In this document: positions 1 to 64,000 of the stretch, piece by piece
Numbering within the stretch: position 1 is the stretch's first letter
Layout: every line of letters starts with the position of its first letter
DNA from: Spartobacteria bacterium LR76
Lineage (GTDB): Bacteria > Verrucomicrobiota > Verrucomicrobiia > Chthoniobacterales > Terrimicrobiaceae
DNA: 64,000 bases
Reading direction: 5' to 3'
NCBI GenBank assembly: GCA_003054655.1
Contig: QAYZ01000014.1
Location: 124,001 to 188,000 of the forward strand
Translations under genes and position numbers: made by a program
The notes under the pieces: model-generated
Database searches by the model: none
What the model was told of the DNA's origin: nothing
Seen by the model: the letters and a program-made list of their open reading frames with translations, nothing else

Positions 1-321
1 GTAGGTCGGCTCCTTGAGCAAAATGGCCGGGCCGCCGAGCAGCATGTCCTTGGCCTCACGGGTGCGGCCCATTTCATGCAGGCAAAAGGCGCTGTGGATG
101 TACCCGGTCGTGCACTCCGGCCACACCTCGCGCAGGCGGGTGCAGACGTCGAGGGCTTCGTCCCAATGCTTGTGACGCATGAGTACAAAAAGCCGCATCT
201 GCAGCACCTCCTCGCGATCCTGTTCGTTGGGGGACAATTCGTTGAGCTCGCGAAGTGCGCTTTCCGGCATCTCGAGCTCGATGTAACCTTGCGCGGCTAA
301 TAGGGAGCGTTCCAACGACAT
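1..321 (-). CDS. TPR-repeat protein, N-terminal part (runs off the window start)
   Basis: An open minus-strand frame starts at an ATG at 319-321 and stays open to base 1, giving 107 residues of an incomplete protein. It is a chain of amphipathic helices in TPR style: leucine and alanine recur at helix positions, with pairs such as 'HKHWDEALDVC' and 'FCLHEMGRTREAKDML' marking helix A/helix B units. No signal peptide is visible at the start, so it is probably cytoplasmic. TPR proteins are scaffolds, so no specific function can be given. The glycosyltransferase gene upstream on the same strand ends 41 bases away and may be co-transcribed with it. Confidence 0.75.
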   Translation of the reverse strand, partial: MSLERSLLAAQGYIELEMPESALRELNELSPNEQDREEVLQMRLFVLMRHKHWDEALDVCTRLREVWPECTTGYIHSAFCLHEMGRTREAKDMLLGGPAILLKEPTY

Positions 322-362
322 TCTGAGCGAACTAAGAGCAATTTCCGCGCCTTGCAAAGAGT

Positions 363-1745
363 TTATCCCTGCTCGGCGTCGGGAACCTCCGTGCCAGCCG
401 TCCGCTGGGGCGTCCACGTCATGCGATTGCGCAGCAGCGCCACCCAGCCGAGAATCGCTCCGCTGTAGCGCAGGGGTTGGAAGAAAAACGGCTCCAGCAG
501 CGAGGCGGAGATGATGCGAAACGCCCAGCCGGGCGTCATCGGCCGCCGCAGCCAGCGGGCATAAAGAAAAAAGGACAGGCTTTGCAGGCAGAGGTCAAAG
601 ACCAGCTTCGCCGCGATGAAGCCGAGCAGCCCCCAGGCGACATGCGGGGATTCCAGCAGCAGGACGATGAAGGTCAGTTGAGCGCCTGCGGAGAAAAACG
701 GCAGCAAGGTGTCGATCGTCTTGGCCGGCAGCAGGACGCCGCCCATCGTGCCGTAGCGGGGATTGGCCACCATGTCCTGATTGCCGAAAAGCGTGGCGAG
801 AAATCCGCCGAACCACCGCGATCGCTGCCGCCAGAATAGCGGCACCGCCGCCGGGGCATCCGTCACCGCCTGGGCCGTGCCGATCACGCCGACACGCCAT
901 TTTTTGCCGGAGTCTCCCGCCTCCCGGTAGATACGGAAGATCAACTCGTAATCCTCCACCCAACTCGACGGATCGAAGAACCCGACCTTCTCGATCACCT
1001 CCCGGCGGTATGCGCCGAAGGCTCCGGAGACCATTTCCATCGCATCGATCCGGCTCCACGCCAGCCGCCACAGGTAGGCGCGCATGTACTCGGAGCGCTG
1101 GAAGTATTCAAACGCCCGCGCCAGGAATCCGCCCCGGCAGGCCGGAATCAATACCCCGCAGGCCGCTGCCATCTCCGGGTCGCGGAATTCCTCGCGGATC
1201 GCCTTGAGCGAATCCCGCGTCGGCACCGTGTCGGCATCGATTGTCACGATCACCTCGCCGCCGCAGCGGGGGATGAGTTCGTTGAGGGAATTCGCCTTGC
1301 CCGAGGAGGGCTTGGACCAGACGCGCAGGATGGGAAAAAGCCGGGATTCTCCGAAGTGCCCGTCCATCACCACCCCGTACCGCTCGCCCAGCAAAGCCAC
1401 CGTGCCATCGGTCGAGCCATCGTCGATGACCCAGATCGTTTCGCTCGTGCGCATCTGCGGGATGAGCGCATCGAGGCAGGCGGAGATGACGCTTTTCTCA
1501 TTCCGGCAGGGAACGAGCACCGCCAGTTCCGGGGGTGGGACATGGTATGTCCGATGTGCCTCCGAGCGAACCACACCACGCCATGCCAGGGTCGTGATGG
1601 CGGTGAGCAGTACGGCGTCGTAGCTCAGGAAAAGAATGCCGATCGCCCAGGCCCACTCGTGGCGGGAGAAAAAGACCGCCGCGAGCGTTCCGACCAGCAA
1701 CAGCAGGACAAAGCCGAAGAGAAGCCGGAAGGGGAGGACACGCAT
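363..1745 (-). CDS. Membrane glycosyltransferase, family 2 (processive type)
   Basis: This 460-residue inverting GT-A glycosyltransferase transfers a sugar from a nucleotide-sugar at the inner membrane. Two N-terminal membrane helices (about 5-26 and 32-55) precede the catalytic domain. The GT2 motifs are all present: DDGSTDG at 108-114, DAD at 170-172, ED at 264-265 as likely base, and QRSRW (QxxRW) at 307-311, the signature of processive synthases such as cellulose, chitin and PNAG synthases. Three or more hydrophobic helices follow. The acceptor and product cannot be read from sequence, and no PgaA/B/D or BcsB partner is adjacent. It lies just downstream of fbaB, 39 bases apart. Confidence 0.88.
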   Translation of the reverse strand: MRVLPFRLLFGFVLLLLVGTLAAVFFSRHEWAWAIGILFLSYDAVLLTAITTLAWRGVVRSEAHRTYHVPPPELAVLVPCRNEKSVISACLDALIPQMRTSETIWVIDDGSTDGTVALLGERYGVVMDGHFGESRLFPILRVWSKPSSGKANSLNELIPRCGGEVIVTIDADTVPTRDSLKAIREEFRDPEMAAACGVLIPACRGGFLARAFEYFQRSEYMRAYLWRLAWSRIDAMEMVSGAFGAYRREVIEKVGFFDPSSWVEDYELIFRIYREAGDSGKKWRVGVIGTAQAVTDAPAAVPLFWRQRSRWFGGFLATLFGNQDMVANPRYGTMGGVLLPAKTIDTLLPFFSAGAQLTFIVLLLESPHVAWGLLGFIAAKLVFDLCLQSLSFFLYARWLRRPMTPGWAFRIISASLLEPFFFQPLRYSGAILGWVALLRNRMTWTPQRTAGTEVPDAEQG

Positions 1746-1784
1746 GCGTGCTCCCCTCCTACTACGCTCCGGCCCGTTGTCAAA

Positions 1785-2849
<1,065 letters not shown>

Positions 2850-3003
2850 GTGTTGTGAAGGGTTGACCCTCCCCCGCTACTCCACCCCGTGCCGACTGTC
2901 CAGTAATTGCGCGTGCCAAATGCGAAACGTTGCCTTGTTCCCGAGGGCGGACGGATTCCCTCCCTTGTCAGGTACGGTCTGCCTTGCTAAACGAGAGCGA
3001 CTT

Positions 3004-3735
3004 ATGGGTCGCCAATGGCTTCACGCTAAACGTGCCGTCGCCTCGCTGAAAAAGTCGCAGGCCACCGGCAAACTCGTCAAAGAAATCATGGTCGCCGCGA
3101 AGGTCGGAGGCGCTGATCCCGAGGGAAACGCCCGTCTCGCCACCGCGGTGGAAAAGGCTCGCAAGGAGTCCGTCTCCCGCGACGTCATCGAGCGCGCCAT
3201 CAAGAAGGGCGCGGGCGTCGGTGACGAAAAGCTCGTGATGGAGCACATCCTTTTCGAGGGTTATGCCCCGCACAAGGTGCCCGTTATTGTCGAGGTCTAC
3301 ACCGACAACAACAACCGCACCGCCCCGGAGATTCGCGTGCTTTTCAAAAAGGGCCAGCTCGGCACCTCGGGCAGCAACAAGTTCCTCTTCGACCACGTCG
3401 GTCTCGTCGAGGCCTACCATTCCGACACCAGCGCGGACATCGAGACTGCCGCCATCGAGGCCGGAGCCAATGACTTCGAGCCGCTGACTCACGCGCAGAA
3501 CGACGACATCCCCGCCGACAAGCTCGGCGCGCGCTTCATCACCGACCGCACCGCCACCGGCGCCGCCACCAAGTGGCTCACCGAGAACGGCTGGACCGTT
3601 GTCACGAGCGAACTCGGCCACATTGCCAAGCAATTCCCGACCCTCACCGACGACCAGGCCGCCGAAGTCGGAGAATTCCTCCAGACCCTCGACGACCACG
3701 ACGACGTCCACCGCGTCTGGGCCGCCGTGAAGTAA
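3004..3735 (+). CDS. yebC: YebC/PmpR (TACO1) family regulatory/translation protein
   Basis: 243 residues with the family's hallmark start MGRQWLHAKR, a basic N-terminal domain (KKSQATGKL, AAKVGGADPEGNARL) and the EGYAPHKVPVIVEVYTDNNNRT strand region of domains 2 and 3. YebC proteins were described as DNA-binding regulators and, more recently, as ribosome-associated factors easing polyproline stalls. The mitochondrial homologue TACO1 activates COX1 translation. The frame is open further upstream, but the ATG at 3004 gives the family N-terminus exactly. The gene is divergent from fbaB and is followed by the repeat-flanked GxxExxY unit. Confidence 0.95.
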   Translation: MGRQWLHAKRAVASLKKSQATGKLVKEIMVAAKVGGADPEGNARLATAVEKARKESVSRDVIERAIKKGAGVGDEKLVMEHILFEGYAPHKVPVIVEVYTDNNNRTAPEIRVLFKKGQLGTSGSNKFLFDHVGLVEAYHSDTSADIETAAIEAGANDFEPLTHAQNDDIPADKLGARFITDRTATGAATKWLTENGWTVVTSELGHIAKQFPTLTDDQAAEVGEFLQTLDDHDDVHRVWAAVK

Positions 3736-3746
3736 CGGAAGACAGA

Positions 3747-3782
3747 TTTTTACAGAAGGTCGCAAAGGACACAAAGGATTCG
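3747..3782. repeat. Left arm of inverted repeat flanking the GxxExxY gene
   Basis: The core TTTTACAGAAGGTCGCAAAG is followed by GACACAAAG. Its reverse complement recurs at 4187-4221 with about two mismatches in 25 bases. The arm begins 11 bases after the yebC stop and ends directly at the GxxExxY start. The same motif occurs four more times at 6267-6615. Confidence 0.85.
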
Positions 3783-3783
3783 T

Positions 3784-4185
3784 ATGCACCCGCGTTTCGC
3801 GCAGGCGAATGACTTGAGCCGTGAGGTAATCGGAGCGGCCATCGAGGTGCATCGTCTGAAGGGGCCGGGGTTGCTGGAGAGCCTTTATGAGAAGTTTCTG
3901 GCTCGTGAGCTGGAGCTTCGAGGCATCTCCTGCGAGTCGCAGGTCGCCGCGAGGGTGGAGTACAAGGGCGCGTACTTTGATGAAACCCTGCGGCTCGACC
4001 TTCTGGTGGAGGGGTGCCTGTTGGTGGAACTCAAGTGCGTGCAGGAAGTGCACCCCGTCCACAAGGCGCAAGTCCTGAGTTACCTGCGCCTGCTGAATCT
4101 GCCGCTCGGCTTGCTCATCAATTTTCACCAAGTCCGGCTCACGGATGGCATTCATCGTCTTGTTCTCCAAAATGCGTCCGCCTAA
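3784..4185 (+). CDS. GxxExxY family protein (PD-(D/E)XK nuclease-like fold)
   Basis: 133 residues. The family signature is G29-L-L-E32-S-L-Y35, preceded by VIGAAIEVHR. A nuclease-like core follows: D72 in LRLDLLV, then E82-L-K84 in LLVELK, the D...ExK pattern of PD-(D/E)XK enzymes. The helix after it (VHKAQVLSYLRLL) is also typical. The biochemical function of the family is unknown; nuclease activity is inferred from the motif only. The gene sits alone between yebC and ffh, tightly enclosed by inverted repeat arms at 3747-3782 and 4187-4221, which suggests it arrived as a unit. The ATG at 3784 lies 2 bases after the left arm, so that arm also forms the leader. Confidence 0.85.
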   Translation: MHPRFAQANDLSREVIGAAIEVHRLKGPGLLESLYEKFLARELELRGISCESQVAARVEYKGAYFDETLRLDLLVEGCLLVELKCVQEVHPVHKAQVLSYLRLLNLPLGLLINFHQVRLTDGIHRLVLQNASA

Positions 4186-4186
4186 A

Positions 4187-4221
4187 GCCTTTCTTTGCGT
4201 CCTTTGCGTCCTTCTGTAAAA
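4187..4221. repeat. Right arm of inverted repeat flanking the GxxExxY gene
   Basis: It reads CTTTGCGTCCTTTGCG then TCCTTCTGTAAAA, the reverse complement of the left arm at 3747-3782. It starts 2 bases after the GxxExxY stop and ends 7 bases before the ffh start, so it forms the ffh leader. No T-rich tail typical of a terminator follows. Confidence 0.85.
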
Positions 4222-4228
4222 CTGCCTT

Positions 4229-5560
4229 ATGTTTTCCCGTCTTTCCGACAAACTGCAGGACGTCTTCAAGGACCTCCGCGGACATGGGCGCATCAGTGAG
4301 AAAAACATCACCGATGCGTTGCGCGATGTCCGGATGGCCCTGCTCGACGCCGACGTCCACTTCCAGGTCGCCAAGGACTTCATCGCCCGGGTCAAGGACA
4401 AGGCGATGGGCGAGGAGGTGCTGCGCAGCGTCACCCCCGGCCAGCAGATCGTCAAAATCTTTCAGGACGAACTCACCACCCTCCTCGGAGGCGACGCCGC
4501 TCCGCTCGATCTCACCAAGCCCGCCCGCATCCTCGTGGTCGGCCTCAACGGTGCCGGTAAAACAACCTCCTCCGCCAAGCTCGCCCGGCTCCTGAAATCC
4601 CAGGGCCGCGCCCCGCAGCTCATCGCCTGCGACTTGCACCGCCCCGCCGCCATCGCCCAGCTCGCTACGTTGGCCGAGCAGGTCGGCGTGCCGGTTTACC
4701 AGCCCCAGGCGGGAGAGACCGATGTGCTCAAGGTCGGTCGCGAAGCCGTCGCATGGTGCAATCAGACCCCCGGCGACGTGCAGATTTACGACACCGCCGG
4801 GCGTCAGGACCTCGATGAACCGCTCATCGAGGAGCTGCGTCGCCTGAAGGAATTCCTTCAGCCCCAGGAGATTCTGCTGGTTTGCGATGCCGCCACCGGC
4901 CAGCAGGCGGTCAACGTGGCCGAGAAATTCCACACCGCCCTCGGCCTTACCGGCATCATCCTCACCAAGCTCGACGGCGACGCCCGCGGCGGTGCCGCCC
5001 TCTCGCTCCGCGAGGTCACCAAGCAGCCGATCAAGTTTGCCGGTGTCGGTGAGAAGATCGAGCAGTTCGAGCAGTTTTACCCCGACCGTCTCGCCGGGCG
5101 CATCCTCGGCATGGGCGACGTCGTCAGCCTCGTGGAGAAAGCCGCCGAGGTCATCAACGAGGACGACGCGCGCCGGATGGAGGAGAAACTTCGCAAGGCG
5201 ACCTTCGACCTTGAGGACTTCCTCCAGCAGTTCCGGATGCTCAAACGAATGGGCCCCCTGCAAAATGTCCTTGGCATGCTGCCGGGAATGGCTAATTTAA
5301 AAGGTTCCTCGATTGACGAAGGTCAGTTGAAACGGGTGGAGGCGATTATTCTCTCCATGACACCGCAGGAGCGAACGCGTCCGGATATCCTGAACGCACG
5401 ACGCCGCCAGCGGGTAGCCCGTGGCAGCGGCACCACCGTGACCGAGGTAAACAACCTCATCCTGCGTTTCACCCAGATGCGCAAGATGATGAAAAATATG
5501 GGCCAGATGAAAAAACTGATGGCCCAGGCCCGGAAGGGCGGAATGCTGGGAATGAACTAA
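4229..5560 (+). CDS. ffh: Signal recognition particle protein Ffh (SRP54)
   Basis: 443-residue GTPase that binds signal sequences on nascent membrane proteins and docks with FtsY. The N domain spans about 1-90. The G domain has P-loop GLNGAGKT at 105-112, DTAGRQDLD (G3) near 190 and TKLDGDARGG (G4 and following) near 245. The methionine-rich M domain has GPLQNVLGMLPGM and ends with MRKMMKNMGQMKKLM and a short Gly-Met tail. Length is normal for Ffh. The SRP RNA gene was not found in the window. Its leader is the right arm of the repeat around the GxxExxY gene, so an insertion may have displaced its original promoter. It leads a row with rpsP and khpA. Confidence 0.97.
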   Translation: MFSRLSDKLQDVFKDLRGHGRISEKNITDALRDVRMALLDADVHFQVAKDFIARVKDKAMGEEVLRSVTPGQQIVKIFQDELTTLLGGDAAPLDLTKPARILVVGLNGAGKTTSSAKLARLLKSQGRAPQLIACDLHRPAAIAQLATLAEQVGVPVYQPQAGETDVLKVGREAVAWCNQTPGDVQIYDTAGRQDLDEPLIEELRRLKEFLQPQEILLVCDAATGQQAVNVAEKFHTALGLTGIILTKLDGDARGGAALSLREVTKQPIKFAGVGEKIEQFEQFYPDRLAGRILGMGDVVSLVEKAAEVINEDDARRMEEKLRKATFDLEDFLQQFRMLKRMGPLQNVLGMLPGMANLKGSSIDEGQLKRVEAIILSMTPQERTRPDILNARRRQRVARGSGTTVTEVNNLILRFTQMRKMMKNMGQMKKLMAQARKGGMLGMN

Positions 5561-5608
5561 ACCGCCCCCGCGGACCTGAAAACAACCATTTAAACCAACA
5601 GAGACATC

Positions 5609-5866
5609 ATGGCAGTTGCAATCCGACTCAAGCGCGAAGGCGCCCGCAATCACCCGTACTACAAAATCGTGGTGACCGATCAGCGTAGCCCGCGTGACGG
5701 AAAATTCATCGAGATCATCGGCACCTACGACCCGAAAAAAGAGGGTGAGAACTACTCCCTTTCGCTCGATCGTGCGGAATATTGGGTGGGTGTTGGCGCC
5801 CGTCCTTCGCAGACCGTTGGCAGCCTGATCAACAAGGCCCGCAAGAGCACCGCGGTCGCAGCCTAA
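5609..5866 (+). CDS. rpsP: 30S ribosomal protein bS16
   Basis: 85 residues, beginning MAVAIRLKREGARNHPYYKI, with the family's RSPRDGKFIEIIGTYDP block and the LDRAEYWVGVGARPSQTV region. It binds 16S rRNA early in 30S assembly. It lies 48 bases after ffh and 26 bases before khpA, matching the widespread ffh-rpsP-khpA order. A GAGA stretch before the ATG may serve as a weak ribosome binding site. Confidence 0.97.
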   Translation: MAVAIRLKREGARNHPYYKIVVTDQRSPRDGKFIEIIGTYDPKKEGENYSLSLDRAEYWVGVGARPSQTVGSLINKARKSTAVAA

Positions 5867-5892
5867 GCTGCGGCCCTGTCATCGTCGGTCGC

Positions 5893-6123
5893 ATGGAGGA
5901 ATTCCTGCGCTTCGTCATTGGCAACCTCGTGGAGGCCCCCGAGGCGATCGTCCTGACCCGGACGGAAGCCGAGGACCGGGTGGTCTACCACCTGGCGCTC
6001 CGCAAGACCGACGTGCCCAAGATTATCGGCAAGGGTGGTCACACCATCCAGGCCATCCGTACCCTGCTCAGCGCAGCAGGGCAGAAGCATGGCGTGAAAG
6101 CCACGCTGGAGATCGTCGAGTGA
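5893..6123 (+). CDS. khpA: KH-domain RNA-binding protein KhpA (YlqC family)
   Basis: 76 residues made of a single type II KH domain. The RNA-binding GxxG loop is IIGKGGHTIQAIR, about residues 46-58. The start MEEFLRFVIGNLVEAPEAI is the usual KhpA N-terminus, so ATG 5893 is chosen. KhpA pairs with KhpB in several bacteria and affects cell division and sRNA biology. In many genomes rimM, trmD and rplS follow at this point. Here a tiny lipoprotein and repeats follow instead. Confidence 0.93.
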   Translation: MEEFLRFVIGNLVEAPEAIVLTRTEAEDRVVYHLALRKTDVPKIIGKGGHTIQAIRTLLSAAGQKHGVKATLEIVE

Positions 6124-6248
6124 ACCCGCTGTTGGGGGCTTCACTCGCGTTTCTCATTGTCCTTCTCGCCGGCTGCGAGCGCCAGCCGGTGAAAGCACAA
6201 AACGTCTTTCCCTCTCCCACGCCGGGAGCCGCCGCCTGCTGCCACTGA
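6120..6248 (+). CDS. Small putative lipoprotein (42 aa)
   Basis: A GTG at 6120 overlaps the khpA stop (GTGA). The 42-residue product has a hydrophobic helix followed by a lipobox, FLIVLLAGC, with Cys at about position 19. A short mature peptide rich in proline and alanine follows, ending in a CCH tail. The lipobox and the translational overlap with khpA support a real gene. No family is recognised. The rimM-trmD-rplS genes often found here are absent. Confidence 0.55.
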   Translation: MNPLLGASLAFLIVLLAGCERQPVKAQNVFPSPTPGAAACCH

Positions 6249-6266
6249 GAGGCAACCTTTCTCCAA

Positions 6267-6293
6267 GGCTTTCAACAGAAGGAAGCAAAGGAC
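6267..6293. repeat. Outer left arm of nested inverted repeat
   Basis: GGCTTTCAACAGAAGGAAGC followed by AAAGGAC. It matches the reverse complement of 6591-6615 with one mismatch in 25 bases. It shares ACAGAAGG..GCAAAGGAC with the arms around the GxxExxY gene. Confidence 0.85.
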
Positions 6294-6306
6294 AAGGCAG
6301 AAGGCC

Positions 6307-6336
6307 TTTTACAGAAGGTCGCAAAGGACGCGAAGG
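6307..6336. repeat. Inner left arm of nested inverted repeat
   Basis: TTTTACAGAAGGTCGCAAAG followed by GACGCGAAGG. It pairs with 6482-6512 at about two mismatches in 30 bases and is nearly identical to the arm at 3747-3782. Confidence 0.87.
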
Positions 6337-6481
6337 TTGGCTTTGCGTGCTGATAAAGCGGCGACTTTTCACCAAGGCCGCCAGCGCGGTGGCTGTTTTT
6401 CAACGCGCCAAGGCCGTCTGCCGTGAAATGGATTTCACCTGCTCACGCGGCTCGGAGGTCAAAGAATCTCCTTTGCCTTCT

Positions 6482-6512
6482 CCTTTGTGTCCTTTGCGAC
6501 CTTCTGTAAAAA
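6482..6512. repeat. Inner right arm of nested inverted repeat
   Basis: CCTTTGTGTCCTTTGCGACC followed by TTCTGTAAAAA, the reverse complement of the inner left arm and of the arm at 3747-3782. Confidence 0.87.
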
Positions 6513-6590
6513 GTTTTCAGGTATCCATCTCACAGGGCATCGCAAGATTACAGCCCGGAACGGCTGCAAGTTATGCCCGACCCTTCGTTT

Positions 6591-6615
6591 CCTTTGCTTC
6601 CTTTTGTTGAAAGCC
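6591..6615. repeat. Outer right arm of nested inverted repeat
   Basis: CCTTTGCTTCCTTTTGTTGA followed by AAGCC, the reverse complement of 6267-6291 with one mismatch. It ends 13 bases from the maf stop codon. Confidence 0.85.
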
Positions 6616-6628
6616 TTCCGGCCTTCCG

Positions 6629-7234
6629 TCAGTCCTGCGGTTTGGGCGTGAGTGTCTGGGGAAAGTGTTCTGTCAGGGCGTCGAGGACGCGCTCGATGGG
6701 GAGGCCGATGACGTTGCTCATCAGGCCTTCGATGCAGGTGATGAGGCGGCCGTTGTCTTCCTGGGCGGCGTAGGCTCCGGCCTTGTCCAGGGTGTGGACG
6801 GTGGAGAGGTAGTCGTCGAGATCGACGTCCTCCAGCGGGCGAAACTGCACGCGGGTGGCTTCGAGGAATCGGCACACGCGATTGCTTTCCCGGTGCATGA
6901 GGCACACGCCGGTGAAAACCTCGTGAACCCGGCCGCAGAGTGTCGAGAGCATCGCGCGGGCCTCGTCGAGATCGGCGGGTTTGCCAAAGACGCGATCATC
7001 CAAGGCAACGACGGTATCGGCCCCGAGGACGACGGCGTCGGGAATACGATGCGCCACCTCGCCAGCCTTGAGTTCGGCGTTGGCCAGGCAGAGTTCACGC
7101 GCAGTCCATTCGATCCCTGAGAGCTCCACGACCTGGGCGCTCTCGATGGAAAAGGCAAGACCGGCCTCGTGGAGGAGGTCCTTGCGGCGGGGGGAACCGG
7201 AGGCGAGGATGAGCCTAATAGGCTTCCTCTCCAT
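6629..7234 (-). CDS. maf: Maf family nucleotide pyrophosphatase
   Basis: 201 residues. The ITPase-like Maf fold hydrolyses non-canonical or modified nucleoside triphosphates to monophosphates. The signature LILASGSPRRKDLL lies at about 7-20, ADTVVALDD near 78-86, then GKP, HEVFTGVCL and the C-terminal GAYAAQEDNG and VIGLP. The frame is open further upstream; the ATG at 7234 is chosen because MERKPIRLILASGSPR is the expected N-terminus. It overlaps the 3' end of the small membrane protein gene by 20 bases, implying translational coupling. Confidence 0.93.
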   Translation of the reverse strand: MERKPIRLILASGSPRRKDLLHEAGLAFSIESAQVVELSGIEWTARELCLANAELKAGEVAHRIPDAVVLGADTVVALDDRVFGKPADLDEARAMLSTLCGRVHEVFTGVCLMHRESNRVCRFLEATRVQFRPLEDVDLDDYLSTVHTLDKAGAYAAQEDNGRLITCIEGLMSNVIGLPIERVLDALTEHFPQTLTPKPQD

Positions 7235-7508
7235 TGGAGAGTCCGGTGTCGCGGCGGATGCTCGCGAGGCGGCGCTGCATGCTCCGGCTGGACTCCGGCG
7301 AGGCGTTGCTGATGATCCCGGCCACGAAGGGCAGGATCGTCGCCGCGCCAGCTCCGATGAGCGCGAGAGCCGTGCGTTGACGGGCTGTGCGACCCAGCTT
7401 GTCCGCCAGGAGCAGGCCAACGCCAAAGCCTACTGCCGCCTGGGAAATGGCGACGATGCTGGTCACGGGGACATTTTCCCCGAATTTGTTGAGAGAGATG
7501 GAAGACAT
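7215..7508 (-). CDS. Small hypothetical membrane protein (97 aa)
   Basis: 97 residues with two hydrophobic helices, about 14-34 (VTSIVAISQAAVGFGVGLLL) and 46-66 (TALALIGAGAATILPFVAGI). They are separated by a short basic loop and followed by a charged tail with several arginines. No family is recognised. Its stop overlaps the maf start. Its start is 50 bases from the divergent ruvX start, so a shared promoter region is likely. Confidence 0.65.
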   Translation of the reverse strand: MSSISLNKFGENVPVTSIVAISQAAVGFGVGLLLADKLGRTARQRTALALIGAGAATILPFVAGIISNASPESSRSMQRRLASIRRDTGLSNGEEAY

Positions 7509-7558
7509 GGTACGTGCTTGCGCAACGTAGGATTGTGGTATCGGATTTTCAACTGGAA

Positions 7559-7984
7559 ATGGAAACGAAGAAATATCTCGGTGTGGACCCCGGTGACGCG
7601 CGCTGCGGCGTGGCGATCAGCGACGATCTCGCCATGCTGGCTCACCCGTTGGAAACCATCGATGTCCGCAAGGGCGACCCCGTCGCCCGTGTCGCGGCGA
7701 TCGTCAACGAACGCTCCATCGCCGGGGTGGTCGTCGGCGTCCCGCGCAATATGGACGGAACCTTCGGCCCCGCCGCGGAGAAATCCCGGGTTTTTATCGC
7801 CGCGCTGAAGGAGAAGGTCGCCTGCCGCGTCATCGCCTGGGATGAGCGCCTCACCACCGTCTCCGCCCAGCGCGCCCTGCGCGAATCGGGCCGCAAGGCG
7901 AAGGACCAGAAAAACGTCATCGACCAGGCTGCCGCGCAAATCATCCTCCAGGGTTGGCTGGATTCCCAGGCCGCATGCGGCTGA
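7559..7984 (+). CDS. ruvX: Putative pre-16S rRNA nuclease / Holliday junction resolvase-like RuvX (YqgF)
   Basis: 141 residues, RNase H-like fold. GVDPGDARCGVA near the N-terminus carries the first acidic residue, VVGVPRNMDGTFG is the second strand block, WDERLTTVSAQ carries the second acidic residue, and DQAAAQIILQ the third. YqgF enzymes mature the 5' end of 16S rRNA; a resolvase role has also been proposed. The ATG at 7559 (METKKYLGVD) is preferred over an upstream in-frame ATG because it gives the family start. It overlaps truA by 10 bases. Confidence 0.93.
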   Translation: METKKYLGVDPGDARCGVAISDDLAMLAHPLETIDVRKGDPVARVAAIVNERSIAGVVVGVPRNMDGTFGPAAEKSRVFIAALKEKVACRVIAWDERLTTVSAQRALRESGRKAKDQKNVIDQAAAQIILQGWLDSQAACG

Positions 7985-8754
7985 AGCTTGTCATCTCTTA
8001 CGACGGTGCGCCCTTCGCCGGCTGGCAGAGCCAGGCCGGAGGCGATGCCGTGCAGGACGTGATCGAGGCGGCATTCCGCAAGATCGTGGGCGACCGCGTG
8101 GTCGTGCAGGGATCGGGTCGCACCGATGCGGGTGTACACGCGCTGGCGCAGGTGGCGCATGCCGAGGTGCCGGACGGTTCACTGCCGCTCGGCTCGTGGC
8201 TTCGCGCGCTCAATGCCAACCTGCCTCCCGGCGTACGCATCATGCGCGTCACGCGGGCATCAAAGGACTTTCACGCCCGCTTCTCCGCCACGGGCAAGGT
8301 CTACCGCTATCTCATTCGTAATGGCCAGGTGCTGCCTCCGCTGGAGCTGGGTCGCGTCTGGCATGTGGCATCGCCGCTCGCGGTCGGCGACCTCCGCGCC
8401 GCGGCGGAAATCTTTGTGGGCGAGCACGACTTTGCCGCGTTTGCCGCGAATCGCGGCGGCCCCATCCACAGCACCGTGCGCCGGATCACGTCGATCACGA
8501 TCATGGAGAGGGCGGGACTCTTTTCGCTACGTTTCGAGGGTGGGGGATTTCTTTACAAGATGGTGCGCATGCTCACCGCCGCGCTGGTGCGTCATGCGCA
8601 GGGGAAAGCTTCTCTCGATGACCTTCGCTCCATTCTTCTCGAGGGCAAACCCAAGTGGAACCACGTCGCGCCCGCCGAGGGACTGTACCTTGAGAAGGTG
8701 CTCTACACCGGCACGCCTAAGTCCCGGCAGGCGCAGCCGCCTGGAGCGGTCTGA
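7975..8754 (+). CDS. truA: tRNA pseudouridine(38-40) synthase TruA
   Basis: 259 residues. It isomerises uridines 38-40 in the tRNA anticodon stem. The catalytic aspartate is D51 in GRTDAGVHALAQVAH. SYDGAPFAGWQ at the start, the ARFSATGKVYRY block and MVRMLTAALV near the end are all family features. The start at 7975 lies inside the ruvX end. The 3' end overlaps the convergent secreted-protein gene by 38 bases. Confidence 0.95.
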   Translation: MRLKLVISYDGAPFAGWQSQAGGDAVQDVIEAAFRKIVGDRVVVQGSGRTDAGVHALAQVAHAEVPDGSLPLGSWLRALNANLPPGVRIMRVTRASKDFHARFSATGKVYRYLIRNGQVLPPLELGRVWHVASPLAVGDLRAAAEIFVGEHDFAAFAANRGGPIHSTVRRITSITIMERAGLFSLRFEGGGFLYKMVRMLTAALVRHAQGKASLDDLRSILLEGKPKWNHVAPAEGLYLEKVLYTGTPKSRQAQPPGAV

Positions 8755-9238
8755 TCTTCAGCGCATAATTGTCGTAGTCGAGCTGAAGGCCCGCCATCTC
8801 GGCGATGTAGCGCAGGGCCTCGGTGGCCGGGACGTTTTGCAGGGAGAGGGTGACTTTGGCCGGGAAATCCGACGGCACCATCCAGACCAGGCTGACCTTC
8901 TGCTTTCCCTCGGTCAGCTTCTCAATGCGTTGGACTACGTAGTCGATGCCCTCGCGGGCGGTCACGTCGGAGAGTTCCACCTTGGGAATGATGACCTTCT
9001 TCAGCGCACCCTGCAGGCCGGAGTCGCTGGACTTGAGCTTCATCGCGGTGATCCGTGCGTAGTTCTGCGCGGTGGTATCCTTCGGATTCTGTGCCAGAGC
9101 GGCATCGAAGAGCATGCGGGCGTTCTCGTAATCGCCTTTCTTGAATGCCGCGATGCCCTCGGCGACCATGGGATTCTGAGGGGTCTGGGCAAAGGAGCAC
9201 TGGAGGGCGAGGAGGACCGCGATGAGGCCTCGTTTCAT
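8717..9238 (-). CDS. Secreted TPR/STN-like protein of unknown function
   Basis: 173 residues. A cleavable signal peptide (MKRGLIAVLLALQCSFA) is followed by a single TPR-like unit (GIAAFKKGDYENARMLFDAAL). The C-terminal half ends FPAKVTLSLQNVPATEALRYIAEMAGLQLDYDNYALKI. That last pattern, a beta strand, 'NVPATEALRYI' helix and 'L.Y....AL.I' strands, resembles the secretin/TonB short N-terminal (STN) domain. It is therefore an exported protein of unknown role. A longer start at 9274 would remove the clean signal peptide and is not preferred. The 86 bases to the divergent amidase gene likely hold both promoters. Confidence 0.7.
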   Translation of the reverse strand: MKRGLIAVLLALQCSFAQTPQNPMVAEGIAAFKKGDYENARMLFDAALAQNPKDTTAQNYARITAMKLKSSDSGLQGALKKVIIPKVELSDVTAREGIDYVVQRIEKLTEGKQKVSLVWMVPSDFPAKVTLSLQNVPATEALRYIAEMAGLQLDYDNYALKIRPLQAAAPAGT

Positions 9239-9324
9239 GGCGGGAAGTGTACCTCGGAAATTCCCAAAGATCAACGCACAGGCATCCTTGATTGGCCGTG
9301 CTCATCTGTTACCGTGCGCGGGTA

Positions 9325-10425
9325 ATGCGGAGCATCGTAACTCTTTGCGGCTTGTTGTTTTTCCTCCTGGCCGCGCTGGCCCCCTCCGCCCGCGCTCAGT
9401 TGACCGAGGAGCAGAAACGCCAGCTCTTCCTCCAGGCCCGGGAGGACATCCGCCCCGTCCCCGCCGCCTCCTCCACACCGCGCCCGAAGCCCCGCGCCAC
9501 CAGCACTCCGCGCCCCGCCCTGACTCCCACACCCAAGCCGAAAGCCACCCCCGCACCTGAGGAGGAAGAGCCGACTCCGACTCCGAAAAAGCAGGTGAAG
9601 GAGGACGAGGAGCCAGCCAGGCCGGCCAAAAGCGAACCGGAGAAGGATGAGGACGCTCCGGCTCCCACGCCGAAAAAAATCTCCCGTGAGGAAGAGGAAC
9701 CTCCCGCGCAACCGCAGAAAACCGCGCGCGAAGAATCGACGCCCGCTCCCGCCAGGCCCTCGGAGGAAGACCTGAAACCCGCCGCCGGAGGGCAGGTGCC
9801 GCAGGGCAAAACCCCGGGCGGAGTGCCGCTCAATGCGCCCATCGTCATTGAGAAATCCGGCCTCGAGGCCGACCAGGGCGAGCAGCCCCCGGCCAAGAAT
9901 ATCGGCGGCTGGTTCAAGCGCTGGAAATACCTGACTCCCTCCGTGCGCCGCGCCATCGACCAGGCCCGCGTGAAGAAAGGGCGCTGGAAATACATCATCG
10001 TCCACAACAGCGGCACCCGGCAGGGCAACGCCCGCATCTTTGACGTCTACCATCGGCGCGTCCGCAAGATGCAGAACGGCCTCGCCTACCACTTCGTCAT
10101 CGGCAATGGCTCATCCTCCGGCGATGGCGAGATCGAGATCGGTGATCGCTGGCGCAGGCAGATCAATGGAGGCCACGTCGCCAGCGACTATCTCAATGAC
10201 ATCGCGATCGGCATCTGCCTCGTCGGAGACCTGAACCGTGATCGCCCGACCAAGGCCCAGATGGCCGCTCTCGACGAGCTCATCGTCTATCTGCGCGGTC
10301 GCGTGGGCAAGGTCAAGGGCAAGCCCGCCATCGTCCTCCCTCACAAGGAAATCAATCCCAAGCCCACCGACTGCCCGGGCAACCGGTTTGACTACAAATG
10401 GCTGAAACAGAAGTTCGGCTCCTAA
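9325..10425 (+). CDS. Secreted PGRP/N-acetylmuramoyl-L-alanine amidase-like protein
   Basis: 366 residues. A signal peptide (about 1-24, ending ARA) precedes a long disordered linker (about 45-165) rich in Thr-Pro, Lys and Glu. An amidase_2/PGRP domain spans about 220-366. Zinc ligands in the T7-lysozyme pattern are visible: H227 in VHNSGT, H340 in LPHKEI and C350 in TDCPG. YHFVIGNG and GGHVASDYLN complete the fold. It should hydrolyse the MurNAc-L-Ala bond in the periplasm. The ATG at 9325 gives the signal peptide; an earlier in-frame start would bury it. Confidence 0.85.
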   Translation: MRSIVTLCGLLFFLLAALAPSARAQLTEEQKRQLFLQAREDIRPVPAASSTPRPKPRATSTPRPALTPTPKPKATPAPEEEEPTPTPKKQVKEDEEPARPAKSEPEKDEDAPAPTPKKISREEEEPPAQPQKTAREESTPAPARPSEEDLKPAAGGQVPQGKTPGGVPLNAPIVIEKSGLEADQGEQPPAKNIGGWFKRWKYLTPSVRRAIDQARVKKGRWKYIIVHNSGTRQGNARIFDVYHRRVRKMQNGLAYHFVIGNGSSSGDGEIEIGDRWRRQINGGHVASDYLNDIAIGICLVGDLNRDRPTKAQMAALDELIVYLRGRVGKVKGKPAIVLPHKEINPKPTDCPGNRFDYKWLKQKFGS

Positions 10426-10440
10426 CGTATTAAATATCGA

Positions 10441-11304
10441 ATGAAAATCGGGATTTCTGGAGCTTCGGGATTCATCGGGAGCGAGCTTTGTGAGCAGGCG
10501 TCCAAACGCCACGAGATCGTGAGGTTTTCCCGGCGGGCGAGAGGCGGCGGCCGGCTCTGGTCTGTCTCGAAAAAGCCGGATCTCGAGGGTCTCGACACTT
10601 TCATCAATCTCGCGGGCGAGTCGATCATGGGGCTTTGGACCCCAGCCAAACGGCGGAGGATTGCTGACAGCCGCGTGATGGGAACCCGCCGCCTGGTCGA
10701 GGCTCTGGCGGAGAAGGGCAATACCGTGAAGACGCTGGTGAACGCATCCGCCATCGGATTTTATGGGGATACGGGGGAGAACGAGGTGGACGAGGCCTCT
10801 CCGGCAGGCAGCGGATTTCTCGCCGAGGTTTGCCAGCGCTGGGAAGCCGAGGCTCTCAAGGCCGAGGAATATGGTGTGCGTGTCGTCCGGGTGCGGGTCG
10901 GATTTGTCCTCGGCAAGGGCGGAGCGATGAAGCTCATCAAGCCGGTGTTTTCCCTCGGTCTCGGAGGCAACCTCGGCTCCGGCCGTCAGTGGATGAGCGG
11001 CGTCCATGTCGAGGATGTCGCCGGAGCCTTCCTCTGGGCGGCGGAGAATGACGGTGTCGCGGGACCAGTCAATGCCGTGATACCCGAGCCGTTTCGCAAT
11101 CACGAGTTCACCCGCCGGCTGGCCCATGCGCTGCACCGGCCGGCCTTCCTGCCGGCCCCCGCCTTTGCCATGCGGCTGGTCCTGGGGCGTCTCTCCAGCC
11201 TGCTCCTGGACAGTTCACGGGTGCTGCCGCGGGCGCTGAAGGAAGGCGGCTATCGCTACAGGCATCCCAGCCTGACAAACGTCCTGATCCGCTGTCTCGA
11301 GTAA
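10441..11304 (+). CDS. TIGR01777 family NAD(P)-dependent epimerase (SDR39U1-like)
   Basis: 287 residues of an extended SDR. The dinucleotide motif GASGFIG lies at 6-12, followed by INLAGESIMGLWTPAKRRRI, VNASAIGFYG and the C-terminal extension with NHEFTRRLAHALHRP and DSSRVLPRALKEGGYRYRHP typical of TIGR01777. The substrate is unknown, although cell-division effects have been reported for some homologues. It follows the amidase by 15 bases and probably shares its transcript. Confidence 0.88.
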   Translation: MKIGISGASGFIGSELCEQASKRHEIVRFSRRARGGGRLWSVSKKPDLEGLDTFINLAGESIMGLWTPAKRRRIADSRVMGTRRLVEALAEKGNTVKTLVNASAIGFYGDTGENEVDEASPAGSGFLAEVCQRWEAEALKAEEYGVRVVRVRVGFVLGKGGAMKLIKPVFSLGLGGNLGSGRQWMSGVHVEDVAGAFLWAAENDGVAGPVNAVIPEPFRNHEFTRRLAHALHRPAFLPAPAFAMRLVLGRLSSLLLDSSRVLPRALKEGGYRYRHPSLTNVLIRCLE

Positions 11305-11311
11305 CGAGCGG

Positions 11312-11785
11312 CTAGGCCAGCTTGCGCTCGGCGGCGCGAAAGCCGGTGATCTCGCCCGCTTCGCTGCGGATCGGCTCCATGGAAATCTCCACGCGGTAGG
11401 CCGAGCCATCCTTGTGGTAGTTCACCAGCCGCACGACGCAGGGTTCTCCGCGCCGAATTGCCTGACGAAGGGCGTCGACGGCGTCGGGTTCGGTTTCCGG
11501 TCCCTGCAGGAAGCTGCCCGGCTTCTTGCCCCGGATCTCGGGAAAGGTATAGCCGCACAGGCCGGTGAAGGCGGGATTGATCGCGACGATGCCGCCTTTG
11601 GCATCCGTCTCCACCCGTGGCGGTTCGGCTTCAATACGCTCCAGCACGCGGGAACGCAGCGTGGACGGGGGCGCGATGGGGGTGATCTGGTCCCTCAAGT
11701 CGCTGGCGAGGCGTGCCAGGCCCTTGCCGGACGCCTGACGGCTCGATCCCTGGGCTTCATTAAGGAAAGACGATACGGAAATCAT
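11312..11785 (-). CDS. Stand-alone PAS-domain protein, LOV-like but lacking the flavin cysteine
   Basis: 157 residues. The N-terminal half is helical; a PAS core spans about 60-150. GYTFPEIRGKKPGSFLQGPE then NYHKDGSAYRVEI closely follow the LOV/PAS layout, but the photoactive cysteine of the LOV motif (GRNCRFLQ) is absent: the equivalent segment reads KKPGSFLQ. A ligand-sensing or heterodimer role is more likely than blue-light sensing. There is no output domain. It is the last gene of the minus-strand run that begins with the kinase gene. Confidence 0.8.
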   Translation of the reverse strand: MISVSSFLNEAQGSSRQASGKGLARLASDLRDQITPIAPPSTLRSRVLERIEAEPPRVETDAKGGIVAINPAFTGLCGYTFPEIRGKKPGSFLQGPETEPDAVDALRQAIRRGEPCVVRLVNYHKDGSAYRVEISMEPIRSEAGEITGFRAAERKLA

Positions 11786-11852
11786 CGGAGACGCAACGTG
11801 TGGAAATGCCAGATGGATGCAGCCAAGTCAACCGAAGCGGGAACCCCGGGGA

Positions 11853-12293
11853 TCAGTCGCGATGATAGGGCAGGCCGGCTTTGATCGTGCAGGCGCGGTA
11901 AATTTGTTCCAAGGCAACGACTAGCGCCAGTTCGTGCTGGAGAGTTCCCGTCGTGAGCGACCAGACGAGGTCGGCTTTTTCCCGCACGGCGGGAATCAAG
12001 CCATCCGCTCCGCCGACGATGAGGGCGCAGGGCTTTTTGGGATGCAGCTCGATTTTTTCGAGTTCTGCGGAAAACGCCCGGCTGGTGAACATCCGACCGC
12101 GCTCATCCATGACGAGCCGGAAGCATCCCTCGCTCTTTTCCAGCAGAGCCTTGCCCTCCTTGTCCTGGGTCGAGGCTTTGACCGTCTCGACCTCCACGGA
12201 GCCGAAGTTCCGCAGGCGCGAGAGGTATTCCTCGATACCGTCGCGGGCGTAGGAGAGACGCGGCTTGCCGACGGCCACGATGCGCCAGCGCAT
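11853..12293 (-). CDS. rlmH: 23S rRNA (pseudouridine1915-N3)-methyltransferase RlmH
   Basis: 146 residues, SPOUT-class methyltransferase. The SAM-binding knot has IVGGADGL near 95-102, and the C-terminus reads EQIYRACTIKAGLPYHRD, the family ending. It modifies helix 69 of the ribosome. It starts 7 bases after the lipA stop, so the two are co-transcribed. Confidence 0.95.
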   Translation of the reverse strand: MRWRIVAVGKPRLSYARDGIEEYLSRLRNFGSVEVETVKASTQDKEGKALLEKSEGCFRLVMDERGRMFTSRAFSAELEKIELHPKKPCALIVGGADGLIPAVREKADLVWSLTTGTLQHELALVVALEQIYRACTIKAGLPYHRD

Positions 12294-12299
12294 GGCGGG

Positions 12300-13196
12300 C
12301 TATTTCTTCTTGGCCTGGACCGGGTTGAAGTCGGCGGCGTGGTAGGAACTGCGCACCAGCGGGCCGCTGGCCACGAACTCAAAGCCCTTGTTGCGGGCGA
12401 TGTCGCCGTAAAGCTGGAAGGTCTCCGGGCTGACGTACTCCACCACTGGCAGGTGCTGCGGGGTCGGGCGGAGGTACTGGCCGAGCGTGAGCACGGTGAC
12501 ATTGGCCTCGCGCAGGTCGTCCATGGCCTGGAAAATCTCGGGTTCTGTCTCGCCGAGGCCGAGCATGAGGCCGCTCTTGGTGATGGCCTCGGGGTCCATC
12601 TCGCGCACGCGGCGCAGCACGTCGAGCGAGAGGCGGTACTTGGCGCGGGAGCGAACCATCGGGGTCAGGCGCTCCACCGTCTCGAGGTTGTGGTTGAAAA
12701 TGTTCGGCTTCGCATCGACCACGACGCGGATCGGGTCGTCCTTGCCGTTGAAGTCCGGCGTGAGCACCTCGACGATGATGTCGGGATCGACGCCGCGGAT
12801 GGCCTCGATCGTGCGGGCAAAATGCAGAGCGCCGCCGTCGGCCACGTCGTCGCGGGCGACGGCGGTGATGACGACATGCTTGAGCTTGAGCCGCCGGATC
12901 GCCTCGGCGACGCGCTGGGGCTCGTCTTCCTCAAGCGGGAGGGGTTTGGCGGTGGCGACGGCGCAGAATCCGCAGGCGCGGGTGCAGCGTTCACCGGCGA
13001 TCATGAAAGTGGCGGTGCCATGGCTCCAGCACTCCCAGCGGTTCGGGCACTGGGCGCTCTCGCAGACCGTGTGCAGCTTCAGGTCGGAAACGAGTGTCTT
13101 CGTCGAGAAAAAGACCGGGTTCGAAGGCAATCGCACCTTGATCCAATCCGGCTTTTTGGCTTGGTGAAGCTCGGGATTAATCTTGGGCGCTGGCAT
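12300..13196 (-). CDS. lipA: Lipoyl synthase
   Basis: 298-residue radical SAM enzyme that inserts two sulfurs into octanoyl groups on E2 and GcvH proteins. Both 4Fe-4S clusters are visible. The auxiliary cluster motif is CESAQCPNRWECW (C-x4-C-x5-C) and the radical SAM motif is CTRACGFC (C-x3-C-x2-C). The C-terminal RSSYHAADF contains the conserved serine ligand of the auxiliary cluster. No lipB is present in the window. Confidence 0.97.
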   Translation of the reverse strand: MPAPKINPELHQAKKPDWIKVRLPSNPVFFSTKTLVSDLKLHTVCESAQCPNRWECWSHGTATFMIAGERCTRACGFCAVATAKPLPLEEDEPQRVAEAIRRLKLKHVVITAVARDDVADGGALHFARTIEAIRGVDPDIIVEVLTPDFNGKDDPIRVVVDAKPNIFNHNLETVERLTPMVRSRAKYRLSLDVLRRVREMDPEAITKSGLMLGLGETEPEIFQAMDDLREANVTVLTLGQYLRPTPQHLPVVEYVSPETFQLYGDIARNKGFEFVASGPLVRSSYHAADFNPVQAKKK

Positions 13197-13230
13197 AGGG
13201 TGCAGAGAATCGGCTCAATCGGCAGGGGTG

Positions 13231-13839
13231 TCAAACCCTGAGGGAATTTCTTCCCGCGAGGGCGCGTTGCAGGGTGAGGGGATCGGCGTGCTCCAGACCG
13301 CCTCCCGCGGGCAGGCCGTGGGCGATGCGGGTGAGCTTCACCTCAAGACCGGAGAGGATTTCGGCGACGTAATTCGTCGTGGCCTCGCCCTCCACGTCCG
13401 CGCTCAGGGCCAGGATGATCTCGCTGGGCGGGTTCTCGGCGATGCGCTTGAGCAGCTCGGCGATACGGAGATCCTCTGGTCCCACATTGTCGAGCGGAGC
13501 GAGCCTTCCGCCGAGGACATGGTATCTGCCTCGGAAAAATCCCGTGCGCTCGATGGGCAGGATGTCGGTGGCATTTTCCACCACGCAAATTTCCGAGTGG
13601 CGCGTCTCGTCGAGGCAGATTTCGCAAAGCTCCTCCGTGGCGAAGAATCCGCACTGGGCGCACGGCTTCAAGTGCTCGGCGGCTTCGCGCAGGCTGTCGG
13701 CCAGTTCGAGGGGCTTGGCGTCCTTGGCGGCGGTGAGCCAGAGCGCGATGCGCTCCGCGCTGCGCGGCCCGATGCCGGGCAGGAGCCGGAGCTGACGGGC
13801 GAGCTGGCGGAAGGGTTCGGGATAATCGACCGGCCGCAT
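13231..13839 (-). CDS. recR: Recombination mediator RecR
   Basis: 202 residues. An HhH segment (LLPGIGPRSAERIALWL) is followed by a four-cysteine zinc finger (CAQC and CEIC) and a Toprim domain starting ICVVENATDILPIERTG, with YHVLGGRLAPLDNVGPEDL downstream. With RecF/O it loads RecA at gaps. It lies between the cyclase-like gene and lipA with short spacers (25 and 34 bases). Confidence 0.96.
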   Translation of the reverse strand: MRPVDYPEPFRQLARQLRLLPGIGPRSAERIALWLTAAKDAKPLELADSLREAAEHLKPCAQCGFFATEELCEICLDETRHSEICVVENATDILPIERTGFFRGRYHVLGGRLAPLDNVGPEDLRIAELLKRIAENPPSEIILALSADVEGEATTNYVAEILSGLEVKLTRIAHGLPAGGGLEHADPLTLQRALAGRNSLRV

Positions 13840-13864
13840 GTGAGACAGGTACGGCGGGGCCGGA

Positions 13865-15127
13865 TCAGGCTCCGAAGAGGCTCATCTCGCCCTTGGTGGA
13901 CTCGTCCTCGCCGCGGCGGGAACGCTCCACGCGCTGGATGTAATAGTCGAGCGCCGGGTCGGGGATGCCGGTGATGCGGGCCTTGGAGAACTCCTCGATG
14001 GCCTTCTCCCACTTCTTGTCGCGGACGTAGATGACTCCGCGCCAGAAGTGGTCGCGGCTGCGCTCCCGCTCGGGCGAGAGGCTGTGCTTCGGCGCGAGGA
14101 TCTCGTAAAGCTCCACGCGCCGGCGCTCGCCGGCGGCCTTGAGCACCTCGATCGGGCGGGCTTCAAAAGTGTCCGACGCCTGTTCAAAGGTCTCGGGGCC
14201 GACGAGGATGCGGCACCCGTAGGTGGCGCAGGCGGCGCAAAGGCGGCGGGCAAACTCGACGGCGGGACCGGCCACGCTGAAGTTCACCAGTCGGCTGCCA
14301 CCATAGGCGGCGGCGATCATCTCGCCGGAGTTTACGCCGATGCGGAAATCGAACCGGCGCTGCCACGTGGCGTCGCACTCGCGGTTCAGGTTGTCCAGGC
14401 GGATCATCAGGTCGAGCGCGGCGCGGCAGGCGCGGGAGGCGTGTTTTTCATCCGGCAGGGGCGTGCCAAAGACCACGCGCAGGCTCTCGCCCGTGCATTC
14501 GTCCAGATAACCACCCACCTCGACGAGATAGTCGGAGGCGGTCTGGAGATAAAGGTTGGTCATCGCCGCATAATCCTCGGGCGAAAGGAGTTGCATCAGT
14601 TCGCGGTGGTTGTGCACCTCGCAGACGATCACCGTGCCCTCGGTCAGGGTGCCGGGGAAGCTGACGGGTTCATTACCGTTCACAAGCTGGTTGAAGACCG
14701 AGCGTGAGATGCGGTGACCGAAGAGCCGCTCCAGCACCTTTTTGCGCGATCCGCTGCCGCTGCGGCCATAAAGCAGGCCGACGATGTACGCGATGAGCAC
14801 CGCGAAGACGCTCGGGAACGGCGAGAAAAAGACGTTGTAGAGCGAGAAGACCTTCGATCCCGTGAGCAGCAGCAGGATGGTGGCGGCGGCGACCACCGTC
14901 TTCAGCGACGGGCGGGTGATGTCGACCGTCGTCCAGGCGATGGCGTAGCTGAAGAACGCCATGAGCAGGATCTGCGCGAGCACCGGCACGGTCGTCGCGT
15001 GCTTCAGGGCGTAAATTTTGTCGAGGATGAGGTCGGGGGTGGTGGAAACCCAGCCGGCGGCGAAGAGCACGGTCACGATGGCCGTGCTGACGGTGCCGAT
15101 AAGAATGGTTGCCTTAAGATATCTCAT
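13865..15127 (-). CDS. Membrane protein with degenerate class III adenylate/guanylate cyclase domain
   Basis: 420 residues. About four N-terminal membrane helices (roughly 6-26, 47-68, 76-100, 105-121) precede a CHD-type cyclase domain (about 163-315). The fold is recognisable ([47 protein letters not shown]). The two metal aspartates appear replaced by glutamates (E170 and E214). The usual Asn of the transition-state pair is E291, while an arginine remains at 294-295. Conventional cyclase activity is doubtful, and it may be a regulatory or pseudo-enzyme. A helical tail follows. It overlaps the ClpX-like gene by 4 bases (ATGA). Confidence 0.82.
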
Positions 15128-16698
15128 GTTGCGGAATCAGGTTGCGGCTGCCGGTAGGATGCCACCACCCACTCGCTCAACACGCCGTCGGGATGGTCCA
15201 CCGCCCGTGACGGCACGGAGAATTCGATGCGACCGCTGTTTCTCTTTATCAGAGTAAGGCCAAATTGGTAGTCCTTAAAAGCGCGCTCGCAAAACTCCCG
15301 CACTCCGATGTTCTCCTCCCCGGCCCGGGTGATGATGCGCGCGACGGCCTCTTCCTCAAAGGTGAGACGCAGGCCGTGCTCGGCGGAAAACCGGTCGGCA
15401 AACTCGATGACGATGGCCTGCAGGGCCTTTTCCCGCTCGGCATGACCCGCGCGCAGGAGTTCCTCCAGGGCGGCCTTCGGGTCGTCGATCAGCGCCGCCG
15501 TCACCGTGAACGACCGCACGCCGGAACCCGGCAGCTCAAATTTGAAATCGCGGAAGATGCGCTCGCAAACGGTGAGCAACCCCCGCGCGCCCGTCCCCTC
15601 ATGGGCGGCTCGGGCGGCGATGCGGCGCAGCGCGTCATCCTCGAAATACACCTCCAACCCGTAGGCGTGGAAGGCCCGCTCGTACTGGCGGATGATGCTG
15701 CCCTCGGAGCGCTTGAGGATTTCAAAGAGATCGTCCTCGCTGAGGTGATCGCAGATGACGCGGACGGGCAGGCGGCCGACGAATTCCGGCTCCATGCCAT
15801 AGTCCACGAGGTCGCGGGTCTCGGCCGCGCGCAGGAGGTCGGCCCCCTCGGGCTGCAGGGCTGGTTCGGCGGCGAAGCCGATGTGAGCGTGACGGAGCCT
15901 GCGGGCCACCCGGTCGCCGAGTTTGTCAAAAGCCCCGGAGACGATGAAAAGGACGTGCCGGGTATTGATCGAGTCGCGAGCGACCTTGCCCTTGCGCTGG
16001 AATTCCATCGCGGCCTGCAACTGGGCCTGGAGATCGTTGGCGCTGCGGAGCGGCACCTCGGTCTCCTCCATGAGCTTGAGCAGGGCGGTCTGCACGCCTC
16101 GCCCGCTCACGTCGCGCCCCATGGCTTCGCCGCTGCTGGCGATCTTGTCGATCTCGTCGATGTAGACGATGCCGTACTGGGCGAGGGAGACATTGCCGTC
16201 GGCCTTGTGGACGAGTTCGCGGATGAGATCCTCCACGTCGCCGCCGACATAGCCGGTCTCGCTGAATTTCGTCGCGTCGGCCTTGACGAAGGGCACGCCG
16301 ATGAGATCGGCGATGTGCTTGACCAGATAGGTTTTGCCCACGCCGGTCGGGCCGATGATGACGACGTTTTGCTTGGCGTACTCGATCTTCGCCGCTTCCT
16401 CGGGCGGCAGGGAGGCGACGTGCTTGGCGTGGTTGTAGTGGTCGCAGACGGCGATGGCCAGGGCCTTCTTGGCTTCCGCCTGCTGGATGACGAAGCGGTC
16501 GAGATGCTGCTTGATGTCCCGGGGCCGGTGGTTGAAGTCAAACTCCACCTTGTCTGTGTCGGTTTCCCCGCCTTCGCCGTTCGGCACGGGTTCGGCTTGC
16601 ACGCCCGGGTTGGCGGGAGTTCCGCCGAGGCTGGCTCGGAGAAATTCCTGGAGCTTCTGCTGGAGTTGTTCGGGTGAAGGAAGGTTGGGTTCGCTCAT
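15124..16698 (-). CDS. ClpX-like AAA+ unfoldase without the zinc domain, with a duplicated C-terminal small domain
   Basis: 524 residues. The AAA+ core (about 55-390) has Walker A GPTGVGKT (116-123), Walker B YIDEID (179-184), a ClpX-type pore loop GYVG (149-152), arginine-finger region GRLP (308-311) and sensor-2 GARG (370-373). An IGF loop (273-275), the ClpP docking tripeptide in ClpX, is kept. The N-terminal Cys4 domain of true ClpX is missing; a short Gln/Leu helix and a linker replace it. A second copy of the small alpha domain follows at about 432-484, with [10 protein letters not shown] against [10 protein letters not shown] in the first copy. It is a paralogue and not the housekeeping clpX, and it is probably an unfoldase for special substrates. 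Confidence 0.85.
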
Positions 16699-16715
16699 GG
16701 AAAAGGCGGGAAAAA

Positions 16716-18731
16716 TCAGGGTTTTGCGCCTTTCACCTTCAGCTCGCTTTTCATCTCCTGCAAACGCTCTGCGATTTTATTCCCGGTGGTGACGGTCGAT
16801 TCGGCCTCCTTGACCTTGGTGAGAAGCTTTTGCGCATCGTCGGCGGTCTTGACCTTGTCGAGGGCTGTCTGGAGGCTGGCGAGCGTCGTGTAATCCGTCA
16901 GGTAGGGGGCGGCGAATTTCTTGTAGTCGGCGATCCAGTCCATGCGGGGGGCAAATCCGCCGCTGCGCGAAAAGGTGCGGAAGAGCGGTCCGCCGTCGTC
17001 AAACTCGCCCAGGATCCAGTCGTGCATGGCAAAGGCGAGCAGGCCAAAGGCCTCGTACCCCTGGCTGGAGTAAACCCGGTCGATTTCGCTGGCGATGGTG
17101 GACTTCGGACTGGCCAGCGTGCGGGCGGCCTCCACGAAGAAGCTGGCCAGCGGTGCCTGATCCGACTCGGTGCTGTATGGCCCTGCCTTGGCGACCTGGT
17201 TGAAAATCGCGGCGGCGCCATCCGCGTCATCATTGGCGAGGAGGGCGAGTCCCTGGTTCATCAAGGCCCAGTTCTTCAGCGGCTGCGGGACGCCGCCCGA
17301 CTCGGCCAGACGGTGAAATTCCTCCCCGGCCTCGGTGAACTGCCGGTTGTTCATCAGCTTCACACCCTCGCGCAGGGCTTTCCAGCCTTCCGCCTCGTCG
17401 AATTTCGATCCGGCGGTCTGGCTGCTTGATGCGCCGAGGGCCAGCCTGTCGCCGAAGAGCTTGTCCCGGAAGACCCAGAGCAGCGCGCCGACGATGAGGA
17501 TCGTGGCGATGAGGCCGAGGCTGATGTAGGCCGAGAGATTGCGCGTCTCCTGCGTTTCCAGCACCACGCGGGCCTTGGGCTGCTGGGGCTTCTGCGTGCG
17601 CTCGACCAGCTTGTGCCGGGCGTAGGAAAGGTGGTCGATCAGCTCGCGGTACGACGGGTAGCGGTCCTCGCGATCCTTCGCCAGCATGCGGTTGATCACA
17701 TAGGCCGTTTCGCTGGACACATCGGGGGCGAAGGATTGCAGGCTCACCGGCTGGCTCTTGAGCTGCTTGAGGGCGACCATCGAGGCCGTCTCTGCCTCGT
17801 AGGGAGGACGTCCCGCCAGGGCGTGGAAAAGCGTGCCGCCGAGGCTGTAGATGTCGCTGCGGAAATCCTCGGGCTGATTATCGAGTTTCTCCGGGGCGAT
17901 GTAGTACGGCGTGCCCCAGATCTCGCCTCGCACGGAAGCCGCCTCGTCCATGACCACGGCGAGACCGAAGTCCACCAGCTTGGCCGTGTGCGGATCGGAG
18001 AACAGGATGTTGCCCGGCTTGATGTCGCGGTGGATGAGGCCTTTCTCCAGCCCGGCCTCCAGGCCTTCCGCGATCTGGATGCCGACATTGAGCACCTGCA
18101 GCTCCGGCACGCGGTGCTGGAGGGTCATGAGCTGATCCAGCGAACCCTTCTCGACCAGCTCCATCGCGAGATAGAACTGCCCGTGGTCCTGGCCGAAGGA
18201 AAAAATCTTCACCACGTGGGGGTGGTTGATCGAGGCGGTGATGCGGGCCTCCTGCTCGAGTTTTGCCTGTTCCTCGGCATTGGCGGCGCATTCCTTCTTG
18301 AGAATCTTGAGGGCGACCTGCCGGTGGAGGTTGCAATCGAGGGAGCGAAACACCGCGCCCATGCCGCCCTCGCCGATGTGCTCGATGAGCTGGAAGTTGT
18401 TGAACTGCCGCCGGGCGCGCAGGTTCTGGCCGCAGCTCGGGCAGTAGATTTTGGCGAAGGGTTCCTGGGTCGTGACATCCATCAGCGTGCCGCAGCTCGG
18501 GCAGGCCTCCAGCAACTGGCCGGGCACCTGTTCCTCGACCGGCACGGTTTCCATGATCGGCGGTTCGGCGGGAGATTCCGCCTCCGCGGCGGACTCCTCC
18601 TCGGGAGCGTCGGCAGATTCCGGTGCAATTTCCGCTTCCGGTAACGCACCTTCTGCGGCTAGGTTCTCGACCTCTTCCTGGGGGTTGTCGACCTGTTCGC
18701 CCTGCGATTCGCCACTTTTTTCGCTTAACAT
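16716..18731 (-). CDS. Membrane-anchored serine/threonine protein kinase with zinc ribbon
   Basis: 671 residues. An acidic Glu/Ala/Pro N-terminus (1-70) leads to a zinc ribbon (C77, C80, C97, C100) and a Hanks-type kinase domain (about 113-375). Kinase motifs are GEGGMGAVF (120-128), K142 in [14 protein letters not shown] (234-241) and DFGLA (254-258), all intact. One membrane helix lies near 403-420. A helical, TPR-like extracytoplasmic region of about 250 residues follows. It should phosphorylate Ser/Thr targets in the cytoplasm and may sense outside the membrane. It heads the minus-strand row, 17 bases before the ClpX-like gene. Its start lies 44 bases from the divergent rluD-type gene. 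Confidence 0.92.
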
Positions 18732-18775
18732 TCGCTCCTGGGGTAGGTGATTTAACCTTCCACTTAATACCTTTC

Positions 18776-19711
18776 ATGGGCAATCCGCAAAAAAATTCTC
18801 CCCCGGAAATCGTCTTCGACGGCACCGAGCCGGAATATCTTATCGAAGGCAGCGACGCCGGGCTGCGTCTGGACGTGTTCCTGGCGCTGCGGCTGCCCGA
18901 CTATTCGCGTTCGCGTCTTCAGTCGCTGATCAAGACCGGCCATGTCCTCCTGAATGGCGTGCTGGCTCGTCCCTCGGAGACCCTCAGGCTGGGGGATCGC
19001 ATCGTCTGGAAAGCGCCGCCAGTCATCGAGTGCCAGTCGGCGCAGCCCGAGGAGATCGCTCTGGAGATTCTCTTTGAGGACGACGACATCATCGTGGTCA
19101 ACAAGCCCCCGGGCATGGTGGTTCATCCCGGCGCCGGGCATGTGGATGGCACGCTGGTTTCCGCCCTGCTCCATCACTGCGGCAGCCTGTCCGTCATCGG
19201 AGGCGAGGAGCGCCCAGGCATCGTTCACCGTCTCGACAAGGAGACGAGCGGCTGCCTCGTCGTCGCCAAGAACGATGTCGCTCACCGCGTGCTGGCCGAG
19301 CAGTTTGCCGATCGCGGGGTGGAGAAGGTCTACCTCGCCGTGGTCGACGGCGTACCGAAGCGCACTTTCGGCACCATCGACCAGCCGATCCGCCGCCATC
19401 CGGTGAACCGCCAGATGATGGCCATCGCGAGAAACGGCCGGGGGCGGCTCGCCCTCACCGAGTACAAGGTGCTGGGCAAGAGGGACAATGTCTCGCTGGT
19501 CGAGTGCCACCCCAAGACGGGCCGCACCCACCAGATCCGCGTGCACCTGAAGTTCCTCGGCAATCCCGTGGCGGGCGACCCGGTCTATGGCAAGCGCGGC
19601 AACTGGGAGCGGCATCTGCTGCATGCGTGGAAACTCTCGTTTGACCATCCCGTGACCGGGGAGCGTCTTTCTTTCGAGGCACCGCCGCCGGAGGAGTTTC
19701 GATTCGCTTGA
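18776..19711 (+). CDS. rluD: RluD-type large-subunit pseudouridine synthase (RluA family)
   Basis: 311 residues. An N-terminal S4 domain (RLDVFLALRLPDYSRSRLQ ... HVLLNG) precedes the synthase domain with the catalytic HRLDKETSG motif. VNKPPGMVVHPG and the C-terminal PKTGRTHQIRVHL are also present. The S4 domain and length favour RluD over RluA/RluC, but exact target uridines cannot be proven. The ATG at 18776 (MGNPQKNS) is the first plausible start after the divergent kinase promoter region. Confidence 0.88.
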   Translation: MGNPQKNSPPEIVFDGTEPEYLIEGSDAGLRLDVFLALRLPDYSRSRLQSLIKTGHVLLNGVLARPSETLRLGDRIVWKAPPVIECQSAQPEEIALEILFEDDDIIVVNKPPGMVVHPGAGHVDGTLVSALLHHCGSLSVIGGEERPGIVHRLDKETSGCLVVAKNDVAHRVLAEQFADRGVEKVYLAVVDGVPKRTFGTIDQPIRRHPVNRQMMAIARNGRGRLALTEYKVLGKRDNVSLVECHPKTGRTHQIRVHLKFLGNPVAGDPVYGKRGNWERHLLHAWKLSFDHPVTGERLSFEAPPPEEFRFA

Positions 19712-19745
19712 ACCTCACTCATTCCCGCCTAGACTAGCGCGTTCC

Positions 19746-21266
19746 ATGAAGCTCCCTCAGGCAACCCTCATTGCGGCCGCATCGGTCTGCCTTGCCGGTC
19801 TGGCTCAGGCCGAGACGCTGGACGTGTCGTTGCCAAAGGCGGTCCAGCTCGCGCTGGCGAAGAATTTCCGGATCAAGGTGGAGGAGTTTTCTCCCAAGAT
19901 CGCCAAGGCGCGGGAGGTCAGTTCGACGGGGAAATTTGATCCTGTCCTCGAGGCCTCCTACACCTACAGCCAGAGCGAGCAGGAGCTGCGCACCCTGAGC
20001 AATAATCTCATCGACCCCGTATCGCTGCCGGGGGGCGAGGACCCGTCGCTCTTTGCCCGCTCGACCGGGCAGGAGGCGGATATCTCCATCGCGGGCCTCA
20101 CACCGACCGGCCTCACCTACGACATCGGGCCGTCGCTGACAATCAACGACAACACGCAGCGCGACCCGCAGTACACGAGCTACAACACGTTCCTCGGCTT
20201 CTCGGTCACCCAGCCGCTTTTGAAGAACTTCGGCACCGATGTGAACCTCGCCAGCGTGCGCGTGGCGCGGGCCGATCAAGCCATCTCCCAATGGCAGCTT
20301 CGCCAGCAGGTCATGGATGTGGTCACCGACACCATCACGACCTATACCGAGCTGTATTTCTCCATCGAAAACCTCGGAGTCGAGGAGCGGTCGCGCGGGC
20401 TTTCCGCCCAACTGGTCCAGGACAATGAAAAGCGCGCCGAGATCGGCGTGATGTCCCCGCTCGACGTGATGCAGGCCAAGGCCGACCTCGCCGCCCGCGA
20501 GGAGCGCGTGCTTGTGGCGGAACGCGAGGTGAAGAATAACGAGAACTTCCTCAAGCAGCTCGTCACCGATGAGATTTCCGGCCTGCTCGACACGGATGTC
20601 GAGGTCTCCCAGCCGGTCCTGCCTGACGTCGGCGACATCAACCGCAAAAGGGACATCGCTCGCGCTTTTGAACTGCGCCCGGACTATCGGCAGCTCCTGC
20701 TCAGCATCCAGAAACGGCAGATCAACGTCGTCTTCACCCGCAACCAGTCCCTGCCGCAGCTCGATCTCACAGGCAGCCTGGGACTGAACGGCATCGACAC
20801 AAATTTCCTCTCCAGCGTCCAGCGCGCCAGCGGAGCGAATGGCAGCAACCGCAATACCGCCTGGGACATCGGGGCGATCTTCAGCCTCCCCATCCCGAAC
20901 CGCGAGGCCAGGGGCGACCTGGAGGTGGCCAAGCTGCAAAGCCTCCAGGCCCTCGTCGACCTCAAGCGCCTGGAGCAGGCCATCATCGTGGAGGCCGACA
21001 ACGCCGCCGGGGAGATTGACACCACGCGCAAGCGCATCGAGGCCAGCCGCGTGGCGCGGGAATTCGCCCAGATGACGCTCGACGCGGCCCAGGCCCGGCT
21101 CTCCAGCGGCACGTCGACCACCTTTGAGGTGCTGCAATTCCAGCGGGACTTTGCCACCGCGCAGGTGAATGAATTGCGCGCCCGGGCGGATTTTATCATC
21201 GCCGTCGCCCGGTATGCGAGGCTCACGGGATCGACCCTGGAGCGCAATCGCATCATTCTGGATTGA
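19746..21266 (+). CDS. TolC-family outer membrane efflux protein
   Basis: 506 residues with a signal peptide (about 1-22, ending AQA) and the two-fold repeated OEP architecture. Long coiled-coil helices alternate with beta segments, for example 'LDVSLPKAVQLALAKNF' at the start and 'IEASRVAREFAQMTLDAAQARLSSGTSTTFEVLQFQRDFATAQ' (quoted in part) at the end. It would form a trimeric channel for a type I secretion or RND/ABC efflux system. No membrane fusion or pump gene is adjacent. It ends 43 bases before thiG. Confidence 0.85.
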   Translation: MKLPQATLIAAASVCLAGLAQAETLDVSLPKAVQLALAKNFRIKVEEFSPKIAKAREVSSTGKFDPVLEASYTYSQSEQELRTLSNNLIDPVSLPGGEDPSLFARSTGQEADISIAGLTPTGLTYDIGPSLTINDNTQRDPQYTSYNTFLGFSVTQPLLKNFGTDVNLASVRVARADQAISQWQLRQQVMDVVTDTITTYTELYFSIENLGVEERSRGLSAQLVQDNEKRAEIGVMSPLDVMQAKADLAAREERVLVAEREVKNNENFLKQLVTDEISGLLDTDVEVSQPVLPDVGDINRKRDIARAFELRPDYRQLLLSIQKRQINVVFTRNQSLPQLDLTGSLGLNGIDTNFLSSVQRASGANGSNRNTAWDIGAIFSLPIPNREARGDLEVAKLQSLQALVDLKRLEQAIIVEADNAAGEIDTTRKRIEASRVAREFAQMTLDAAQARLSSGTSTTFEVLQFQRDFATAQVNELRARADFIIAVARYARLTGSTLERNRIILD

Positions 21267-21280
21267 CGCCCTACTTGCGA

Positions 21281-21309
21281 AGGAGGCCCGTCGGCACTAA
21301 AACGGGCGG
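21281..21309 (+). promoter_or_regulatory. AGGAGG followed by a short hairpin before thiG
   Basis: AGGAGG at 21281-21286 lies 23 bases before the thiG ATG, too far for a normal ribosome binding site. A hairpin of GCCCGT (21286-21291) with ACGGGC (21302-21307) occupies the space, and folding it would bring the AGGAG close to the start codon. No TPP riboswitch is present. The role is inferred. Confidence 0.3.
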
Positions 21310-22095
21310 ATGAGTGGCACACTGAAAATCGCAGACCGGGAATTCAACTCACGTCTCCTCATGGGGACGGGTAAGTTTTCCTCCAACGAGGTCATGCGCG
21401 ACGCCCTCGACGCCAGCGGATGTGAGATCGTGACGGTCGCCCTCCGGCGCGCCGACCTGACGGGCAAAAACGACCCCTTCGCCAATATCCTGGAATTCAT
21501 CGACCCGCAGCGCTACCTGCTCCTGCCCAATACCAGCGGAGCCAATACCGCCGAGGAGGCCGTGCGCCTCGCCCGCCTCGCCGCCGCCGCCGGGCTGCCA
21601 AAGTGGGTGAAGCTCGAGATTCACCCCGACCCGCACTACCTCCTGCCCGATCCCATCGAGACGCTGAAAGCCGCCGAGGTGCTGGTGAAGGAGGGCTTTA
21701 CCGTCCTGCCCTATATCAACGCCGATCCCGTGCTAGCCAAGCGCCTCCAGGATGTCGGCACTGCCACGGTCATGCCGCTGGGTTCCCCCATCGGCAGCAA
21801 CCGGGGGGTTGAAACGCGTGCTCTGATCGAGATCATCATCAGCCAGGCCACCGTGCCGGTGGTGGTGGATGCCGGTATCGGCGCTCCCAGCCATGCCGCC
21901 GAGGCGCTGGAACTCGGCGCGGATGCCGTGCTCGTCAATACCGCTGTGGCCGCCGCCGGGAACCCGGTCGCGATGGCCCGGGCCTTCCGCAAGGCGGTCG
22001 AGGCCGCCCGCGAGGCGGTCGAGGCCGGACTGCCGACCCAGCTCGACCACGCCGAGGCGACGAGTCCGCTCTCGACTTTCCTGCAAAGTGCTTAA
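21310..22095 (+). CDS. thiG: Thiazole synthase ThiG
   Basis: 261 residues, TIM barrel. It builds the thiazole phosphate moiety of thiamine from DXP, dehydroglycine and ThiS thiocarboxylate. [10 protein letters not shown] is at the start. The Schiff-base lysine lies in [22 protein letters not shown] is a phosphate loop, and [29 protein letters not shown] is the C-terminal barrel. ThiS, ThiF and ThiH are not in the window, so the pathway genes are dispersed. Confidence 0.95.
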
Positions 22096-22119
22096 ATAAA
22101 TCGCGAGCCCTCCACGCCC

Positions 22120-24585
22120 GTGGCCGAAGACAAGCAAACCCCCATGATGAAGCAGTATCTCGCCGCCCGGCGGGAGCTGCCGCCACGCACGATCCTCCTG
22201 TTTCGCCTCGGCGATTTCTATGAGATGTTCGGCGAGGACGCGAAGGAGGCGTCGGCCATCCTCAATGTCGCGCTGACCAAGCGCGGCGAGATGCCCATGT
22301 GCGGCGTGCCGTCCCACTCGGCCCGCGGGTATATCGAGAAGCTGGTCAAAAGCGGCTGGCGCGTCGCCCTCTGCGACCAGGTTGGCGAGGTGCAGGCGGG
22401 CAAGCTCGTCCGCCGCGAGCTGACCCAGGTGCTCAGCGCGGGAACGCTCGACGATTTCGGCCTCGACGACCGCAAGCCGAACTACCTCGCCGCCATCTGT
22501 CAGCGCAAGGACGGCATCGGGCTGGCCTATTGCGAGCTGAGCACGGGCGAATTCCGCGTGGCCGAGCTGCCGGATCTCGCTTCTGTCCTGAACGAACTGG
22601 CCCGCGTTTCCCCGGCGGAAACCCTCGCGCCGTCGCATCAGGAGGAGGTTTTTCGCGAAGTGGCCGGGGTGAACTTCCTCGACGGCTACATCTTTGAACC
22701 CGAGCCGGCGGCGGAGGTGCTGCTGGAGCACTTCAAGGTCCACTCGCTCGATGGCTTCGGCGTCGCCGAAATGCGCGCCGCCGTGGGCGCGGCGGGTGCC
22801 CTCCTGCATTACCTCACCCGCCAGATGCGGCGCAGCGTCTCGCATCTCCGGCGGCTCCAGTCGTACCAGACGAGTCAATACCTCGTTCTCGACGCCGTCA
22901 CCCAGGCCCACCTCGACCTGGTGGAGTCGCGCGGCGGGCGCGGCATGACGCTCCTCGGCGTGCTCGACCGGGCCGTGACCCCGATGGGGGCGCGCATGAT
23001 CCGCGAGTGGATTCTCCATCCCCTGCGCGATGTGGAGTCGATCGTCTCTCGCCAGCAGGCGATTGCCCGGCTGCTGGAGGATTCGCTTCAACTGGGAAAA
23101 CTTCGCGAGCATCTCGGCTCGATCCGCGACCTGGAGCGCGCCGCCTCGCGGCTCAATGGCTCCTCCGGCAACGCCCGCGATCTCGCGGCGCTCGGTGCTT
23201 CTCTCGCTCTCGTCCCCGCCGTGACCGACGCCGCCCGAGCCATCGGCAGCCCGCTGATCGATTCGCTTTCCGACCGTCTTTCGCCGCTGCCCGAGCTGGT
23301 GGAAAGCATCGCCCGCGCTGTGGTGGAGGAGCCTCCCGCGCTGCTGCGCGAGGGCGGGTTTGTCCGTGACGGCTTCGATCCCGCGCTGGACGAACTTCGC
23401 TCCGCCTCCCGCGAGGGTAAGGACTGGATCGCCAATCTCCAGGAGCGCGAGATCACCCGCACGGGGATCAAGTCGCTCAAGGTTCGGTTCACGTCCGTCT
23501 TCGGCTATTTCATCGAGATCACGAAGGCGAATCTCCCGTCCGTGCCTGACGACTACCAGCGCAAGCAGACGACGGTGAACGGCGAGCGATTCATCACGCC
23601 CGAGCTGAAGGAGATCGAAAACAAGATCCTCGGAGCCGACGAACGCGCCAAGGCCCGCGAGGCCGAGATTTTCCAGGAGCTACGCGCCCTCGTGGTCGGC
23701 CATCTCGCCGCCATCCAGGAGACCGCGGCCTCGCTGGCCGCGCTCGATGCCCTGGGTTCGCTGGCCGAGACAGCGCGCCAGTTGCATTACTGCCGCCCCG
23801 TGGTGGATGACTCCGGCGTGCTGGAGATCGTGGAGGGGCGGCATCCCATCCTCGACTTTCAATCCACCGGCGAGCGGTTTGTCCCCAATGACACTTCGCT
23901 CGATACCGATGGACAGCGCTTTGCCATCATCACCGGGCCGAACATGGCGGGAAAATCCACCTACATCCGGCAGGTGGCGCTCCTCACGCTCATGGCGCAG
24001 ATCGGCAGCTATCTGCCCGCGCAGTCCGCGCACGTCGGGCTGGTCGATCGCATCTTCACTCGCGTGGGCGCGAGCGACGATCTCACCAAGGGGCAGAGCA
24101 CCTTCATGGTCGAGATGAACGAGACGGCCAACATCCTCAACAACGCCACCAGCCGCAGCCTCGTCATCCTGGATGAAATCGGCCGCGGCACGTCGACCTT
24201 TGACGGCCTCTCGATCGCCTGGAGCGTGGCCGAGCACCTGCACGACATCATCGGCTGCCGCACCCTCTTTGCCACCCACTACCACGAGATCACCGACCTG
24301 GAGCGCACGCGTTCCGGCGTGCTGAATCTCAATGTCGCCGTGCGCGAGTGGAATGACCAGGTCATCTTCCTGCGCAAGATCCTTGAGGGCCGCGCCGACC
24401 AGAGCTACGGCATCCAGGTGGCCCGGCTGGCCGGTCTGCCCGATGTCGTACTGAACCGGGCGAAGGAGATCCTCAACAATCTCGAAAAGGCGGAACTCAA
24501 CGCCGAAGGCGAGCCGGTTATTGCCCGCTCCCGCCGCAAGAAAGCCGCCATCCGCGATGGCCTCGACCAGTTGAATCTGATCTAG
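22120..24585 (+). CDS. mutS: DNA mismatch repair protein MutS
   Basis: 821 residues. The mismatch-wedging F-x-E motif is F33-Y-E35 in GDFYEMF. The ATPase has Walker A GPNMAGKSTYI near 607-617 and DEIGRGTSTFDG (Walker B and signature), then FATHYHEI. It binds mismatches and recruits MutL. The start is a GTG at 22120, giving the normal MutS N-terminus with a short extra leader; no ATG fits better. MutL is not in the window. Confidence 0.97.
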   Translation: MAEDKQTPMMKQYLAARRELPPRTILLFRLGDFYEMFGEDAKEASAILNVALTKRGEMPMCGVPSHSARGYIEKLVKSGWRVALCDQVGEVQAGKLVRRELTQVLSAGTLDDFGLDDRKPNYLAAICQRKDGIGLAYCELSTGEFRVAELPDLASVLNELARVSPAETLAPSHQEEVFREVAGVNFLDGYIFEPEPAAEVLLEHFKVHSLDGFGVAEMRAAVGAAGALLHYLTRQMRRSVSHLRRLQSYQTSQYLVLDAVTQAHLDLVESRGGRGMTLLGVLDRAVTPMGARMIREWILHPLRDVESIVSRQQAIARLLEDSLQLGKLREHLGSIRDLERAASRLNGSSGNARDLAALGASLALVPAVTDAARAIGSPLIDSLSDRLSPLPELVESIARAVVEEPPALLREGGFVRDGFDPALDELRSASREGKDWIANLQEREITRTGIKSLKVRFTSVFGYFIEITKANLPSVPDDYQRKQTTVNGERFITPELKEIENKILGADERAKAREAEIFQELRALVVGHLAAIQETAASLAALDALGSLAETARQLHYCRPVVDDSGVLEIVEGRHPILDFQSTGERFVPNDTSLDTDGQRFAIITGPNMAGKSTYIRQVALLTLMAQIGSYLPAQSAHVGLVDRIFTRVGASDDLTKGQSTFMVEMNETANILNNATSRSLVILDEIGRGTSTFDGLSIAWSVAEHLHDIIGCRTLFATHYHEITDLERTRSGVLNLNVAVREWNDQVIFLRKILEGRADQSYGIQVARLAGLPDVVLNRAKEILNNLEKAELNAEGEPVIARSRRKKAAIRDGLDQLNLI

Positions 24586-24645
24586 GTCGATCAGCCAGGA
24601 ATATTTTTCGTTGCCGCCCCGGGCAGTTCCTGACCTTCTAGTTCT

Positions 24646-25944
24646 GTGAAACTCGAAGTGCGGCGCAATCTTTTCCAGATCGCCGGAACGGCGCTGATCG
24701 GCCTCGTGGCCGGGCTGGTGGCGGTCTTTTTCCATCTGGCGATGACGCGGACCTTTGACTATCTCATCCGGACCCCGTCGACCGAAGGGCACTGGTGGTT
24801 TGGCCTCACGACGATCGTTCTCATGGTCGCGGGGGCGGCCTTGACGGGGTTCCTCATCTCGCGTTTTGCGCCGGACGCTCCCGGCAGCGGCATCCCGCAG
24901 GTGAAAGCCGCCTACCATTCCGGGCGCCTCGATTTCTCGTGGAATCTCATCTGGGTGAAATTCCTCGGCGGCGTGCTCTCGATCGGCACCGGCTCCAGCC
25001 TGGGCCGGGAGGGTCCGACCATTCACATCGGCGCGGCGGTCGCGAGCAAGGTGGCCAACCTCCTCGGCGAAGACAAGGCGGCCAAGGCCAATGCCGTCTG
25101 CGCGGGTTCCGCGGCTGGTCTGGCGGCGGCATTCAACAGTCCGCTCGCCGGGGTCACTCTCGTGCTGGAGGAGATCGCGGGAGGCAAGAACCAGCATAAA
25201 TTCGCCGGTCGCTCGCTGCTCGCCGCCGCCCTCGCGGCCAGCGTGGTGTTTTTCCTGAGCCATGACCAGGCCAGCCTGCCCATCGGCAAGGATCTGCTTC
25301 TCTCCTGGAAGGTCATGGCCCTCGCTCCTGTGGTGGCCATCTTCGCCGGATTCTGCGGACTCGCCTTTCAGTATTTCACCCTTGGGCTGCGCCTTCGCAT
25401 GAAACACATCAAGCTCCCCATGGCCTTCAAACTCGCTCTTGGCGCGTTCTTTGCCGGCGTGGTGGCGCTGATCTGCTTCCGTCTGGTCGGCTATGTCGGG
25501 GTCTTTGCGCTGGGCGAGGTGACGCTGGAAAAGGCGCTTAACCACGAGGTCATCTGGCAGGCGGCGCTCGTCCTGCTCATCGGCAAGATCATCGCCACGA
25601 GCCTCTGCTACGGCACGGGCGGCTGCGGCGGCATCTTTGCGCCCATCGTCTTTTTTGGCGCGATGGCCGGGCTGGTCGTCGCGGGAATCGCCACGCCGTT
25701 CATCCAGCTCACGCCCGACGATCAGGTGCTCCTCGCCCTGGTCGGCATCACGGGCGCTCTGGGCGCGGTCGTGCGCGCGCCCATCACCTCCATCCTCATC
25801 GTGATGGAAATGACGTGGCAGATCCATGTATTGCCTGCTCTCATGATCGCGGCGGTGATTTCCGTGTTCATGAACCGCACCTGCTTCCAGGCCAATTTTT
25901 ATGATGCCGCGCTGCAGCAGGACGGCATCAGGATTCCCGATTGA
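24646..25944 (+). CDS. ClC-type chloride channel/H+ antiporter
   Basis: 432 residues with about ten or more hydrophobic helices. Selectivity-filter motifs are GSGIPQVK, GREGPTIHIGA with the gating glutamate, and GTGGCGGIFAP. The inner proton glutamate position, equivalent to E203 of CLC-ec1, falls in LAGVTLVLEEI, so an H+/Cl- exchanger is plausible. It has no C-terminal CBS domains. Translation begins at a GTG at 24646. The SDR gene follows with 2 bases between stop and ATG. Confidence 0.9.
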   Translation: MKLEVRRNLFQIAGTALIGLVAGLVAVFFHLAMTRTFDYLIRTPSTEGHWWFGLTTIVLMVAGAALTGFLISRFAPDAPGSGIPQVKAAYHSGRLDFSWNLIWVKFLGGVLSIGTGSSLGREGPTIHIGAAVASKVANLLGEDKAAKANAVCAGSAAGLAAAFNSPLAGVTLVLEEIAGGKNQHKFAGRSLLAAALAASVVFFLSHDQASLPIGKDLLLSWKVMALAPVVAIFAGFCGLAFQYFTLGLRLRMKHIKLPMAFKLALGAFFAGVVALICFRLVGYVGVFALGEVTLEKALNHEVIWQAALVLLIGKIIATSLCYGTGGCGGIFAPIVFFGAMAGLVVAGIATPFIQLTPDDQVLLALVGITGALGAVVRAPITSILIVMEMTWQIHVLPALMIAAVISVFMNRTCFQANFYDAALQQDGIRIPD

Positions 25945-25946
25945 TC

Positions 25947-26630
25947 ATGGCGGGCGTCGTCCTCATCACGGGCGCATCACGCGGCATCGGGCGCGGGCTG
26001 GCGGAGAAGTTTGCCGCCGAGGGTTGGACGGTGCTGGCCGCCGCTCGGCGTACCACGGACGTACCGCTCGATCCATCGATTCAAGCCATCCCACTCGATG
26101 TGCTTTCCGACGAGTCGGTGAGGGAGGCGGCTGCCGCGATTGCGGCTGGCTATCCCTGTATCGACATGCTGGTCAACAATGCCGCGATCTTCCCGGGCGA
26201 GGGGAATGAGCGGCTGGAGGAGACCTCCCTGGAGTGGTTTGAGGAGGCCTTTGCCACCAACGTCGTCGGGGTGGCGCGGGTCACGCGGGCCTTTCTGCCT
26301 CTCCTGCGAAAATCAGCCGCCCCCCGCATCATCAATATTTCCTCCGGGGCGGGAACGATCTCGGAAAAAACCGACTCCGCCTACTATCCCTACAGCGTTT
26401 CCAAGGCTGCGCTGAACATGCTCACCCGCGCGATGGCGGCGGAGTATCGGGGGGAGAAGATCTCGGTCTTTGCGCTCAGCCCAGGGTGGGTGAAGACGGA
26501 AATGGGCGGCTCCCTTGCGCCGTTAAGCGTGGAGGAATCCGCCGGGTCGCTGTTCCAGACGATGACCCGGCTCGGGCTGGAGAAAAGCGGCGGTTTCTTT
26601 GGTCGCGATGGCGAGGTTTATCCCTGGTGA
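25947..26630 (+). CDS. Short-chain dehydrogenase/reductase
   Basis: A classical SDR of 227 residues. The cofactor motif TGASRGIGRG is at the N-terminus, then LVNNAA. The catalytic triad is complete: Ser in IINISSGAG, then YxxxK in YYPYSVSKAALNML. PGWVKTEMGG follows. Family members of this length resemble carbonyl/sniffer-type reductases. The substrate is unknown. ATG 25947 is taken; a TTG 6 bases earlier overlaps the ClC stop. It is convergent with the HPt gene, 3 bases apart. Confidence 0.85.
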   Translation: MAGVVLITGASRGIGRGLAEKFAAEGWTVLAAARRTTDVPLDPSIQAIPLDVLSDESVREAAAAIAAGYPCIDMLVNNAAIFPGEGNERLEETSLEWFEEAFATNVVGVARVTRAFLPLLRKSAAPRIINISSGAGTISEKTDSAYYPYSVSKAALNMLTRAMAAEYRGEKISVFALSPGWVKTEMGGSLAPLSVEESAGSLFQTMTRLGLEKSGGFFGRDGEVYPW

Positions 26631-26633
26631 CGC

Positions 26634-26975
26634 TCAGGCGTTGCGCAGGGCGCGCACCTCGGCGACGGCTTTTTCAAAGCTCACCGTCGCATCACCCAGC
26701 AGGGCGGTGGCATCGGCGAGCGAGCCGGCTTTCGCACCTTGCTCCAGGGTGGCCGCAGCACGGCTCACGCCGACGAAGCCAAAGTTTGCCGCGCTCCCCT
26801 TGATCTGGTGGGCGACCTTGGCGGCAGCCGCGGCGTCTCCTGCCAGCACTTTGCTCCGGAGTTGCGAGAGCAGGGTTGGCATTTCCGAGACGAACTCCCG
26901 GTAGATCTCAACAAAGTCGGGGGTGAAGCCGTCGGCGATCATGTCGAGTTGTTCCCAATCGATCAGCACAGACAT
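26634..26975 (-). CDS. Stand-alone histidine phosphotransfer (HPt) protein
   Basis: 113 residues, one four-helix HPt domain. The phosphorylatable histidine is H56 in AHQIKGSAANFG. It would relay phosphate between a hybrid kinase receiver and a final response regulator. No kinase is adjacent. The hybrid kinase at the end of the Wsp-like operon in this window needs such a relay partner, but the link is only inference. An in-frame upstream start gives a non-HPt leader and is not used. Confidence 0.85.
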   Translation of the reverse strand: MSVLIDWEQLDMIADGFTPDFVEIYREFVSEMPTLLSQLRSKVLAGDAAAAAKVAHQIKGSAANFGFVGVSRAAATLEQGAKAGSLADATALLGDATVSFEKAVAEVRALRNA

Positions 26976-27045
26976 CGTGCGGCGACTATGCAATGGGATG
27001 TGTCCCGGCTCAAGGAGATTCACTAAGCCGTTGCGGCGGCCTTTT

Positions 27046-27624
27046 CTAGGCCCACACAGCTTTGGCGCTCAGGCTCTTTGCCAGGAGTTTCAGATACCTG
27101 GCTCGGGTGATCTCCCGGGCGCCGAAACCCTTCAGGTGCGGGGTGACCCATTGGGTGTCGAGGAGCTGGAACCCTCCGCTCCGCAGCCGCTCCACGAGGC
27201 GCACGAGCGCGACCTTGGATGCGCCGGTCACGGAGTGAAACATCGACTCCCCAAAAAAAGCCGCCCCGAGGCGTACGCCGTAGAGGCCGCCTGCGAGTTG
27301 CCCATCGCGCCACACCTCGACCGAGTGCGCCGTGCCGCTGCGATGGAGGGCGAGGTAGCTGCGGACGAGGGTTTCGTCGATCCAGGTCTCCTCGCGTTGT
27401 CCGCATGCTCTCATCACGGTCTCAAACGCGGTGTCGATGCGGATCTCCCAGGCGGGGTCATTCAAGGTTTTGAGCGTTCCATGGGGGATGTGAAAGTCGT
27501 CGAGCGGGACGATTCCGCGCGGGTCGGGAGAGAAGCAGCGGATCGAGCCGTCCGCCATGGCCATGGGGAACCACCCGGAGGCATACAAACCAAGAAGCTG
27601 CTCCGGCGGAATGATAGTTGCCAT
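27046..27624 (-). CDS. aat: Leucyl/phenylalanyl-tRNA-protein transferase
   Basis: 192 residues. It adds Leu or Phe to N-terminal Arg/Lys of proteins, making them N-degron substrates for ClpS/ClpAP. GLYASGWFPM, then GGLYGVRLGAAFFGESMFH and FQLLDTQWVTPHLKGFGAREI are family blocks. It is shorter than E. coli Aat at the N-terminus. The ATG at 27624 is chosen since an AAAGGA lies about 10 bases before it; the only longer start is a TTG. ClpS and ClpA are not in the window. Confidence 0.9.
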   Translation of the reverse strand: MATIIPPEQLLGLYASGWFPMAMADGSIRCFSPDPRGIVPLDDFHIPHGTLKTLNDPAWEIRIDTAFETVMRACGQREETWIDETLVRSYLALHRSGTAHSVEVWRDGQLAGGLYGVRLGAAFFGESMFHSVTGASKVALVRLVERLRSGGFQLLDTQWVTPHLKGFGAREITRARYLKLLAKSLSAKAVWA

Positions 27625-27653
27625 ACGAGGGTCGTCCTTTCTAATATCCACGC

Positions 27654-27830
27654 GTGAGATGCGTGACAATTCTTATGGGCATAGTGTCCCTGGTCCTCGT
27701 CGGCGGCTGTTCCGTAGCGGAACAGGACGTTAGTGACGTGGGTCAGCAATTTCAGCAAGGCATTCAGGGTCAGGGACGTATCGTGCCAAATAATCCCACG
27801 GCCGACAGCTTCGGCTCCGATTACCAGTAA
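27654..27830 (+). CDS. Small putative lipoprotein (58 aa)
   Basis: A short frame beginning GTG at 27654 (GTG 27663 and ATG 27675 are alternatives) encodes a hydrophobic helix and the lipobox LVLVGGCS. The polar, Gln-rich mature part ([14 protein letters not shown]) ends FGSDYQ. Lipobox, codon pattern and position before guaA support a real gene of unknown function. Its start is within 30 bases of the divergent aat start. Confidence 0.55.
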
Positions 27831-27856
27831 CCCAGCATCTCCGCTCCACAACTCTC

Positions 27857-29431
27857 ATGTCCGTTTCATCCTCCACGCCCGAGGACAAGATCGTCATTCT
27901 CGATTTCGGGTCCCAATACACGCAAGTCATCGCCCGCCGCATCCGCGAGTGCCACGTTTATTCGGAAATCGTGCCGTTCACGACCAGCGCGGCGCAGATC
28001 AAAAAGCTCGCTCCCAAGGGCATCATTCTCTCCGGCGGCCCGGCCAGCGTTTATGCCAAGGGCGCTCCCAAGGCGGACAAGGGGATTTACAAGCTCGGCA
28101 TCCCGATCCTCGGCATCTGCTATGGCATGCAGCTCGTTTCGCGCGACCTCGGCGGCCAGGTGGAGCGCTCCGCCCGCCGCGAGTACGGCCCCGGCAGCCT
28201 GAAGGTTGACCGTCGTTCCGACCTCTTCCACGATCTCCCGGCCACCCTCGACGTCTGGAACAGCCACGGCGACAAGGTGACGAAGATGCCCGAGGGCTTC
28301 CGCGCCATCGGCAAGACGGAGAACTCTCCGCACGCCGTCATCGCCGACCCGAAGCGCAAGATTTTCTGTCTCCAGTTCCACCCCGAGGTGGCGCATACGC
28401 CGAAGGGCAAGGAGATCATCCAAAACTTCGTTTACCGCATCTCCGGGTGCAAGCCGAGCTGGACGATGGGCTCCTTCATCGAGCGCATCTGCGAGCAGAT
28501 CCGCGAGCAGGTGGGCGACGGCCAGGTGATCCTCGGCCTCAGCGGCGGGGTGGACTCCTCGGTGGCGGCGGCTCTCATTCACAAGGCGATCGGCGACCAG
28601 CTCATCTGTATCTTTGTCGACAACGGTCTGCTCCGCGCCCGTGAGACGGCGGCGGTGGAGAAGCTCTTCCGCGATAATTTCCACATCCGCATGAAGACCG
28701 TCGACGCGTCGGCGATCTTCCTGAAGAAGCTCAAGGGCGTCACCGATCCCGAAAAGAAGCGCAAGATCATCGGCAACGAGTTCATCAAGGTCTTCGAGGC
28801 TGCGGCCCGCGATCTCAAGAAGTCGTCGCCCGGCAAATATCGCTTCCTCGCCCAGGGCACCCTTTACCCCGACGTGATCGAGAGCGTCTCGATTTCCGGC
28901 AACCCGGCGGCCCTCATCAAGAGCCACCACAATGTCGGCGGCCTGCCCGAGCGCATGAAGTTCGAGCTCGTGGAACCGCTCCGCCAGCTCTTCAAGGACG
29001 AGGTGCGCGAGGTGGGCTCCGAGCTTGGTCTGCCCAAGGAGGTCGTCCATCGCCAGCCTTTCCCGGGGCCGGGTCTCGCCGTGCGCGTGCTCGGCGACAT
29101 CACGGAGGAGAAGCTCCGCATGGTGCGCGAGGCAGATGCCATCGTACTCGAGGAGATGAAGGCCAGCGGGTGGTACTACAAGGTATGGCAGTCCTTCGCC
29201 GTCCTGCTTCCGGTTCGTTCCGTGGGTGTGATGGGTGATGAGCGTACCTATGAGAACACCATCGCTCTGCGTGTGGTGGAGAGCCGCGACGGCATGACCG
29301 CCGACTGGGTGCGCGTGCCGTACGACATCCTCGCCCGCATCTCGACCCGCGTGATCAACGAGGTCGATGGCGTGAATCGCGTCTGCTACGACATTTCCAG
29401 CAAACCTCCTGCCACCATCGAATGGGAGTAA
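27857..29431 (+). CDS. guaA: GMP synthase (glutamine-hydrolysing)
   Basis: 524 residues. It aminates XMP to GMP. The class I glutamine amidotransferase domain (about 11-200) has the nucleophile C88 in GICYGMQL and FHPEV for the His/Glu pair. The ATP-pyrophosphatase domain has LSGGVDSSV near 235. The dimerisation domain ends [18 protein letters not shown]. The ATG at 27857 is supported by family length. It overlaps coaD by 10 bases. Confidence 0.97.
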
Positions 29432-29907
29432 CCCGCGCCATCTATCCCGGCAGTTTCGATCCGATCACGCTCGGCCATCTGGATATCATCCACCGGGCGC
29501 GCCGGATGTTTGACTCCGTGGTCGTGGCGGTCGCCTTCAACGAGGCGAAAAAGCCCCTTTTCACCGAGCCGGAGCGCATTGCCATGGTCGAGGAGGCCCT
29601 GGGCGGCGCTCCCGGCATCGAGGTGCGCCAGCTCGATGGGCTGCTCGTGGATTTTGCCCGCGACCAGGAGGCTTACGTCATCGTGCGCGGTCTGCGGGCG
29701 GTGTCGGACTTCGAGTTTGAGTTCCAGATGGCGCTGATGAACCGGCGGCTGGAGCCCCGGCTCGAGACGATCTTCCTCACTCCGAAGGAGGACTACACGT
29801 ATCTCAGCTCCCGCATCGTCAAGGAAGTGGCCAAGCTCGGGGGCGATGTGCGCCCTTTTGTGCCGCCCAACGTTGTGCGGCTGCTCAAGGAGAAGTATTC
29901 TAGATAA
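29422..29907 (+). CDS. coaD: Phosphopantetheine adenylyltransferase
   Basis: 161 residues, catalysing the penultimate step of coenzyme A synthesis. [16 protein letters not shown] carries the T/HxGH nucleotidyl-transfer motif, and [12 protein letters not shown] is the ISSS-like motif. The start lies inside the end of guaA. Its TAA shares a base with the yceD ATG, so translation is coupled. Confidence 0.96.
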
Positions 29908-30356
29908 TGAAAGTTCATCTGCACCAGATCCCCCAGGGCGGCACTTTGCTGATCGAGGGGGAGGAGGACGCGTCGTTCCTCGGCCTCGAGGAGGCGGATG
30001 CCAGGGCCCTGTCGCCTGTCCGTTACGCGCTCGATGTCGGCCTGTCCGATGGCGGGCTTTTTGCCACCGGATGGGTGGAGGTCGAGGTCGAGCTTCGCTG
30101 CGTCGCCTGCCTGGAGACCTACCCGACGAAGGTCCGGATCGACCCATTTGCCCTCCAAAAAGAGTTGGATGGACGAGAGTTGGTTGACTTGACGGAGGAG
30201 ATTCGAGAAGATATTCATCTTGCCCTTCCCTCGTACCCACGATGTGATGCCGAGGGGGAAAGGGCGTGTCCAGCCAGCTTTCCGCGGGCGTCTGCAACCG
30301 AGTCGTCAGGCGCTGTTGCTTGGGATGCCTTGGACAAACTGAAAAATAAAGACTGA
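29907..30356 (+). CDS. yceD: YceD/DUF177 family protein
   Basis: 149 residues. It carries the family's central CxxC (RCVACLETYP) and later acidic region (LVDLTEEIREDIHLALPSYPRC). The position directly before rpmF is the conserved yceD-rpmF arrangement seen across bacteria; the protein has been linked to 23S rRNA processing in plants and bacteria. It starts on the last base of the coaD stop and ends 2 bases before rpmF. Confidence 0.88.
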   Translation: MKVHLHQIPQGGTLLIEGEEDASFLGLEEADARALSPVRYALDVGLSDGGLFATGWVEVEVELRCVACLETYPTKVRIDPFALQKELDGRELVDLTEEIREDIHLALPSYPRCDAEGERACPASFPRASATESSGAVAWDALDKLKNKD

Positions 30357-30358
30357 TT

Positions 30359-30544
30359 ATGGGAGTTCCTAAACGTAAAACCTCAAAGATGCGCCTTCGC
30401 ACCCGCAAGGCAGCCAACCGCTGGCATGCGCCGAAGCTTTCGAAGTGCCCGCAGTGCGGTGCCGCCGCGCGCGCCCACACCGCCTGCCCGGCTTGCGGAT
30501 ATTACAAAGGACGCCAGGTCCTGACCGTCGACGCTGCCGAATAA
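30359..30544 (+). CDS. rpmF: 50S ribosomal protein bL32 (zinc-ribbon form)
   Basis: 61 residues. GVPKRKTSKMRLRTRKAANR is the basic N-terminus. A zinc ribbon of two CxxC knuckles follows (CPQCGAAARAHTACPACGYY), so this is the zinc-containing C+ form. Zinc-free paralogues are used under Zn limitation in some bacteria; none is visible here. Confidence 0.96.
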   Translation: MGVPKRKTSKMRLRTRKAANRWHAPKLSKCPQCGAAARAHTACPACGYYKGRQVLTVDAAE

Positions 30545-30599
30545 GTAGTTCCCGGCGCGCCATGGCTGGTTTCTTCAGCACAGTCGCAAAAATTGATCA

Positions 30600-30620
30600 A
30601 GGGGCCGCTCGTCGGCCCCT
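30600..30620 (+). terminator. GC hairpin between rpmF and plsX
   Basis: AGGGGCCG (30600-30607) pairs with CGGCCCCT (30613-30620) around a 5-base loop. A pyrimidine run (CCTCTTTC) follows. It could attenuate after rpmF or, ending 9 bases before the plsX ATG where no Shine-Dalgarno is present, affect plsX translation. Confidence 0.45.
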
Positions 30621-30629
30621 CCTCTTTCA

Positions 30630-31649
30630 ATGAGGCTGGCTCTCGATGCCATGGGGGGTGATTACGCCCCCGCGAACCCCGTTGCGGGTGTCGTCCAGGC
30701 GCTGCGTCAGTATCCCGATTTCACCGTCATTCTTGTCGGCGACGAAGCCAGGGTTCGTGCGGAGGTAGCGAAGCACGACCTGAGCGGAGTCGCCGATCGC
30801 GTCTCGTACTACCATGCCTCACAGGTCGTGGAGATGGGCGAGAGCGGACTGGAGAGTGTCCGGAAGAAGAAGGATTCCTCGGTCAGCCGAGCGGTCGATC
30901 TCATCAAGGAAGGGAAGGCGGATGCCGTGGTGTCCGCTGGTCATACCGGCGCGCTCGTCGCGGCCGCGACGATCAAGCTGCGCACCCTGAGCGGGATTCA
31001 CCGCCCCGGGCTGGCTGTTGTCATTCCCGCTGATCCCAAGGGATTCCTCCTGATCGACGCCGGAGCCAATATCGATCCCGCCCCCGAGCACATCGTGGGC
31101 TACTCGATCATGGGCAGCATCTACGTGCGCGAGATCCTTGGGTACAAGGAGCCCCGCGTCGGCCTGATGTCCATCGGCACGGAGGCCAGCAAAGGCAACG
31201 AATTTACCAAATCCTGCTACGAACTCCTCGAGCAGGCACCCATCAACTTTGCCGGAAACGTCGAGGGGCATGGGCTTTTCAAAGACCCCGTCGAGGTCGT
31301 CGTCTGCGACGGCTTCGTGGGCAACATCCTCCTCAAGACCGTGGAGGGCCTGGCCAAGTCGCTCTTCCAGTGGATCAAGAAGGAGATCGTCAAATCGCCC
31401 GTCCGCATGCTGGGCGCGTGGCTTTCCAAGGGCGCGTTCCTGGCGATCCGCAAGCAGACCAGCACCGACGAGTATGGCGGCAGCCCGCTGCTCGGCGTGA
31501 ATGGCGTCTGCATCAAGGCGCACGGCAATTCCTCTCCTACGGCCATCAAGAATGCGGTGCGCGTCGCGCGCGAATTTGTTGCCCAACGGGTCAATGAGCG
31601 CATAGTAGAGGCCATCGATACCCATCATGAAAAACTCGCCGCGCAGTAA
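30630..31649 (+). CDS. plsX: Phosphate acyltransferase PlsX
   Basis: 339 residues. It converts acyl-ACP to acyl-phosphate for phospholipid synthesis. LALDAMGGDYAP at the start, SAGHTGALVAAA, LIDAGAN and the late DEYGGSPLLGVNGVCIKAHGNS are PlsX blocks. It follows rpmF, as is usual, and overlaps the start of fabH by 23 bases. Confidence 0.96.
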   Translation: MRLALDAMGGDYAPANPVAGVVQALRQYPDFTVILVGDEARVRAEVAKHDLSGVADRVSYYHASQVVEMGESGLESVRKKKDSSVSRAVDLIKEGKADAVVSAGHTGALVAAATIKLRTLSGIHRPGLAVVIPADPKGFLLIDAGANIDPAPEHIVGYSIMGSIYVREILGYKEPRVGLMSIGTEASKGNEFTKSCYELLEQAPINFAGNVEGHGLFKDPVEVVVCDGFVGNILLKTVEGLAKSLFQWIKKEIVKSPVRMLGAWLSKGAFLAIRKQTSTDEYGGSPLLGVNGVCIKAHGNSSPTAIKNAVRVAREFVAQRVNERIVEAIDTHHEKLAAQ

Positions 31650-32643
31650 AGTGCGCCAGCCCTCCCGCGCCGTTTCCATCGTCGGAACCGGCAGCTATGT
31701 TCCCGAGAAGGTTCTCACCAACGCAGAACTGGAAAAGATGGTCGACACCACGGATGAGTGGATCGTCTCCCGCACGGGCATCAAGGAGCGCCGCATCGCT
31801 GCGGAGGGAGAGTTCACCAGCCATATGGCGGCCAATGCCGCCCGGCGTGCCATGGAACAGGCGGGGGTGACGGCTGAGGAGATCCAGCTCATCGTCGTGG
31901 CCACGGTCACGCCAGACACCTTTTTCCCTTCGACCGCCTGCCACGTGCAGCGCCAGCTTGGGGCGAAGAACGCCGCGTGTTTCGATATTTCCGCGGCGTG
32001 CTCCGGGTTTCTCTACGGCATCGAGGTCGCCCAGCAGTTCATCAGCAATCATACCTACGAGACCATCCTGGTCATCGGGGCGGACCGTCTCAGCTCGATC
32101 GTCAACTGGAAGGACCGCAACACCTGCGTGCTCTTCGGTGACGGAGCGGGTGCGGCCATCCTGCGGTATCGCGCTGGCTCGCATGGGGTTATCAATACCT
32201 TCATGGGGAGCGACGGCAACTACGGAGACATCCTGCACATGCCCGGCGGCGGTTGCGCCATGCCGATCACGGCGGAAAACGTCGACCAGCGCCTGAACAC
32301 CCTGCATATGAATGGGCGCGAGACCTTCAAGCAGGCCGTCATCTCGATGATGGCCGCGGCCAATACCGCCCTCGACCGCGCGGGTCTCAAGGTGGAGGAT
32401 CTCACCTGTGTGATCCCGCATCAGGCCAATCTCCGCATCATCGAGGCCCTGGCCGATCGCATGGACCTGCCGCTCGACCGGTTCCATATGAACCTCGACA
32501 AGTACGGCAATACCTCCGCTGCGGCGGTCGCCATCGCCCTCGACGAGGCCAATCGCATCGGTCGCTTCAAGGTCGGCGATTACATCCTCATGGTGGTCTT
32601 TGGCGGCGGTCTGACCTACGCCAGCTCCGTCGTCCAGTGGTAG
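31627..32643 (+). CDS. fabH: Beta-ketoacyl-ACP synthase III
   Basis: 338 residues. It condenses acetyl-CoA with malonyl-ACP to start fatty acid synthesis. The active-site Cys is C125 in DISAACSGF. His lies in CVIPHQANLRI and Asn in KYGNTSAAA, completing the Cys-His-Asn triad. The N-terminus carries about 13 extra residues (KNSPRSKVRQPSR) before VSIVGTGSYVPE. These overlap the plsX end, so the true start might be slightly downstream. Confidence 0.96.
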   Translation: MKNSPRSKVRQPSRAVSIVGTGSYVPEKVLTNAELEKMVDTTDEWIVSRTGIKERRIAAEGEFTSHMAANAARRAMEQAGVTAEEIQLIVVATVTPDTFFPSTACHVQRQLGAKNAACFDISAACSGFLYGIEVAQQFISNHTYETILVIGADRLSSIVNWKDRNTCVLFGDGAGAAILRYRAGSHGVINTFMGSDGNYGDILHMPGGGCAMPITAENVDQRLNTLHMNGRETFKQAVISMMAAANTALDRAGLKVEDLTCVIPHQANLRIIEALADRMDLPLDRFHMNLDKYGNTSAAAVAIALDEANRIGRFKVGDYILMVVFGGGLTYASSVVQW

Positions 32644-32651
32644 GGCGGGGG

Positions 32652-32678
32652 CTTTCCGCCCTCGCTTCCTGCGGAAAG
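32652..32678 (+). terminator. Hairpin after fabH
   Basis: CTTTCCGC (32652-32659) pairs with GCGGAAAG (32671-32678) around an 11-base loop, 9 bases after the fabH stop. No T-run follows, so intrinsic termination is uncertain; it may instead stabilise the 3' end. Confidence 0.35.
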
Positions 32679-32696
32679 ATGTGCCAGCTTTAGGGC

Positions 32697-33545
32697 ATGC
32701 TCATCGATACCCACGCGCATCTCGACTACCCGGACTACCAGCAGGATCTCGACGAGGTGCTGGCCCGGGCGGCAAATGAAGGGGTGACTCGGGTCATCAC
32801 GATCGGCACCGGTCTCGAAAGCAGCGCCCGCGCCATCGCCATCGCGGAGAAATATCCCCAGGTCTACGCCGTCGTGGGAGTGCATCCCACCAATGTCCTT
32901 GAGGAGGAGGCGGATTTTCTGCCCGCCCTGCGTGATCTCGCCAGCCACCCGAAGGTCGCCGCCATCGGGGAGACCGGTCTCGATTATCACCGCCTGCCCA
33001 GCGAAGCCCTGCAATCCTCGCCCGCCATCGCCGCTCTCCAGGCGGAAAGCCCCGACGATGCCCAGGCTGCCGTGATGGATGGCGCCTACAAATCGGCCCA
33101 GGCCGATGCCTTTCGCATGCAGCTCGATCTCGCGGTGGAACTCGGGCTCAACGTCGTCATCCACCAGCGCGACGCCTGGGACGATACGCTCGATATTCTC
33201 AAGCCCTACACCGGGAAGGTGCGCGGGGTGTACCATTGCTTTGGCAATTTCCCCGACCAGGCCCGGGAGATTCTCGCGCTCGGGCACCTGGTTTCCTTTA
33301 CCGGCATCGTCACCTTCAAAAACGCCGGACTGGCCGGGGAGTGCGCGGCCACGCTGCCCCTGGATTCCTTCATGGTCGAGACGGATTGCCCCTATCTCGC
33401 TCCGGTCCCGTTCCGTGGAAAACGCTGCGAACCCGCCCACACGCGCCTGGTGGCGGAAAAGATCGCTGCGAGCCGGGGCATATCAGTGCAGGATCTCGCT
33501 TCCGCCACGACCCAGACGGCGGAAGGGTTTTTTCGCCTCCAATAG
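32697..33545 (+). CDS. tatD: TatD family metal-dependent hydrolase/DNase
   Basis: 282 residues, TIM-barrel. Metal ligands fit the family: H6 and H8 in THAHLD, E92 in GETGLDY, His in VIHQRD, His in YHCFG and Asp in VETDCPY. There is an unusual insert of about 35 residues (roughly 100-136) between GETGLDYH and the next helix; otherwise it is normal. It lies 53 bases after fabH and 50 before the chemosensory operon. Confidence 0.9.
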   Translation: MLIDTHAHLDYPDYQQDLDEVLARAANEGVTRVITIGTGLESSARAIAIAEKYPQVYAVVGVHPTNVLEEEADFLPALRDLASHPKVAAIGETGLDYHRLPSEALQSSPAIAALQAESPDDAQAAVMDGAYKSAQADAFRMQLDLAVELGLNVVIHQRDAWDDTLDILKPYTGKVRGVYHCFGNFPDQAREILALGHLVSFTGIVTFKNAGLAGECAATLPLDSFMVETDCPYLAPVPFRGKRCEPAHTRLVAEKIAASRGISVQDLASATTQTAEGFFRLQ

Positions 33546-33548
33546 ACT

Positions 33549-33591
33549 GCAACGTTGCGTTGATCTGGCGAAATCGTTAGGGTGGCCAGAT
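33549..33591 (+). promoter_or_regulatory. Palindromes in the leader of the Wsp-like operon
   Basis: A perfect 10-base palindrome GCAACGTTGC lies at 33549-33558. An inverted repeat ATCTGGC (33563-33569) / GCCAGAT (33585-33591) with a 15-base spacer ends 4 bases before the MCP start codon. Either could be an operator or an RNA hairpin over the start; no clear promoter boxes were identified. Confidence 0.35.
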
Positions 33592-33595
33592 AGCT

Positions 33596-35326
33596 ATGCG
33601 TTGGACTATCAACCGCCAGATCGCTGCGGGTTATGCGATTTCCCTCCTCTTCGTCATCGCTCTGGGCGGTACGGCGTATTGGGCCTCTCATCAGATGCTC
33701 GATGCCTTCAGCCAGCGCCGGAATGCGACCCTGATCATTCTCGCTTCCGATCAGGTGCTGACCCTGATCCAGGATGCGGAAAGCGGGCAGCGCGGCTATT
33801 TGCTCACGGGGGCCGAGCCTTACCTGGAGCCCTACCGTTCGGCGGCTTCCCGCCTTCCTTCCGCCGTCGATAACCTGAAGCTTTTGCTGGGAAAATCGGC
33901 CCTGGGACAGGATGGCGTGGCTGACTTGCAGACAGCGGTGAATGACAGGCTCGCCGAGCTGGCGCATACGATCGATCTGAAACGTGCGGCGCAAGGTGCC
34001 GCGGCCCTGGATGTTGTGAACCAGGGAGCGGGCCGGGAGGCGATGGATCGCATCCGCCAGAGGCTGGATGTCATCAAGCAGGCTCAAGTCAGCGAGCAGG
34101 ATACCCGCAATAAAGAGGCGCAAAGCGCCTCGGCCTTCCTGCTTGATGTGCTCGCCATCGGCATCCCGCTTTCCGTCGTCGTGATGATCCTCTCGGGCAT
34201 GGTTACGTCGCGCCGCATCCTCAAGCCGGTCGAGGAAATCACCGCGGCGGCGCGCGCGGTCTCGGAGGGAGACCTCGCCGTGCAGCTTCCCGAGAAATCC
34301 AAGCTCGAGGAGATCCATGCGCTCACGCGGTCCTTTGAGGGCATGGTGGCTTCCCTGCGCCAATCGGCCAGCTTGAGCGAGCGCCTTGCCTCCGGCGACC
34401 TGACGGTCGAGATCAAGCCGCTCTCCGGCAAGGATGTCGTCGGCAAGTCGCAGGCCGACATGGTAACGAAGCTTTCCGACCTGATCGAGCAGGTGCAGCG
34501 CTCCGGCGTGCAGGTGAACTCCTCCGCCGTGCAGATCGCCGCCACGTCGAAGGAGCAGCAAAGCACGGCCAGCGAGATGGCCTCCACGACCACGGAGATC
34601 AGCGCGACCTCCAAGGAGATCAGCGTGACGGCGGCGGAACTTTTGAAGGCGGCGGACACCATGAACGAAGCCTGCCAGCGCCTCGCAGGCCTGGCCGTCG
34701 ATGGAAAGGAAGGCCTGCTGCGCATGGAGCAGGTCATGCGCCAGATCATCGACGCCTCGGCGGCAATCACCGCGCGCTTTGGGGAGATGAATGATCGCGC
34801 CGGGACGATCAGCTCCGTCGTCACCACCATCACCAAGGTGGCCGATCAGACGAATCTCCTGTCGCTCAATGCCGCCATCGAGGCCGAGAAGGCGGGCGAA
34901 TACGGCAGGGGCTTTTCCGTGGTGGCGGCCGAGATTCGCCGCCTGGCCGACCAGACCGCCGCCTCCACGCTCGACATCGAGCAGATGGTGAAGGAAATGC
35001 TCGCCTCGGTCTCGGCCGGGGTGATGGGCATGGACAAGTTTTCCGAAGAGGTGCGCCGCAACGCCCACGAGGTGACCGATGTCACCCGCCAGATCGACGG
35101 CATGATCGAGCAGGTCCAGTTGCTCGCTCCCAGCGTCGAGTCGGTCTACGAGGGCATGCGCACCCAGACCCAGGGTTCCGCCCAGATCAGCGAGGCGCTC
35201 GTCCAGCTCGGCGACGCAGCCCGGCAGACGGCGGATGCCATCCGGGATTCCAACCGGGCTGTCGAGCAGCTCAACGAGGCGACGGGGGGACTCCAGAAGG
35301 CCGTCTCCCGGTTCAAACTGAGGTAA
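33596..35326 (+). CDS. wspA: WspA-like methyl-accepting chemotaxis protein with CHASE3-like sensor
   Basis: 576 residues. Helix 1 (about 8-28) leads to a periplasmic CHASE3-like helical region ([13 protein letters not shown] near 60-73), a second helix (about 183-203), HAMP, then the signalling coiled coil. The hairpin tip reads [20 protein letters not shown] followed by [20 protein letters not shown], which I recall as nearly identical to Pseudomonas WspA, together with [17 protein letters not shown]. In Wsp systems it senses surface contact. It is the first gene of a seven-gene operon plus YajQ, one base before the CheW gene. Confidence 0.92.
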
Positions 35327-35327
35327 T

Positions 35328-35783
35328 ATGCTCTATGTCGTTTGCCGTATCGGGGACGACGCCTACGCCTTGCCGGCAGGTGCGGTCGACAAGGTGCTGC
35401 CCTTTGCCGCCCTCAAGCCTCTGCCTGGCGCGGTGCGGGGACTCGCCGGCGTGCTGAACTACCAGGGGCAGTCTGTTCCCGTGGTCGATCTCGGGCTGCT
35501 TTTTCAGGGAGTTCCCACCCCGGAGGCCTTTGGCTCCCGCATCATCCTGTGCCAGGCACCGGGGCTTCGTTCCGGGCGGCTGGGAATCCTGGTTGAATGC
35601 GTCGATGGTGTATCGGCTGTTCCGGAGGAGTCCTTCACTCCTCCCGGCGCGTCGGCCGATCCGTGCCTGGGGGATGTTGCGCCTGCAGCGGGTTCGTTCA
35701 TCCAGCGCATCGAGCTGCCTTCGGTATTGCCTGATGATGTGCTGGAAAGCCTCGGCTGGAGCGAGGCAGGGGAGGCGGCGTGA
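35328..35783 (+). CDS. wspB: CheW-like coupling protein (WspB position)
   Basis: 151 residues of one CheW/SH3-like domain. It has DDAYALPAGAVDKVLPFAAL, GVLNYQGQSVPVVDLG and GILVECVDGV. It bridges the receptor and the CheA-type kinase. It begins 1 base after the MCP stop and overlaps cheR by 4 bases, with the GTG start of cheR inside its end. Confidence 0.9.
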   Translation: MLYVVCRIGDDAYALPAGAVDKVLPFAALKPLPGAVRGLAGVLNYQGQSVPVVDLGLLFQGVPTPEAFGSRIILCQAPGLRSGRLGILVECVDGVSAVPEESFTPPGASADPCLGDVAPAAGSFIQRIELPSVLPDDVLESLGWSEAGEAA

Positions 35784-36958
35784 ATGTGATCGACCAGATC
35801 GCCGGGTATGTGAACGAGCATGCCGGGTTTGAAACATCCGGAGCGGGCCGTCAGCAGTTGATCAAGGCCATTGAGCGCCGGAAGGATCGGGAGAGTTCGC
35901 TGGAGGAGTACCTCGGGAAGCTGAGATCGTCCCCGGCGGAACTGCGCTGCCTCCTGGAGGATTTTGTGGTGCCGGAGACGTTTTTCTTTCGTTACGAGGA
36001 ATCGTTTCGCACCCTGGCGCAGTGGGCGGGCCAGCGGAAGAAGCGCCCGCTGCGCATCCTGAGCGCGGCCTGCTCGACGGGAGAGGAGCCGTACTCCATC
36101 GCATTTTCCCTCCTCGAGGCGGGCTGGAAGCCGAGGGATTTCCAGGTCGAGGCCTTCGACCTGAGCGACGCGGCGATTCAGACGGCCCGCGAGGGCGTGT
36201 TTCGGCCCAACTCCTTCCGCGGAGAGATCGGCTCCTGGCGGGAACGTTTCTTTGAGCCTGCGGGAGAGGGGTGGAGGGTGCGGAGTCAATACCTCGGCCT
36301 GATCGATTTTCGCCGCTCGAATCTCCTGCTCATGGAGGACGTGGCCTGCTGGGATGCGATCTTTTGCCGCAATGTGATGATTTACTTTGATGATCCCAGC
36401 CGGCAGCGCGTCTCCGATCTGCTCCATCGCGCCCTGAAGCCGGACGGCATGCTCTTTCTCGGCCCTGCGGAGCCTGCTGCGATGTCGGCCTACGGGTGGC
36501 GGACGACCGGGCTGGAGATGAGCTTCACGGTGCAGGCATCGGTCGACCCGGCGATGACGCCATCGATGATCAAGCCCAAGCCGATCGTGCTCGCCCCCCG
36601 CCGCCGCGCCATCGGCTACTCGGTCCCGCGCTTCACGTGTGATGCGTTGCCGCCTGAGATGACGGTGGAGGATGCGCGGAAGCTGGCCGACCAGGGGCGG
36701 GTCAGCGAGGCGCGCGAGATGCTTCGCCGGGTGCTGGCGGCGAGGACGGACGATGCCGGCGGCAGGTTTCTCCTCGGGCTGATCGAGGAATCCCTGGGAA
36801 ATCTCGCCGAGGCCGAGGTCCAGTACCGACAGGCGCTTTACCTGGAGCCGGCGCACCAGGAGGCAATGCATCACATGGCCCTCCTCCTGCGCCAGCAGGG
36901 CCGCACCGACGCCGCCGGACGATTCGAGCGGCGCGTCTCCCGGGGGACCGCCTCATGA
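35780..36958 (+). CDS. wspC: CheR-type methyltransferase with TPR tail (WspC-like)
   Basis: 392 residues. The CheR N-domain leads to VPETFFFR (64-71), the SAM site SAACSTGEEPYSIAF (95-109) and FCRNVMIYFDD. About 100 C-terminal residues form TPR helices (SEAREMLRRVL, GNLAEAEVQYRQALYLEP). This CheR-TPR layout is that of WspC. It methylates glutamates on the MCP to set its activity. The start is a GTG at 35780 overlapping the CheW stop. Confidence 0.92.
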   Translation: MNVIDQIAGYVNEHAGFETSGAGRQQLIKAIERRKDRESSLEEYLGKLRSSPAELRCLLEDFVVPETFFFRYEESFRTLAQWAGQRKKRPLRILSAACSTGEEPYSIAFSLLEAGWKPRDFQVEAFDLSDAAIQTAREGVFRPNSFRGEIGSWRERFFEPAGEGWRVRSQYLGLIDFRRSNLLLMEDVACWDAIFCRNVMIYFDDPSRQRVSDLLHRALKPDGMLFLGPAEPAAMSAYGWRTTGLEMSFTVQASVDPAMTPSMIKPKPIVLAPRRRAIGYSVPRFTCDALPPEMTVEDARKLADQGRVSEAREMLRRVLAARTDDAGGRFLLGLIEESLGNLAEAEVQYRQALYLEPAHQEAMHHMALLLRQQGRTDAAGRFERRVSRGTAS

Positions 36959-37500
36959 GCCGGACCCATCCCCACCGGCCGCTGCCTGCGGATCTCCGCG
37001 CGGAATGGGCTGCCGACATCGCCCGGCCTCCGGAGATCGCGGCAGGTCGCGAGGGAAGGCAGCGGCTCCTGGTCGCCCGGGTGGGAGGCGACTGGCTCGG
37101 ATTTCCCCCGGCCCTGGTCTCGGCGACCTTGCCGGCAGGGGCGGTCCGCCGCATCCCTCACCGCGTGTCGGGGACTATCGAGGGTCTTTTCAACGCCGAT
37201 GGGCGCATCGTCGCATGTGTGAACCTGGAGCGTCTCCTCAAGACCTCTCCCGCTGGCTCCGAGGATGGGGCCGCCGCGAGGATGCTGATCCTGCAATGGC
37301 GGCACACGCAGGCCGCCGTGCGGGTGCGTTCCGCGCTCGGACTGGAGGAAATTGACTTGTCCGCTCTCCAAAAGCTGCGCGACGACGCCAGCGCTCCGCT
37401 GGCTGGAGTGAGCCGCGGTGTCGTGATGCATGCCTCCCGGCCTGTGGTGTGCCTGGATGGAGAGCGTCTGGTTGCAAGCCTGCAGGAGGCCATCGAATGA
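36955..37500 (+). CDS. wspD: Second CheW-like coupling protein (WspD position)
   Basis: 181 residues. A variable N-terminus with LPADLRAEWAADIA leads to a CheW fold (RLLVARVGGDWLGFPPALVS, GLFNADGRIVACVNLERLL). The extended N-terminus and place between CheR and CheA match WspD. It overlaps both neighbours by 4 bases (ATGA). Confidence 0.88.
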   Translation: MSRTHPHRPLPADLRAEWAADIARPPEIAAGREGRQRLLVARVGGDWLGFPPALVSATLPAGAVRRIPHRVSGTIEGLFNADGRIVACVNLERLLKTSPAGSEDGAAARMLILQWRHTQAAVRVRSALGLEEIDLSALQKLRDDASAPLAGVSRGVVMHASRPVVCLDGERLVASLQEAIE

Positions 37501-39671
37501 AGGGCGACGACCTGAGCGCGTATTCCATGGACGAGTTGTTTCGCGCCGAGGCGGAGCAGCAGTGCGCGATCCTCTCGGACCATCTTCTCCGGTTGGAAAA
37601 GGCCAGCGACGCGGCCCCGCTTCTGGAGATCCTGATGCGTGCGGCACATTCGCTCAAGGGGGCGGCGCGCATCGTGGGCAATGATGGAGCTGTGCGGGTG
37701 GCGCATGCGATGGAGGGCCTTTTCGTCAAGGGGCAGAAGGCAAATGCCGCTCCCGACGCACGGGCGATCGATGTCCTACTGCGCGGCGTCGATCTGCTGC
37801 GGGACTTGAGCATCGCTCCCGACCGGGCCGACGGGCCGGGCCGCATGGAGCGTTTTCTCGGGGAGTGTGCGGAATCCGGGCCGTCGCCGATCCTGCCTGC
37901 CCCGTCGCCGGAGCCGGTTCCCGCCGTTTCTGCGCCGGAGCCTGAGCATGCCAAAAAGGACGTGCGGCTCGATGCGGAGCGCCTCGACAATCTGCTCGCG
38001 CTCGCCGGGCAGGCCGTCGTGTCGGCGACGGAGACCGGCACGGGAGTAGCGGGTCTGCGCGCCGCGCTGCGCTCGCTCCAGACGGTCCTGGGCGGGCTGA
38101 ACAGCTCCGATCTCACGCCGAGACAGCGGCAGTTGCTGCGGCAGGCCGGGGCATTGACTTCATCCTGCCAGTCGCTCGCGGCTGAGGAGAGCGAGCGCCG
38201 CGACCTGCACGACCGCCGCCTGCTGCAACTCTGCGACCGCATTTACCGCGAGACGCTCTCCTGCCGCATGCGCCCCTTTGGCGACGTCGCCGGGGCGCTG
38301 CGCCGTCTCGTGCGCGACCTCGCCCGCGATCTGGGCAAGGAGGTTGATCTCGTCATCCAGGGCGAAGATACCGAGGTGGATCGCGACATGATCGACCGCT
38401 TTGAGGGCGCGCTGTCCCATTTGATCCGCAATGCCCTGGATCACGGACTGGAGACTCCCGCCGAGCGTCTTGCGACCGGGAAGGCCCCGTCGGGAAGGCT
38501 GGAGGTCTCCGCCCATCATCATGCGGGCTGGCTCAGTGTTTCCGTGGCCGATGATGGCCGGGGCATGAAGGCCGAGACCATCCGGCAGGCGGTCATTCAG
38601 CGCGGCTTTTCCGCCGAGGAGCATGCACGCCAGATGAGCGACCAGGAGCTTTCCGCGTTTCTGCTGCTGCCCGGTTTCTCCCTCAGCGAGCGGGTCACGG
38701 AGATCTCCGGTCGGGGCGTCGGCCTCGACGCCGTGCGCTCGATGGCCTATGAGGCCGGGGGATCGATCCGCCTGGGGCCGAGCGCACAGGGGGGATTCCT
38801 CTGCGAGATCACCCTGCCCGTCGCGCTTTCCCTCCTGCGTGCCGTGGTGGTCGAGGTGGAGGGCGAGCGGTATGCGTTTCCGCTGGCGAGGATCGAGCGT
38901 GTCGTGGAGGTCACCCGCTCCGACGTGCATCTCATCGGCGGCATCGCGCATATTTTCCTCGATGGGGAAAAGGTGGAGATTTTCAGTGCAGCCCAGATCC
39001 TGGAGCTGGGGGCGGGAGACGTCTCCGGCGACGCGCTCAGCCTCGTGATCATCCCCTCCGGGCAGGGCCGCATCGGCCTGGCGGTCGATCGTCTGCTCGG
39101 GATGAGAGAGCTTTCCCTGCAGCGTCTGGACGGCCGGCTGGGCCGCACGCAGGATGTCAGCTCGGCCGCCTTGCTGGAGGACGGCGAAGTCGTCATCGTC
39201 CTCGACATCAACGACCTTTCCGTCAGTGCCGCGAATTTCTCCTCCGCCTCCCGGCAGCGCGCGCTTTTCCCCGAGCACGATGCCAGCCCGTGCTGCCGCA
39301 TCCTGGTCGCGGATGACTCGCTCACCGTGCGCGAACTCGAGCGCAAGCTCCTGGCCGGCCAGGGCTACGAGGTCGACACCGCCGTGGATGGGGCGGATGC
39401 CTGGAATGCCCTCCGGAGCGGGAAATACGATCTGCTGGTGACAGACATCGACATGCCGCGCCTCGACGGCATCGAGCTGGTGAAGCTCGTCCGCGGCAGC
39501 GCCCAGCTCCGCGACCTGCCCGTCATCGTCATGTCTTACAAGGAGCGGGATGAGGACCGCGCCCGGGGTCTCGAAGCCGGGGCGGACTACTATCTGACAA
39601 AATCCAGTTATCAGGACGAGTCGATCCTGGGAGCGGTGCGCGAGTTGCTCGGGCAGCCGTCGGCGGCGTGA
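37497..39671 (+). CDS. wspE: CheA-type histidine kinase fused to a receiver (WspE-like)
   Basis: 724 residues. The HPt domain has H51 in AAHSLKGAARIVG. A dimerisation domain spans about 155-260. The ATPase domain has N312 in HLIRNALDHG and DDGRGM near 352. A CheW-like domain follows (about 445-585), then a receiver with D650 in LLVTDIDMPRLDG. A single receiver at the C-terminus is the WspE pattern. It passes phosphate to CheB and to the next response regulator. The ATG at 37497 overlaps the second CheW stop; an upstream frame opening is not used. Confidence 0.95.
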   Translation: MKGDDLSAYSMDELFRAEAEQQCAILSDHLLRLEKASDAAPLLEILMRAAHSLKGAARIVGNDGAVRVAHAMEGLFVKGQKANAAPDARAIDVLLRGVDLLRDLSIAPDRADGPGRMERFLGECAESGPSPILPAPSPEPVPAVSAPEPEHAKKDVRLDAERLDNLLALAGQAVVSATETGTGVAGLRAALRSLQTVLGGLNSSDLTPRQRQLLRQAGALTSSCQSLAAEESERRDLHDRRLLQLCDRIYRETLSCRMRPFGDVAGALRRLVRDLARDLGKEVDLVIQGEDTEVDRDMIDRFEGALSHLIRNALDHGLETPAERLATGKAPSGRLEVSAHHHAGWLSVSVADDGRGMKAETIRQAVIQRGFSAEEHARQMSDQELSAFLLLPGFSLSERVTEISGRGVGLDAVRSMAYEAGGSIRLGPSAQGGFLCEITLPVALSLLRAVVVEVEGERYAFPLARIERVVEVTRSDVHLIGGIAHIFLDGEKVEIFSAAQILELGAGDVSGDALSLVIIPSGQGRIGLAVDRLLGMRELSLQRLDGRLGRTQDVSSAALLEDGEVVIVLDINDLSVSAANFSSASRQRALFPEHDASPCCRILVADDSLTVRELERKLLAGQGYEVDTAVDGADAWNALRSGKYDLLVTDIDMPRLDGIELVKLVRGSAQLRDLPVIVMSYKERDEDRARGLEAGADYYLTKSSYQDESILGAVRELLGQPSAA

Positions 39672-40672
39672 TGAGAGTCGCCATCGTCAATGATTCGCCC
39701 ACAGCGATTGCGCTGTTGAGAGAGGTCATCACCGCCGAGGAGGGCTTTTCCGAGGCCTGGGCGGCGGTCGACGGAGCCGAGGCCGTGCAGAAATGCCGGG
39801 ACGATCTGCCGGACATCATTCTCATGGACCTGGTCATGCCGGTGCTCGGCGGAGTCGAGGCCATACGACAGATCATGAGGGAGACGCCATGTCCGATCCT
39901 GGTCGTCACGGGGACGGTCGAGGGGAATGTCTCTGCTGTCTTTGAAGCCATGGGGGCGGGTGCCGTCGATGCGGTTGCCACTCCCGCCTTTGGCTCTTCG
40001 GATGGGAGGCGCTCCCTCGTGGAGAAAATCCGCGCGGTCGTTTCCATCGCGGCTCCCTCATCCATTGAGCGCCGGGGCCGCCCGGCGAGGCGCAACGAGA
40101 AGGGGGCCGACGCCTGTGTGCTTATTGGAGCCTCCGCGGGAGGGCCGGCCGCCCTCATGACCATCCTCCAGCAGCTTCCCGCCACGTTGCGGGCCGCGGT
40201 GGTCATCGTGCAGCATATCGACGTGAGGTTTGATTGCGAACTCGCCTCCTGGCTCGACGCCAGATCCCAACTGCCTGTGCGCCTGGCCGAGGACGGCGAA
40301 GAGCCCGCCCAGGGCGAAGTGGTGATAGCCAAGGGAGGGTGTCACCTCACCTTCAACCATCGACGGCTTCGCTACACCAGTGTGCCCGACATTTCCTATC
40401 AGCCTTCCGTCGATGTGTTGTTCGAGAGCGCCATCGCCCATGGGCCGGCCCGCCTCATGGGCGTCATCCTCACGGGCATGGGGCGCGATGGAGCGCGGGG
40501 GCTCATGTGCCTGCGCACATCGGGCCATCTGACCGTCGCCCAGGATGAGGCGACCGCCGCCATCTATGGAATGCCCCGCGCCGCCGCCGAGAGCGGGGCG
40601 GCCAGGGAAATCCTGCCCCTTGATCGTATCGCCAGCCGCATTGAAGCCTGGAGCAACTTGCCAATCCCATGA
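39671..40672 (+). CDS. wspF: CheB-type receiver-methylesterase (WspF-like)
   Basis: 333 residues. Receiver D53 lies in [13 protein letters not shown]. The methylesterase triad is S155 (IGASAGGPA), H182 (VQHID) and D273 (GMGRDGARG). It removes methyl groups from the MCP and so damps output; wspF loss locks the Pseudomonas system on. The start [10 protein letters not shown] resembles WspF's MRIGIVNDMP as I recall it. ATG 39671 shares a base with the CheA stop. Confidence 0.93.
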
Positions 40673-42375
40673 ACGAACTCATCAACCCCAGTCGCGCAAT
40701 GGTCCTGCTAGTGGACGACCAGGCTCTGGTCGGAGAATCGCTGCGCCGCGCCCTCGCCATCGAGGACGACATCGACTTTCACTTCTGTGCGGACGCTGCA
40801 TCCGCCCTCGATCAGGCGCGCAAGATCCGCCCGACCGTCATCCTGCAGGATCTCGTGATGCCGGGCGTGAGCGGACTCGATCTCGTGCGTCTCTATCGCG
40901 CCGATCCCGCCCTCCGCCAGGTGCCGGTCATCGTTCTCTCCGTGCGCGAGGAACCTGAGACGAAGCGCGATGCCTTTGCCGCCGGGGCCAATGACTATCT
41001 GGTAAAGCTCCCCGATCGCCTGGAACTGCTGGCCCGCGTGCGCTATCACTCCGCCGCGTATCTCGCCCAGCTCGATCGTGACGAGGCCATGCACGCCCTG
41101 CGCGAGAGCCAGCGCGAGCTGCTGGATTCCAACACGGCCCTCATCTCGCTCAACCAGAAGCTCGAGGTCGCCACACGTGCGAAGTCCGAGTTTCTCGCCA
41201 TGATGAGCCACGAAATCCGCACTCCGCTCAACGGGGTGCTCGGATTTTCCGACCTGCTGGCCGAAACCTCGCTGGACGACGAGCAAAAGGGCTTTGTCGA
41301 GACGATCCGCTCGAGCGGTCGCTCGCTCCTCACCGTGATCAACGACGTGCTCGACTTTTCCAAGATCGAGGCGGGCAAGCTGACCATCGAGAACATGGGC
41401 TTCAACATCGGCCAGTGCATTCGCGAGGCGAGCGAGCTTTTCGTTCCCAAGGCGAGGGACCACGGCACGGCGCTCACGTGGGAGATCTCGCCGGCGATTC
41501 CCGCGACTGCGGTGGGAGACTCCATGCGCCTGAGGCAGGTGATTTCAAACCTCGTGTCGAATGCGGTGAAATTCACCCGCTCGGGCCATATTCTGATCAT
41601 GGCCTCGCTCGGCGATCCTCGAGAGATCACCAAGGCCACCGACCGGTTTTTTGCGGCCCCGGGGGATGACGCGTTCTTCCTCCGGGTGAGCGTATCCGAC
41701 AGCGGCATCGGCATCCCGCCGGAGAAGCAGCCGTTGCTCTTCAAGAGCTTTGATCAACTCGACCCCTCGACCGCGCGCAAGTTCGGTGGCAGCGGTCTCG
41801 GGCTGACCATCTGCCGGCGGCTCTGCCAGCTCATGGGGGGGGACATCTGGGTCAACCCGGAGCGCGCCCCGGGTGCGGAGTTCATTTTCATGGTCAAGCT
41901 CGGTGTGGGCGGAGAGCTGCCGCAAAGGCCGGGAGGCAAGGTCACGGTATCCTGTACGCCGGGAGTGGATGAGATCCTGGCGGGATCGCGCGTTCTCGTG
42001 GCGGAGGACAACAAGGTCAACGCCACGCTCATCGCCGCGCTGCTGCGCAAGTTTGGCATCGACGCGCGGAGCGTTTCCAACGGCGTCATGGCCTATGAGG
42101 CCGTCACCGAAACCGATGTCGACCTCGTTTTCATGGATATCCAGATGCCCGTGCTCGATGGCCTCGAGGCGACCGCCCGCATTCGCGAGAGCGAAAGGGA
42201 AAACAAGCGCAAACCCTGCTACATCATCGCGCTGACAGCCGAGGCTCTCCAGGGCGACGCTGAAAAGTGCATCCAGGCAGGGATGAATGATTACCTCGCC
42301 AAACCCATCCGTACCACGGACCTCGCGGCCGCGTTGGCGAAATATTGCAGCGCGCGCTCCCCGATGGCATCCTGA
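40669..42375 (+). CDS. WspR-like receiver fused to histidine kinase and second receiver, in place of a diguanylate cyclase
   Basis: 568 residues. The first receiver (about 10-130, D61 in [12 protein letters not shown]) with [22 protein letters not shown] and the linker [19 protein letters not shown] follows the WspR receiver and linker closely, as I recall the Pseudomonas protein. Where WspR has GGDEF, this protein has HisKA (H181 in [12 protein letters not shown]), HATPase ([17 protein letters not shown]) and a second receiver (D490 in [13 protein letters not shown]). The output should be phosphorelay and not c-di-GMP synthesis. It has no membrane helix. It overlaps cheB by 4 bases and ends 5 bases before yajQ. 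Confidence 0.92.
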
Positions 42376-42380
42376 CTCTC

Positions 42381-42872
42381 ATGCCCTCATTTGACGTAGT
42401 TTCCGAAGTTGACCGCATGGAGGTCAAAAACGCGGTCGACCAATCGCTGCGCGAGCTTGCCTCGCGGTTCGATTTCAAAGGCCTCACCACCACGATCGAG
42501 ATCGACGCCAAGACCGGCTCGATCCTGCTCACCGTCGATGACGGAGCCCAGATGAAGGCGCTCCGCGAGATCGTGATCGGCAAGCTGGCCAAGCGCAATA
42601 TCGACCTGCGCAACATCGAGCAGAAGGACCCCGATATCTCGCCCCTCGGCCATTCCCGGCAGGAGCTCGCGATCAAGCAGGGTCTCGATGGCGACAAGGC
42701 CAAGGAGATCAACAAGGCGATCAAGGCGCTCAATCTCAAGGTGCAGGCCTCGCTGCAGGATCGCCAGATCCGTGTCACAGGCGGCAAGCGCGACGACCTG
42801 CAAAAGGTCATCGCCGCCCTGCGTGCGGGCGACTATGGCGTCGCCCTCGCGTTCAAGAACTTCCGCGACTGA
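42381..42872 (+). CDS. yajQ: YajQ family nucleotide-binding protein
   Basis: 163 residues. It begins MPSFDVVSEVDRMEVKNAVDQ (in part) and has RFDFKG, then RNIEQKDPDIS, the KVQASLQDRQIRVTG region and an ending VALAFKNFRD. YajQ proteins of Pseudomonas and Xanthomonas have been reported to bind c-di-GMP and act with transcription factors. A nucleotide-binding role here is inference. It lies 5 bases after the Wsp-like hybrid kinase, so it may be part of that operon. Its stop abuts the pyrF stop. Confidence 0.9.
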   Translation: MPSFDVVSEVDRMEVKNAVDQSLRELASRFDFKGLTTTIEIDAKTGSILLTVDDGAQMKALREIVIGKLAKRNIDLRNIEQKDPDISPLGHSRQELAIKQGLDGDKAKEINKAIKALNLKVQASLQDRQIRVTGGKRDDLQKVIAALRAGDYGVALAFKNFRD

Positions 42873-43574
42873 TCAGGCCGAGGCGATTTCCTCGGTAATG
42901 GCGAGCGCCGCGGCGCGGGGATCGGCGGCTCCGGTGATGGGGCGTCCGATCACGAGGTAGCTCGCTCCGGCGCGAATCGCCTCCGCCGGGGTCATCACGC
43001 GCTGCTGGTCGCCCTTGTCCCCGCCTGCGGGGCGCACGCCGGGCGTGACGATGGTGAGTTCGTCGCCATAGGTGGCGCGCAGGACGGGCAGCTCCAGCGG
43101 GCTGCACACGATGCCGCGTGCGCCGTTGTCGTAGCCGAGGCGCACGAGGCGGCTGACCTGGGATTCCACGGGGTCGTTTACGCCGACGCCTTCGAGCTGC
43201 GCCTGGTCAAAGCTGGTCAGCACGGTCACGCCGAGGATGAGCATGCCGGAGTCGCCGACGGCGGACTGCGCGGCGGCGATCATCTTGGCTCCGCCTCCGA
43301 GGTGGATGGTGGTCATGTCCACGCCGAGCTTGGCGGCGGAAGCGACGGCTTCCTTCGCGGTGTTCGGGATGTCGTGGAATTTCAGGTCGAGGAAGACCCG
43401 GTACCCGCGAGCCTTGAGTTCGCGCACGATGGACGGGCCCTCGGCGGTGAAAAGCTGGAGGCCGACTTTGATCCAGGAGACCGAATCGCCCAGGCGGTCG
43501 AGGAGTTGGTACGTGGAGGAGGCGTCTGGGGCGTCCAGAGCGACGATGAATTTTTCTTTAGCGGAAGCAGACAT
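42873..43574 (-). CDS. pyrF: Orotidine-5'-phosphate decarboxylase
   Basis: 233 residues, last step of UMP synthesis. The catalytic DxKxxD motif is D63-L-K65-F-H-D68 in FLDLKFHDIPNT. VTPGVRP and the phosphate-binding YLVIGRPIT near the end are typical of the bacterial type 1 enzyme. The ATG at 43574 gives MSASAKEKFIVALD; ispE is divergent 20 bases away, so the promoters overlap. Confidence 0.96.
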   Translation of the reverse strand: MSASAKEKFIVALDAPDASSTYQLLDRLGDSVSWIKVGLQLFTAEGPSIVRELKARGYRVFLDLKFHDIPNTAKEAVASAAKLGVDMTTIHLGGGAKMIAAAQSAVGDSGMLILGVTVLTSFDQAQLEGVGVNDPVESQVSRLVRLGYDNGARGIVCSPLELPVLRATYGDELTIVTPGVRPAGGDKGDQQRVMTPAEAIRAGASYLVIGRPITGAADPRAAALAITEEIASA

Positions 43575-43594
43575 TGGCACAGGATGCGCGCGCC

Positions 43595-44431
43595 ATGAAG
43601 CTGCGCGCACCGGCGAAAGTCAACCTGCAACTCCGTATCCTCGGTCGCCGCGAGGACGGATTCCATGACATCGAGACCCTCATGGTCCCGATTTCCCTCG
43701 CCGACGAGATCACCATCGAGACCGCCATCGGGCGCACGGTGAAGGTGCGGAGCAATGATCCGACCCTGCCTACAGGGGACTCGAATCTCGCGGTCAAGGC
43801 CGCCCAGATTTTCTCCGAGGCCACGGGGCTGAAATTCGCCGCCCACATCGAGATCGAGAAGCGTGTGCCGATGGGCGCGGGTCTGGGCGGGGGGAGCAGC
43901 GATGCCGCCGCCGTGCTGGTGGCGCTGGACACGCTCTTTGAGACGCACATGAGCGCTCCCGATCTCGAGCAGCTCGCCAGCCGCATCGGATCGGACATTC
44001 CCTTTTTCATTCGCACCCTGCCGGCCTGGTGCCGGGGGCGGGGCGAAATCATCGAGCCGACGGAGATTCCTGAAACGCTCCCGCTTTTGCTGATCAAGCC
44101 GCCGTTCGGCGTCCCGACGCCATGGGCCTACAAACGCTGGCGGGACTCGCATTCGCTGCCGGGCGAGTGGGAGACGGAAGCCGACCTGGGGTGGATTCGC
44201 ATCGTGAATTCGCTGGAGCGACCGGTGTTTGAGAAGTTTCTCTTCCTGCCCATCCTGCGGCGCTGGCTCACCGAGCAGCCCGAGGTGAGGGCAGCCGCGA
44301 TGTCGGGATCGGGCTCAACAGTTTTTGCCATCCTCAAGGACACAACCGACGGCCCGGCGCTCGAGGCGCGGGTGCGGGAATACTTTGGCGGCAACCTCTG
44401 GACCGCCCTTTGCCATACGGGCGCGGAGTAG
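43595..44431 (+). CDS. ispE: 4-diphosphocytidyl-2-C-methyl-D-erythritol kinase
   Basis: 278 residues of a GHMP kinase in the MEP isoprenoid pathway. APAKVNLQL is at the start, PMGAGLGGGSSDAAA is the ATP loop (about 91-105), and GSDIPFF and AMSGSGSTVFA complete the fold. No other MEP genes are near. The ATG at 43595 is taken from the family start MKLRAPAKVN. Confidence 0.94.
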   Translation: MKLRAPAKVNLQLRILGRREDGFHDIETLMVPISLADEITIETAIGRTVKVRSNDPTLPTGDSNLAVKAAQIFSEATGLKFAAHIEIEKRVPMGAGLGGGSSDAAAVLVALDTLFETHMSAPDLEQLASRIGSDIPFFIRTLPAWCRGRGEIIEPTEIPETLPLLLIKPPFGVPTPWAYKRWRDSHSLPGEWETEADLGWIRIVNSLERPVFEKFLFLPILRRWLTEQPEVRAAAMSGSGSTVFAILKDTTDGPALEARVREYFGGNLWTALCHTGAE

Positions 44432-44434
44432 GGT

Positions 44435-46972
44435 TTACTCAAATCTCACTGCAATGGCCGGGCGGATGTTCGCCGCGCGCCAGGCTGGGAAGAGGGCGGC
44501 GACGAGCGCGGCGGGAACCAGCCACAGCGGCGTGGTGAGGATGGGGCTGAGCGGGTAGGTCAGTTCGATCGACCAGCCGAAGAAGGCCTTGTTTACCACC
44601 CAGGTCAGCACCATGGCGAGGGCCATGCCGGAGAGGACGCCGCAGATCGTGGCGGCGATGCCGATCAACCCCGCCTCGCCGAGGAAAATCCCCAGCACCT
44701 GCGGGCGCGACGCTCCGATGGCGCGGAGCACGCCGACCTCGCGCTCCCGCTCCATCACGAGCACGCTGAGAGAAAAGAGCACGCCGATGATCGCCACGAT
44801 CACGGCAATGCCGCGCAGCACGGAGGTGACGGCAAAGGTCTGGTCAAAAATCTCGAAGACGCGCTGGCGGAGGGACTGGTTGTTGTACACGACGAACTGC
44901 CCTTCGTCGCCGAAGGTGGCGCGGAATCGCTGGGCAACGGCGTCGCGGTTTTCCTGCACGCGGATGCCCATCGAGTGCCAGCGTGCGTCGTGCCAGTATT
45001 TCTGGAAGAGCGAACTTTGCATCATGATGACGCCGCGCTCGTTGGTGAAATCGCGAAAGACTCCGCAGACGGTGAACCTCTGATCGCCGGAGGGCGTGGG
45101 CAGGGTGATGGTGTCCCCGGTGTTGATGCGGTAGCGGGTGTACAGGCTCTCGGAAACGGCGACGGCCTGACCGGTGAGAAACTGTTCCTTCGCATCCGGC
45201 CAGGAGCCGGGGAGAAACTCCAGGTCACCGCGCCCTTTGCCATCGAGAACGGTCAGCCCGATCTGGTGGCCCTGCCAGCGAACCGTCATTTCGCGGAAAG
45301 CGGAAACTTCCGCCGTCTCGGGCTGCGAGCGCGCCCAGTCGAGGGCATTGGCGGGCAGGTACGACTCGAAGCCCCCGACGTCATTCGCCGCCGGGGAGAT
45401 GTAAAGGTCGGCCTGGAGCGTGTGGGTGATCCACTTTGCCACGCTGGCGCGGAAGGAATGAATCATCACCGACACGCTGATGGTCAGCGCCACCGCCGAG
45501 GCCAGCGAGGCAATCGTTACGGCATTGCGGTGCATGGCGCGCACGAGGTGATCGGAGGCGAGGCGCAGGTAGACGCCCCGGCTGCGGAAGGTCGCGGCCA
45601 CGCCAGCCGCGAGCCACGGAACGACCAGGGCAAAGCCGGTGAGCACTGCGCCGGCGCTGACGAAGGGAAGCCAGCGGGACCCGAGTTTCAGAGAGAGCGC
45701 GCCGGAAAGAAAGGCGACGAGCAGGATGATGGCGGCGGCGGCGAGGTGCCATGGGCGGCGGGGCGCGAGCTGCTCGACGGCTGCGCCCGGGTGCAGCACC
45801 TTGGCGGGATCGCAGGCTGCCGCCTCCGAGGCGGGACGCCATGCGGCCACGAGGGACGCGCCAATACCGACGGCGAATCCGAGAACGACCTGAGCGGGGG
45901 CGAGGGAGATCGTGCCGAGGCGGATGACCTCGTAAAGACTGGAAACACTTTGCTCGATGGGCGTGGCGACGAGGCTGGCGAGCACCGGGCCGAGCACGAT
46001 GCCGAGCGCGGAGCCGAGCAGCGCCTCGTAGGCGGCCTCGCCGAGGAAGAGCAGGCGCACCTCCGCACGGGTGGCTCCGCAGGCGCGCAGGATGGCGATC
46101 TCCGGGCGGCGGCGCACCACGGATGCGCTCACGCTGTTGTAGATGAGGAGCATGCCGACAAAGAGCGAGACGAGGCTCATCGCCGTGAGATTGAGCTGGA
46201 AGGAACCCAGCAGCGACTCGACCTCACGCGTGCGCGTGACCGGTGGGGCCACGATCACGTCGGCGGGGACCAGCGACTTGAGCGCGGCCGTGACGCGGGC
46301 TTCGTCTTTTGGGGAATCGAGGAGGATCTGGATCGAGGAAAGGTGGCCGGATTTGCCGAGGAGCTCCTGCGCCCAGCCGATGTCCATCGCTGCCACGCGC
46401 GGATCGGCTCCGGCGAGGTTGTGACTGGCGGAAAAAAGAAACGCAGGTTTGAGTTCGCGCCGTGCACTGCCTGCGAGGACGGGGAGTTTCCCCTCGCGCA
46501 TGGCCGGAGCGATGACGGCGAGCTGATCCTTCTGGATGGCGATGGCCTCGGGGTCAGCCAGCCATTTGTCAAAATCCAGCGGCTCGCGGTTGGCTCCCTG
46601 GAGATCGAAGGCAAACAGGTCGCGGCCCGTGAAGGGATCGACGCCGAGGATGCGGAGATACTCGCCCGGCAGGTCGGGAACCACCACCAACCCCTCGACG
46701 ATGGGGGTGGCGGCATGGACGCCGGGAACGGCCTGCACCTTCGGAAATACCTCTTCGGGTACGTCACCTCGTATTTCCAGGTCGGCCTTGCCCGTGGTCA
46801 GCTCGGCGGCGCTGCGAAAGCTCTGGATCGCATTGCGGTTCGCCGCCTGGATGGCCAGGAAAACGGCGACACCGAGCGCGATGCTGAAGACATTGAGCAA
46901 CGTCAGCGCCGGACGCCGCCAGGACGGGCGCACGATCTGTCTCCAGAACAGCGCTCCGAAACGGGAGGTCAT
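44435..46972 (-). CDS. FtsX/MacB-type ABC transporter permease
   Basis: 845 residues with two FtsX-type units. An N-terminal helix (TLLNVFSIALGVAVFLAI) is followed by a large periplasmic domain. Three helices lie around 250-380 (including VSLFVGMLLIYNSVSASVVRRRPEIAILRACG, quoted in part). A second periplasmic domain precedes final helices around 720-835. The REREVGVLRAIGA cytoplasmic segment is typical of the family. It resembles LolC/YbbP-like exporters. No ABC ATPase gene is next to it here, so a partner must lie elsewhere. It starts inside the glnD stop (ATGA). Confidence 0.88.
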   Translation of the reverse strand: MTSRFGALFWRQIVRPSWRRPALTLLNVFSIALGVAVFLAIQAANRNAIQSFRSAAELTTGKADLEIRGDVPEEVFPKVQAVPGVHAATPIVEGLVVVPDLPGEYLRILGVDPFTGRDLFAFDLQGANREPLDFDKWLADPEAIAIQKDQLAVIAPAMREGKLPVLAGSARRELKPAFLFSASHNLAGADPRVAAMDIGWAQELLGKSGHLSSIQILLDSPKDEARVTAALKSLVPADVIVAPPVTRTREVESLLGSFQLNLTAMSLVSLFVGMLLIYNSVSASVVRRRPEIAILRACGATRAEVRLLFLGEAAYEALLGSALGIVLGPVLASLVATPIEQSVSSLYEVIRLGTISLAPAQVVLGFAVGIGASLVAAWRPASEAAACDPAKVLHPGAAVEQLAPRRPWHLAAAAIILLVAFLSGALSLKLGSRWLPFVSAGAVLTGFALVVPWLAAGVAATFRSRGVYLRLASDHLVRAMHRNAVTIASLASAVALTISVSVMIHSFRASVAKWITHTLQADLYISPAANDVGGFESYLPANALDWARSQPETAEVSAFREMTVRWQGHQIGLTVLDGKGRGDLEFLPGSWPDAKEQFLTGQAVAVSESLYTRYRINTGDTITLPTPSGDQRFTVCGVFRDFTNERGVIMMQSSLFQKYWHDARWHSMGIRVQENRDAVAQRFRATFGDEGQFVVYNNQSLRQRVFEIFDQTFAVTSVLRGIAVIVAIIGVLFSLSVLVMEREREVGVLRAIGASRPQVLGIFLGEAGLIGIAATICGVLSGMALAMVLTWVVNKAFFGWSIELTYPLSPILTTPLWLVPAALVAALFPAWRAANIRPAIAVRFE

Positions 46973-49701
46973 CCGATGGGCCGGATTGCCGCGCGGCGCA
47001 GCAGCTTCATGATGCGCTTCAACGGAACTTCCTCGGTCAGCTTCAGGCCGTCCTTCACCGTCACGTAAAAGCTGTCGATCGCGACCTCCATTTCCGTGGT
47101 GATGCGCGACAGCTCGATGTTGACCCCGGCCTCGCCAAAGGCGCGGAGCAGGTCATACAGAAGGCCGAGGCGGTCCGGGGTCTGGATGTCGATGAGCGTG
47201 TAGTTTGGGTGCGAGATGTTGTCGATGTTGATCTTGCTCGGCAGTTCGGCCTCCTGCGACATGCGGTAGCTGCGCATGCGGGTGTCCTTGCGGATCAGGG
47301 CGGAGAAGTCGTAGTCCTCCACCGCGAGGGATTCCTGGAGGCAGCTTTCCACGCGGGTGTAATCCTTGGGGTTTGTCACCGGGGTGAGCTGGGTCGTGCA
47401 GACGCGGAAGATGTCGATGGCGAGATTGTCGCCGCGCGTGAAGATATCCGCGCTCAGGATGTTGAGCTGCGCCGAGAGGAACGCTCCCGCGATGCGCTCG
47501 AGCAGGCGCGGGCGGTCCCAGCCGCACACCCACACCTCGCTGTGGCCGAGATCGGGCTTGGGTATCCACTTGAAGCACGGAGCCAGGGCGTCGACGCCGT
47601 CCTTCTTGAGGTGCGTCTCGATGAAGGAGCGGAAGATCTTGAGATGCTGCGCGATCTGGTCCGCGTCGAACATCTGCAAATACCGATCCGGCATGTGCGC
47701 GAAGTGCGCGACGATTTCCTCGCCGTAGTCCTTCGGCAGCTTGGCCTTAACCGCGATCTGGAGTTCGCCGCGATCCTTCTTTAGTCGCTCCAGAGCCTCG
47801 TGGCCGCCCTCGAGGTAATCACTCGTCCTGCGGTAGAGGATCCATACCAGCCCCTCTTTCCAGTCGGACCAGTTCTGGTCGCTCGTGCCCATGCCGTCGG
47901 CGAGGGTGAGGAGCATGAGGGCGTCGAGATTGGCCCGGTTGCCGACGATGCGGGCAAATTCCTCGATCGTCGCCGGATCATCCAGGTTGCGGTTTTGCGC
48001 GGTGGACGAGAGCTCGTAGTGCGAGTTCACCAGCGTGATGAGCATGCGGCGGCGCTCGGAGGAGAGCTGGAGGCGGCGGGCCACCTTCTGGGCGAGGATC
48101 GCGCTGGCGTCCTCGTGGTGGCGCTGGTTGGCGGCCTTGCCCACGTCGTGCAGCAGGATCGCGAGGTAGAGCATGCCGGGATCTTCCAGCTTCTGGAAAA
48201 GCGAGCGATAGCCGCGGAATTTCTCCTCCTCGGCGAAGAGCACCGCGTCGAGCTTCTCGATGCAGACCAGCGTATGCTCATCCGCCGTGTAGCGATGGTA
48301 AAACTCGTGCTGCACCAGACAGGTGAGGGGGGCAAACTCCGGAACCAATCGTGCGAGGAAGCCGAGATCATGCATCTCGCGCAGGATGCGGCCCACCTCG
48401 CCCTTGCGGGAGAGGATGGCGAGGAAGGTCTCTCGCGTCGCCCGGGAATACTGGAACGTCCGGTCCACAAGGCGCAGCCTCCGGCGGAGCGAATCGCTCA
48501 GCTCGGGACTCAGGTCCAGTTTGCGGACCTGAATGTGCAGAAAGGCGCGAATGATGCGAAACACATCCTCGGCAAAGGTCTCGCGATTCTCCGCATACAG
48601 CTTGCCGTTGCGGGAGATGAAGCCGTCGAATCTCTCCACCTTCGGCTTCAAAAGTCCGAGCAGGGCGGGACCCTTTTCCGGCACGAGCTTCATGCGCTCG
48701 ATCGCGGAATCCGTGATAAGGTGGATGTCGCGCGTCTTGGTGTAGTACTCGCGCATGAAAGCCTCCACGCGGCGGAGAATATGGCGCTGCGGGTAGTTGA
48801 AGTCCGAGGCGACGCGCCCCTGGAGCTGGAGCGTCAGGCTGTCCTGCGGGCGGCCGGTCACATAGTGCATCTCCGTGCGGACGCGGAGCAGGAAATCGTA
48901 GGCCTTTTCCAGCGCACGGCGCTCGGGCTCGCGGAGATGCTTGTGCTCGACGAGCTTGGCTGTCGTCATCACGCGCTCCTTGAAGTAGCCGATCCAGAGG
49001 ATGTTCTGGTAGTCGCGCAGGCCGCCGATGCCGTTTTTCACGTTGGGCTCCTGCATGAAGACGCTGTTGCCGTTCTTGTCGTGGACTTCCGTCTGATTGG
49101 CGAGGCGCCACGCAAAGTACTCGGCCTCCCTGCCATCCACGCACTCGGCGACGAAGCGCTCCTTGAACTCGTTGAAAAGCTCGCGGTTGCCGGTGAGATA
49201 ACGGCACTCCAGCATCGAGGTTTTCGTCACGAGGTCGGAGTTGGCCTGCTTGATCGCCTGAGGGATCGAGCGCGTCGAGTGTCCGACCTTGTACCCGATG
49301 TCCCACAGCGCGGTGAGCGTCATCCGTATTGCCTCCTCCGTCACCTTGGAGACCTGGGCGCGGGGCAGGAGGAACATGATGTCGATGTCGCTGCTCGGGG
49401 TGAGTTCGCGGCGGCCATAGCCGCCGAAGGCCGCCACCACGACGCTGTCGGGCAGGCCCTTGGGAGCGACGGAGCGCACAATGCCGTCGAAGAGTTCACG
49501 GAAGAGGATGTCGACGAGGTCGGAACGCTGGCGGGCCACCTCGCGGCCGCCGCCGCCGGACTTGTGCCAGATGCGCAGCCGGTGCTCCTCGATCTTGCGG
49601 AATCCGCGGAAGATCTCGATGGAGTCGTCCTTCTTCTTTCGGGCCTTTTCCTGGAGCGACTTTGCGGCCTGCTCCAAGGCCCGTTCCTTAGGGATGATCA
49701 T
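46969..49701 (-). CDS. glnD: Bifunctional [protein-PII] uridylyltransferase/uridylyl-removing enzyme
   Basis: 910 residues. The nucleotidyltransferase motif GGYGRRELTPSSDID lies at 93-107. The GlnE/GlnD-type helical region follows. The HD hydrolase has H518-D519 in ILLHDVGKAANQRHHED. Two ACT domains end the protein (about 735-800 and 840-905; WVCGWDRPRLLERIAG, DIQTPDRLGLLYDLLRAFGE). It modifies PII according to glutamine, controlling nitrogen assimilation. PII and glnA are not in the window. The ATG at 49701 overlaps the upstream OmpA-like gene end by 4 bases. Confidence 0.95.
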   Translation of the reverse strand: MIIPKERALEQAAKSLQEKARKKKDDSIEIFRGFRKIEEHRLRIWHKSGGGGREVARQRSDLVDILFRELFDGIVRSVAPKGLPDSVVVAAFGGYGRRELTPSSDIDIMFLLPRAQVSKVTEEAIRMTLTALWDIGYKVGHSTRSIPQAIKQANSDLVTKTSMLECRYLTGNRELFNEFKERFVAECVDGREAEYFAWRLANQTEVHDKNGNSVFMQEPNVKNGIGGLRDYQNILWIGYFKERVMTTAKLVEHKHLREPERRALEKAYDFLLRVRTEMHYVTGRPQDSLTLQLQGRVASDFNYPQRHILRRVEAFMREYYTKTRDIHLITDSAIERMKLVPEKGPALLGLLKPKVERFDGFISRNGKLYAENRETFAEDVFRIIRAFLHIQVRKLDLSPELSDSLRRRLRLVDRTFQYSRATRETFLAILSRKGEVGRILREMHDLGFLARLVPEFAPLTCLVQHEFYHRYTADEHTLVCIEKLDAVLFAEEEKFRGYRSLFQKLEDPGMLYLAILLHDVGKAANQRHHEDASAILAQKVARRLQLSSERRRMLITLVNSHYELSSTAQNRNLDDPATIEEFARIVGNRANLDALMLLTLADGMGTSDQNWSDWKEGLVWILYRRTSDYLEGGHEALERLKKDRGELQIAVKAKLPKDYGEEIVAHFAHMPDRYLQMFDADQIAQHLKIFRSFIETHLKKDGVDALAPCFKWIPKPDLGHSEVWVCGWDRPRLLERIAGAFLSAQLNILSADIFTRGDNLAIDIFRVCTTQLTPVTNPKDYTRVESCLQESLAVEDYDFSALIRKDTRMRSYRMSQEAELPSKINIDNISHPNYTLIDIQTPDRLGLLYDLLRAFGEAGVNIELSRITTEMEVAIDSFYVTVKDGLKLTEEVPLKRIMKLLRRAAIRPIG

Positions 49702-50678
49702 TTCGTTCGGATTACGATTTCCACTCGGCGGTTGATCTGCTGTTCCTCGATCGAGCCACCGGGCACGATGAGCCGTGTTTTCCCAAATCCCTGCGCCGTT
49801 ACGCGGTCGGCCGGGATGTTCATCCTCGCGATGAGCCACGCCTTCACGCTGTCGGCGCGGCGCTGGCTGAGAGTCATGTTGTAAGCGTCGGACCCGAAGG
49901 TGTCCGAGTGCCCCTCGATCTGAAAGACGGCCTGCGGGTTGCGGCGAATGAGTTCACCGAGCTTTTCCAGGCTGGCCAGGGACTCGGGGCGGAGGTCGGC
50001 CTCGTTGTAGCCAAAGAGCAGGTCGGTTGGCATGAGGATCGGTGCGGTCTCGGCTGTGAGCGGGCCGGTCTGGGCCAGCAGGTCGTCGAGATTGCTGAAT
50101 CCCGGGGCATTGCGCCCGGCCTCGGCTCCCGTCCTGGCGATGGCCCGGCCCGTCATCGTGTCGGGAGCGAGCAGGTCGCTGACCGCCGCTCCGCCTGCGG
50201 GCTTCTCATTGAGCAGGGCCTGCTGGATCGCCTTGGGGTCCTCCAGGGCGCTCTGAGTGCCGTTTTTCTGCGCCTCGGCCAGCGTGCGCTCCATCGTGGT
50301 CGCGGCGGCGGTGGGCTTCTCGGAGAGAATTTGCTGGTCGATCTTCGGCGCGGCGGGCTGGCCGGGATTCTGCGACATCATCTTTTCGAAGGCCGGGGCT
50401 TCGTCGGGCAGCTTCACGGCATCCGGCGCCATGGCGACCTGCTTTTTCTCGGCGGGTTCGGGTTTGAGGAGCGCCTCGTCGATCTGCGCCCGCTCGATGC
50501 GGAAGGTGCGCGGCACCACCTTTTCGTAAACTTCCTTCTCGGATTTCACCACCGGCGTGAGCCTCGCCCAGTAGAGCAAACCGGCGTGTAGCAGGATCGA
50601 CAGGATCAGCGCCGGAATGATCCACCGCTGGAAACTGGAGGGCGAATCTTCGTCCCGATAATCCTCCGCCATGGTCAT
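49698..50678 (-). CDS. Inner-membrane-anchored OmpA/TonB-like protein
   Basis: 326 residues. A TonB-like N-terminus, short cytoplasmic start and one helix (about 18-38, WIIPALILSILLHAGLLYWA), is followed by a Lys/Pro/Ala-rich linker of about 160 residues. A C-terminal OmpA-like domain spans about 210-326. It has ADLRPESLASLEKLGELI, EGHSDTFGSDAYNMTLSQRR and QINRRVEIVI, the peptidoglycan-binding Asp and Arg positions. It probably links the inner membrane to the cell wall. AGGGGCT lies before ATG 50678 and supports that start. It is the first gene of the overlapping glnD-permease row. Confidence 0.82.
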   Translation of the reverse strand: MTMAEDYRDEDSPSSFQRWIIPALILSILLHAGLLYWARLTPVVKSEKEVYEKVVPRTFRIERAQIDEALLKPEPAEKKQVAMAPDAVKLPDEAPAFEKMMSQNPGQPAAPKIDQQILSEKPTAAATTMERTLAEAQKNGTQSALEDPKAIQQALLNEKPAGGAAVSDLLAPDTMTGRAIARTGAEAGRNAPGFSNLDDLLAQTGPLTAETAPILMPTDLLFGYNEADLRPESLASLEKLGELIRRNPQAVFQIEGHSDTFGSDAYNMTLSQRRADSVKAWLIARMNIPADRVTAQGFGKTRLIVPGGSIEEQQINRRVEIVIRTK

Positions 50679-50754
50679 AGCCCCTCAGGATAGATTCGCC
50701 CGGCGGCGAATTCAATCTGGAACGAAGCCCATGGGTCATTTAGGACTTCGCTTA

Positions 50755-51315
50755 ATGAAGCTGTCCGATTGGGGTAGGAAAGTGCTGGGCGAATTCAAGG
50801 CGATGCCCGGCAAGATCATCGCCCTGAAGGACAAGCCGCATGCCATCGCCGGTGGTGTTGCCATCGGGATGTTCATGGGATTTACCCCGCTCTTCGGGCT
50901 GAAGACCGTGCTCTGTCTGGGTTTGGCCTACATTCTGCGCGTCAACCCGATTGCCGCCGTCATCGCGGTGTCGCTCCATGATATCGTGACGCCCCTCTGG
51001 CCGGTCCTGCTCAAGATCGAGTACGACATTGGCGTTTTTGTGCTCACTCACCTGGGCCACTTTCAGCACATCCCGACCAAGACGCACGGGCTGCACGTGA
51101 AGCTGGGGGAGATGCTGGAGTGGACGACCTTTCTCAATGTCGGTCTGCCTTTGCTCGTCGGATCGCTCTTTCTGGCTGCTCCGGCAGCCGCCATCAGCTA
51201 CGGCCTCACCCTGGGCCTGCTGGAGCGCCGTCTGCGCCGGGAGAGGGAGCGCGAGGCCAGAAAAGAGCTGGAATCCCAGGCCAAAGTCGACCCGGAAACC
51301 TTCCGCGAGGACTGA
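50755..51315 (+). CDS. DUF2062 family membrane protein
   Basis: 186 residues with DUF2062 features: HAIAGGVAIGMFMGFTPLFGLKT, then a long hydrophobic stretch with NPIAAVIAVSLHDIVTPLWP and two late helices (about 125-160). A highly charged tail (RRLRREREREARKELE) follows. Function is unknown; such domains sometimes follow glycosyltransferases. AGGA lies 9 bases before ATG 50755, which decides against earlier in-frame ATGs at 50731 and 50671. It is divergent from the OmpA-like gene. Confidence 0.8.
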   Translation: MKLSDWGRKVLGEFKAMPGKIIALKDKPHAIAGGVAIGMFMGFTPLFGLKTVLCLGLAYILRVNPIAAVIAVSLHDIVTPLWPVLLKIEYDIGVFVLTHLGHFQHIPTKTHGLHVKLGEMLEWTTFLNVGLPLLVGSLFLAAPAAAISYGLTLGLLERRLRREREREARKELESQAKVDPETFRED

Positions 51316-51386
51316 GTCTCCGCCTCGGCCTGATCCTTTTCCCTTGCCGTGAGGGGGGCGCTTGGCCCTAAATCATCGCCCCTTTC

Positions 51387-52262
51387 ATGTCACAGATCCT
51401 TACACTTGGCCTGCCATCCGGCAGCCTGATGGAGTCGACGATCGACCTTTTCGACAAGGCCGGTTTCTCGATCTCCACATCCAAGCGGTCCTACCGGCCG
51501 TCCGTCGACGACCCTGAGCTCGGGCTTCGCCTGCTTCGCGCCCAGGAAATCAGCCGCTACGTCGAGCATGGGTATCTGGACGCAGGTCTCACCGGCCGCG
51601 ACTGGGTGGCCGAGAATGCCTCCGACGTCCACGAGATCATCGAACTGCCTTTCAGCAAAGCCACCGCCCGCCCGACCCGCTGGGTCCTCGTCGTGCCGGA
51701 AGCCTCCGAGATTCATTCCGTGAAGGACCTCGAGGGCAAGCGTGTCGCGACCGAGGCCGTCGGCCTCACCCGCCGGTTCTTCGAAAAGGCCGGGGTCAAT
51801 GTGGAGATCGAGTTCTCCTGGGGTGCCACCGAGGTGAAGGTGCCCGACCTCGTCGACGCCATCGTCGACATTACCGAGACCGGGTCGTCGCTCCGTGCGA
51901 ACAAGCTCCGCATCGTCGAGACGCTGATGGAGTCCTTCCCCGTCCTGATCGTCAACAAGCAGGCCTGGGCCGATTCGGTGAAGCGTGCGAAGCTCGAAAA
52001 TATCGCGCTTCTCCTCAAGGGCGCGCTTAATGCCCGCGACCTCGTCGGACTCAAGATGAATTTACCCGATGCAAATTTGAAGAATTTGCTTGAGGCGCTG
52101 CCTGCGTTGCGAAATCCTACAGTTTCGCCCTTGGCCCAGTCTGGATGGGTTGCTGTCGAAACGATCATTGAAGAAAAGGTCGTTCGCGAGATCATTCCCA
52201 GACTCAAAGCCCTTGGTGCGGAGGGGATTATCGAATATCCGCTCAACAAGGTAGTCTACTAG
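51387..52262 (+). CDS. hisG: ATP phosphoribosyltransferase, long form (HisG)
   Basis: 291 residues, the committed step of histidine synthesis. The catalytic domain begins [22 protein letters not shown], and the PRPP loop region is [18 protein letters not shown]-terminal ACT-like regulatory domain (about 215-291) makes it the long, histidine-inhibited form that needs no HisZ. It lies 21 bases before the small bS22-like gene. Confidence 0.95.
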
Positions 52263-52283
52263 TTTAGAAGTACATCACTGTTC

Positions 52284-52388
52284 ATGGGTTCACTTAAAAA
52301 GAAAAGAAAGGCGAAGATCGCGAAGCACAAGCGTCGCAAGCGCATGCGCGAAAATCGTCACAAGAAGCGGTTGCGCTACAAGTCCTAG
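52284..52388 (+). CDS. bS22/mS38-like (AURKAIP1/COX24 domain) ribosomal peptide, 34 aa
   Basis: 34 residues: MGSLKKKRKAKIAKHKRRKR then MRENRHKKRLRYKS, with 19 Lys/Arg. This matches the DUF1713/COX24 motif of mitochondrial mS38 and the actinobacterial small-subunit protein bS22 (MGSVIKKRRKRM... in Mycobacterium, recalled from memory). It probably lies in the ribosomal small subunit near the decoding centre. It sits between hisG and a secreted TPR gene. It is too short for most gene finders. Confidence 0.8.
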   Translation: MGSLKKKRKAKIAKHKRRKRMRENRHKKRLRYKS

Positions 52389-52405
52389 CGGATAAAGTCT
52401 CCGCC

Positions 52406-54151
52406 ATGAACAGGTGTGGATGTCCCAGAGCCTCCCAGAGAGTGCTTTGGTTGGCATCCTCCCTTGTTTTTGGAGGCTTTATTCTCGTCGCAGGCCCGGT
52501 CCGGGCTGCCGATGCCGATCTCGTTCCGACGGATGTGCCTCACACGGCACCCGATTTGAACGAGAAGGGCAAACGGCAGGCCGACGCGCTCGCGTATTTC
52601 ATGTCCGGCATCTTCGAAGAGGAGAGTGCCGGTCCTGAAAAGGCTCTCGAAAGCAAACGGAAGGTCCTCGACCTCGATCCCGGCTGCTCGGAACTCGCCA
52701 TTGAGGTGGCATATGAGTATCTGCGCCGCGGGGAAACGGCCGAGGCCACCAGCGTGCTCAAGGATGCCATTGCCGCGAAGCGCAAGGTCGTTGCCCCATA
52801 CCTCGCCCTGTCGACGATTTATCTGCGTCACTTGCAGAAGCCGGAGCTTGCCGCGCGTTACGCGCAGCAAGCCATCGACATTGCGCCCGATAATGCCGAT
52901 GGCTACGAGCTCCTCTGGGAGACGTACCTGAGCCAGGGCATGTCCGCGAAGGCCCAGCTCGTCTTGGATCGCGCGGCAAAGTCCAAAAGCACCGACCCCG
53001 AGTTCTGGCTCTCCCTCGCGGAGATGACAGCTCGCGGAGCCGTGCGCGACAACGTGCCGCCGGATGGCGCGACGGTCGCGCAAATGAATCGTTTTCTCGA
53101 CCAGGCCGCCTCTCTCGGAGGGGAAAAGCTCGGCGTCGCTGCCAAGCTGGGCGATCTTTACGCCGTATCCCGCCAGACAGACAAGGCGATTCCCTACTAC
53201 AAGCGAGTGATCGAGTTGCGCTCGGATTCCCTCGCCACTCGCGAAAAGCTCGCCCGTTGCTACCTCGATGCGGGGCAGGTCGATCCGGCCATCGAGCAGT
53301 TTGAGGCCATCGTGGCGGCCAATCCGCTCAGCCTCGATGCCTATGCGACGCTTTCGGAGCTTTACGTCAAAAATGGGGATCTCTCCAAGGCGCTCGTCAA
53401 TGCCCGTCAGGCGGTGGTGATCGAGCCGGGTAACATCGACCGCTATTCCGTGGTGATCGACCTGCTCTATCGCATGAAGCGCTACGAGGAAATGGCCGCC
53501 ACCCTCGCCGAGGCCCGGCGGAATTTTCCCCGCGTCGCTCGCATCACCCACCTTTATGCGGTCTCTCTCAGTCAGGCGGGAAAGAATGACGAGGCGGTGA
53601 AGGCCTTTGCCGAGGCGGAGCGCGAGGGGGAAAACAGCCAGCCCGACCTGCTCGATGCCCGGTTTTATTTTGATTACGGCGGAGCCGCCGAGCGCGCCGG
53701 GCAGCACGATCTGGCTGCCGCCATGCTCAAAAAGAGCATCGACCTCGACCCCGCCAACGCTGGAGAGGCGTACAATTATCTCGGCTACATGTGGGTTGAT
53801 CAGGGAAAGAATCTCGATGAGGCCGAGTTGCTGATCCGGCGCGCGCTCGCCATGGAGCCATCCAACGGGGCCTACATCGACAGCCTGGGCTGGCTTTACT
53901 ACCACCAGGGCAAGTACCAGGAGGCCCTTACGGAGTTGCTCCGGGCGGCGGAGGCTTTGCCCGAACCGGACCCGACGGTTTACGGCCACGTCGCCGATGC
54001 CTATCACAAGCTCGGCAAGACCGCCGAGGCCGTCCTCTACTGGCAGAAGGCCTTGGCGCTCGACCCCGAGAACAAGGAGTTCCTCGCCAAGCTCGACGAA
54101 GCCTCGAAGAAGGTGGCCGAGCAGCCCGAAAAAAAACCAGCCGGCCACTAG
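52406..54151 (+). CDS. Secreted/periplasmic TPR protein
   Basis: 581 residues. A signal peptide (about 10-36, VLWLASSLVFGGFILVAGPVRAAD in part) leads to at least eight TPR units throughout, for example EVAYEYLRRGETAEATSVL, IEQFEAIVAANPLSLDAYA, KSIDLDPANAGEAYNYLGYM and a final KLGKTAEAVLYWQKALALDP. The layout resembles the BepA/YfgC-less TPR proteins common in this phylum. The exact partner is unknown. A strong terminator overlaps its stop codon. Confidence 0.85.
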   Translation: MNRCGCPRASQRVLWLASSLVFGGFILVAGPVRAADADLVPTDVPHTAPDLNEKGKRQADALAYFMSGIFEEESAGPEKALESKRKVLDLDPGCSELAIEVAYEYLRRGETAEATSVLKDAIAAKRKVVAPYLALSTIYLRHLQKPELAARYAQQAIDIAPDNADGYELLWETYLSQGMSAKAQLVLDRAAKSKSTDPEFWLSLAEMTARGAVRDNVPPDGATVAQMNRFLDQAASLGGEKLGVAAKLGDLYAVSRQTDKAIPYYKRVIELRSDSLATREKLARCYLDAGQVDPAIEQFEAIVAANPLSLDAYATLSELYVKNGDLSKALVNARQAVVIEPGNIDRYSVVIDLLYRMKRYEEMAATLAEARRNFPRVARITHLYAVSLSQAGKNDEAVKAFAEAEREGENSQPDLLDARFYFDYGGAAERAGQHDLAAAMLKKSIDLDPANAGEAYNYLGYMWVDQGKNLDEAELLIRRALAMEPSNGAYIDSLGWLYYHQGKYQEALTELLRAAEALPEPDPTVYGHVADAYHKLGKTAEAVLYWQKALALDPENKEFLAKLDEASKKVAEQPEKKPAGH

Positions 54152-54181
54152 TGCAGTAGCCGGCTGGTTGGTAAGTTTTTC
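54135..54181. terminator. Bidirectional intrinsic terminator between the TPR gene and mqnD
   Basis: AACCAGCCGGC (54135-54145) pairs with GCCGGCTGGTT (54159-54169), an 11-base perfect stem with a 13-base loop that contains the TPR gene's stop codon. A T-rich tail (54176-54181) follows on the plus strand, and an A-run (54129-54136 region) precedes it, giving a T-run on the minus strand. It separates convergent genes. Confidence 0.85.
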
Positions 54182-54192
54182 TGTCGGGTTTG

Positions 54193-55077
54193 TTACTCGA
54201 CGAACTCGAGGTGCTCGATCGTCGGGATCAGTCCCGCGTCCGAAGCTTCCTTGAGAAACTGGTGCACGGCTTTGCGGCCGAGGTCGCCGTAGTCCAGCGT
54301 GAAGTCATTGACGTACATGCCGATGAACTGGTCCGCGAGCGGGATGTCCATGCCGCGCGCATGGGCCATGCTGTGAACGACCGCCGGGCGGCGATGCTCC
54401 AGGCCGTAGGCGATGCTCTCGCGCAGGATGTCGCTCAGCTCGTGGCGCACCTCGGGCGGGAAGTCCTTGCGGACGACATTGCCGCCGAGCGGGAGCGGGA
54501 TGCCGCCGCGCGTGCGTTTCCACCATTCGCCGAGGTCGAGGACGAGCTTGAGGCCTTCGTTGGCAAAGGTGAGCTGGCCCTCGTGGATGATGAGACCCAC
54601 GTCGGCCTTGCCGGATTTCACCGCGTCAAAGATCTCGTCGAAGGGCACCACGACGTAGTTGAAGCCCTTGCCGAGATACAACTGGGCGGCGAGGAAGGCG
54701 CTCGTCATCAGGCCGGGGATGGCGATCTTTTTGCCGAGGAGCCACTGTTTGCGGGCCTCGTCGTCGGCGTCGTCGGCCAGGCCCTCGGTGGAGGGCGTGA
54801 CAAACATCGGGCCGTAGCCATCGCCCATGCTCGCGCCGCTGGGCAGGAGGGCGTATTTGTCGAGCACGTAGGCCAGCGCGTGAATCGAGACGGCGGTGAT
54901 GTTTAGTTCGCCGCGAGTGGCGCGTTCGTTGAGCGTCTGGATGTCCTGCAGGATGTGCTCAAACTTGTACCCGCGCTGGTCGATTTTGTTCTCCTTCATC
55001 GCGTAGAACATGAAGGCGTCGTCCGGGTCGGGAGAGTGGCCCAGCGTGAGGGTGATCGATTTCCAGTCTGTCGTCAT
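54193..55077 (-). CDS. mqnD: MqnD-like 1,4-dihydroxy-6-naphthoate synthase (futalosine pathway)
   Basis: 294 residues with a periplasmic-binding-protein-like fold. LTLGHSPDPDDAFMFYAM is the family start. ITAVSIHALAYVLDKYALL and GLIIHEGQLTF follow, with the C-terminal MYVNDFTLDYGDLGRKAV. It forms 1,4-dihydroxy-6-naphthoate in the alternative menaquinone route. The ATG at 55077 is chosen over a TTG at 55116. It is 20 bases after pyrD, whose product uses a quinone. Confidence 0.9.
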   Translation of the reverse strand: MTTDWKSITLTLGHSPDPDDAFMFYAMKENKIDQRGYKFEHILQDIQTLNERATRGELNITAVSIHALAYVLDKYALLPSGASMGDGYGPMFVTPSTEGLADDADDEARKQWLLGKKIAIPGLMTSAFLAAQLYLGKGFNYVVVPFDEIFDAVKSGKADVGLIIHEGQLTFANEGLKLVLDLGEWWKRTRGGIPLPLGGNVVRKDFPPEVRHELSDILRESIAYGLEHRRPAVVHSMAHARGMDIPLADQFIGMYVNDFTLDYGDLGRKAVHQFLKEASDAGLIPTIEHLEFVE

Positions 55078-55097
55078 AAAGGGATGTGGTGGAGACG

Positions 55098-56093
55098 TTA
55101 CGCGGCCGTGTGGCAAATGGCGCGGATCAATCGCGGCCCGCGGTAAATAAAGCCCGTGTAGATTTGAACGAGGCTGGCCCCAGCGTCAAACTTCTCCTTG
55201 CCGGAATCTCCATCCATCACGCCGCCGGAGGCGATGATCGGGAGCTTCGTTTTCTTCTTCAGGTCGCGCAGGAGCTGGCTGGCGCGGGTGCGCAGCGGCT
55301 TGCCGCTCAGCCCGCCGGTTTCGTCGCGGAAGCCCGCCAGCGCGCTGTGGTCGATGGTCGTGTTCGTCGCGATGAGGCCGGAGACGTTTTCCTCCTCGGC
55401 CATGGCGGCGATCTCAAGAGCCTGCTCGTCCGCGAGGTCGGGGGCGATTTTCACCAGCAGCGGGATCTTTGTGTCCTCCGAGCGAATGGCCCGCACGATG
55501 TCGCGCAGCAGGCCGGTCTCCTGGAGATTGCGCAGGCCGGGCGTGTTGGGCGAACTGACGTTGATGACAAAATAATCGCCAAAGGCGCGCAGCCGCCGGA
55601 AGCTCGTCAGGTAGTCCTCGGGCGCTCCCTCGAGCGGCGTGATCTTTGATTTGCCGATATTCACTCCCACGGGAATGCGCGGCCACTCTCCGGCCTCTTT
55701 CAGGCGGGTGAGACGGCGGGCGACCTCCTCGGAGCCGTCGTTGTTGAACCCCATGCGATTCACCAGCGCGCCGAGCGGCGGATAGCGGAAAATGCGCGGC
55801 TTCGGATTGCCCGGCTGGGCGTGCGCGGTGATCGTGCCGATTTCCACGAAGCCAAACCCGAGCGCCTCCCAGCCCGCGAGCGAGGTGGCGTTTTTGTCCA
55901 TGCCGGCGGCGAGGCCGACGGGATTGGGGAAGGTGATGCCGAAGACTTCGCGCGGCTGCGCCGGGGCGGGGCCGAAGATGAGCCGCAGGACCTGCGGCGG
56001 GATGGTGGCGAGCTGGTCGAGGGCGAAATGGTGCGCCGTTTCCGGGTCCATCCGGAACATGACGGGGCGCAGGACCGATTCGTAGATATTCAT
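55098..56093 (-). CDS. pyrD: Dihydroorotate dehydrogenase (quinone), class 2
   Basis: 331 residues. The N-terminal helical extension (LRPVMFRMDPETAHHFALD) marks the membrane-associated class 2 enzyme that passes electrons to quinone. NPVGLAAGMDKNA, IGTITAHAQPGNPKPR and the catalytic serine in NVSSPNTPGLR are in place. FMN phosphate loops (ASGGVMDG, VQIYTGFIYRGP) end it. It overlaps the mnmE stop (ATGA). Confidence 0.95.
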   Translation of the reverse strand: MNIYESVLRPVMFRMDPETAHHFALDQLATIPPQVLRLIFGPAPAQPREVFGITFPNPVGLAAGMDKNATSLAGWEALGFGFVEIGTITAHAQPGNPKPRIFRYPPLGALVNRMGFNNDGSEEVARRLTRLKEAGEWPRIPVGVNIGKSKITPLEGAPEDYLTSFRRLRAFGDYFVINVSSPNTPGLRNLQETGLLRDIVRAIRSEDTKIPLLVKIAPDLADEQALEIAAMAEEENVSGLIATNTTIDHSALAGFRDETGGLSGKPLRTRASQLLRDLKKKTKLPIIASGGVMDGDSGKEKFDAGASLVQIYTGFIYRGPRLIRAICHTAA

Positions 56094-57415
56094 TTTCCGA
56101 TGCAAAAGGTGCTGAAAATTTCCCCGAGGATTTCCTCGGTGTCGGCGAGTCCGACGACCTCACCCACGGCCTGCAGGGCCTCGCGAAGCGGGAGCGCGAC
56201 CAATTCGGGATCGCGTCCGGCGGCGAGATCGTCCGTTGCCTGGGCCAGCGCCTTTTGGGCGCGAACGAGGCAGTTCTGGTGCCGGGCGTTGATGGCGGCG
56301 AGGGTGGGGGATTCGATGTTCGCGCCGCGCGTGCGGGCCACGATGGCGTCGACGAGGGAGCGTATGCCCTCGCCCGTGGTGCAGGAAACCGGCAGCGCCT
56401 GGGCGGGAAGGCTGTCGCGGCTGGCGAGGAGGTCGACTTTGTTGAAAACAACCAGCTCGTTTTCCGTGCCGGCGAGGTCGTAGTGTTCCGTGGCGTCGAT
56501 CACGCGCACGACCACGTCGGCGTTTTCGATAGCGCGGCGGGCGCGCTCGACGCCCTCGCGCTCGATGATGTCGTCCGTTTCGCGCAGGCCCGCCGTGTCG
56601 GTGATACGGAAGGGCAGGCCGTGCAGGCTGGCGAATTCCTCGATCGTGTCGCGTGTCGTGCCCGGAATTGCGCTCACGATGGCGCGCTCAAAGCCGAGCA
56701 GGCGGTTGAGCAGGCTGGATTTCCCGGCATTCGGCGCACCGCAGAGCACGAGGCGCACGCCCTCGCGCAGGATGCGGCCCTCCTCCGCCGTATCGAGCAG
56801 CGCGGTGATGCGCTCCTGGATGGCGGCGATGTCGCACAGCAGGTCGGCTCCGACATGCGGGTCGATTCCCTCCTCGGGAAAGTCAATATACGCCTCCAGA
56901 TGCGCCACCACGGCGAGCATCCGGGCGCGAATGGCCTCGATCTCTTCGCCGAGGCGGCCACGCAGTTGCTCCTGCGCCGCCTTGAGGGCGCGGGGCGTGC
57001 TGGCGCGGATCACATCCATCACGGCCTCGGCCTGGGTGAGGTCCATCTTGCCGTTGATAAAGGCGCGCTGGGTGAACTCCCCCGGCTCCGCCGCGCGCGC
57101 TCCGGCCTCCAGCACCGCCTCGTAGAGACGGGAACTGACCAGCGCGCCGCCATGGCCGTGGATCTCGGCCATGTTTTCCCCCGTGTAGCTCCGGGGCGCG
57201 GCAAAGACGGCGAGCAGCCCCTCGTCGAGCTTTTCGCTGTCGCGGTAAAACGAGCCGAAATGCAGTACGCGCTCGGTGACTGCGGCCCCGGCCTTGCGCG
57301 GGCGGAAGATGCTCTCCGCCACGCGAATGGCGTCCGGCCCCGAGACACGGATCACCGCGATGGCTCCCTCACCGGGAGGCGTCGAGATCGCGGCGATGGT
57401 GTCCTCGGCCAGCAC
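56090..57415 (-). CDS. mnmE: tRNA modification GTPase MnmE (TrmE)
   Basis: 441 residues. It makes 5-carboxymethylaminomethyl-U34 on tRNAs with MnmG. DTIAAISTPPGEGAIAVIRVSG is the folate-binding N-domain. The G domain has GAPNAGKSSLLN, DTAGLRETDD and a C-terminal FCIGK with the essential Cys. Translation begins at a GTG at 57415, one base from the hisC stop; no ATG fits the N-terminus. MnmG is not in the window. Confidence 0.96.
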   Translation of the reverse strand: MLAEDTIAAISTPPGEGAIAVIRVSGPDAIRVAESIFRPRKAGAAVTERVLHFGSFYRDSEKLDEGLLAVFAAPRSYTGENMAEIHGHGGALVSSRLYEAVLEAGARAAEPGEFTQRAFINGKMDLTQAEAVMDVIRASTPRALKAAQEQLRGRLGEEIEAIRARMLAVVAHLEAYIDFPEEGIDPHVGADLLCDIAAIQERITALLDTAEEGRILREGVRLVLCGAPNAGKSSLLNRLLGFERAIVSAIPGTTRDTIEEFASLHGLPFRITDTAGLRETDDIIEREGVERARRAIENADVVVRVIDATEHYDLAGTENELVVFNKVDLLASRDSLPAQALPVSCTTGEGIRSLVDAIVARTRGANIESPTLAAINARHQNCLVRAQKALAQATDDLAAGRDPELVALPLREALQAVGEVVGLADTEEILGEIFSTFCIGK

Positions 57416-57416
57416 G

Positions 57417-58538
57417 TCAGGCGTTCGCCAGTTGCTTCTGAGCGAGCTGTCCCTGCGCGGCGAGGGTCTTCAACTCCGCGATAAACCGCTCGTTCTGCTC
57501 CTTCGTGCCGACGGAGACGCGCACCCACTCGGGCAGCTTGTAGCTGCGCATGGCGCGTACGATGATGCCCTTGCGCAGGAGCGCCTGGAAAATCGCGTCG
57601 CCATCGCCCACGCGCACGAGGACGAAATTCGCGAAGCTCGGCACGTACTCCAGCCCGAGCTTTTCAAACTCCTCCTGGAAATACGCCCGCCCCTCGTGGG
57701 TCAGTTCGCGCGTGCGGCGCATGTGGTCGTCGTCTTGCAACCCTGCCACCGCTCCCGCCTGGGCGATGCCGTTGGCGTTGAAGGGCTGGCGGGTCTTTTG
57801 CAGCACCTCCGCGACTTCCTTCGGCGCGAGGCCGTAGCCGATGCGGAGATTGGCGAGGCCCTGGATCTTGGAAAACGTGCGCATCACCACGACGTGGCGG
57901 CCCTCGCGGACGTACTTCAGCACGTCCGGCGGATTGTCGACGAACTCATAGTACGCCTCGTCAAAGATCACCAGCACGTGATCCGGTACCTTCGCCATGA
58001 AGCGGTCGATCGCCTCCTGGCCGACCATCGTGCCGGTCGGGTTGTTCGGATTTGTGACGAAAATCTGGCGGGTGCGCGGCGTGATCGCCGCCGCCATGGC
58101 CTCGAGGTCGTGGGTGTAGCCGGGGTCCGGTACCTCGACCGAGCGCGCGCCGAAGAGCTGTGACATCAGGCCATAGACCGCAAAGGCATGGCGCGCCGTG
58201 ATCACCTCGTCGCCGGGACGCAGGAAGGCGTGGCCGATGAATTCGATGATCTCGTTCGACCCATTGCCGAGAATGACATTGGAGCGATCCAGACCGAGTT
58301 TGTCGGCGATCGCTCCCCGCAGCGCCCAGCCGCCGCCATCCGGGTAAAAATGGGCGCGCTCCAGCGCGTCGCGCATGGCGTCGAGCGCCTTGGGCGAGGG
58401 GCCGAGCGGATTCTCGTTCGAGGCGAGTTTGATGATGTCGGAGGGCTGCAGGCCCATCTCGCGCGCCAATTCCTCCACCGGCTTGCCGGGTTCGTAGGCG
58501 ACGAGCTTCAACACATGCTCATGGGCGGTATTCCACAT
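57417..58538 (-). CDS. hisC: Histidinol-phosphate aminotransferase
   Basis: 373 residues of a fold type I PLP enzyme. LASNENPLGPSPKALDAM, GNGSNEIIE, VTNPNNPTGT, DEAYYEFVD and the PLP lysine in RTFSKIQGLANLRIGY are all present. ATG 58538 with GAAG six bases upstream is preferred to a GTG at 58550. hisG is in the window at 51387 but in a separate unit. The start region is near the divergent phosphodiesterase gene. Confidence 0.95.
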   Translation of the reverse strand: MWNTAHEHVLKLVAYEPGKPVEELAREMGLQPSDIIKLASNENPLGPSPKALDAMRDALERAHFYPDGGGWALRGAIADKLGLDRSNVILGNGSNEIIEFIGHAFLRPGDEVITARHAFAVYGLMSQLFGARSVEVPDPGYTHDLEAMAAAITPRTRQIFVTNPNNPTGTMVGQEAIDRFMAKVPDHVLVIFDEAYYEFVDNPPDVLKYVREGRHVVVMRTFSKIQGLANLRIGYGLAPKEVAEVLQKTRQPFNANGIAQAGAVAGLQDDDHMRRTRELTHEGRAYFQEEFEKLGLEYVPSFANFVLVRVGDGDAIFQALLRKGIIVRAMRSYKLPEWVRVSVGTKEQNERFIAELKTLAAQGQLAQKQLANA

Positions 58539-58583
58539 ACAAAACTTCACATTACGGGGCGGCGGGGTAATTTACCAGCGCTG

Positions 58584-59024
58584 ATGAAAATTGCCGTCAT
58601 CGCCGATACCCACGGAAAATTCCCCGCCCACGTCGCCGAGGCCATCTCGGCCGCCGACGAAATCTGGCATCTGGGGGATTTTTGCGACCTCAAAGACCTC
58701 AACGCCGTCAAGGAACTCGGCCGCCCCTTCTACGGCGTGCTGGGCAACAACGACTACACGCTCGACCTCCCGGAGAAGCTCCTCCTCGAGCGCCATGGCC
58801 GCACCTTTCTGCTCATCCACATCCCGCCCGCCCCGGCCCGCATCGGCGGAGCGGATTTCCTCCTCCACGGCCACACCCACGTGCCCCGCGACGAAATGGT
58901 GAACACCACCCGCGTCCTCAACCCCGGCACCATCGGCAAGCCGAACCACGGAGCCCCCTGCTCCTGGGCCTGGCTGACCGTCCACGAAGACGGGTCGATC
59001 GAGTGGGAGGTTCTGCTGGTTTAG
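58584..59024 (+). CDS. YfcE/MJ0936-like metallophosphoesterase
   Basis: 146 residues of a calcineurin-like phosphoesterase. Metal motifs are D8-T-H10 (MKIAVIADTHG), GDF near 27, GNND near 55 and HGHTH near 98. NPGTIGKPNH follows. Small enzymes of this type cleave phosphodiesters. The in-frame opening upstream lies inside hisC on the other strand, so the ATG at 58584 (MKIAVIADTHG) is used. Substrate unknown. Confidence 0.88.
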   Translation: MKIAVIADTHGKFPAHVAEAISAADEIWHLGDFCDLKDLNAVKELGRPFYGVLGNNDYTLDLPEKLLLERHGRTFLLIHIPPAPARIGGADFLLHGHTHVPRDEMVNTTRVLNPGTIGKPNHGAPCSWAWLTVHEDGSIEWEVLLV

Positions 59025-59071
59025 CTTTTGACGGATGTCTGCGTAATGACCGTTTACGCGTGTCTGGTTGT

Positions 59072-59392
59072 TTATTTTGTCCTCCAAACAGGGTCTTGTA
59101 GAGAGCCTTCCTTGGTTCGGAGACGTGTATTAACTTGTCGGGTTTTTTCGGAGTCTTTTAGTGAGTAAACATCACCTTGGCAGGCCACTCGGTGGAGCGG
59201 CACGTTCGTTTCATGACTCAGTATCCGGTATAATTCGCGACGTAGCCAGCCGATGTTGCGCGGACTGACGTCGACAATATCCGCGATGACCCCGTAGCTA
59301 ACCAGTTGGCCAGTCGGCGTGGCACATATTTCGTTGTAGGCTTGGCGTCTCCAAGGGGTTTGATCGAGGAAAACATCGAGGGCGTTTGGCAT
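59072..59392 (-). CDS. Alkyltransferase-like (ATL/MGMT-family) protein lacking the catalytic cysteine
   Basis: 106 residues matching the DNA-binding half of O6-alkylguanine-DNA alkyltransferases. It has the W..Q.Y.EI, LVSYGVIADIV and RNIGWLRREL helices. Where the repair enzymes have PCHR, this has P-L-H-R in VPLHRVACQG, so no methyl acceptor cysteine is present. ATL proteins (often PWHR) bind alkylated guanine and flag it for nucleotide excision repair. The RNIG segment may be the arginine-finger region. It follows the 105-residue orphan gene by 28 bases, and the two have less GC-rich third positions than their surroundings. Confidence 0.8.
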   Translation of the reverse strand: MPNALDVFLDQTPWRRQAYNEICATPTGQLVSYGVIADIVDVSPRNIGWLRRELYRILSHETNVPLHRVACQGDVYSLKDSEKTRQVNTRLRTKEGSLQDPVWRTK

Positions 59393-59420
59393 AGACGGAG
59401 TTTATAAACCTTCGCGACGG

Positions 59421-59738
59421 TCAATCATTGGTGGGCATCTTGTCCCGGTCGATGCAGATCCAGTTCTCGTCCTCATACATCTTCGAGACGGCGGCGTAAT
59501 CCTCGATGATCACATGGATGCGCTGGAGGTGGTCGATATCCACCGCGAGCGAATTATTCGCATCCGTCAGAGCGCCGGATTTGTCCAGCACCGCCACCGC
59601 CGCCTGAAAAAATCCCGCCGTGCCCGAGGCGGGCAACTGCTTGGCTGCCACGATGAAATTTCGCACCGCATGCGCCGGAATGCCCGGAGCCGAGCGGAAT
59701 TTGACCTGAAAGAGGACGCCGTCCAGTTGTTGTGCCAT
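59421..59738 (-). CDS. Hypothetical protein (105 aa), no family recognised
   Basis: 105 residues with no signal peptide. It reads as mixed alpha/beta: an early strand (GVLFQVKFRS), an Ala-rich helix region (AVRNFIVAAKQLPASGTAGFF in part) and a second helix around IDHLQRIHVIIEDYAAVSKMY. The acidic C-terminus is DENWICIDRDKMPTND. It lies directly upstream of the alkyltransferase-like gene on the same strand, so they are probably co-transcribed. Function unknown. Confidence 0.6.
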   Translation of the reverse strand: MAQQLDGVLFQVKFRSAPGIPAHAVRNFIVAAKQLPASGTAGFFQAAVAVLDKSGALTDANNSLAVDIDHLQRIHVIIEDYAAVSKMYEDENWICIDRDKMPTND

Positions 59739-60000
59739 TTTGGGGAAGGGTTCGAGCCTGGTGCAAGGTCACACAGGAAGAAGCACTTTGCGAATGAAGA
59801 AATGGCTGTCGTCGGGAGGTTGGAGGCAGGCATTTCTGGCGGAATCGCTTTTTCGATGTCTGGAAACTTTGAGTGCTCTCCAGGCATCCGAGGTGAGAGT
59901 CCCGGTGGTGCAACGGGACGGTTCGGCATGGAAGACCGGGTCAACGGCCTGCGGAAGAGCAGCCCGACTGGAAATTCGGAGCCAATGGCGCGATGCGGCT

Positions 60001-60891
60001 TCAGCTCCTCCGCTGGCTGGCACCTGCGAGAAGGTCTGCCTTCGTCGGCTTGCCGAGGGCATTTTGACGAAACTCGCGCGGCGACATGCCGAACTCCGTT
60101 TTGAAGGCGCGGGAGAAGGCGCTGGCACTGCCGAAGCCCGTGCTTTCGCCGACTTGCTCAAGGGTCATGTCGGGCGATCGCATCAGCCATTTTGCCCGTT
60201 CAAACTGGACATGGGTGAAAGCGATCTGCGGAGAGATGCCTCGCACTTTGTGAAAGAGTCGGCGCAGGTGGGTGGGAGAAAGATGAATGGCGCGAGCGAC
60301 CTCCGCAATATTGGGCGCTTTTGCCATGTTTGCTTCATACCATGCCATGGCCTCCTTGACCTTGGACTCTCCGTAGTTGGGCGGCGTTCCCCATTCCGTC
60401 TTGGGGATGTGTTTCAGGAAGAAGATGGTGAGTTCGGCGGCGACGATCTTGTAGATGAGCGGCTCCCAGAATCCCGCTCGCTTGCTGACCTCGAGCGGCG
60501 TGGTGCCGAGGCGCTTTCTGGCCTCGTCGCACCGGTCGTGCAGCGCCTGGATGATCGGGATCTCCGAGGTCTGAAAGGGAACCTTCCGGCAGCCATGCGT
60601 CCCGACGATGGACCGGATGGGGTACTCAGCCTCGTCAAAATGGAAAATGATATTGCGGGTGTTGTCGCCGGGTTTCCCTCCCCAGCCGTGGACGCAGTCG
60701 GGTCCGGTGAGGATCAGCATGGGTGCCTTCAGGCGTTCGTTCCTTTTGATTCCGTTCTGCAAAACGATGACGTTGAACTCCCCTTCCAAAAAAAACTGAA
60801 ACTCCCACCGGCCTCGCGGGTAGGGTTGGACGGGGTGGTCTCCGTATTGGCGCTCCCCCTGGTTGCGGTAGAATAGGAACACGCCCCACAA
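60001..60891 (-). CDS. AraC-family transcriptional regulator
   Basis: 296 residues. An N-terminal cupin-like sensing domain (about 25-110, with RGRWEFQFFLEGEFNVIV and CVHGWGGKPGD) is followed by a helical linker. A C-terminal double HTH spans about 190-282: IAEVARAIHLSPTHLRRLFHK and MTLEQVGESTGFGSASAFSRAFKTEFGMSPREFR (both in part). The start is uncertain: TTG 60891, or GTG 60882. It is divergent from the Gfo/Idh/MocA gene and likely controls it and the secreted proteins beyond, perhaps in response to a sugar. Confidence 0.88.
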   Translation of the reverse strand: MWGVFLFYRNQGERQYGDHPVQPYPRGRWEFQFFLEGEFNVIVLQNGIKRNERLKAPMLILTGPDCVHGWGGKPGDNTRNIIFHFDEAEYPIRSIVGTHGCRKVPFQTSEIPIIQALHDRCDEARKRLGTTPLEVSKRAGFWEPLIYKIVAAELTIFFLKHIPKTEWGTPPNYGESKVKEAMAWYEANMAKAPNIAEVARAIHLSPTHLRRLFHKVRGISPQIAFTHVQFERAKWLMRSPDMTLEQVGESTGFGSASAFSRAFKTEFGMSPREFRQNALGKPTKADLLAGASQRRS

Positions 60892-60900
60892 AGTAGGAGA

Positions 60901-60928
60901 TTGGGCGAAAGTATCAAGTATTTGGGCG
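60901..60928 (+). promoter_or_regulatory. Direct repeats spaced 21 bp, likely AraC-type operator
   Basis: TTGGGCG occurs at 60901-60907 and again at 60922-60928, 21 bases start to start, i.e. two helical turns, as in AraC half-sites. It lies in the 85-base region between the AraC-type regulator and the oxidoreductase gene. Binding is inference. Confidence 0.45.
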
Positions 60929-60976
60929 TTTCCCCTATGGCGGAATCCGGGCTTCGATGGAAAGCTTTGGTCTGAA

Positions 60977-62389
60977 ATGGAACGAAAATCTCCTCCCGCT
61001 TTCGTACACCCGGATGGCTCCCGCGCCCGTTTTGCCCTGGTAGGGACGGGAGGACGCTCATGGATGTTTACCCAGGCGCTTTCCTCGACCTATCGTGACT
61101 GCTGCGCTCTCGTGGCGTTTTGTGACACGAACCAAACGCGGATGGATTTCTATAATCGCGAGATCGCGGAGAAATTTGACGCGGAGCCTGTGGCCACTTA
61201 TCCGGCCTCGGACTTTGACCGGATGGTCCGCGAGCAGCAGCCCGACGTGGTCATCGTGTCCTCCATCGACCGCACGCATCACGAGTACATCGTGCGGGCC
61301 ATGGAGCTCGGCTGCGATGTGATCACGGAAAAGCCGCTCACAGTGGATGTGGAAAAGTGCGAGGCGATCCTCGATGCCGTGACCCGCACGGGGAGGCGGC
61401 TGATCGTCACCTTCAACTATCGGTATTCCCCGCTCCGCACCAGGGTAAAGGAGCTCATCATGGAGGGAGCGATCGGCGAGGTGAAGTCTGTGCACTTCGA
61501 ATGGCTTCTCGATACGAACCACGGAGCGGACTATTTCCGCCGGTGGCACCGCGATAAAAGGAACTCCGGCGGGTTGATGGTGCACAAGGCAACCCATCAC
61601 TTTGATCTCGTGAACTGGTGGCTCGACTCGTCGCCCGAGACGGTCTTTGCCTTTGGCAATCTCGGCTTCTATGGGAGGGAGAACGCTCTCAAGCGGGGCG
61701 TTACGGAATTCTACGAGCGCGGGACGGAAGACTCCGCCGCGGCAGCCAATGATCCTTTTGCCCTGGATCTGCGCAAATCGGAAAACCTGCGCCATCTCTA
61801 TCTCGACGCGGAGCATGAGGATGGCTACCGGCGGGACCAGAGTGTCTTCTCCGACGGGATCACCATCGAGGACACGATGAATGTCCTGGTGCGTTACAAG
61901 TCCGGCGCGCAGATGAGCTACAGCCTCTACACGTATGCCCCATGGGAGGGCTACCGCATTGCCTTCAACGGCACGAAGGGGCGCATCGAGGTCAATCATC
62001 AGGAGGCCTCCTACATCAATGCCGGCACGGGCACTCTCACCGAGGGCATGTCGAGTTCCGAGCAGATCGTGCTGTTTCCGATGTTTGAGAAGCCTGTCGT
62101 GGTGGAGATACCCCCGAGCGAGGGCGGTCATGGCGGCGGCGACCCGATCATGCTCGAAGAGATTTTTGGCGGGAAGCCATTCCCGGACCCATTTCACCGG
62201 GCGGCCAATCACATCGACGGAGCACGCTCGATCCTCACGGGGATCGCGGCGAACGAATCCTTCCGTACGGGCCTGCCGGTAAAGGTGGATTCCCTTCTCC
62301 GTCTCGATGAGTGGACCTCTCCCGCAGTCGATCATCTCCCCGAGGTGGCGGCGGCACCGGCAGGCGATCCCGCTGTGCTGGCAGGGTAA
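60977..62389 (+). CDS. Gfo/Idh/MocA family oxidoreductase
   Basis: 470 residues. The Rossmann domain has FALVGTGGRSWMF near 18-30, VVIVSSIDRTHHEYIVRAMELG and EKPLTVD near 118. The C-terminal domain has WHRDKRNSGGLMVHKATHHFDLVNWW, with the catalytic-type Lys/His pair region. It would oxidise or epimerise a sugar with NAD(P). It is cytosolic, as no signal or Tat motif is visible. It lies downstream of the putative AraC operator and ahead of two secreted proteins, consistent with sugar use. Confidence 0.87.
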   Translation: MERKSPPAFVHPDGSRARFALVGTGGRSWMFTQALSSTYRDCCALVAFCDTNQTRMDFYNREIAEKFDAEPVATYPASDFDRMVREQQPDVVIVSSIDRTHHEYIVRAMELGCDVITEKPLTVDVEKCEAILDAVTRTGRRLIVTFNYRYSPLRTRVKELIMEGAIGEVKSVHFEWLLDTNHGADYFRRWHRDKRNSGGLMVHKATHHFDLVNWWLDSSPETVFAFGNLGFYGRENALKRGVTEFYERGTEDSAAAANDPFALDLRKSENLRHLYLDAEHEDGYRRDQSVFSDGITIEDTMNVLVRYKSGAQMSYSLYTYAPWEGYRIAFNGTKGRIEVNHQEASYINAGTGTLTEGMSSSEQIVLFPMFEKPVVVEIPPSEGGHGGGDPIMLEEIFGGKPFPDPFHRAANHIDGARSILTGIAANESFRTGLPVKVDSLLRLDEWTSPAVDHLPEVAAAPAGDPAVLAG

Positions 62390-62430
62390 TTCCCAGCCTC
62401 GCCAGTCTGGTTGCAATTGCTGATTATTCT

Positions 62431-63015
62431 ATGAAAAGTACCCTTCCCCCTATGATTACGTCGCGTTCCCCCGGTCTCGTTCGCGTGGGTTTTGGCCTTG
62501 TTGCTTTTGCCGTGCTCCTTGGTTCATCCCTGGCGGGTGAAACCGCGCTCGATGTCCTCAGCGGCAAGAAATGGGCGTTCTATCCCGGCTATGAGTTTCC
62601 CGGCGCGAAAGGAACCTGCCGGCTGGAATCCGTCGATGGCCGCGATGCGCTCGTGATCGAGTATGATTTCACCGGCGGAGGCGCGTACGTGCTGGCCGGC
62701 ACTCCGGTGGACATCGCGCAGGGGCCTGCGGAGCTGCGCTTTGACGTCAAGGCCGACCGTGAGATAAAAATGATCGTGCGGCTCGAGGATTCCGCGAAGC
62801 AGACCCATCAGTACAATCTGCTCTCCAAGGCGGCAGGGGAATGGGAGACCCTCACGGTCGACCTGGCCAAGCCCGCCAACAAAAGCTTCGGCGGCCCGGC
62901 TGACGGAGTGATCCATTACCCCATTACGAAATTCTCGGTCGCAGTCGGAAAAGGAAAAACAACCGCCGAGCAGCCGGGAACCGCCGCAATCTCCAATGTC
63001 CGCACAGTCGAGTAA
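62431..63015 (+). CDS. Secreted beta-sandwich (carbohydrate-binding-like) protein
   Basis: 194 residues. A signal peptide (about 12-35, VGFGLVAFAVLLGSSLAG) precedes one beta-rich domain: FPGAKGTCRLESVDGRDALVIEYDF, PAELRFDVKADREIKMIVRLEDS, GEWETLTVDL and VGKGKT...AISNVRTVE (segments quoted in part). The pattern resembles CBM11/galactose-binding-like sandwiches. ATG 62431 is used; 62452 is an alternative. It ends 7 bases before the GH2-like gene. Confidence 0.75.
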   Translation: MKSTLPPMITSRSPGLVRVGFGLVAFAVLLGSSLAGETALDVLSGKKWAFYPGYEFPGAKGTCRLESVDGRDALVIEYDFTGGGAYVLAGTPVDIAQGPAELRFDVKADREIKMIVRLEDSAKQTHQYNLLSKAAGEWETLTVDLAKPANKSFGGPADGVIHYPITKFSVAVGKGKTTAEQPGTAAISNVRTVE

Positions 63016-63022
63016 ATCCGCT

Positions 63023-64000
63023 ATGAAATCCGTACCAGCCCTGATCCTTGTCGGCGCGTTCAGCCTGAGCGCATATGCCCAGACGCCGGCTCCCACGCCC
63101 TTTGCCGCCCAGCCGGTGGCGGTTCGCCCCATCAAGCCCGCCAAGACAACCGTGACTCCGGTGGACCTGTTCAGTCAGGAAAAATCGGCACTGTGGAGCA
63201 CGGAACCCGAGACCGTCGGTGACAAGATCCCGTTCTCCCTGCAGAGCGAAAACGGAACCGGGTTCCTGCGGATCAAAACGGACGCCATGGAACCTGGGAA
63301 AATGACGGTTCGAGCTACCCCCCCCGGCGACGCCCCGGCGAACGGGGAGGTCTGGGCCAAGGCCAGGGCGAACTACGTGACCTTCCTCTGTCGCAGCAAC
63401 AACCCGGCAGAGATGACTTTCCATCCGCTCCAGCGCGGCAAGTCGGCCGGGACCTACTGCGGTCCGTTTTCCGTGGCTCCGGGCGACTGGAAACGGGTGA
63501 TATTGCCGGTCGCCGAACTCCGTCTCAAGGATTTCTCAAAAATCGCCGGCCTGGGCTTCCGCCTCGTCAAGGCGCCCGCCGGGACCGTCGTCGATATCAA
63601 GGATCTCGCCGTCGGGAACGTCCCGTACTTTGATGACCTATGGAAGACGCAGAAGCTGACGATCAGCATCGATGGTGACTGGCGTTTTGCCACCGATCCC
63701 GGTGACAAAGGAATGACCGAGAGCTGGTTCGCGCCCGGTTTTGACGATTCCCAATGGAAAGTCCTGAAGTCCGGCCTGGAATGGCAGGCGCAGGGCATCC
63801 AGCACTATGGATACGGATGGTATCGCCAGCAGATCTTCGTGCCGAAGGAATTCGAGGGCGTGCCGCTCAAGATCACGTTTTGCGACATCAAGGCTGACGA
63901 CGATGCGTGGTTCAATGGCCAGCGCATCGGGGGATTCAATGGGGAGTACAAGTACAACAACTGGAGCACGCGGACCTACGTCGTGCCGCCGTCCGTCATT
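63023..64000 (+). CDS. Secreted GH2-like glycoside hydrolase, N-terminal part (runs off the window)
   Basis: 326 residues are visible and the frame remains open at base 64000. A signal peptide (MKSVPALILVGAFSLSAYAQ) is followed by a beta-sandwich region (about 45-200) resembling the protein encoded just upstream (GDWKRVILPVAELRLKDF). A GH2-style sugar-binding jelly roll starts near 212: TISIDGDWRFATDPGDKGM, then PGFDDSQWKVL, GYGWYRQQIFVP and DDDAWFNGQRIGGFNGEY. The catalytic domain lies outside the window, so the activity is unproven. Confidence 0.8.
   Translation, partial: MKSVPALILVGAFSLSAYAQTPAPTPFAAQPVAVRPIKPAKTTVTPVDLFSQEKSALWSTEPETVGDKIPFSLQSENGTGFLRIKTDAMEPGKMTVRATPPGDAPANGEVWAKARANYVTFLCRSNNPAEMTFHPLQRGKSAGTYCGPFSVAPGDWKRVILPVAELRLKDFSKIAGLGFRLVKAPAGTVVDIKDLAVGNVPYFDDLWKTQKLTISIDGDWRFATDPGDKGMTESWFAPGFDDSQWKVLKSGLEWQAQGIQHYGYGWYRQQIFVPKEFEGVPLKITFCDIKADDDAWFNGQRIGGFNGEYKYNNWSTRTYVVPPSVI

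Follow-up and report, generated by a model that had tools for sequence, protein, structure and literature searches.

A WspR-type receiver joined to a hybrid histidine kinase at the end of a Wsp-type operon in Spartobacteria bacterium LR76, and the other outputs carried by the same receiver and stalk

The Wsp system is the textbook surface-sensing route to c-di-GMP. In Burkholderia cenocepacia, a receiver-kinase (WspHRR or WspH) stands in place of the cyclase WspR (PMC4324302 and PMC8552884), and c-di-GMP was reported to be unchanged in wsp mutants (PMC8552884). The latter paper also surveys the system, giving Wsp as exclusive to beta- and gammaproteobacteria, WspH as restricted to Burkholderia, no outputs other than WspR and WspH, and no organism as having both R- and H-systems. 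Wsp genes were already listed by annotation in a paper on Planctomycetes (PMC6461901), and CheR-TPR clusters have been described with receivers fused to kinases, GGDEF domains, phosphatases, and more (PMC3447774). The kinase CheS3 of Rhodospirillum centenum receives phosphate from CheA3 on its REC1, a modification proposed to reduce phosphorylation of the kinase (PMC3868531). A kinase in the place of the cyclase, the main idea of a sequence-only reading of the locus described here, has a precedent in print in Burkholderia WspHRR/WspH (PMC4324302 and PMC8552884). The accessible portions of the open-access papers that we consulted held no description of a Verrucomicrobiota or SpoIIE form.

We analyzed a window of 64,000 nucleotides from Spartobacteria bacterium LR76 (contig QAYZ01000014.1, positions 124,001 to 188,000), in which an open reading frame on the plus strand at 40669-42375 encodes a protein of 568 residues with the order REC-HisKA-HATPase-REC. 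This gene is the seventh and last of a same-strand run, and the six genes before it (33596-40672) are of wspA-F type: a chemoreceptor of 576 residues with CHASE3, HAMP, and MCP signaling domains (wspA-like; 33596-35326), a CheW protein (wspB-like; 35328-35783), a CheR methyltransferase with TPR repeats (wspC-like; 35780-36958), a second CheW protein (wspD-like; 36955-37500), a CheA-REC kinase with Hpt, HATPase, CheW, and REC domains (wspE-like; 37497-39671), and a CheB methylesterase (wspF-like; 39668-40672). The A-F gene set in this order is that of Wsp, of the ACF chemosensory class. Overlaps of 4 bases occur at the B-C, C-D, D-E, E-F, and F-R junctions. A promoter scan found none (1.0 expected), and 7 terminator-like sites were observed versus 4.9 expected. 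The whole receiver-kinase gene is kept in two same-genus genomes at 93.8% and 88.8% identity, with silent-to-replacing codon differences of 179:35 and 177:57. The gene is real and conserved, and it belongs to a known class as an output variant of Wsp. Five bases downstream begins a gene (42381-42872, plus strand) that we take to be of the YajQ family, whose members bind c-di-GMP. A functional link to this gene was dropped, since no other examined locus has one within 6 kb after the R gene.

Pfam assigned two Response_reg stretches, HisKA at residues 171-236, and HATPase_c at residues 283-411 (41515-41901) to the 568-residue protein, in agreement with the sequence-only reading that HisKA-HATPase-REC follows directly after the receiver linker. 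The first receiver, REC1, is of the WspR type and covers about residues 10-126 (40696-41046) with D61 as the predicted phosphorylated aspartate (codon 40849-40851), and REC2 covers residues 442-556 (41992-42336) with D490 in the same predicted role (codon 42136-42138). D61, K113, H181 in the first DHp helix (codon 41209-41211), D490, and the N and G boxes are all present. With a HisKA H-box, N and G boxes, and a C-terminal receiver bearing its aspartate, the protein is a HisKA-class hybrid histidine kinase by domain make-up, and autophosphorylation and phosphorelay are predicted for it. A predicted single helix over residues 117-198 (41017-41262) would unite REC alpha5, a WspR-type stalk, and the first DHp helix, with K113 and H181 spaced by 68 residues; in the AlphaFold2 model, a monomer built from 15 sequences with a pTM of 0.45, this helix has a mean pLDDT of 81.6.

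Residues 8-158, stalk included, matched the WspR PDB chains 3i5a (E 1.1e-58) and 3bre (E 3.9e-58), with the next best PDB chain at E 1.3e-14, and the receiver and stalk are 63% identical to 3bre (alignment A1). The sequence-only reading had likened the receiver and linker to those of WspR, and the match to both chains bears this out as far as residue 158. The protein therefore has the receiver and stalk of WspR, and HisKA-HATPase-REC is found where WspR has its C-terminal GGDEF diguanylate cyclase. In a receiver tree that took 16 of the 55 distinct GGDEF receivers plus L163, a Burkholderia REC-GGDEF protein, the window's receiver grouped with WspR, and the 64 WspR-type receivers stood apart from 9 generic ones with SH-aLRT support of 100. 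REC1 is also the only receiver of its kind in its genome, which is 96% complete: a search with REC1 gave one match at E 2.4e-98 and the next at 2e-13. PF00990 (E up to 0.001) gave one match, in a 628-residue frame on another contig that reads by eye as receiver-GGDEF-EAL and whose receiver is absent from the 14 REC1 matches at E up to 1e-8. A separate WspR-GGDEF protein hidden elsewhere in the genome, which would have counted against the sequence-only reading, was not found by these PF00990 and receiver searches and was rejected.

The receiver is found with several outputs in related genomes. At a threshold of E at most 1e-25, it was present in 30 of 387 genomes sampled from the phylum, where the frames read held a SpoIIE-type phosphatase (22 genomes), a kinase (7 genomes, one of which, L029/L038, has another kinase kind), or a lone receiver (1 genome), and in none GGDEF. 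Pfam detected PF07228 in all 22 SpoIIE members scanned and no PF00990 at the receiver places of the 30 genomes. GGDEF is rare throughout these 30, with any match in 18, none in 12, and at most three per genome. The SpoIIE genome G370 carries, in addition, another WspR-type receiver, whose tail differs and looks PAS-like. Among 197 genomes sampled from the order, 15 had the receiver, joined to a kinase-like half in 12 (one ending with its contig, one without the HisKA His motif, and one of the L038 kind), to a short Cys-rich tail alone in 2, to neither in 1, and to GGDEF in none. The Cys-rich tail, which in most reads GLLPIC..CKKIR...FSHSLCPDC, follows a WspR-type receiver and stalk at same-order loci L204, L206, L207, L208, L210, L209, L211, and L214. 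The L210 form adjoins a receiver-kinase, a pairing present in five genomes, and two Cys-rich-tail proteins scanned against Pfam gave nothing over the cut-off outside the receiver.

Among the best 80 loci of a larger number in a named collection, 63 were GGDEF types, all labelled proteobacterial, and 17 were kinase types, labelled as Verrucomicrobiota (16) and Acidobacteria (1). E, F, or both lie upstream in all 17 named kinase-type loci, and all of A-F in 7; the other 10 miss at least one gene at the thresholds used, some by contig end. Wsp receiver-kinase clusters are present at L067 and L112, which are labelled as an Akkermansia muciniphila MAG and are possibly mislabelled. Five of the 22 SpoIIE loci (L034, L035, L037, L039, and L059) have directly downstream, on the same strand, a gene for an ATPase called RsbW-like from its motifs and not from a Pfam scan. 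Two further SpoIIE loci have such a gene no more than about 1.5 kb away on the opposite strand, and neighbor-gene clustering showed none in the other 15. The RsbW-like gene suggests partner switching as the output of the loci that have it. At L034, L035, L039, and L059, no wspA-F cluster adjoins in the stretch examined.

We measured how far the phosphorylated histidine lies from the conserved lysine of the KLPD motif and obtained 68 residues in 21 of 22 kinase-type proteins, one of them the window protein, in a set from which identical receiver stretches were dropped and in which L115 and L127 were not measurable by script. The spacing is also 68 in L115, L203, L206, L208, and L212, and the other values are 61 (L038 and L205) and 33 (Burkholderia WspH, L167). 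As 33, 61, and 68 all equal 5 modulo 7, they fit heptad-locked coupling, a pattern noticed after the fact and resting on three kinase kinds. The GGDEF types have a fixed spacing of 52 in 54 of 54, and in the SpoIIE types 88, 94, or 95 residues lead to the catalytic motif. The spacings of the kinase, GGDEF, and SpoIIE types would fit a register-locked rod.

For the direction in which outputs were exchanged, our trees somewhat favor kinase first. The receiver-only tree was dropped as an arbiter, since 42 of its 70 inner branches are open and outputs are unsorted inside the WspR type; of the descent claimed by the sequence-only reading, kinship of the receiver to WspR stood, and for nesting inside the GGDEF WspRs this tree gave no resolution. 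Within it, the sister of the window's receiver is the kinase type L048 (support 86). A rooted core tree was built from WspC, WspE, and WspF (46 rows, without L091, L100, L048, and L095, and with 8 of 22 SpoIIE types and 13 GGDEF types) with outgroups from E. coli, Niveispirillum, Azospirillum, and Sinorhizobium. In this tree, made by a quick method and having long outgroup branches, 42 Wsp-type clusters were separated from the 4 outgroups with support of 100, placing the core proteins with Pseudomonas Wsp. The SpoIIE types formed one group (100), the 13 GGDEF types formed another with WspH and the kinase types L043 and L115 (97), and the remaining kinase types were spread around both. In AU tests, the kinase types as one clade were rejected (p 0.00067), and GGDEF plus WspH as one clade was not rejected (p 0.184). 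All non-GGDEF types as one clade were rejected (p 0.0035), driven by L043 and L115, and the same clade minus these two was not rejected (p 0.11), both groups having been chosen after the tree was seen. Because kinase clusters surround the GGDEF group in the rooted tree, the kinase output may be the older one, and this placement, together with rejection of a kinase clade, leaves the earlier claim that GGDEF had been replaced unsupported.

The kinase half itself lies among ordinary hybrid kinases, as the sequence-only reading had expected. The first kinase tree had long branches and was redone with 32 generic hybrid kinases from six genomes of the phylum, without L038, L091, and WspH. The 21 Wsp-type halves were compatible with one clade among these 32 (p 0.73), which favors one old fusion over repeated swaps, and it is only the constrained tree that joins them, the free tree placing the window's group apart from most other Wsp halves. 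Taken together, the trees lean toward one old receiver-kinase fusion from which the GGDEF and SpoIIE types would be derived. A broader proposal, to which we give serious but tentative weight, somewhat short of even, is that the receiver and stalk of Wsp act as a universal adaptor and first served a hybrid-kinase phosphorelay, whereas the Pseudomonas cyclase and the SpoIIE phosphatase of other Verrucomicrobiota, with an RsbW-like partner gene at some loci, came later through exchanges that left the stalk in the same helical register.

The opposite direction, in which an ancestral WspR lost GGDEF and gained a kinase in the window's lineage, is possible and on the whole unlikely. The best-studied receiver of exactly the REC1 kind is that of the cyclase WspR, which would speak for a cyclase ancestor. 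So would the row nearest to the window by path in the receiver tree, a GGDEF type (L127), which also ties with the kinase row L063 as nearest in a first core tree, a quick tree of 54 rows, each from a locus that supplied two or all three of the core proteins. The non-GGDEF clade that was not rejected once L043 and L115 were removed is consistent with this direction as well, and cyclase first has been published for Burkholderia WspH (PMC8552884), with which our core trees agree in placing WspH among the GGDEF types. Against it stand the rejected kinase clade and the rejected clade of all non-GGDEF types, the latter a post hoc group, and the compatibility of the 21 kinase halves with a single origin. 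Kinase first therefore remains the direction that we favor somewhat.

Considering that REC1 is of WspR type and that its gene lies directly 3' of wspF in the seven-gene run, we propose the following flow. A receptor complex of WspA, WspB, and WspD would control WspE, with WspC and WspF providing adaptation, and WspE would phosphorylate D61 of REC1. REC1 would then set the activity of its own kinase through the unbroken stalk helix into the dimerization helix, and phosphate would pass from H181 to D490 of REC2, from REC2 to an Hpt, and from the Hpt to a response regulator. The window protein has no Hpt, and the genome has two Hpt matches (E up to 0.001), one within WspE and the other in a stand-alone protein of 129 residues encoded in the window at 26634-27023 on the minus strand; for these reasons the flow from REC2 is drawn to the latter, which probably takes phosphate from REC2 and probably from other hybrid kinases too. 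By this proposed flow from WspE through REC1, the kinase, and REC2 to Hpt, the output of the Wsp-type operon would be a phosphorelay and not c-di-GMP, a scheme that we consider on balance probable and that builds on gene order, domains, receiver kinship, intact catalytic residues, fixed spacing, and conservation as read from the sequence. Any surface-sensing role would likewise be presumed. A2, a group of 15 that includes the window protein, has six members with a fused C-terminal Hpt, and one locus (L062) has exactly the order REC-HK-REC-Hpt.

Several observations count against the scheme. The kinase half matches 22 places in its own genome, itself included, so that a stand-alone Hpt would serve many kinases, and relatives without a fused Hpt give no sign of which Hpt is used. 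In addition, a same-order genome (G313) has a WspR-type REC-HK-REC protein (L048) as an apparent orphan output with no wsp genes in the surrounding 16 kb, which suggests that such a protein can be maintained in the absence of WspE. At L062, E and F were the only wsp genes detected within 9 kb upstream. The single Hpt match of the G313 genome lies in a 219-residue frame.

The proposed lowering of CheS3 phosphorylation by phosphorylated REC1 means that the sign of the REC1 effect may go either way here. REC1 might mainly be an off-switch through which WspE silences a kinase that is otherwise on, following the model put forward for CheA3 and CheS3, although we think this rather improbable: the experimental precedent in R. 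centenum (PMC3868531) and the G313 orphan, which keeps its kinase with no WspE found, argue for it, and the different make-up of CheS3, with two RECs, a PAS domain, and an HWE kinase (PMC3868531), argues against it. The off-switch is also at odds with WspR itself, where phosphorylation of the receiver homologous to REC1 activates the output. More doubtful still is direct phosphorylation of a DNA-binding response regulator by the kinase, as proposed for WspH and Bcen2424_1436 (RowR), with REC2 serving as brake or sink in a route that bypasses Hpt. Suppressor genetics ties wspHRR to Bcen2424_1436 (PMC4324302 and PMC8552884), and L038 has no second receiver (L107 also lacks one, but its contig stops at the frame end, so it counts for neither side); the complete REC2 of the window protein and the fused Hpt in A2 members point instead to the proposed relay. 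Finally, that an ordinary hybrid kinase happens to adjoin the operon and resembles WspR by chance, in a genome rich in hybrid kinases, is hardly credible and was rejected, being already contradicted by the strength of the match (E 1e-58 to WspR versus 1e-14 for the next PDB chain), and also by the 4-base overlap with wspF, the receiver clade support of 100, and the presence of E, F, or both upstream at every one of the 17 named kinase-type loci.

These findings concern more than a single protein, and their interest is in the range of outputs that one receiver-stalk carries, as well as in the direction of exchange. Complete Verrucomicrobiota Wsp clusters with kinase or SpoIIE outputs mean that one receptor array is wired to at least three chemistries. 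They also open to testing the order in which the outputs arose and the way in which one receiver can switch cyclase, kinase, and phosphatase via the same helix.

Compared with Pseudomonas WspR (3bre and 3i5a), the window protein is alike in its receiver and stalk, its place 3' of wspF, and the upstream gene order, and it differs in having HisKA-HATPase-REC for GGDEF, so no c-di-GMP synthesis is expected. The ACF multidomain response regulators resemble it as products of CheR-TPR clusters, with receivers on histidine kinases in around 40% and on GGDEF, phosphatases, and others; as far as its accessible portions go, that survey classed domains without showing one receiver-stalk module under different outputs (PMC3447774). 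CheS3 is alike in that a CheA-REC phosphorylates the N-terminal receiver of a hybrid kinase and a receptor array controls a second kinase, and it is set apart, by the paper's description, by its two RECs, PAS domain, HWE kinase domain, and route ending in CheY3 (PMC3868531). CheS3 is the best functional precedent for a CheA phosphorylating the receiver of a second kinase.

Burkholderia WspH, for which we took L167 (NZ_CP091013.1) by its make-up and place, also has a WspR-type receiver on a histidine kinase, an adjoining wspA-F cluster (L170), and no cyclase. In contrast to the window protein, the one WspH examined has 377 residues, a single receiver, no Pfam HisKA call, and a short-stalk joining with 33 residues from receiver to His, whereas the window protein has two receivers and the full WspR stalk with 68. 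The WspH gene lies 5' of its operon (PMC8552884 and L170) and the window gene 3' of wspF. Since these differences come with core genes that sit inside the GGDEF group of the rooted tree, WspH looks like the product of a separate joining event, which we regard as most likely. The same Burkholderia cenocepacia sequence, NZ_CP091013.1, holds both WspH and a WspR-type REC-GGDEF protein (L163) whose neighbor is a cheB broken across two frames; as the 11 kb upstream showed no further wsp gene, L163 is not a full R-system. GGDEF-type Wsp clusters are also present in alphaproteobacteria (L171, L173, L174, and L096, from Novosphingobium, Mesorhizobium and Hyphomicrobiales plasmids, and Bosea). The Verrucomicrobiota loci and the alphaproteobacterial plasmid GGDEF clusters go beyond the range stated in PMC8552884. 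A kinase in the cyclase's place was thus known before from Burkholderia WspH, and what the window protein adds to it are the full stalk, a classical HisKA, REC2, and the 3' position.
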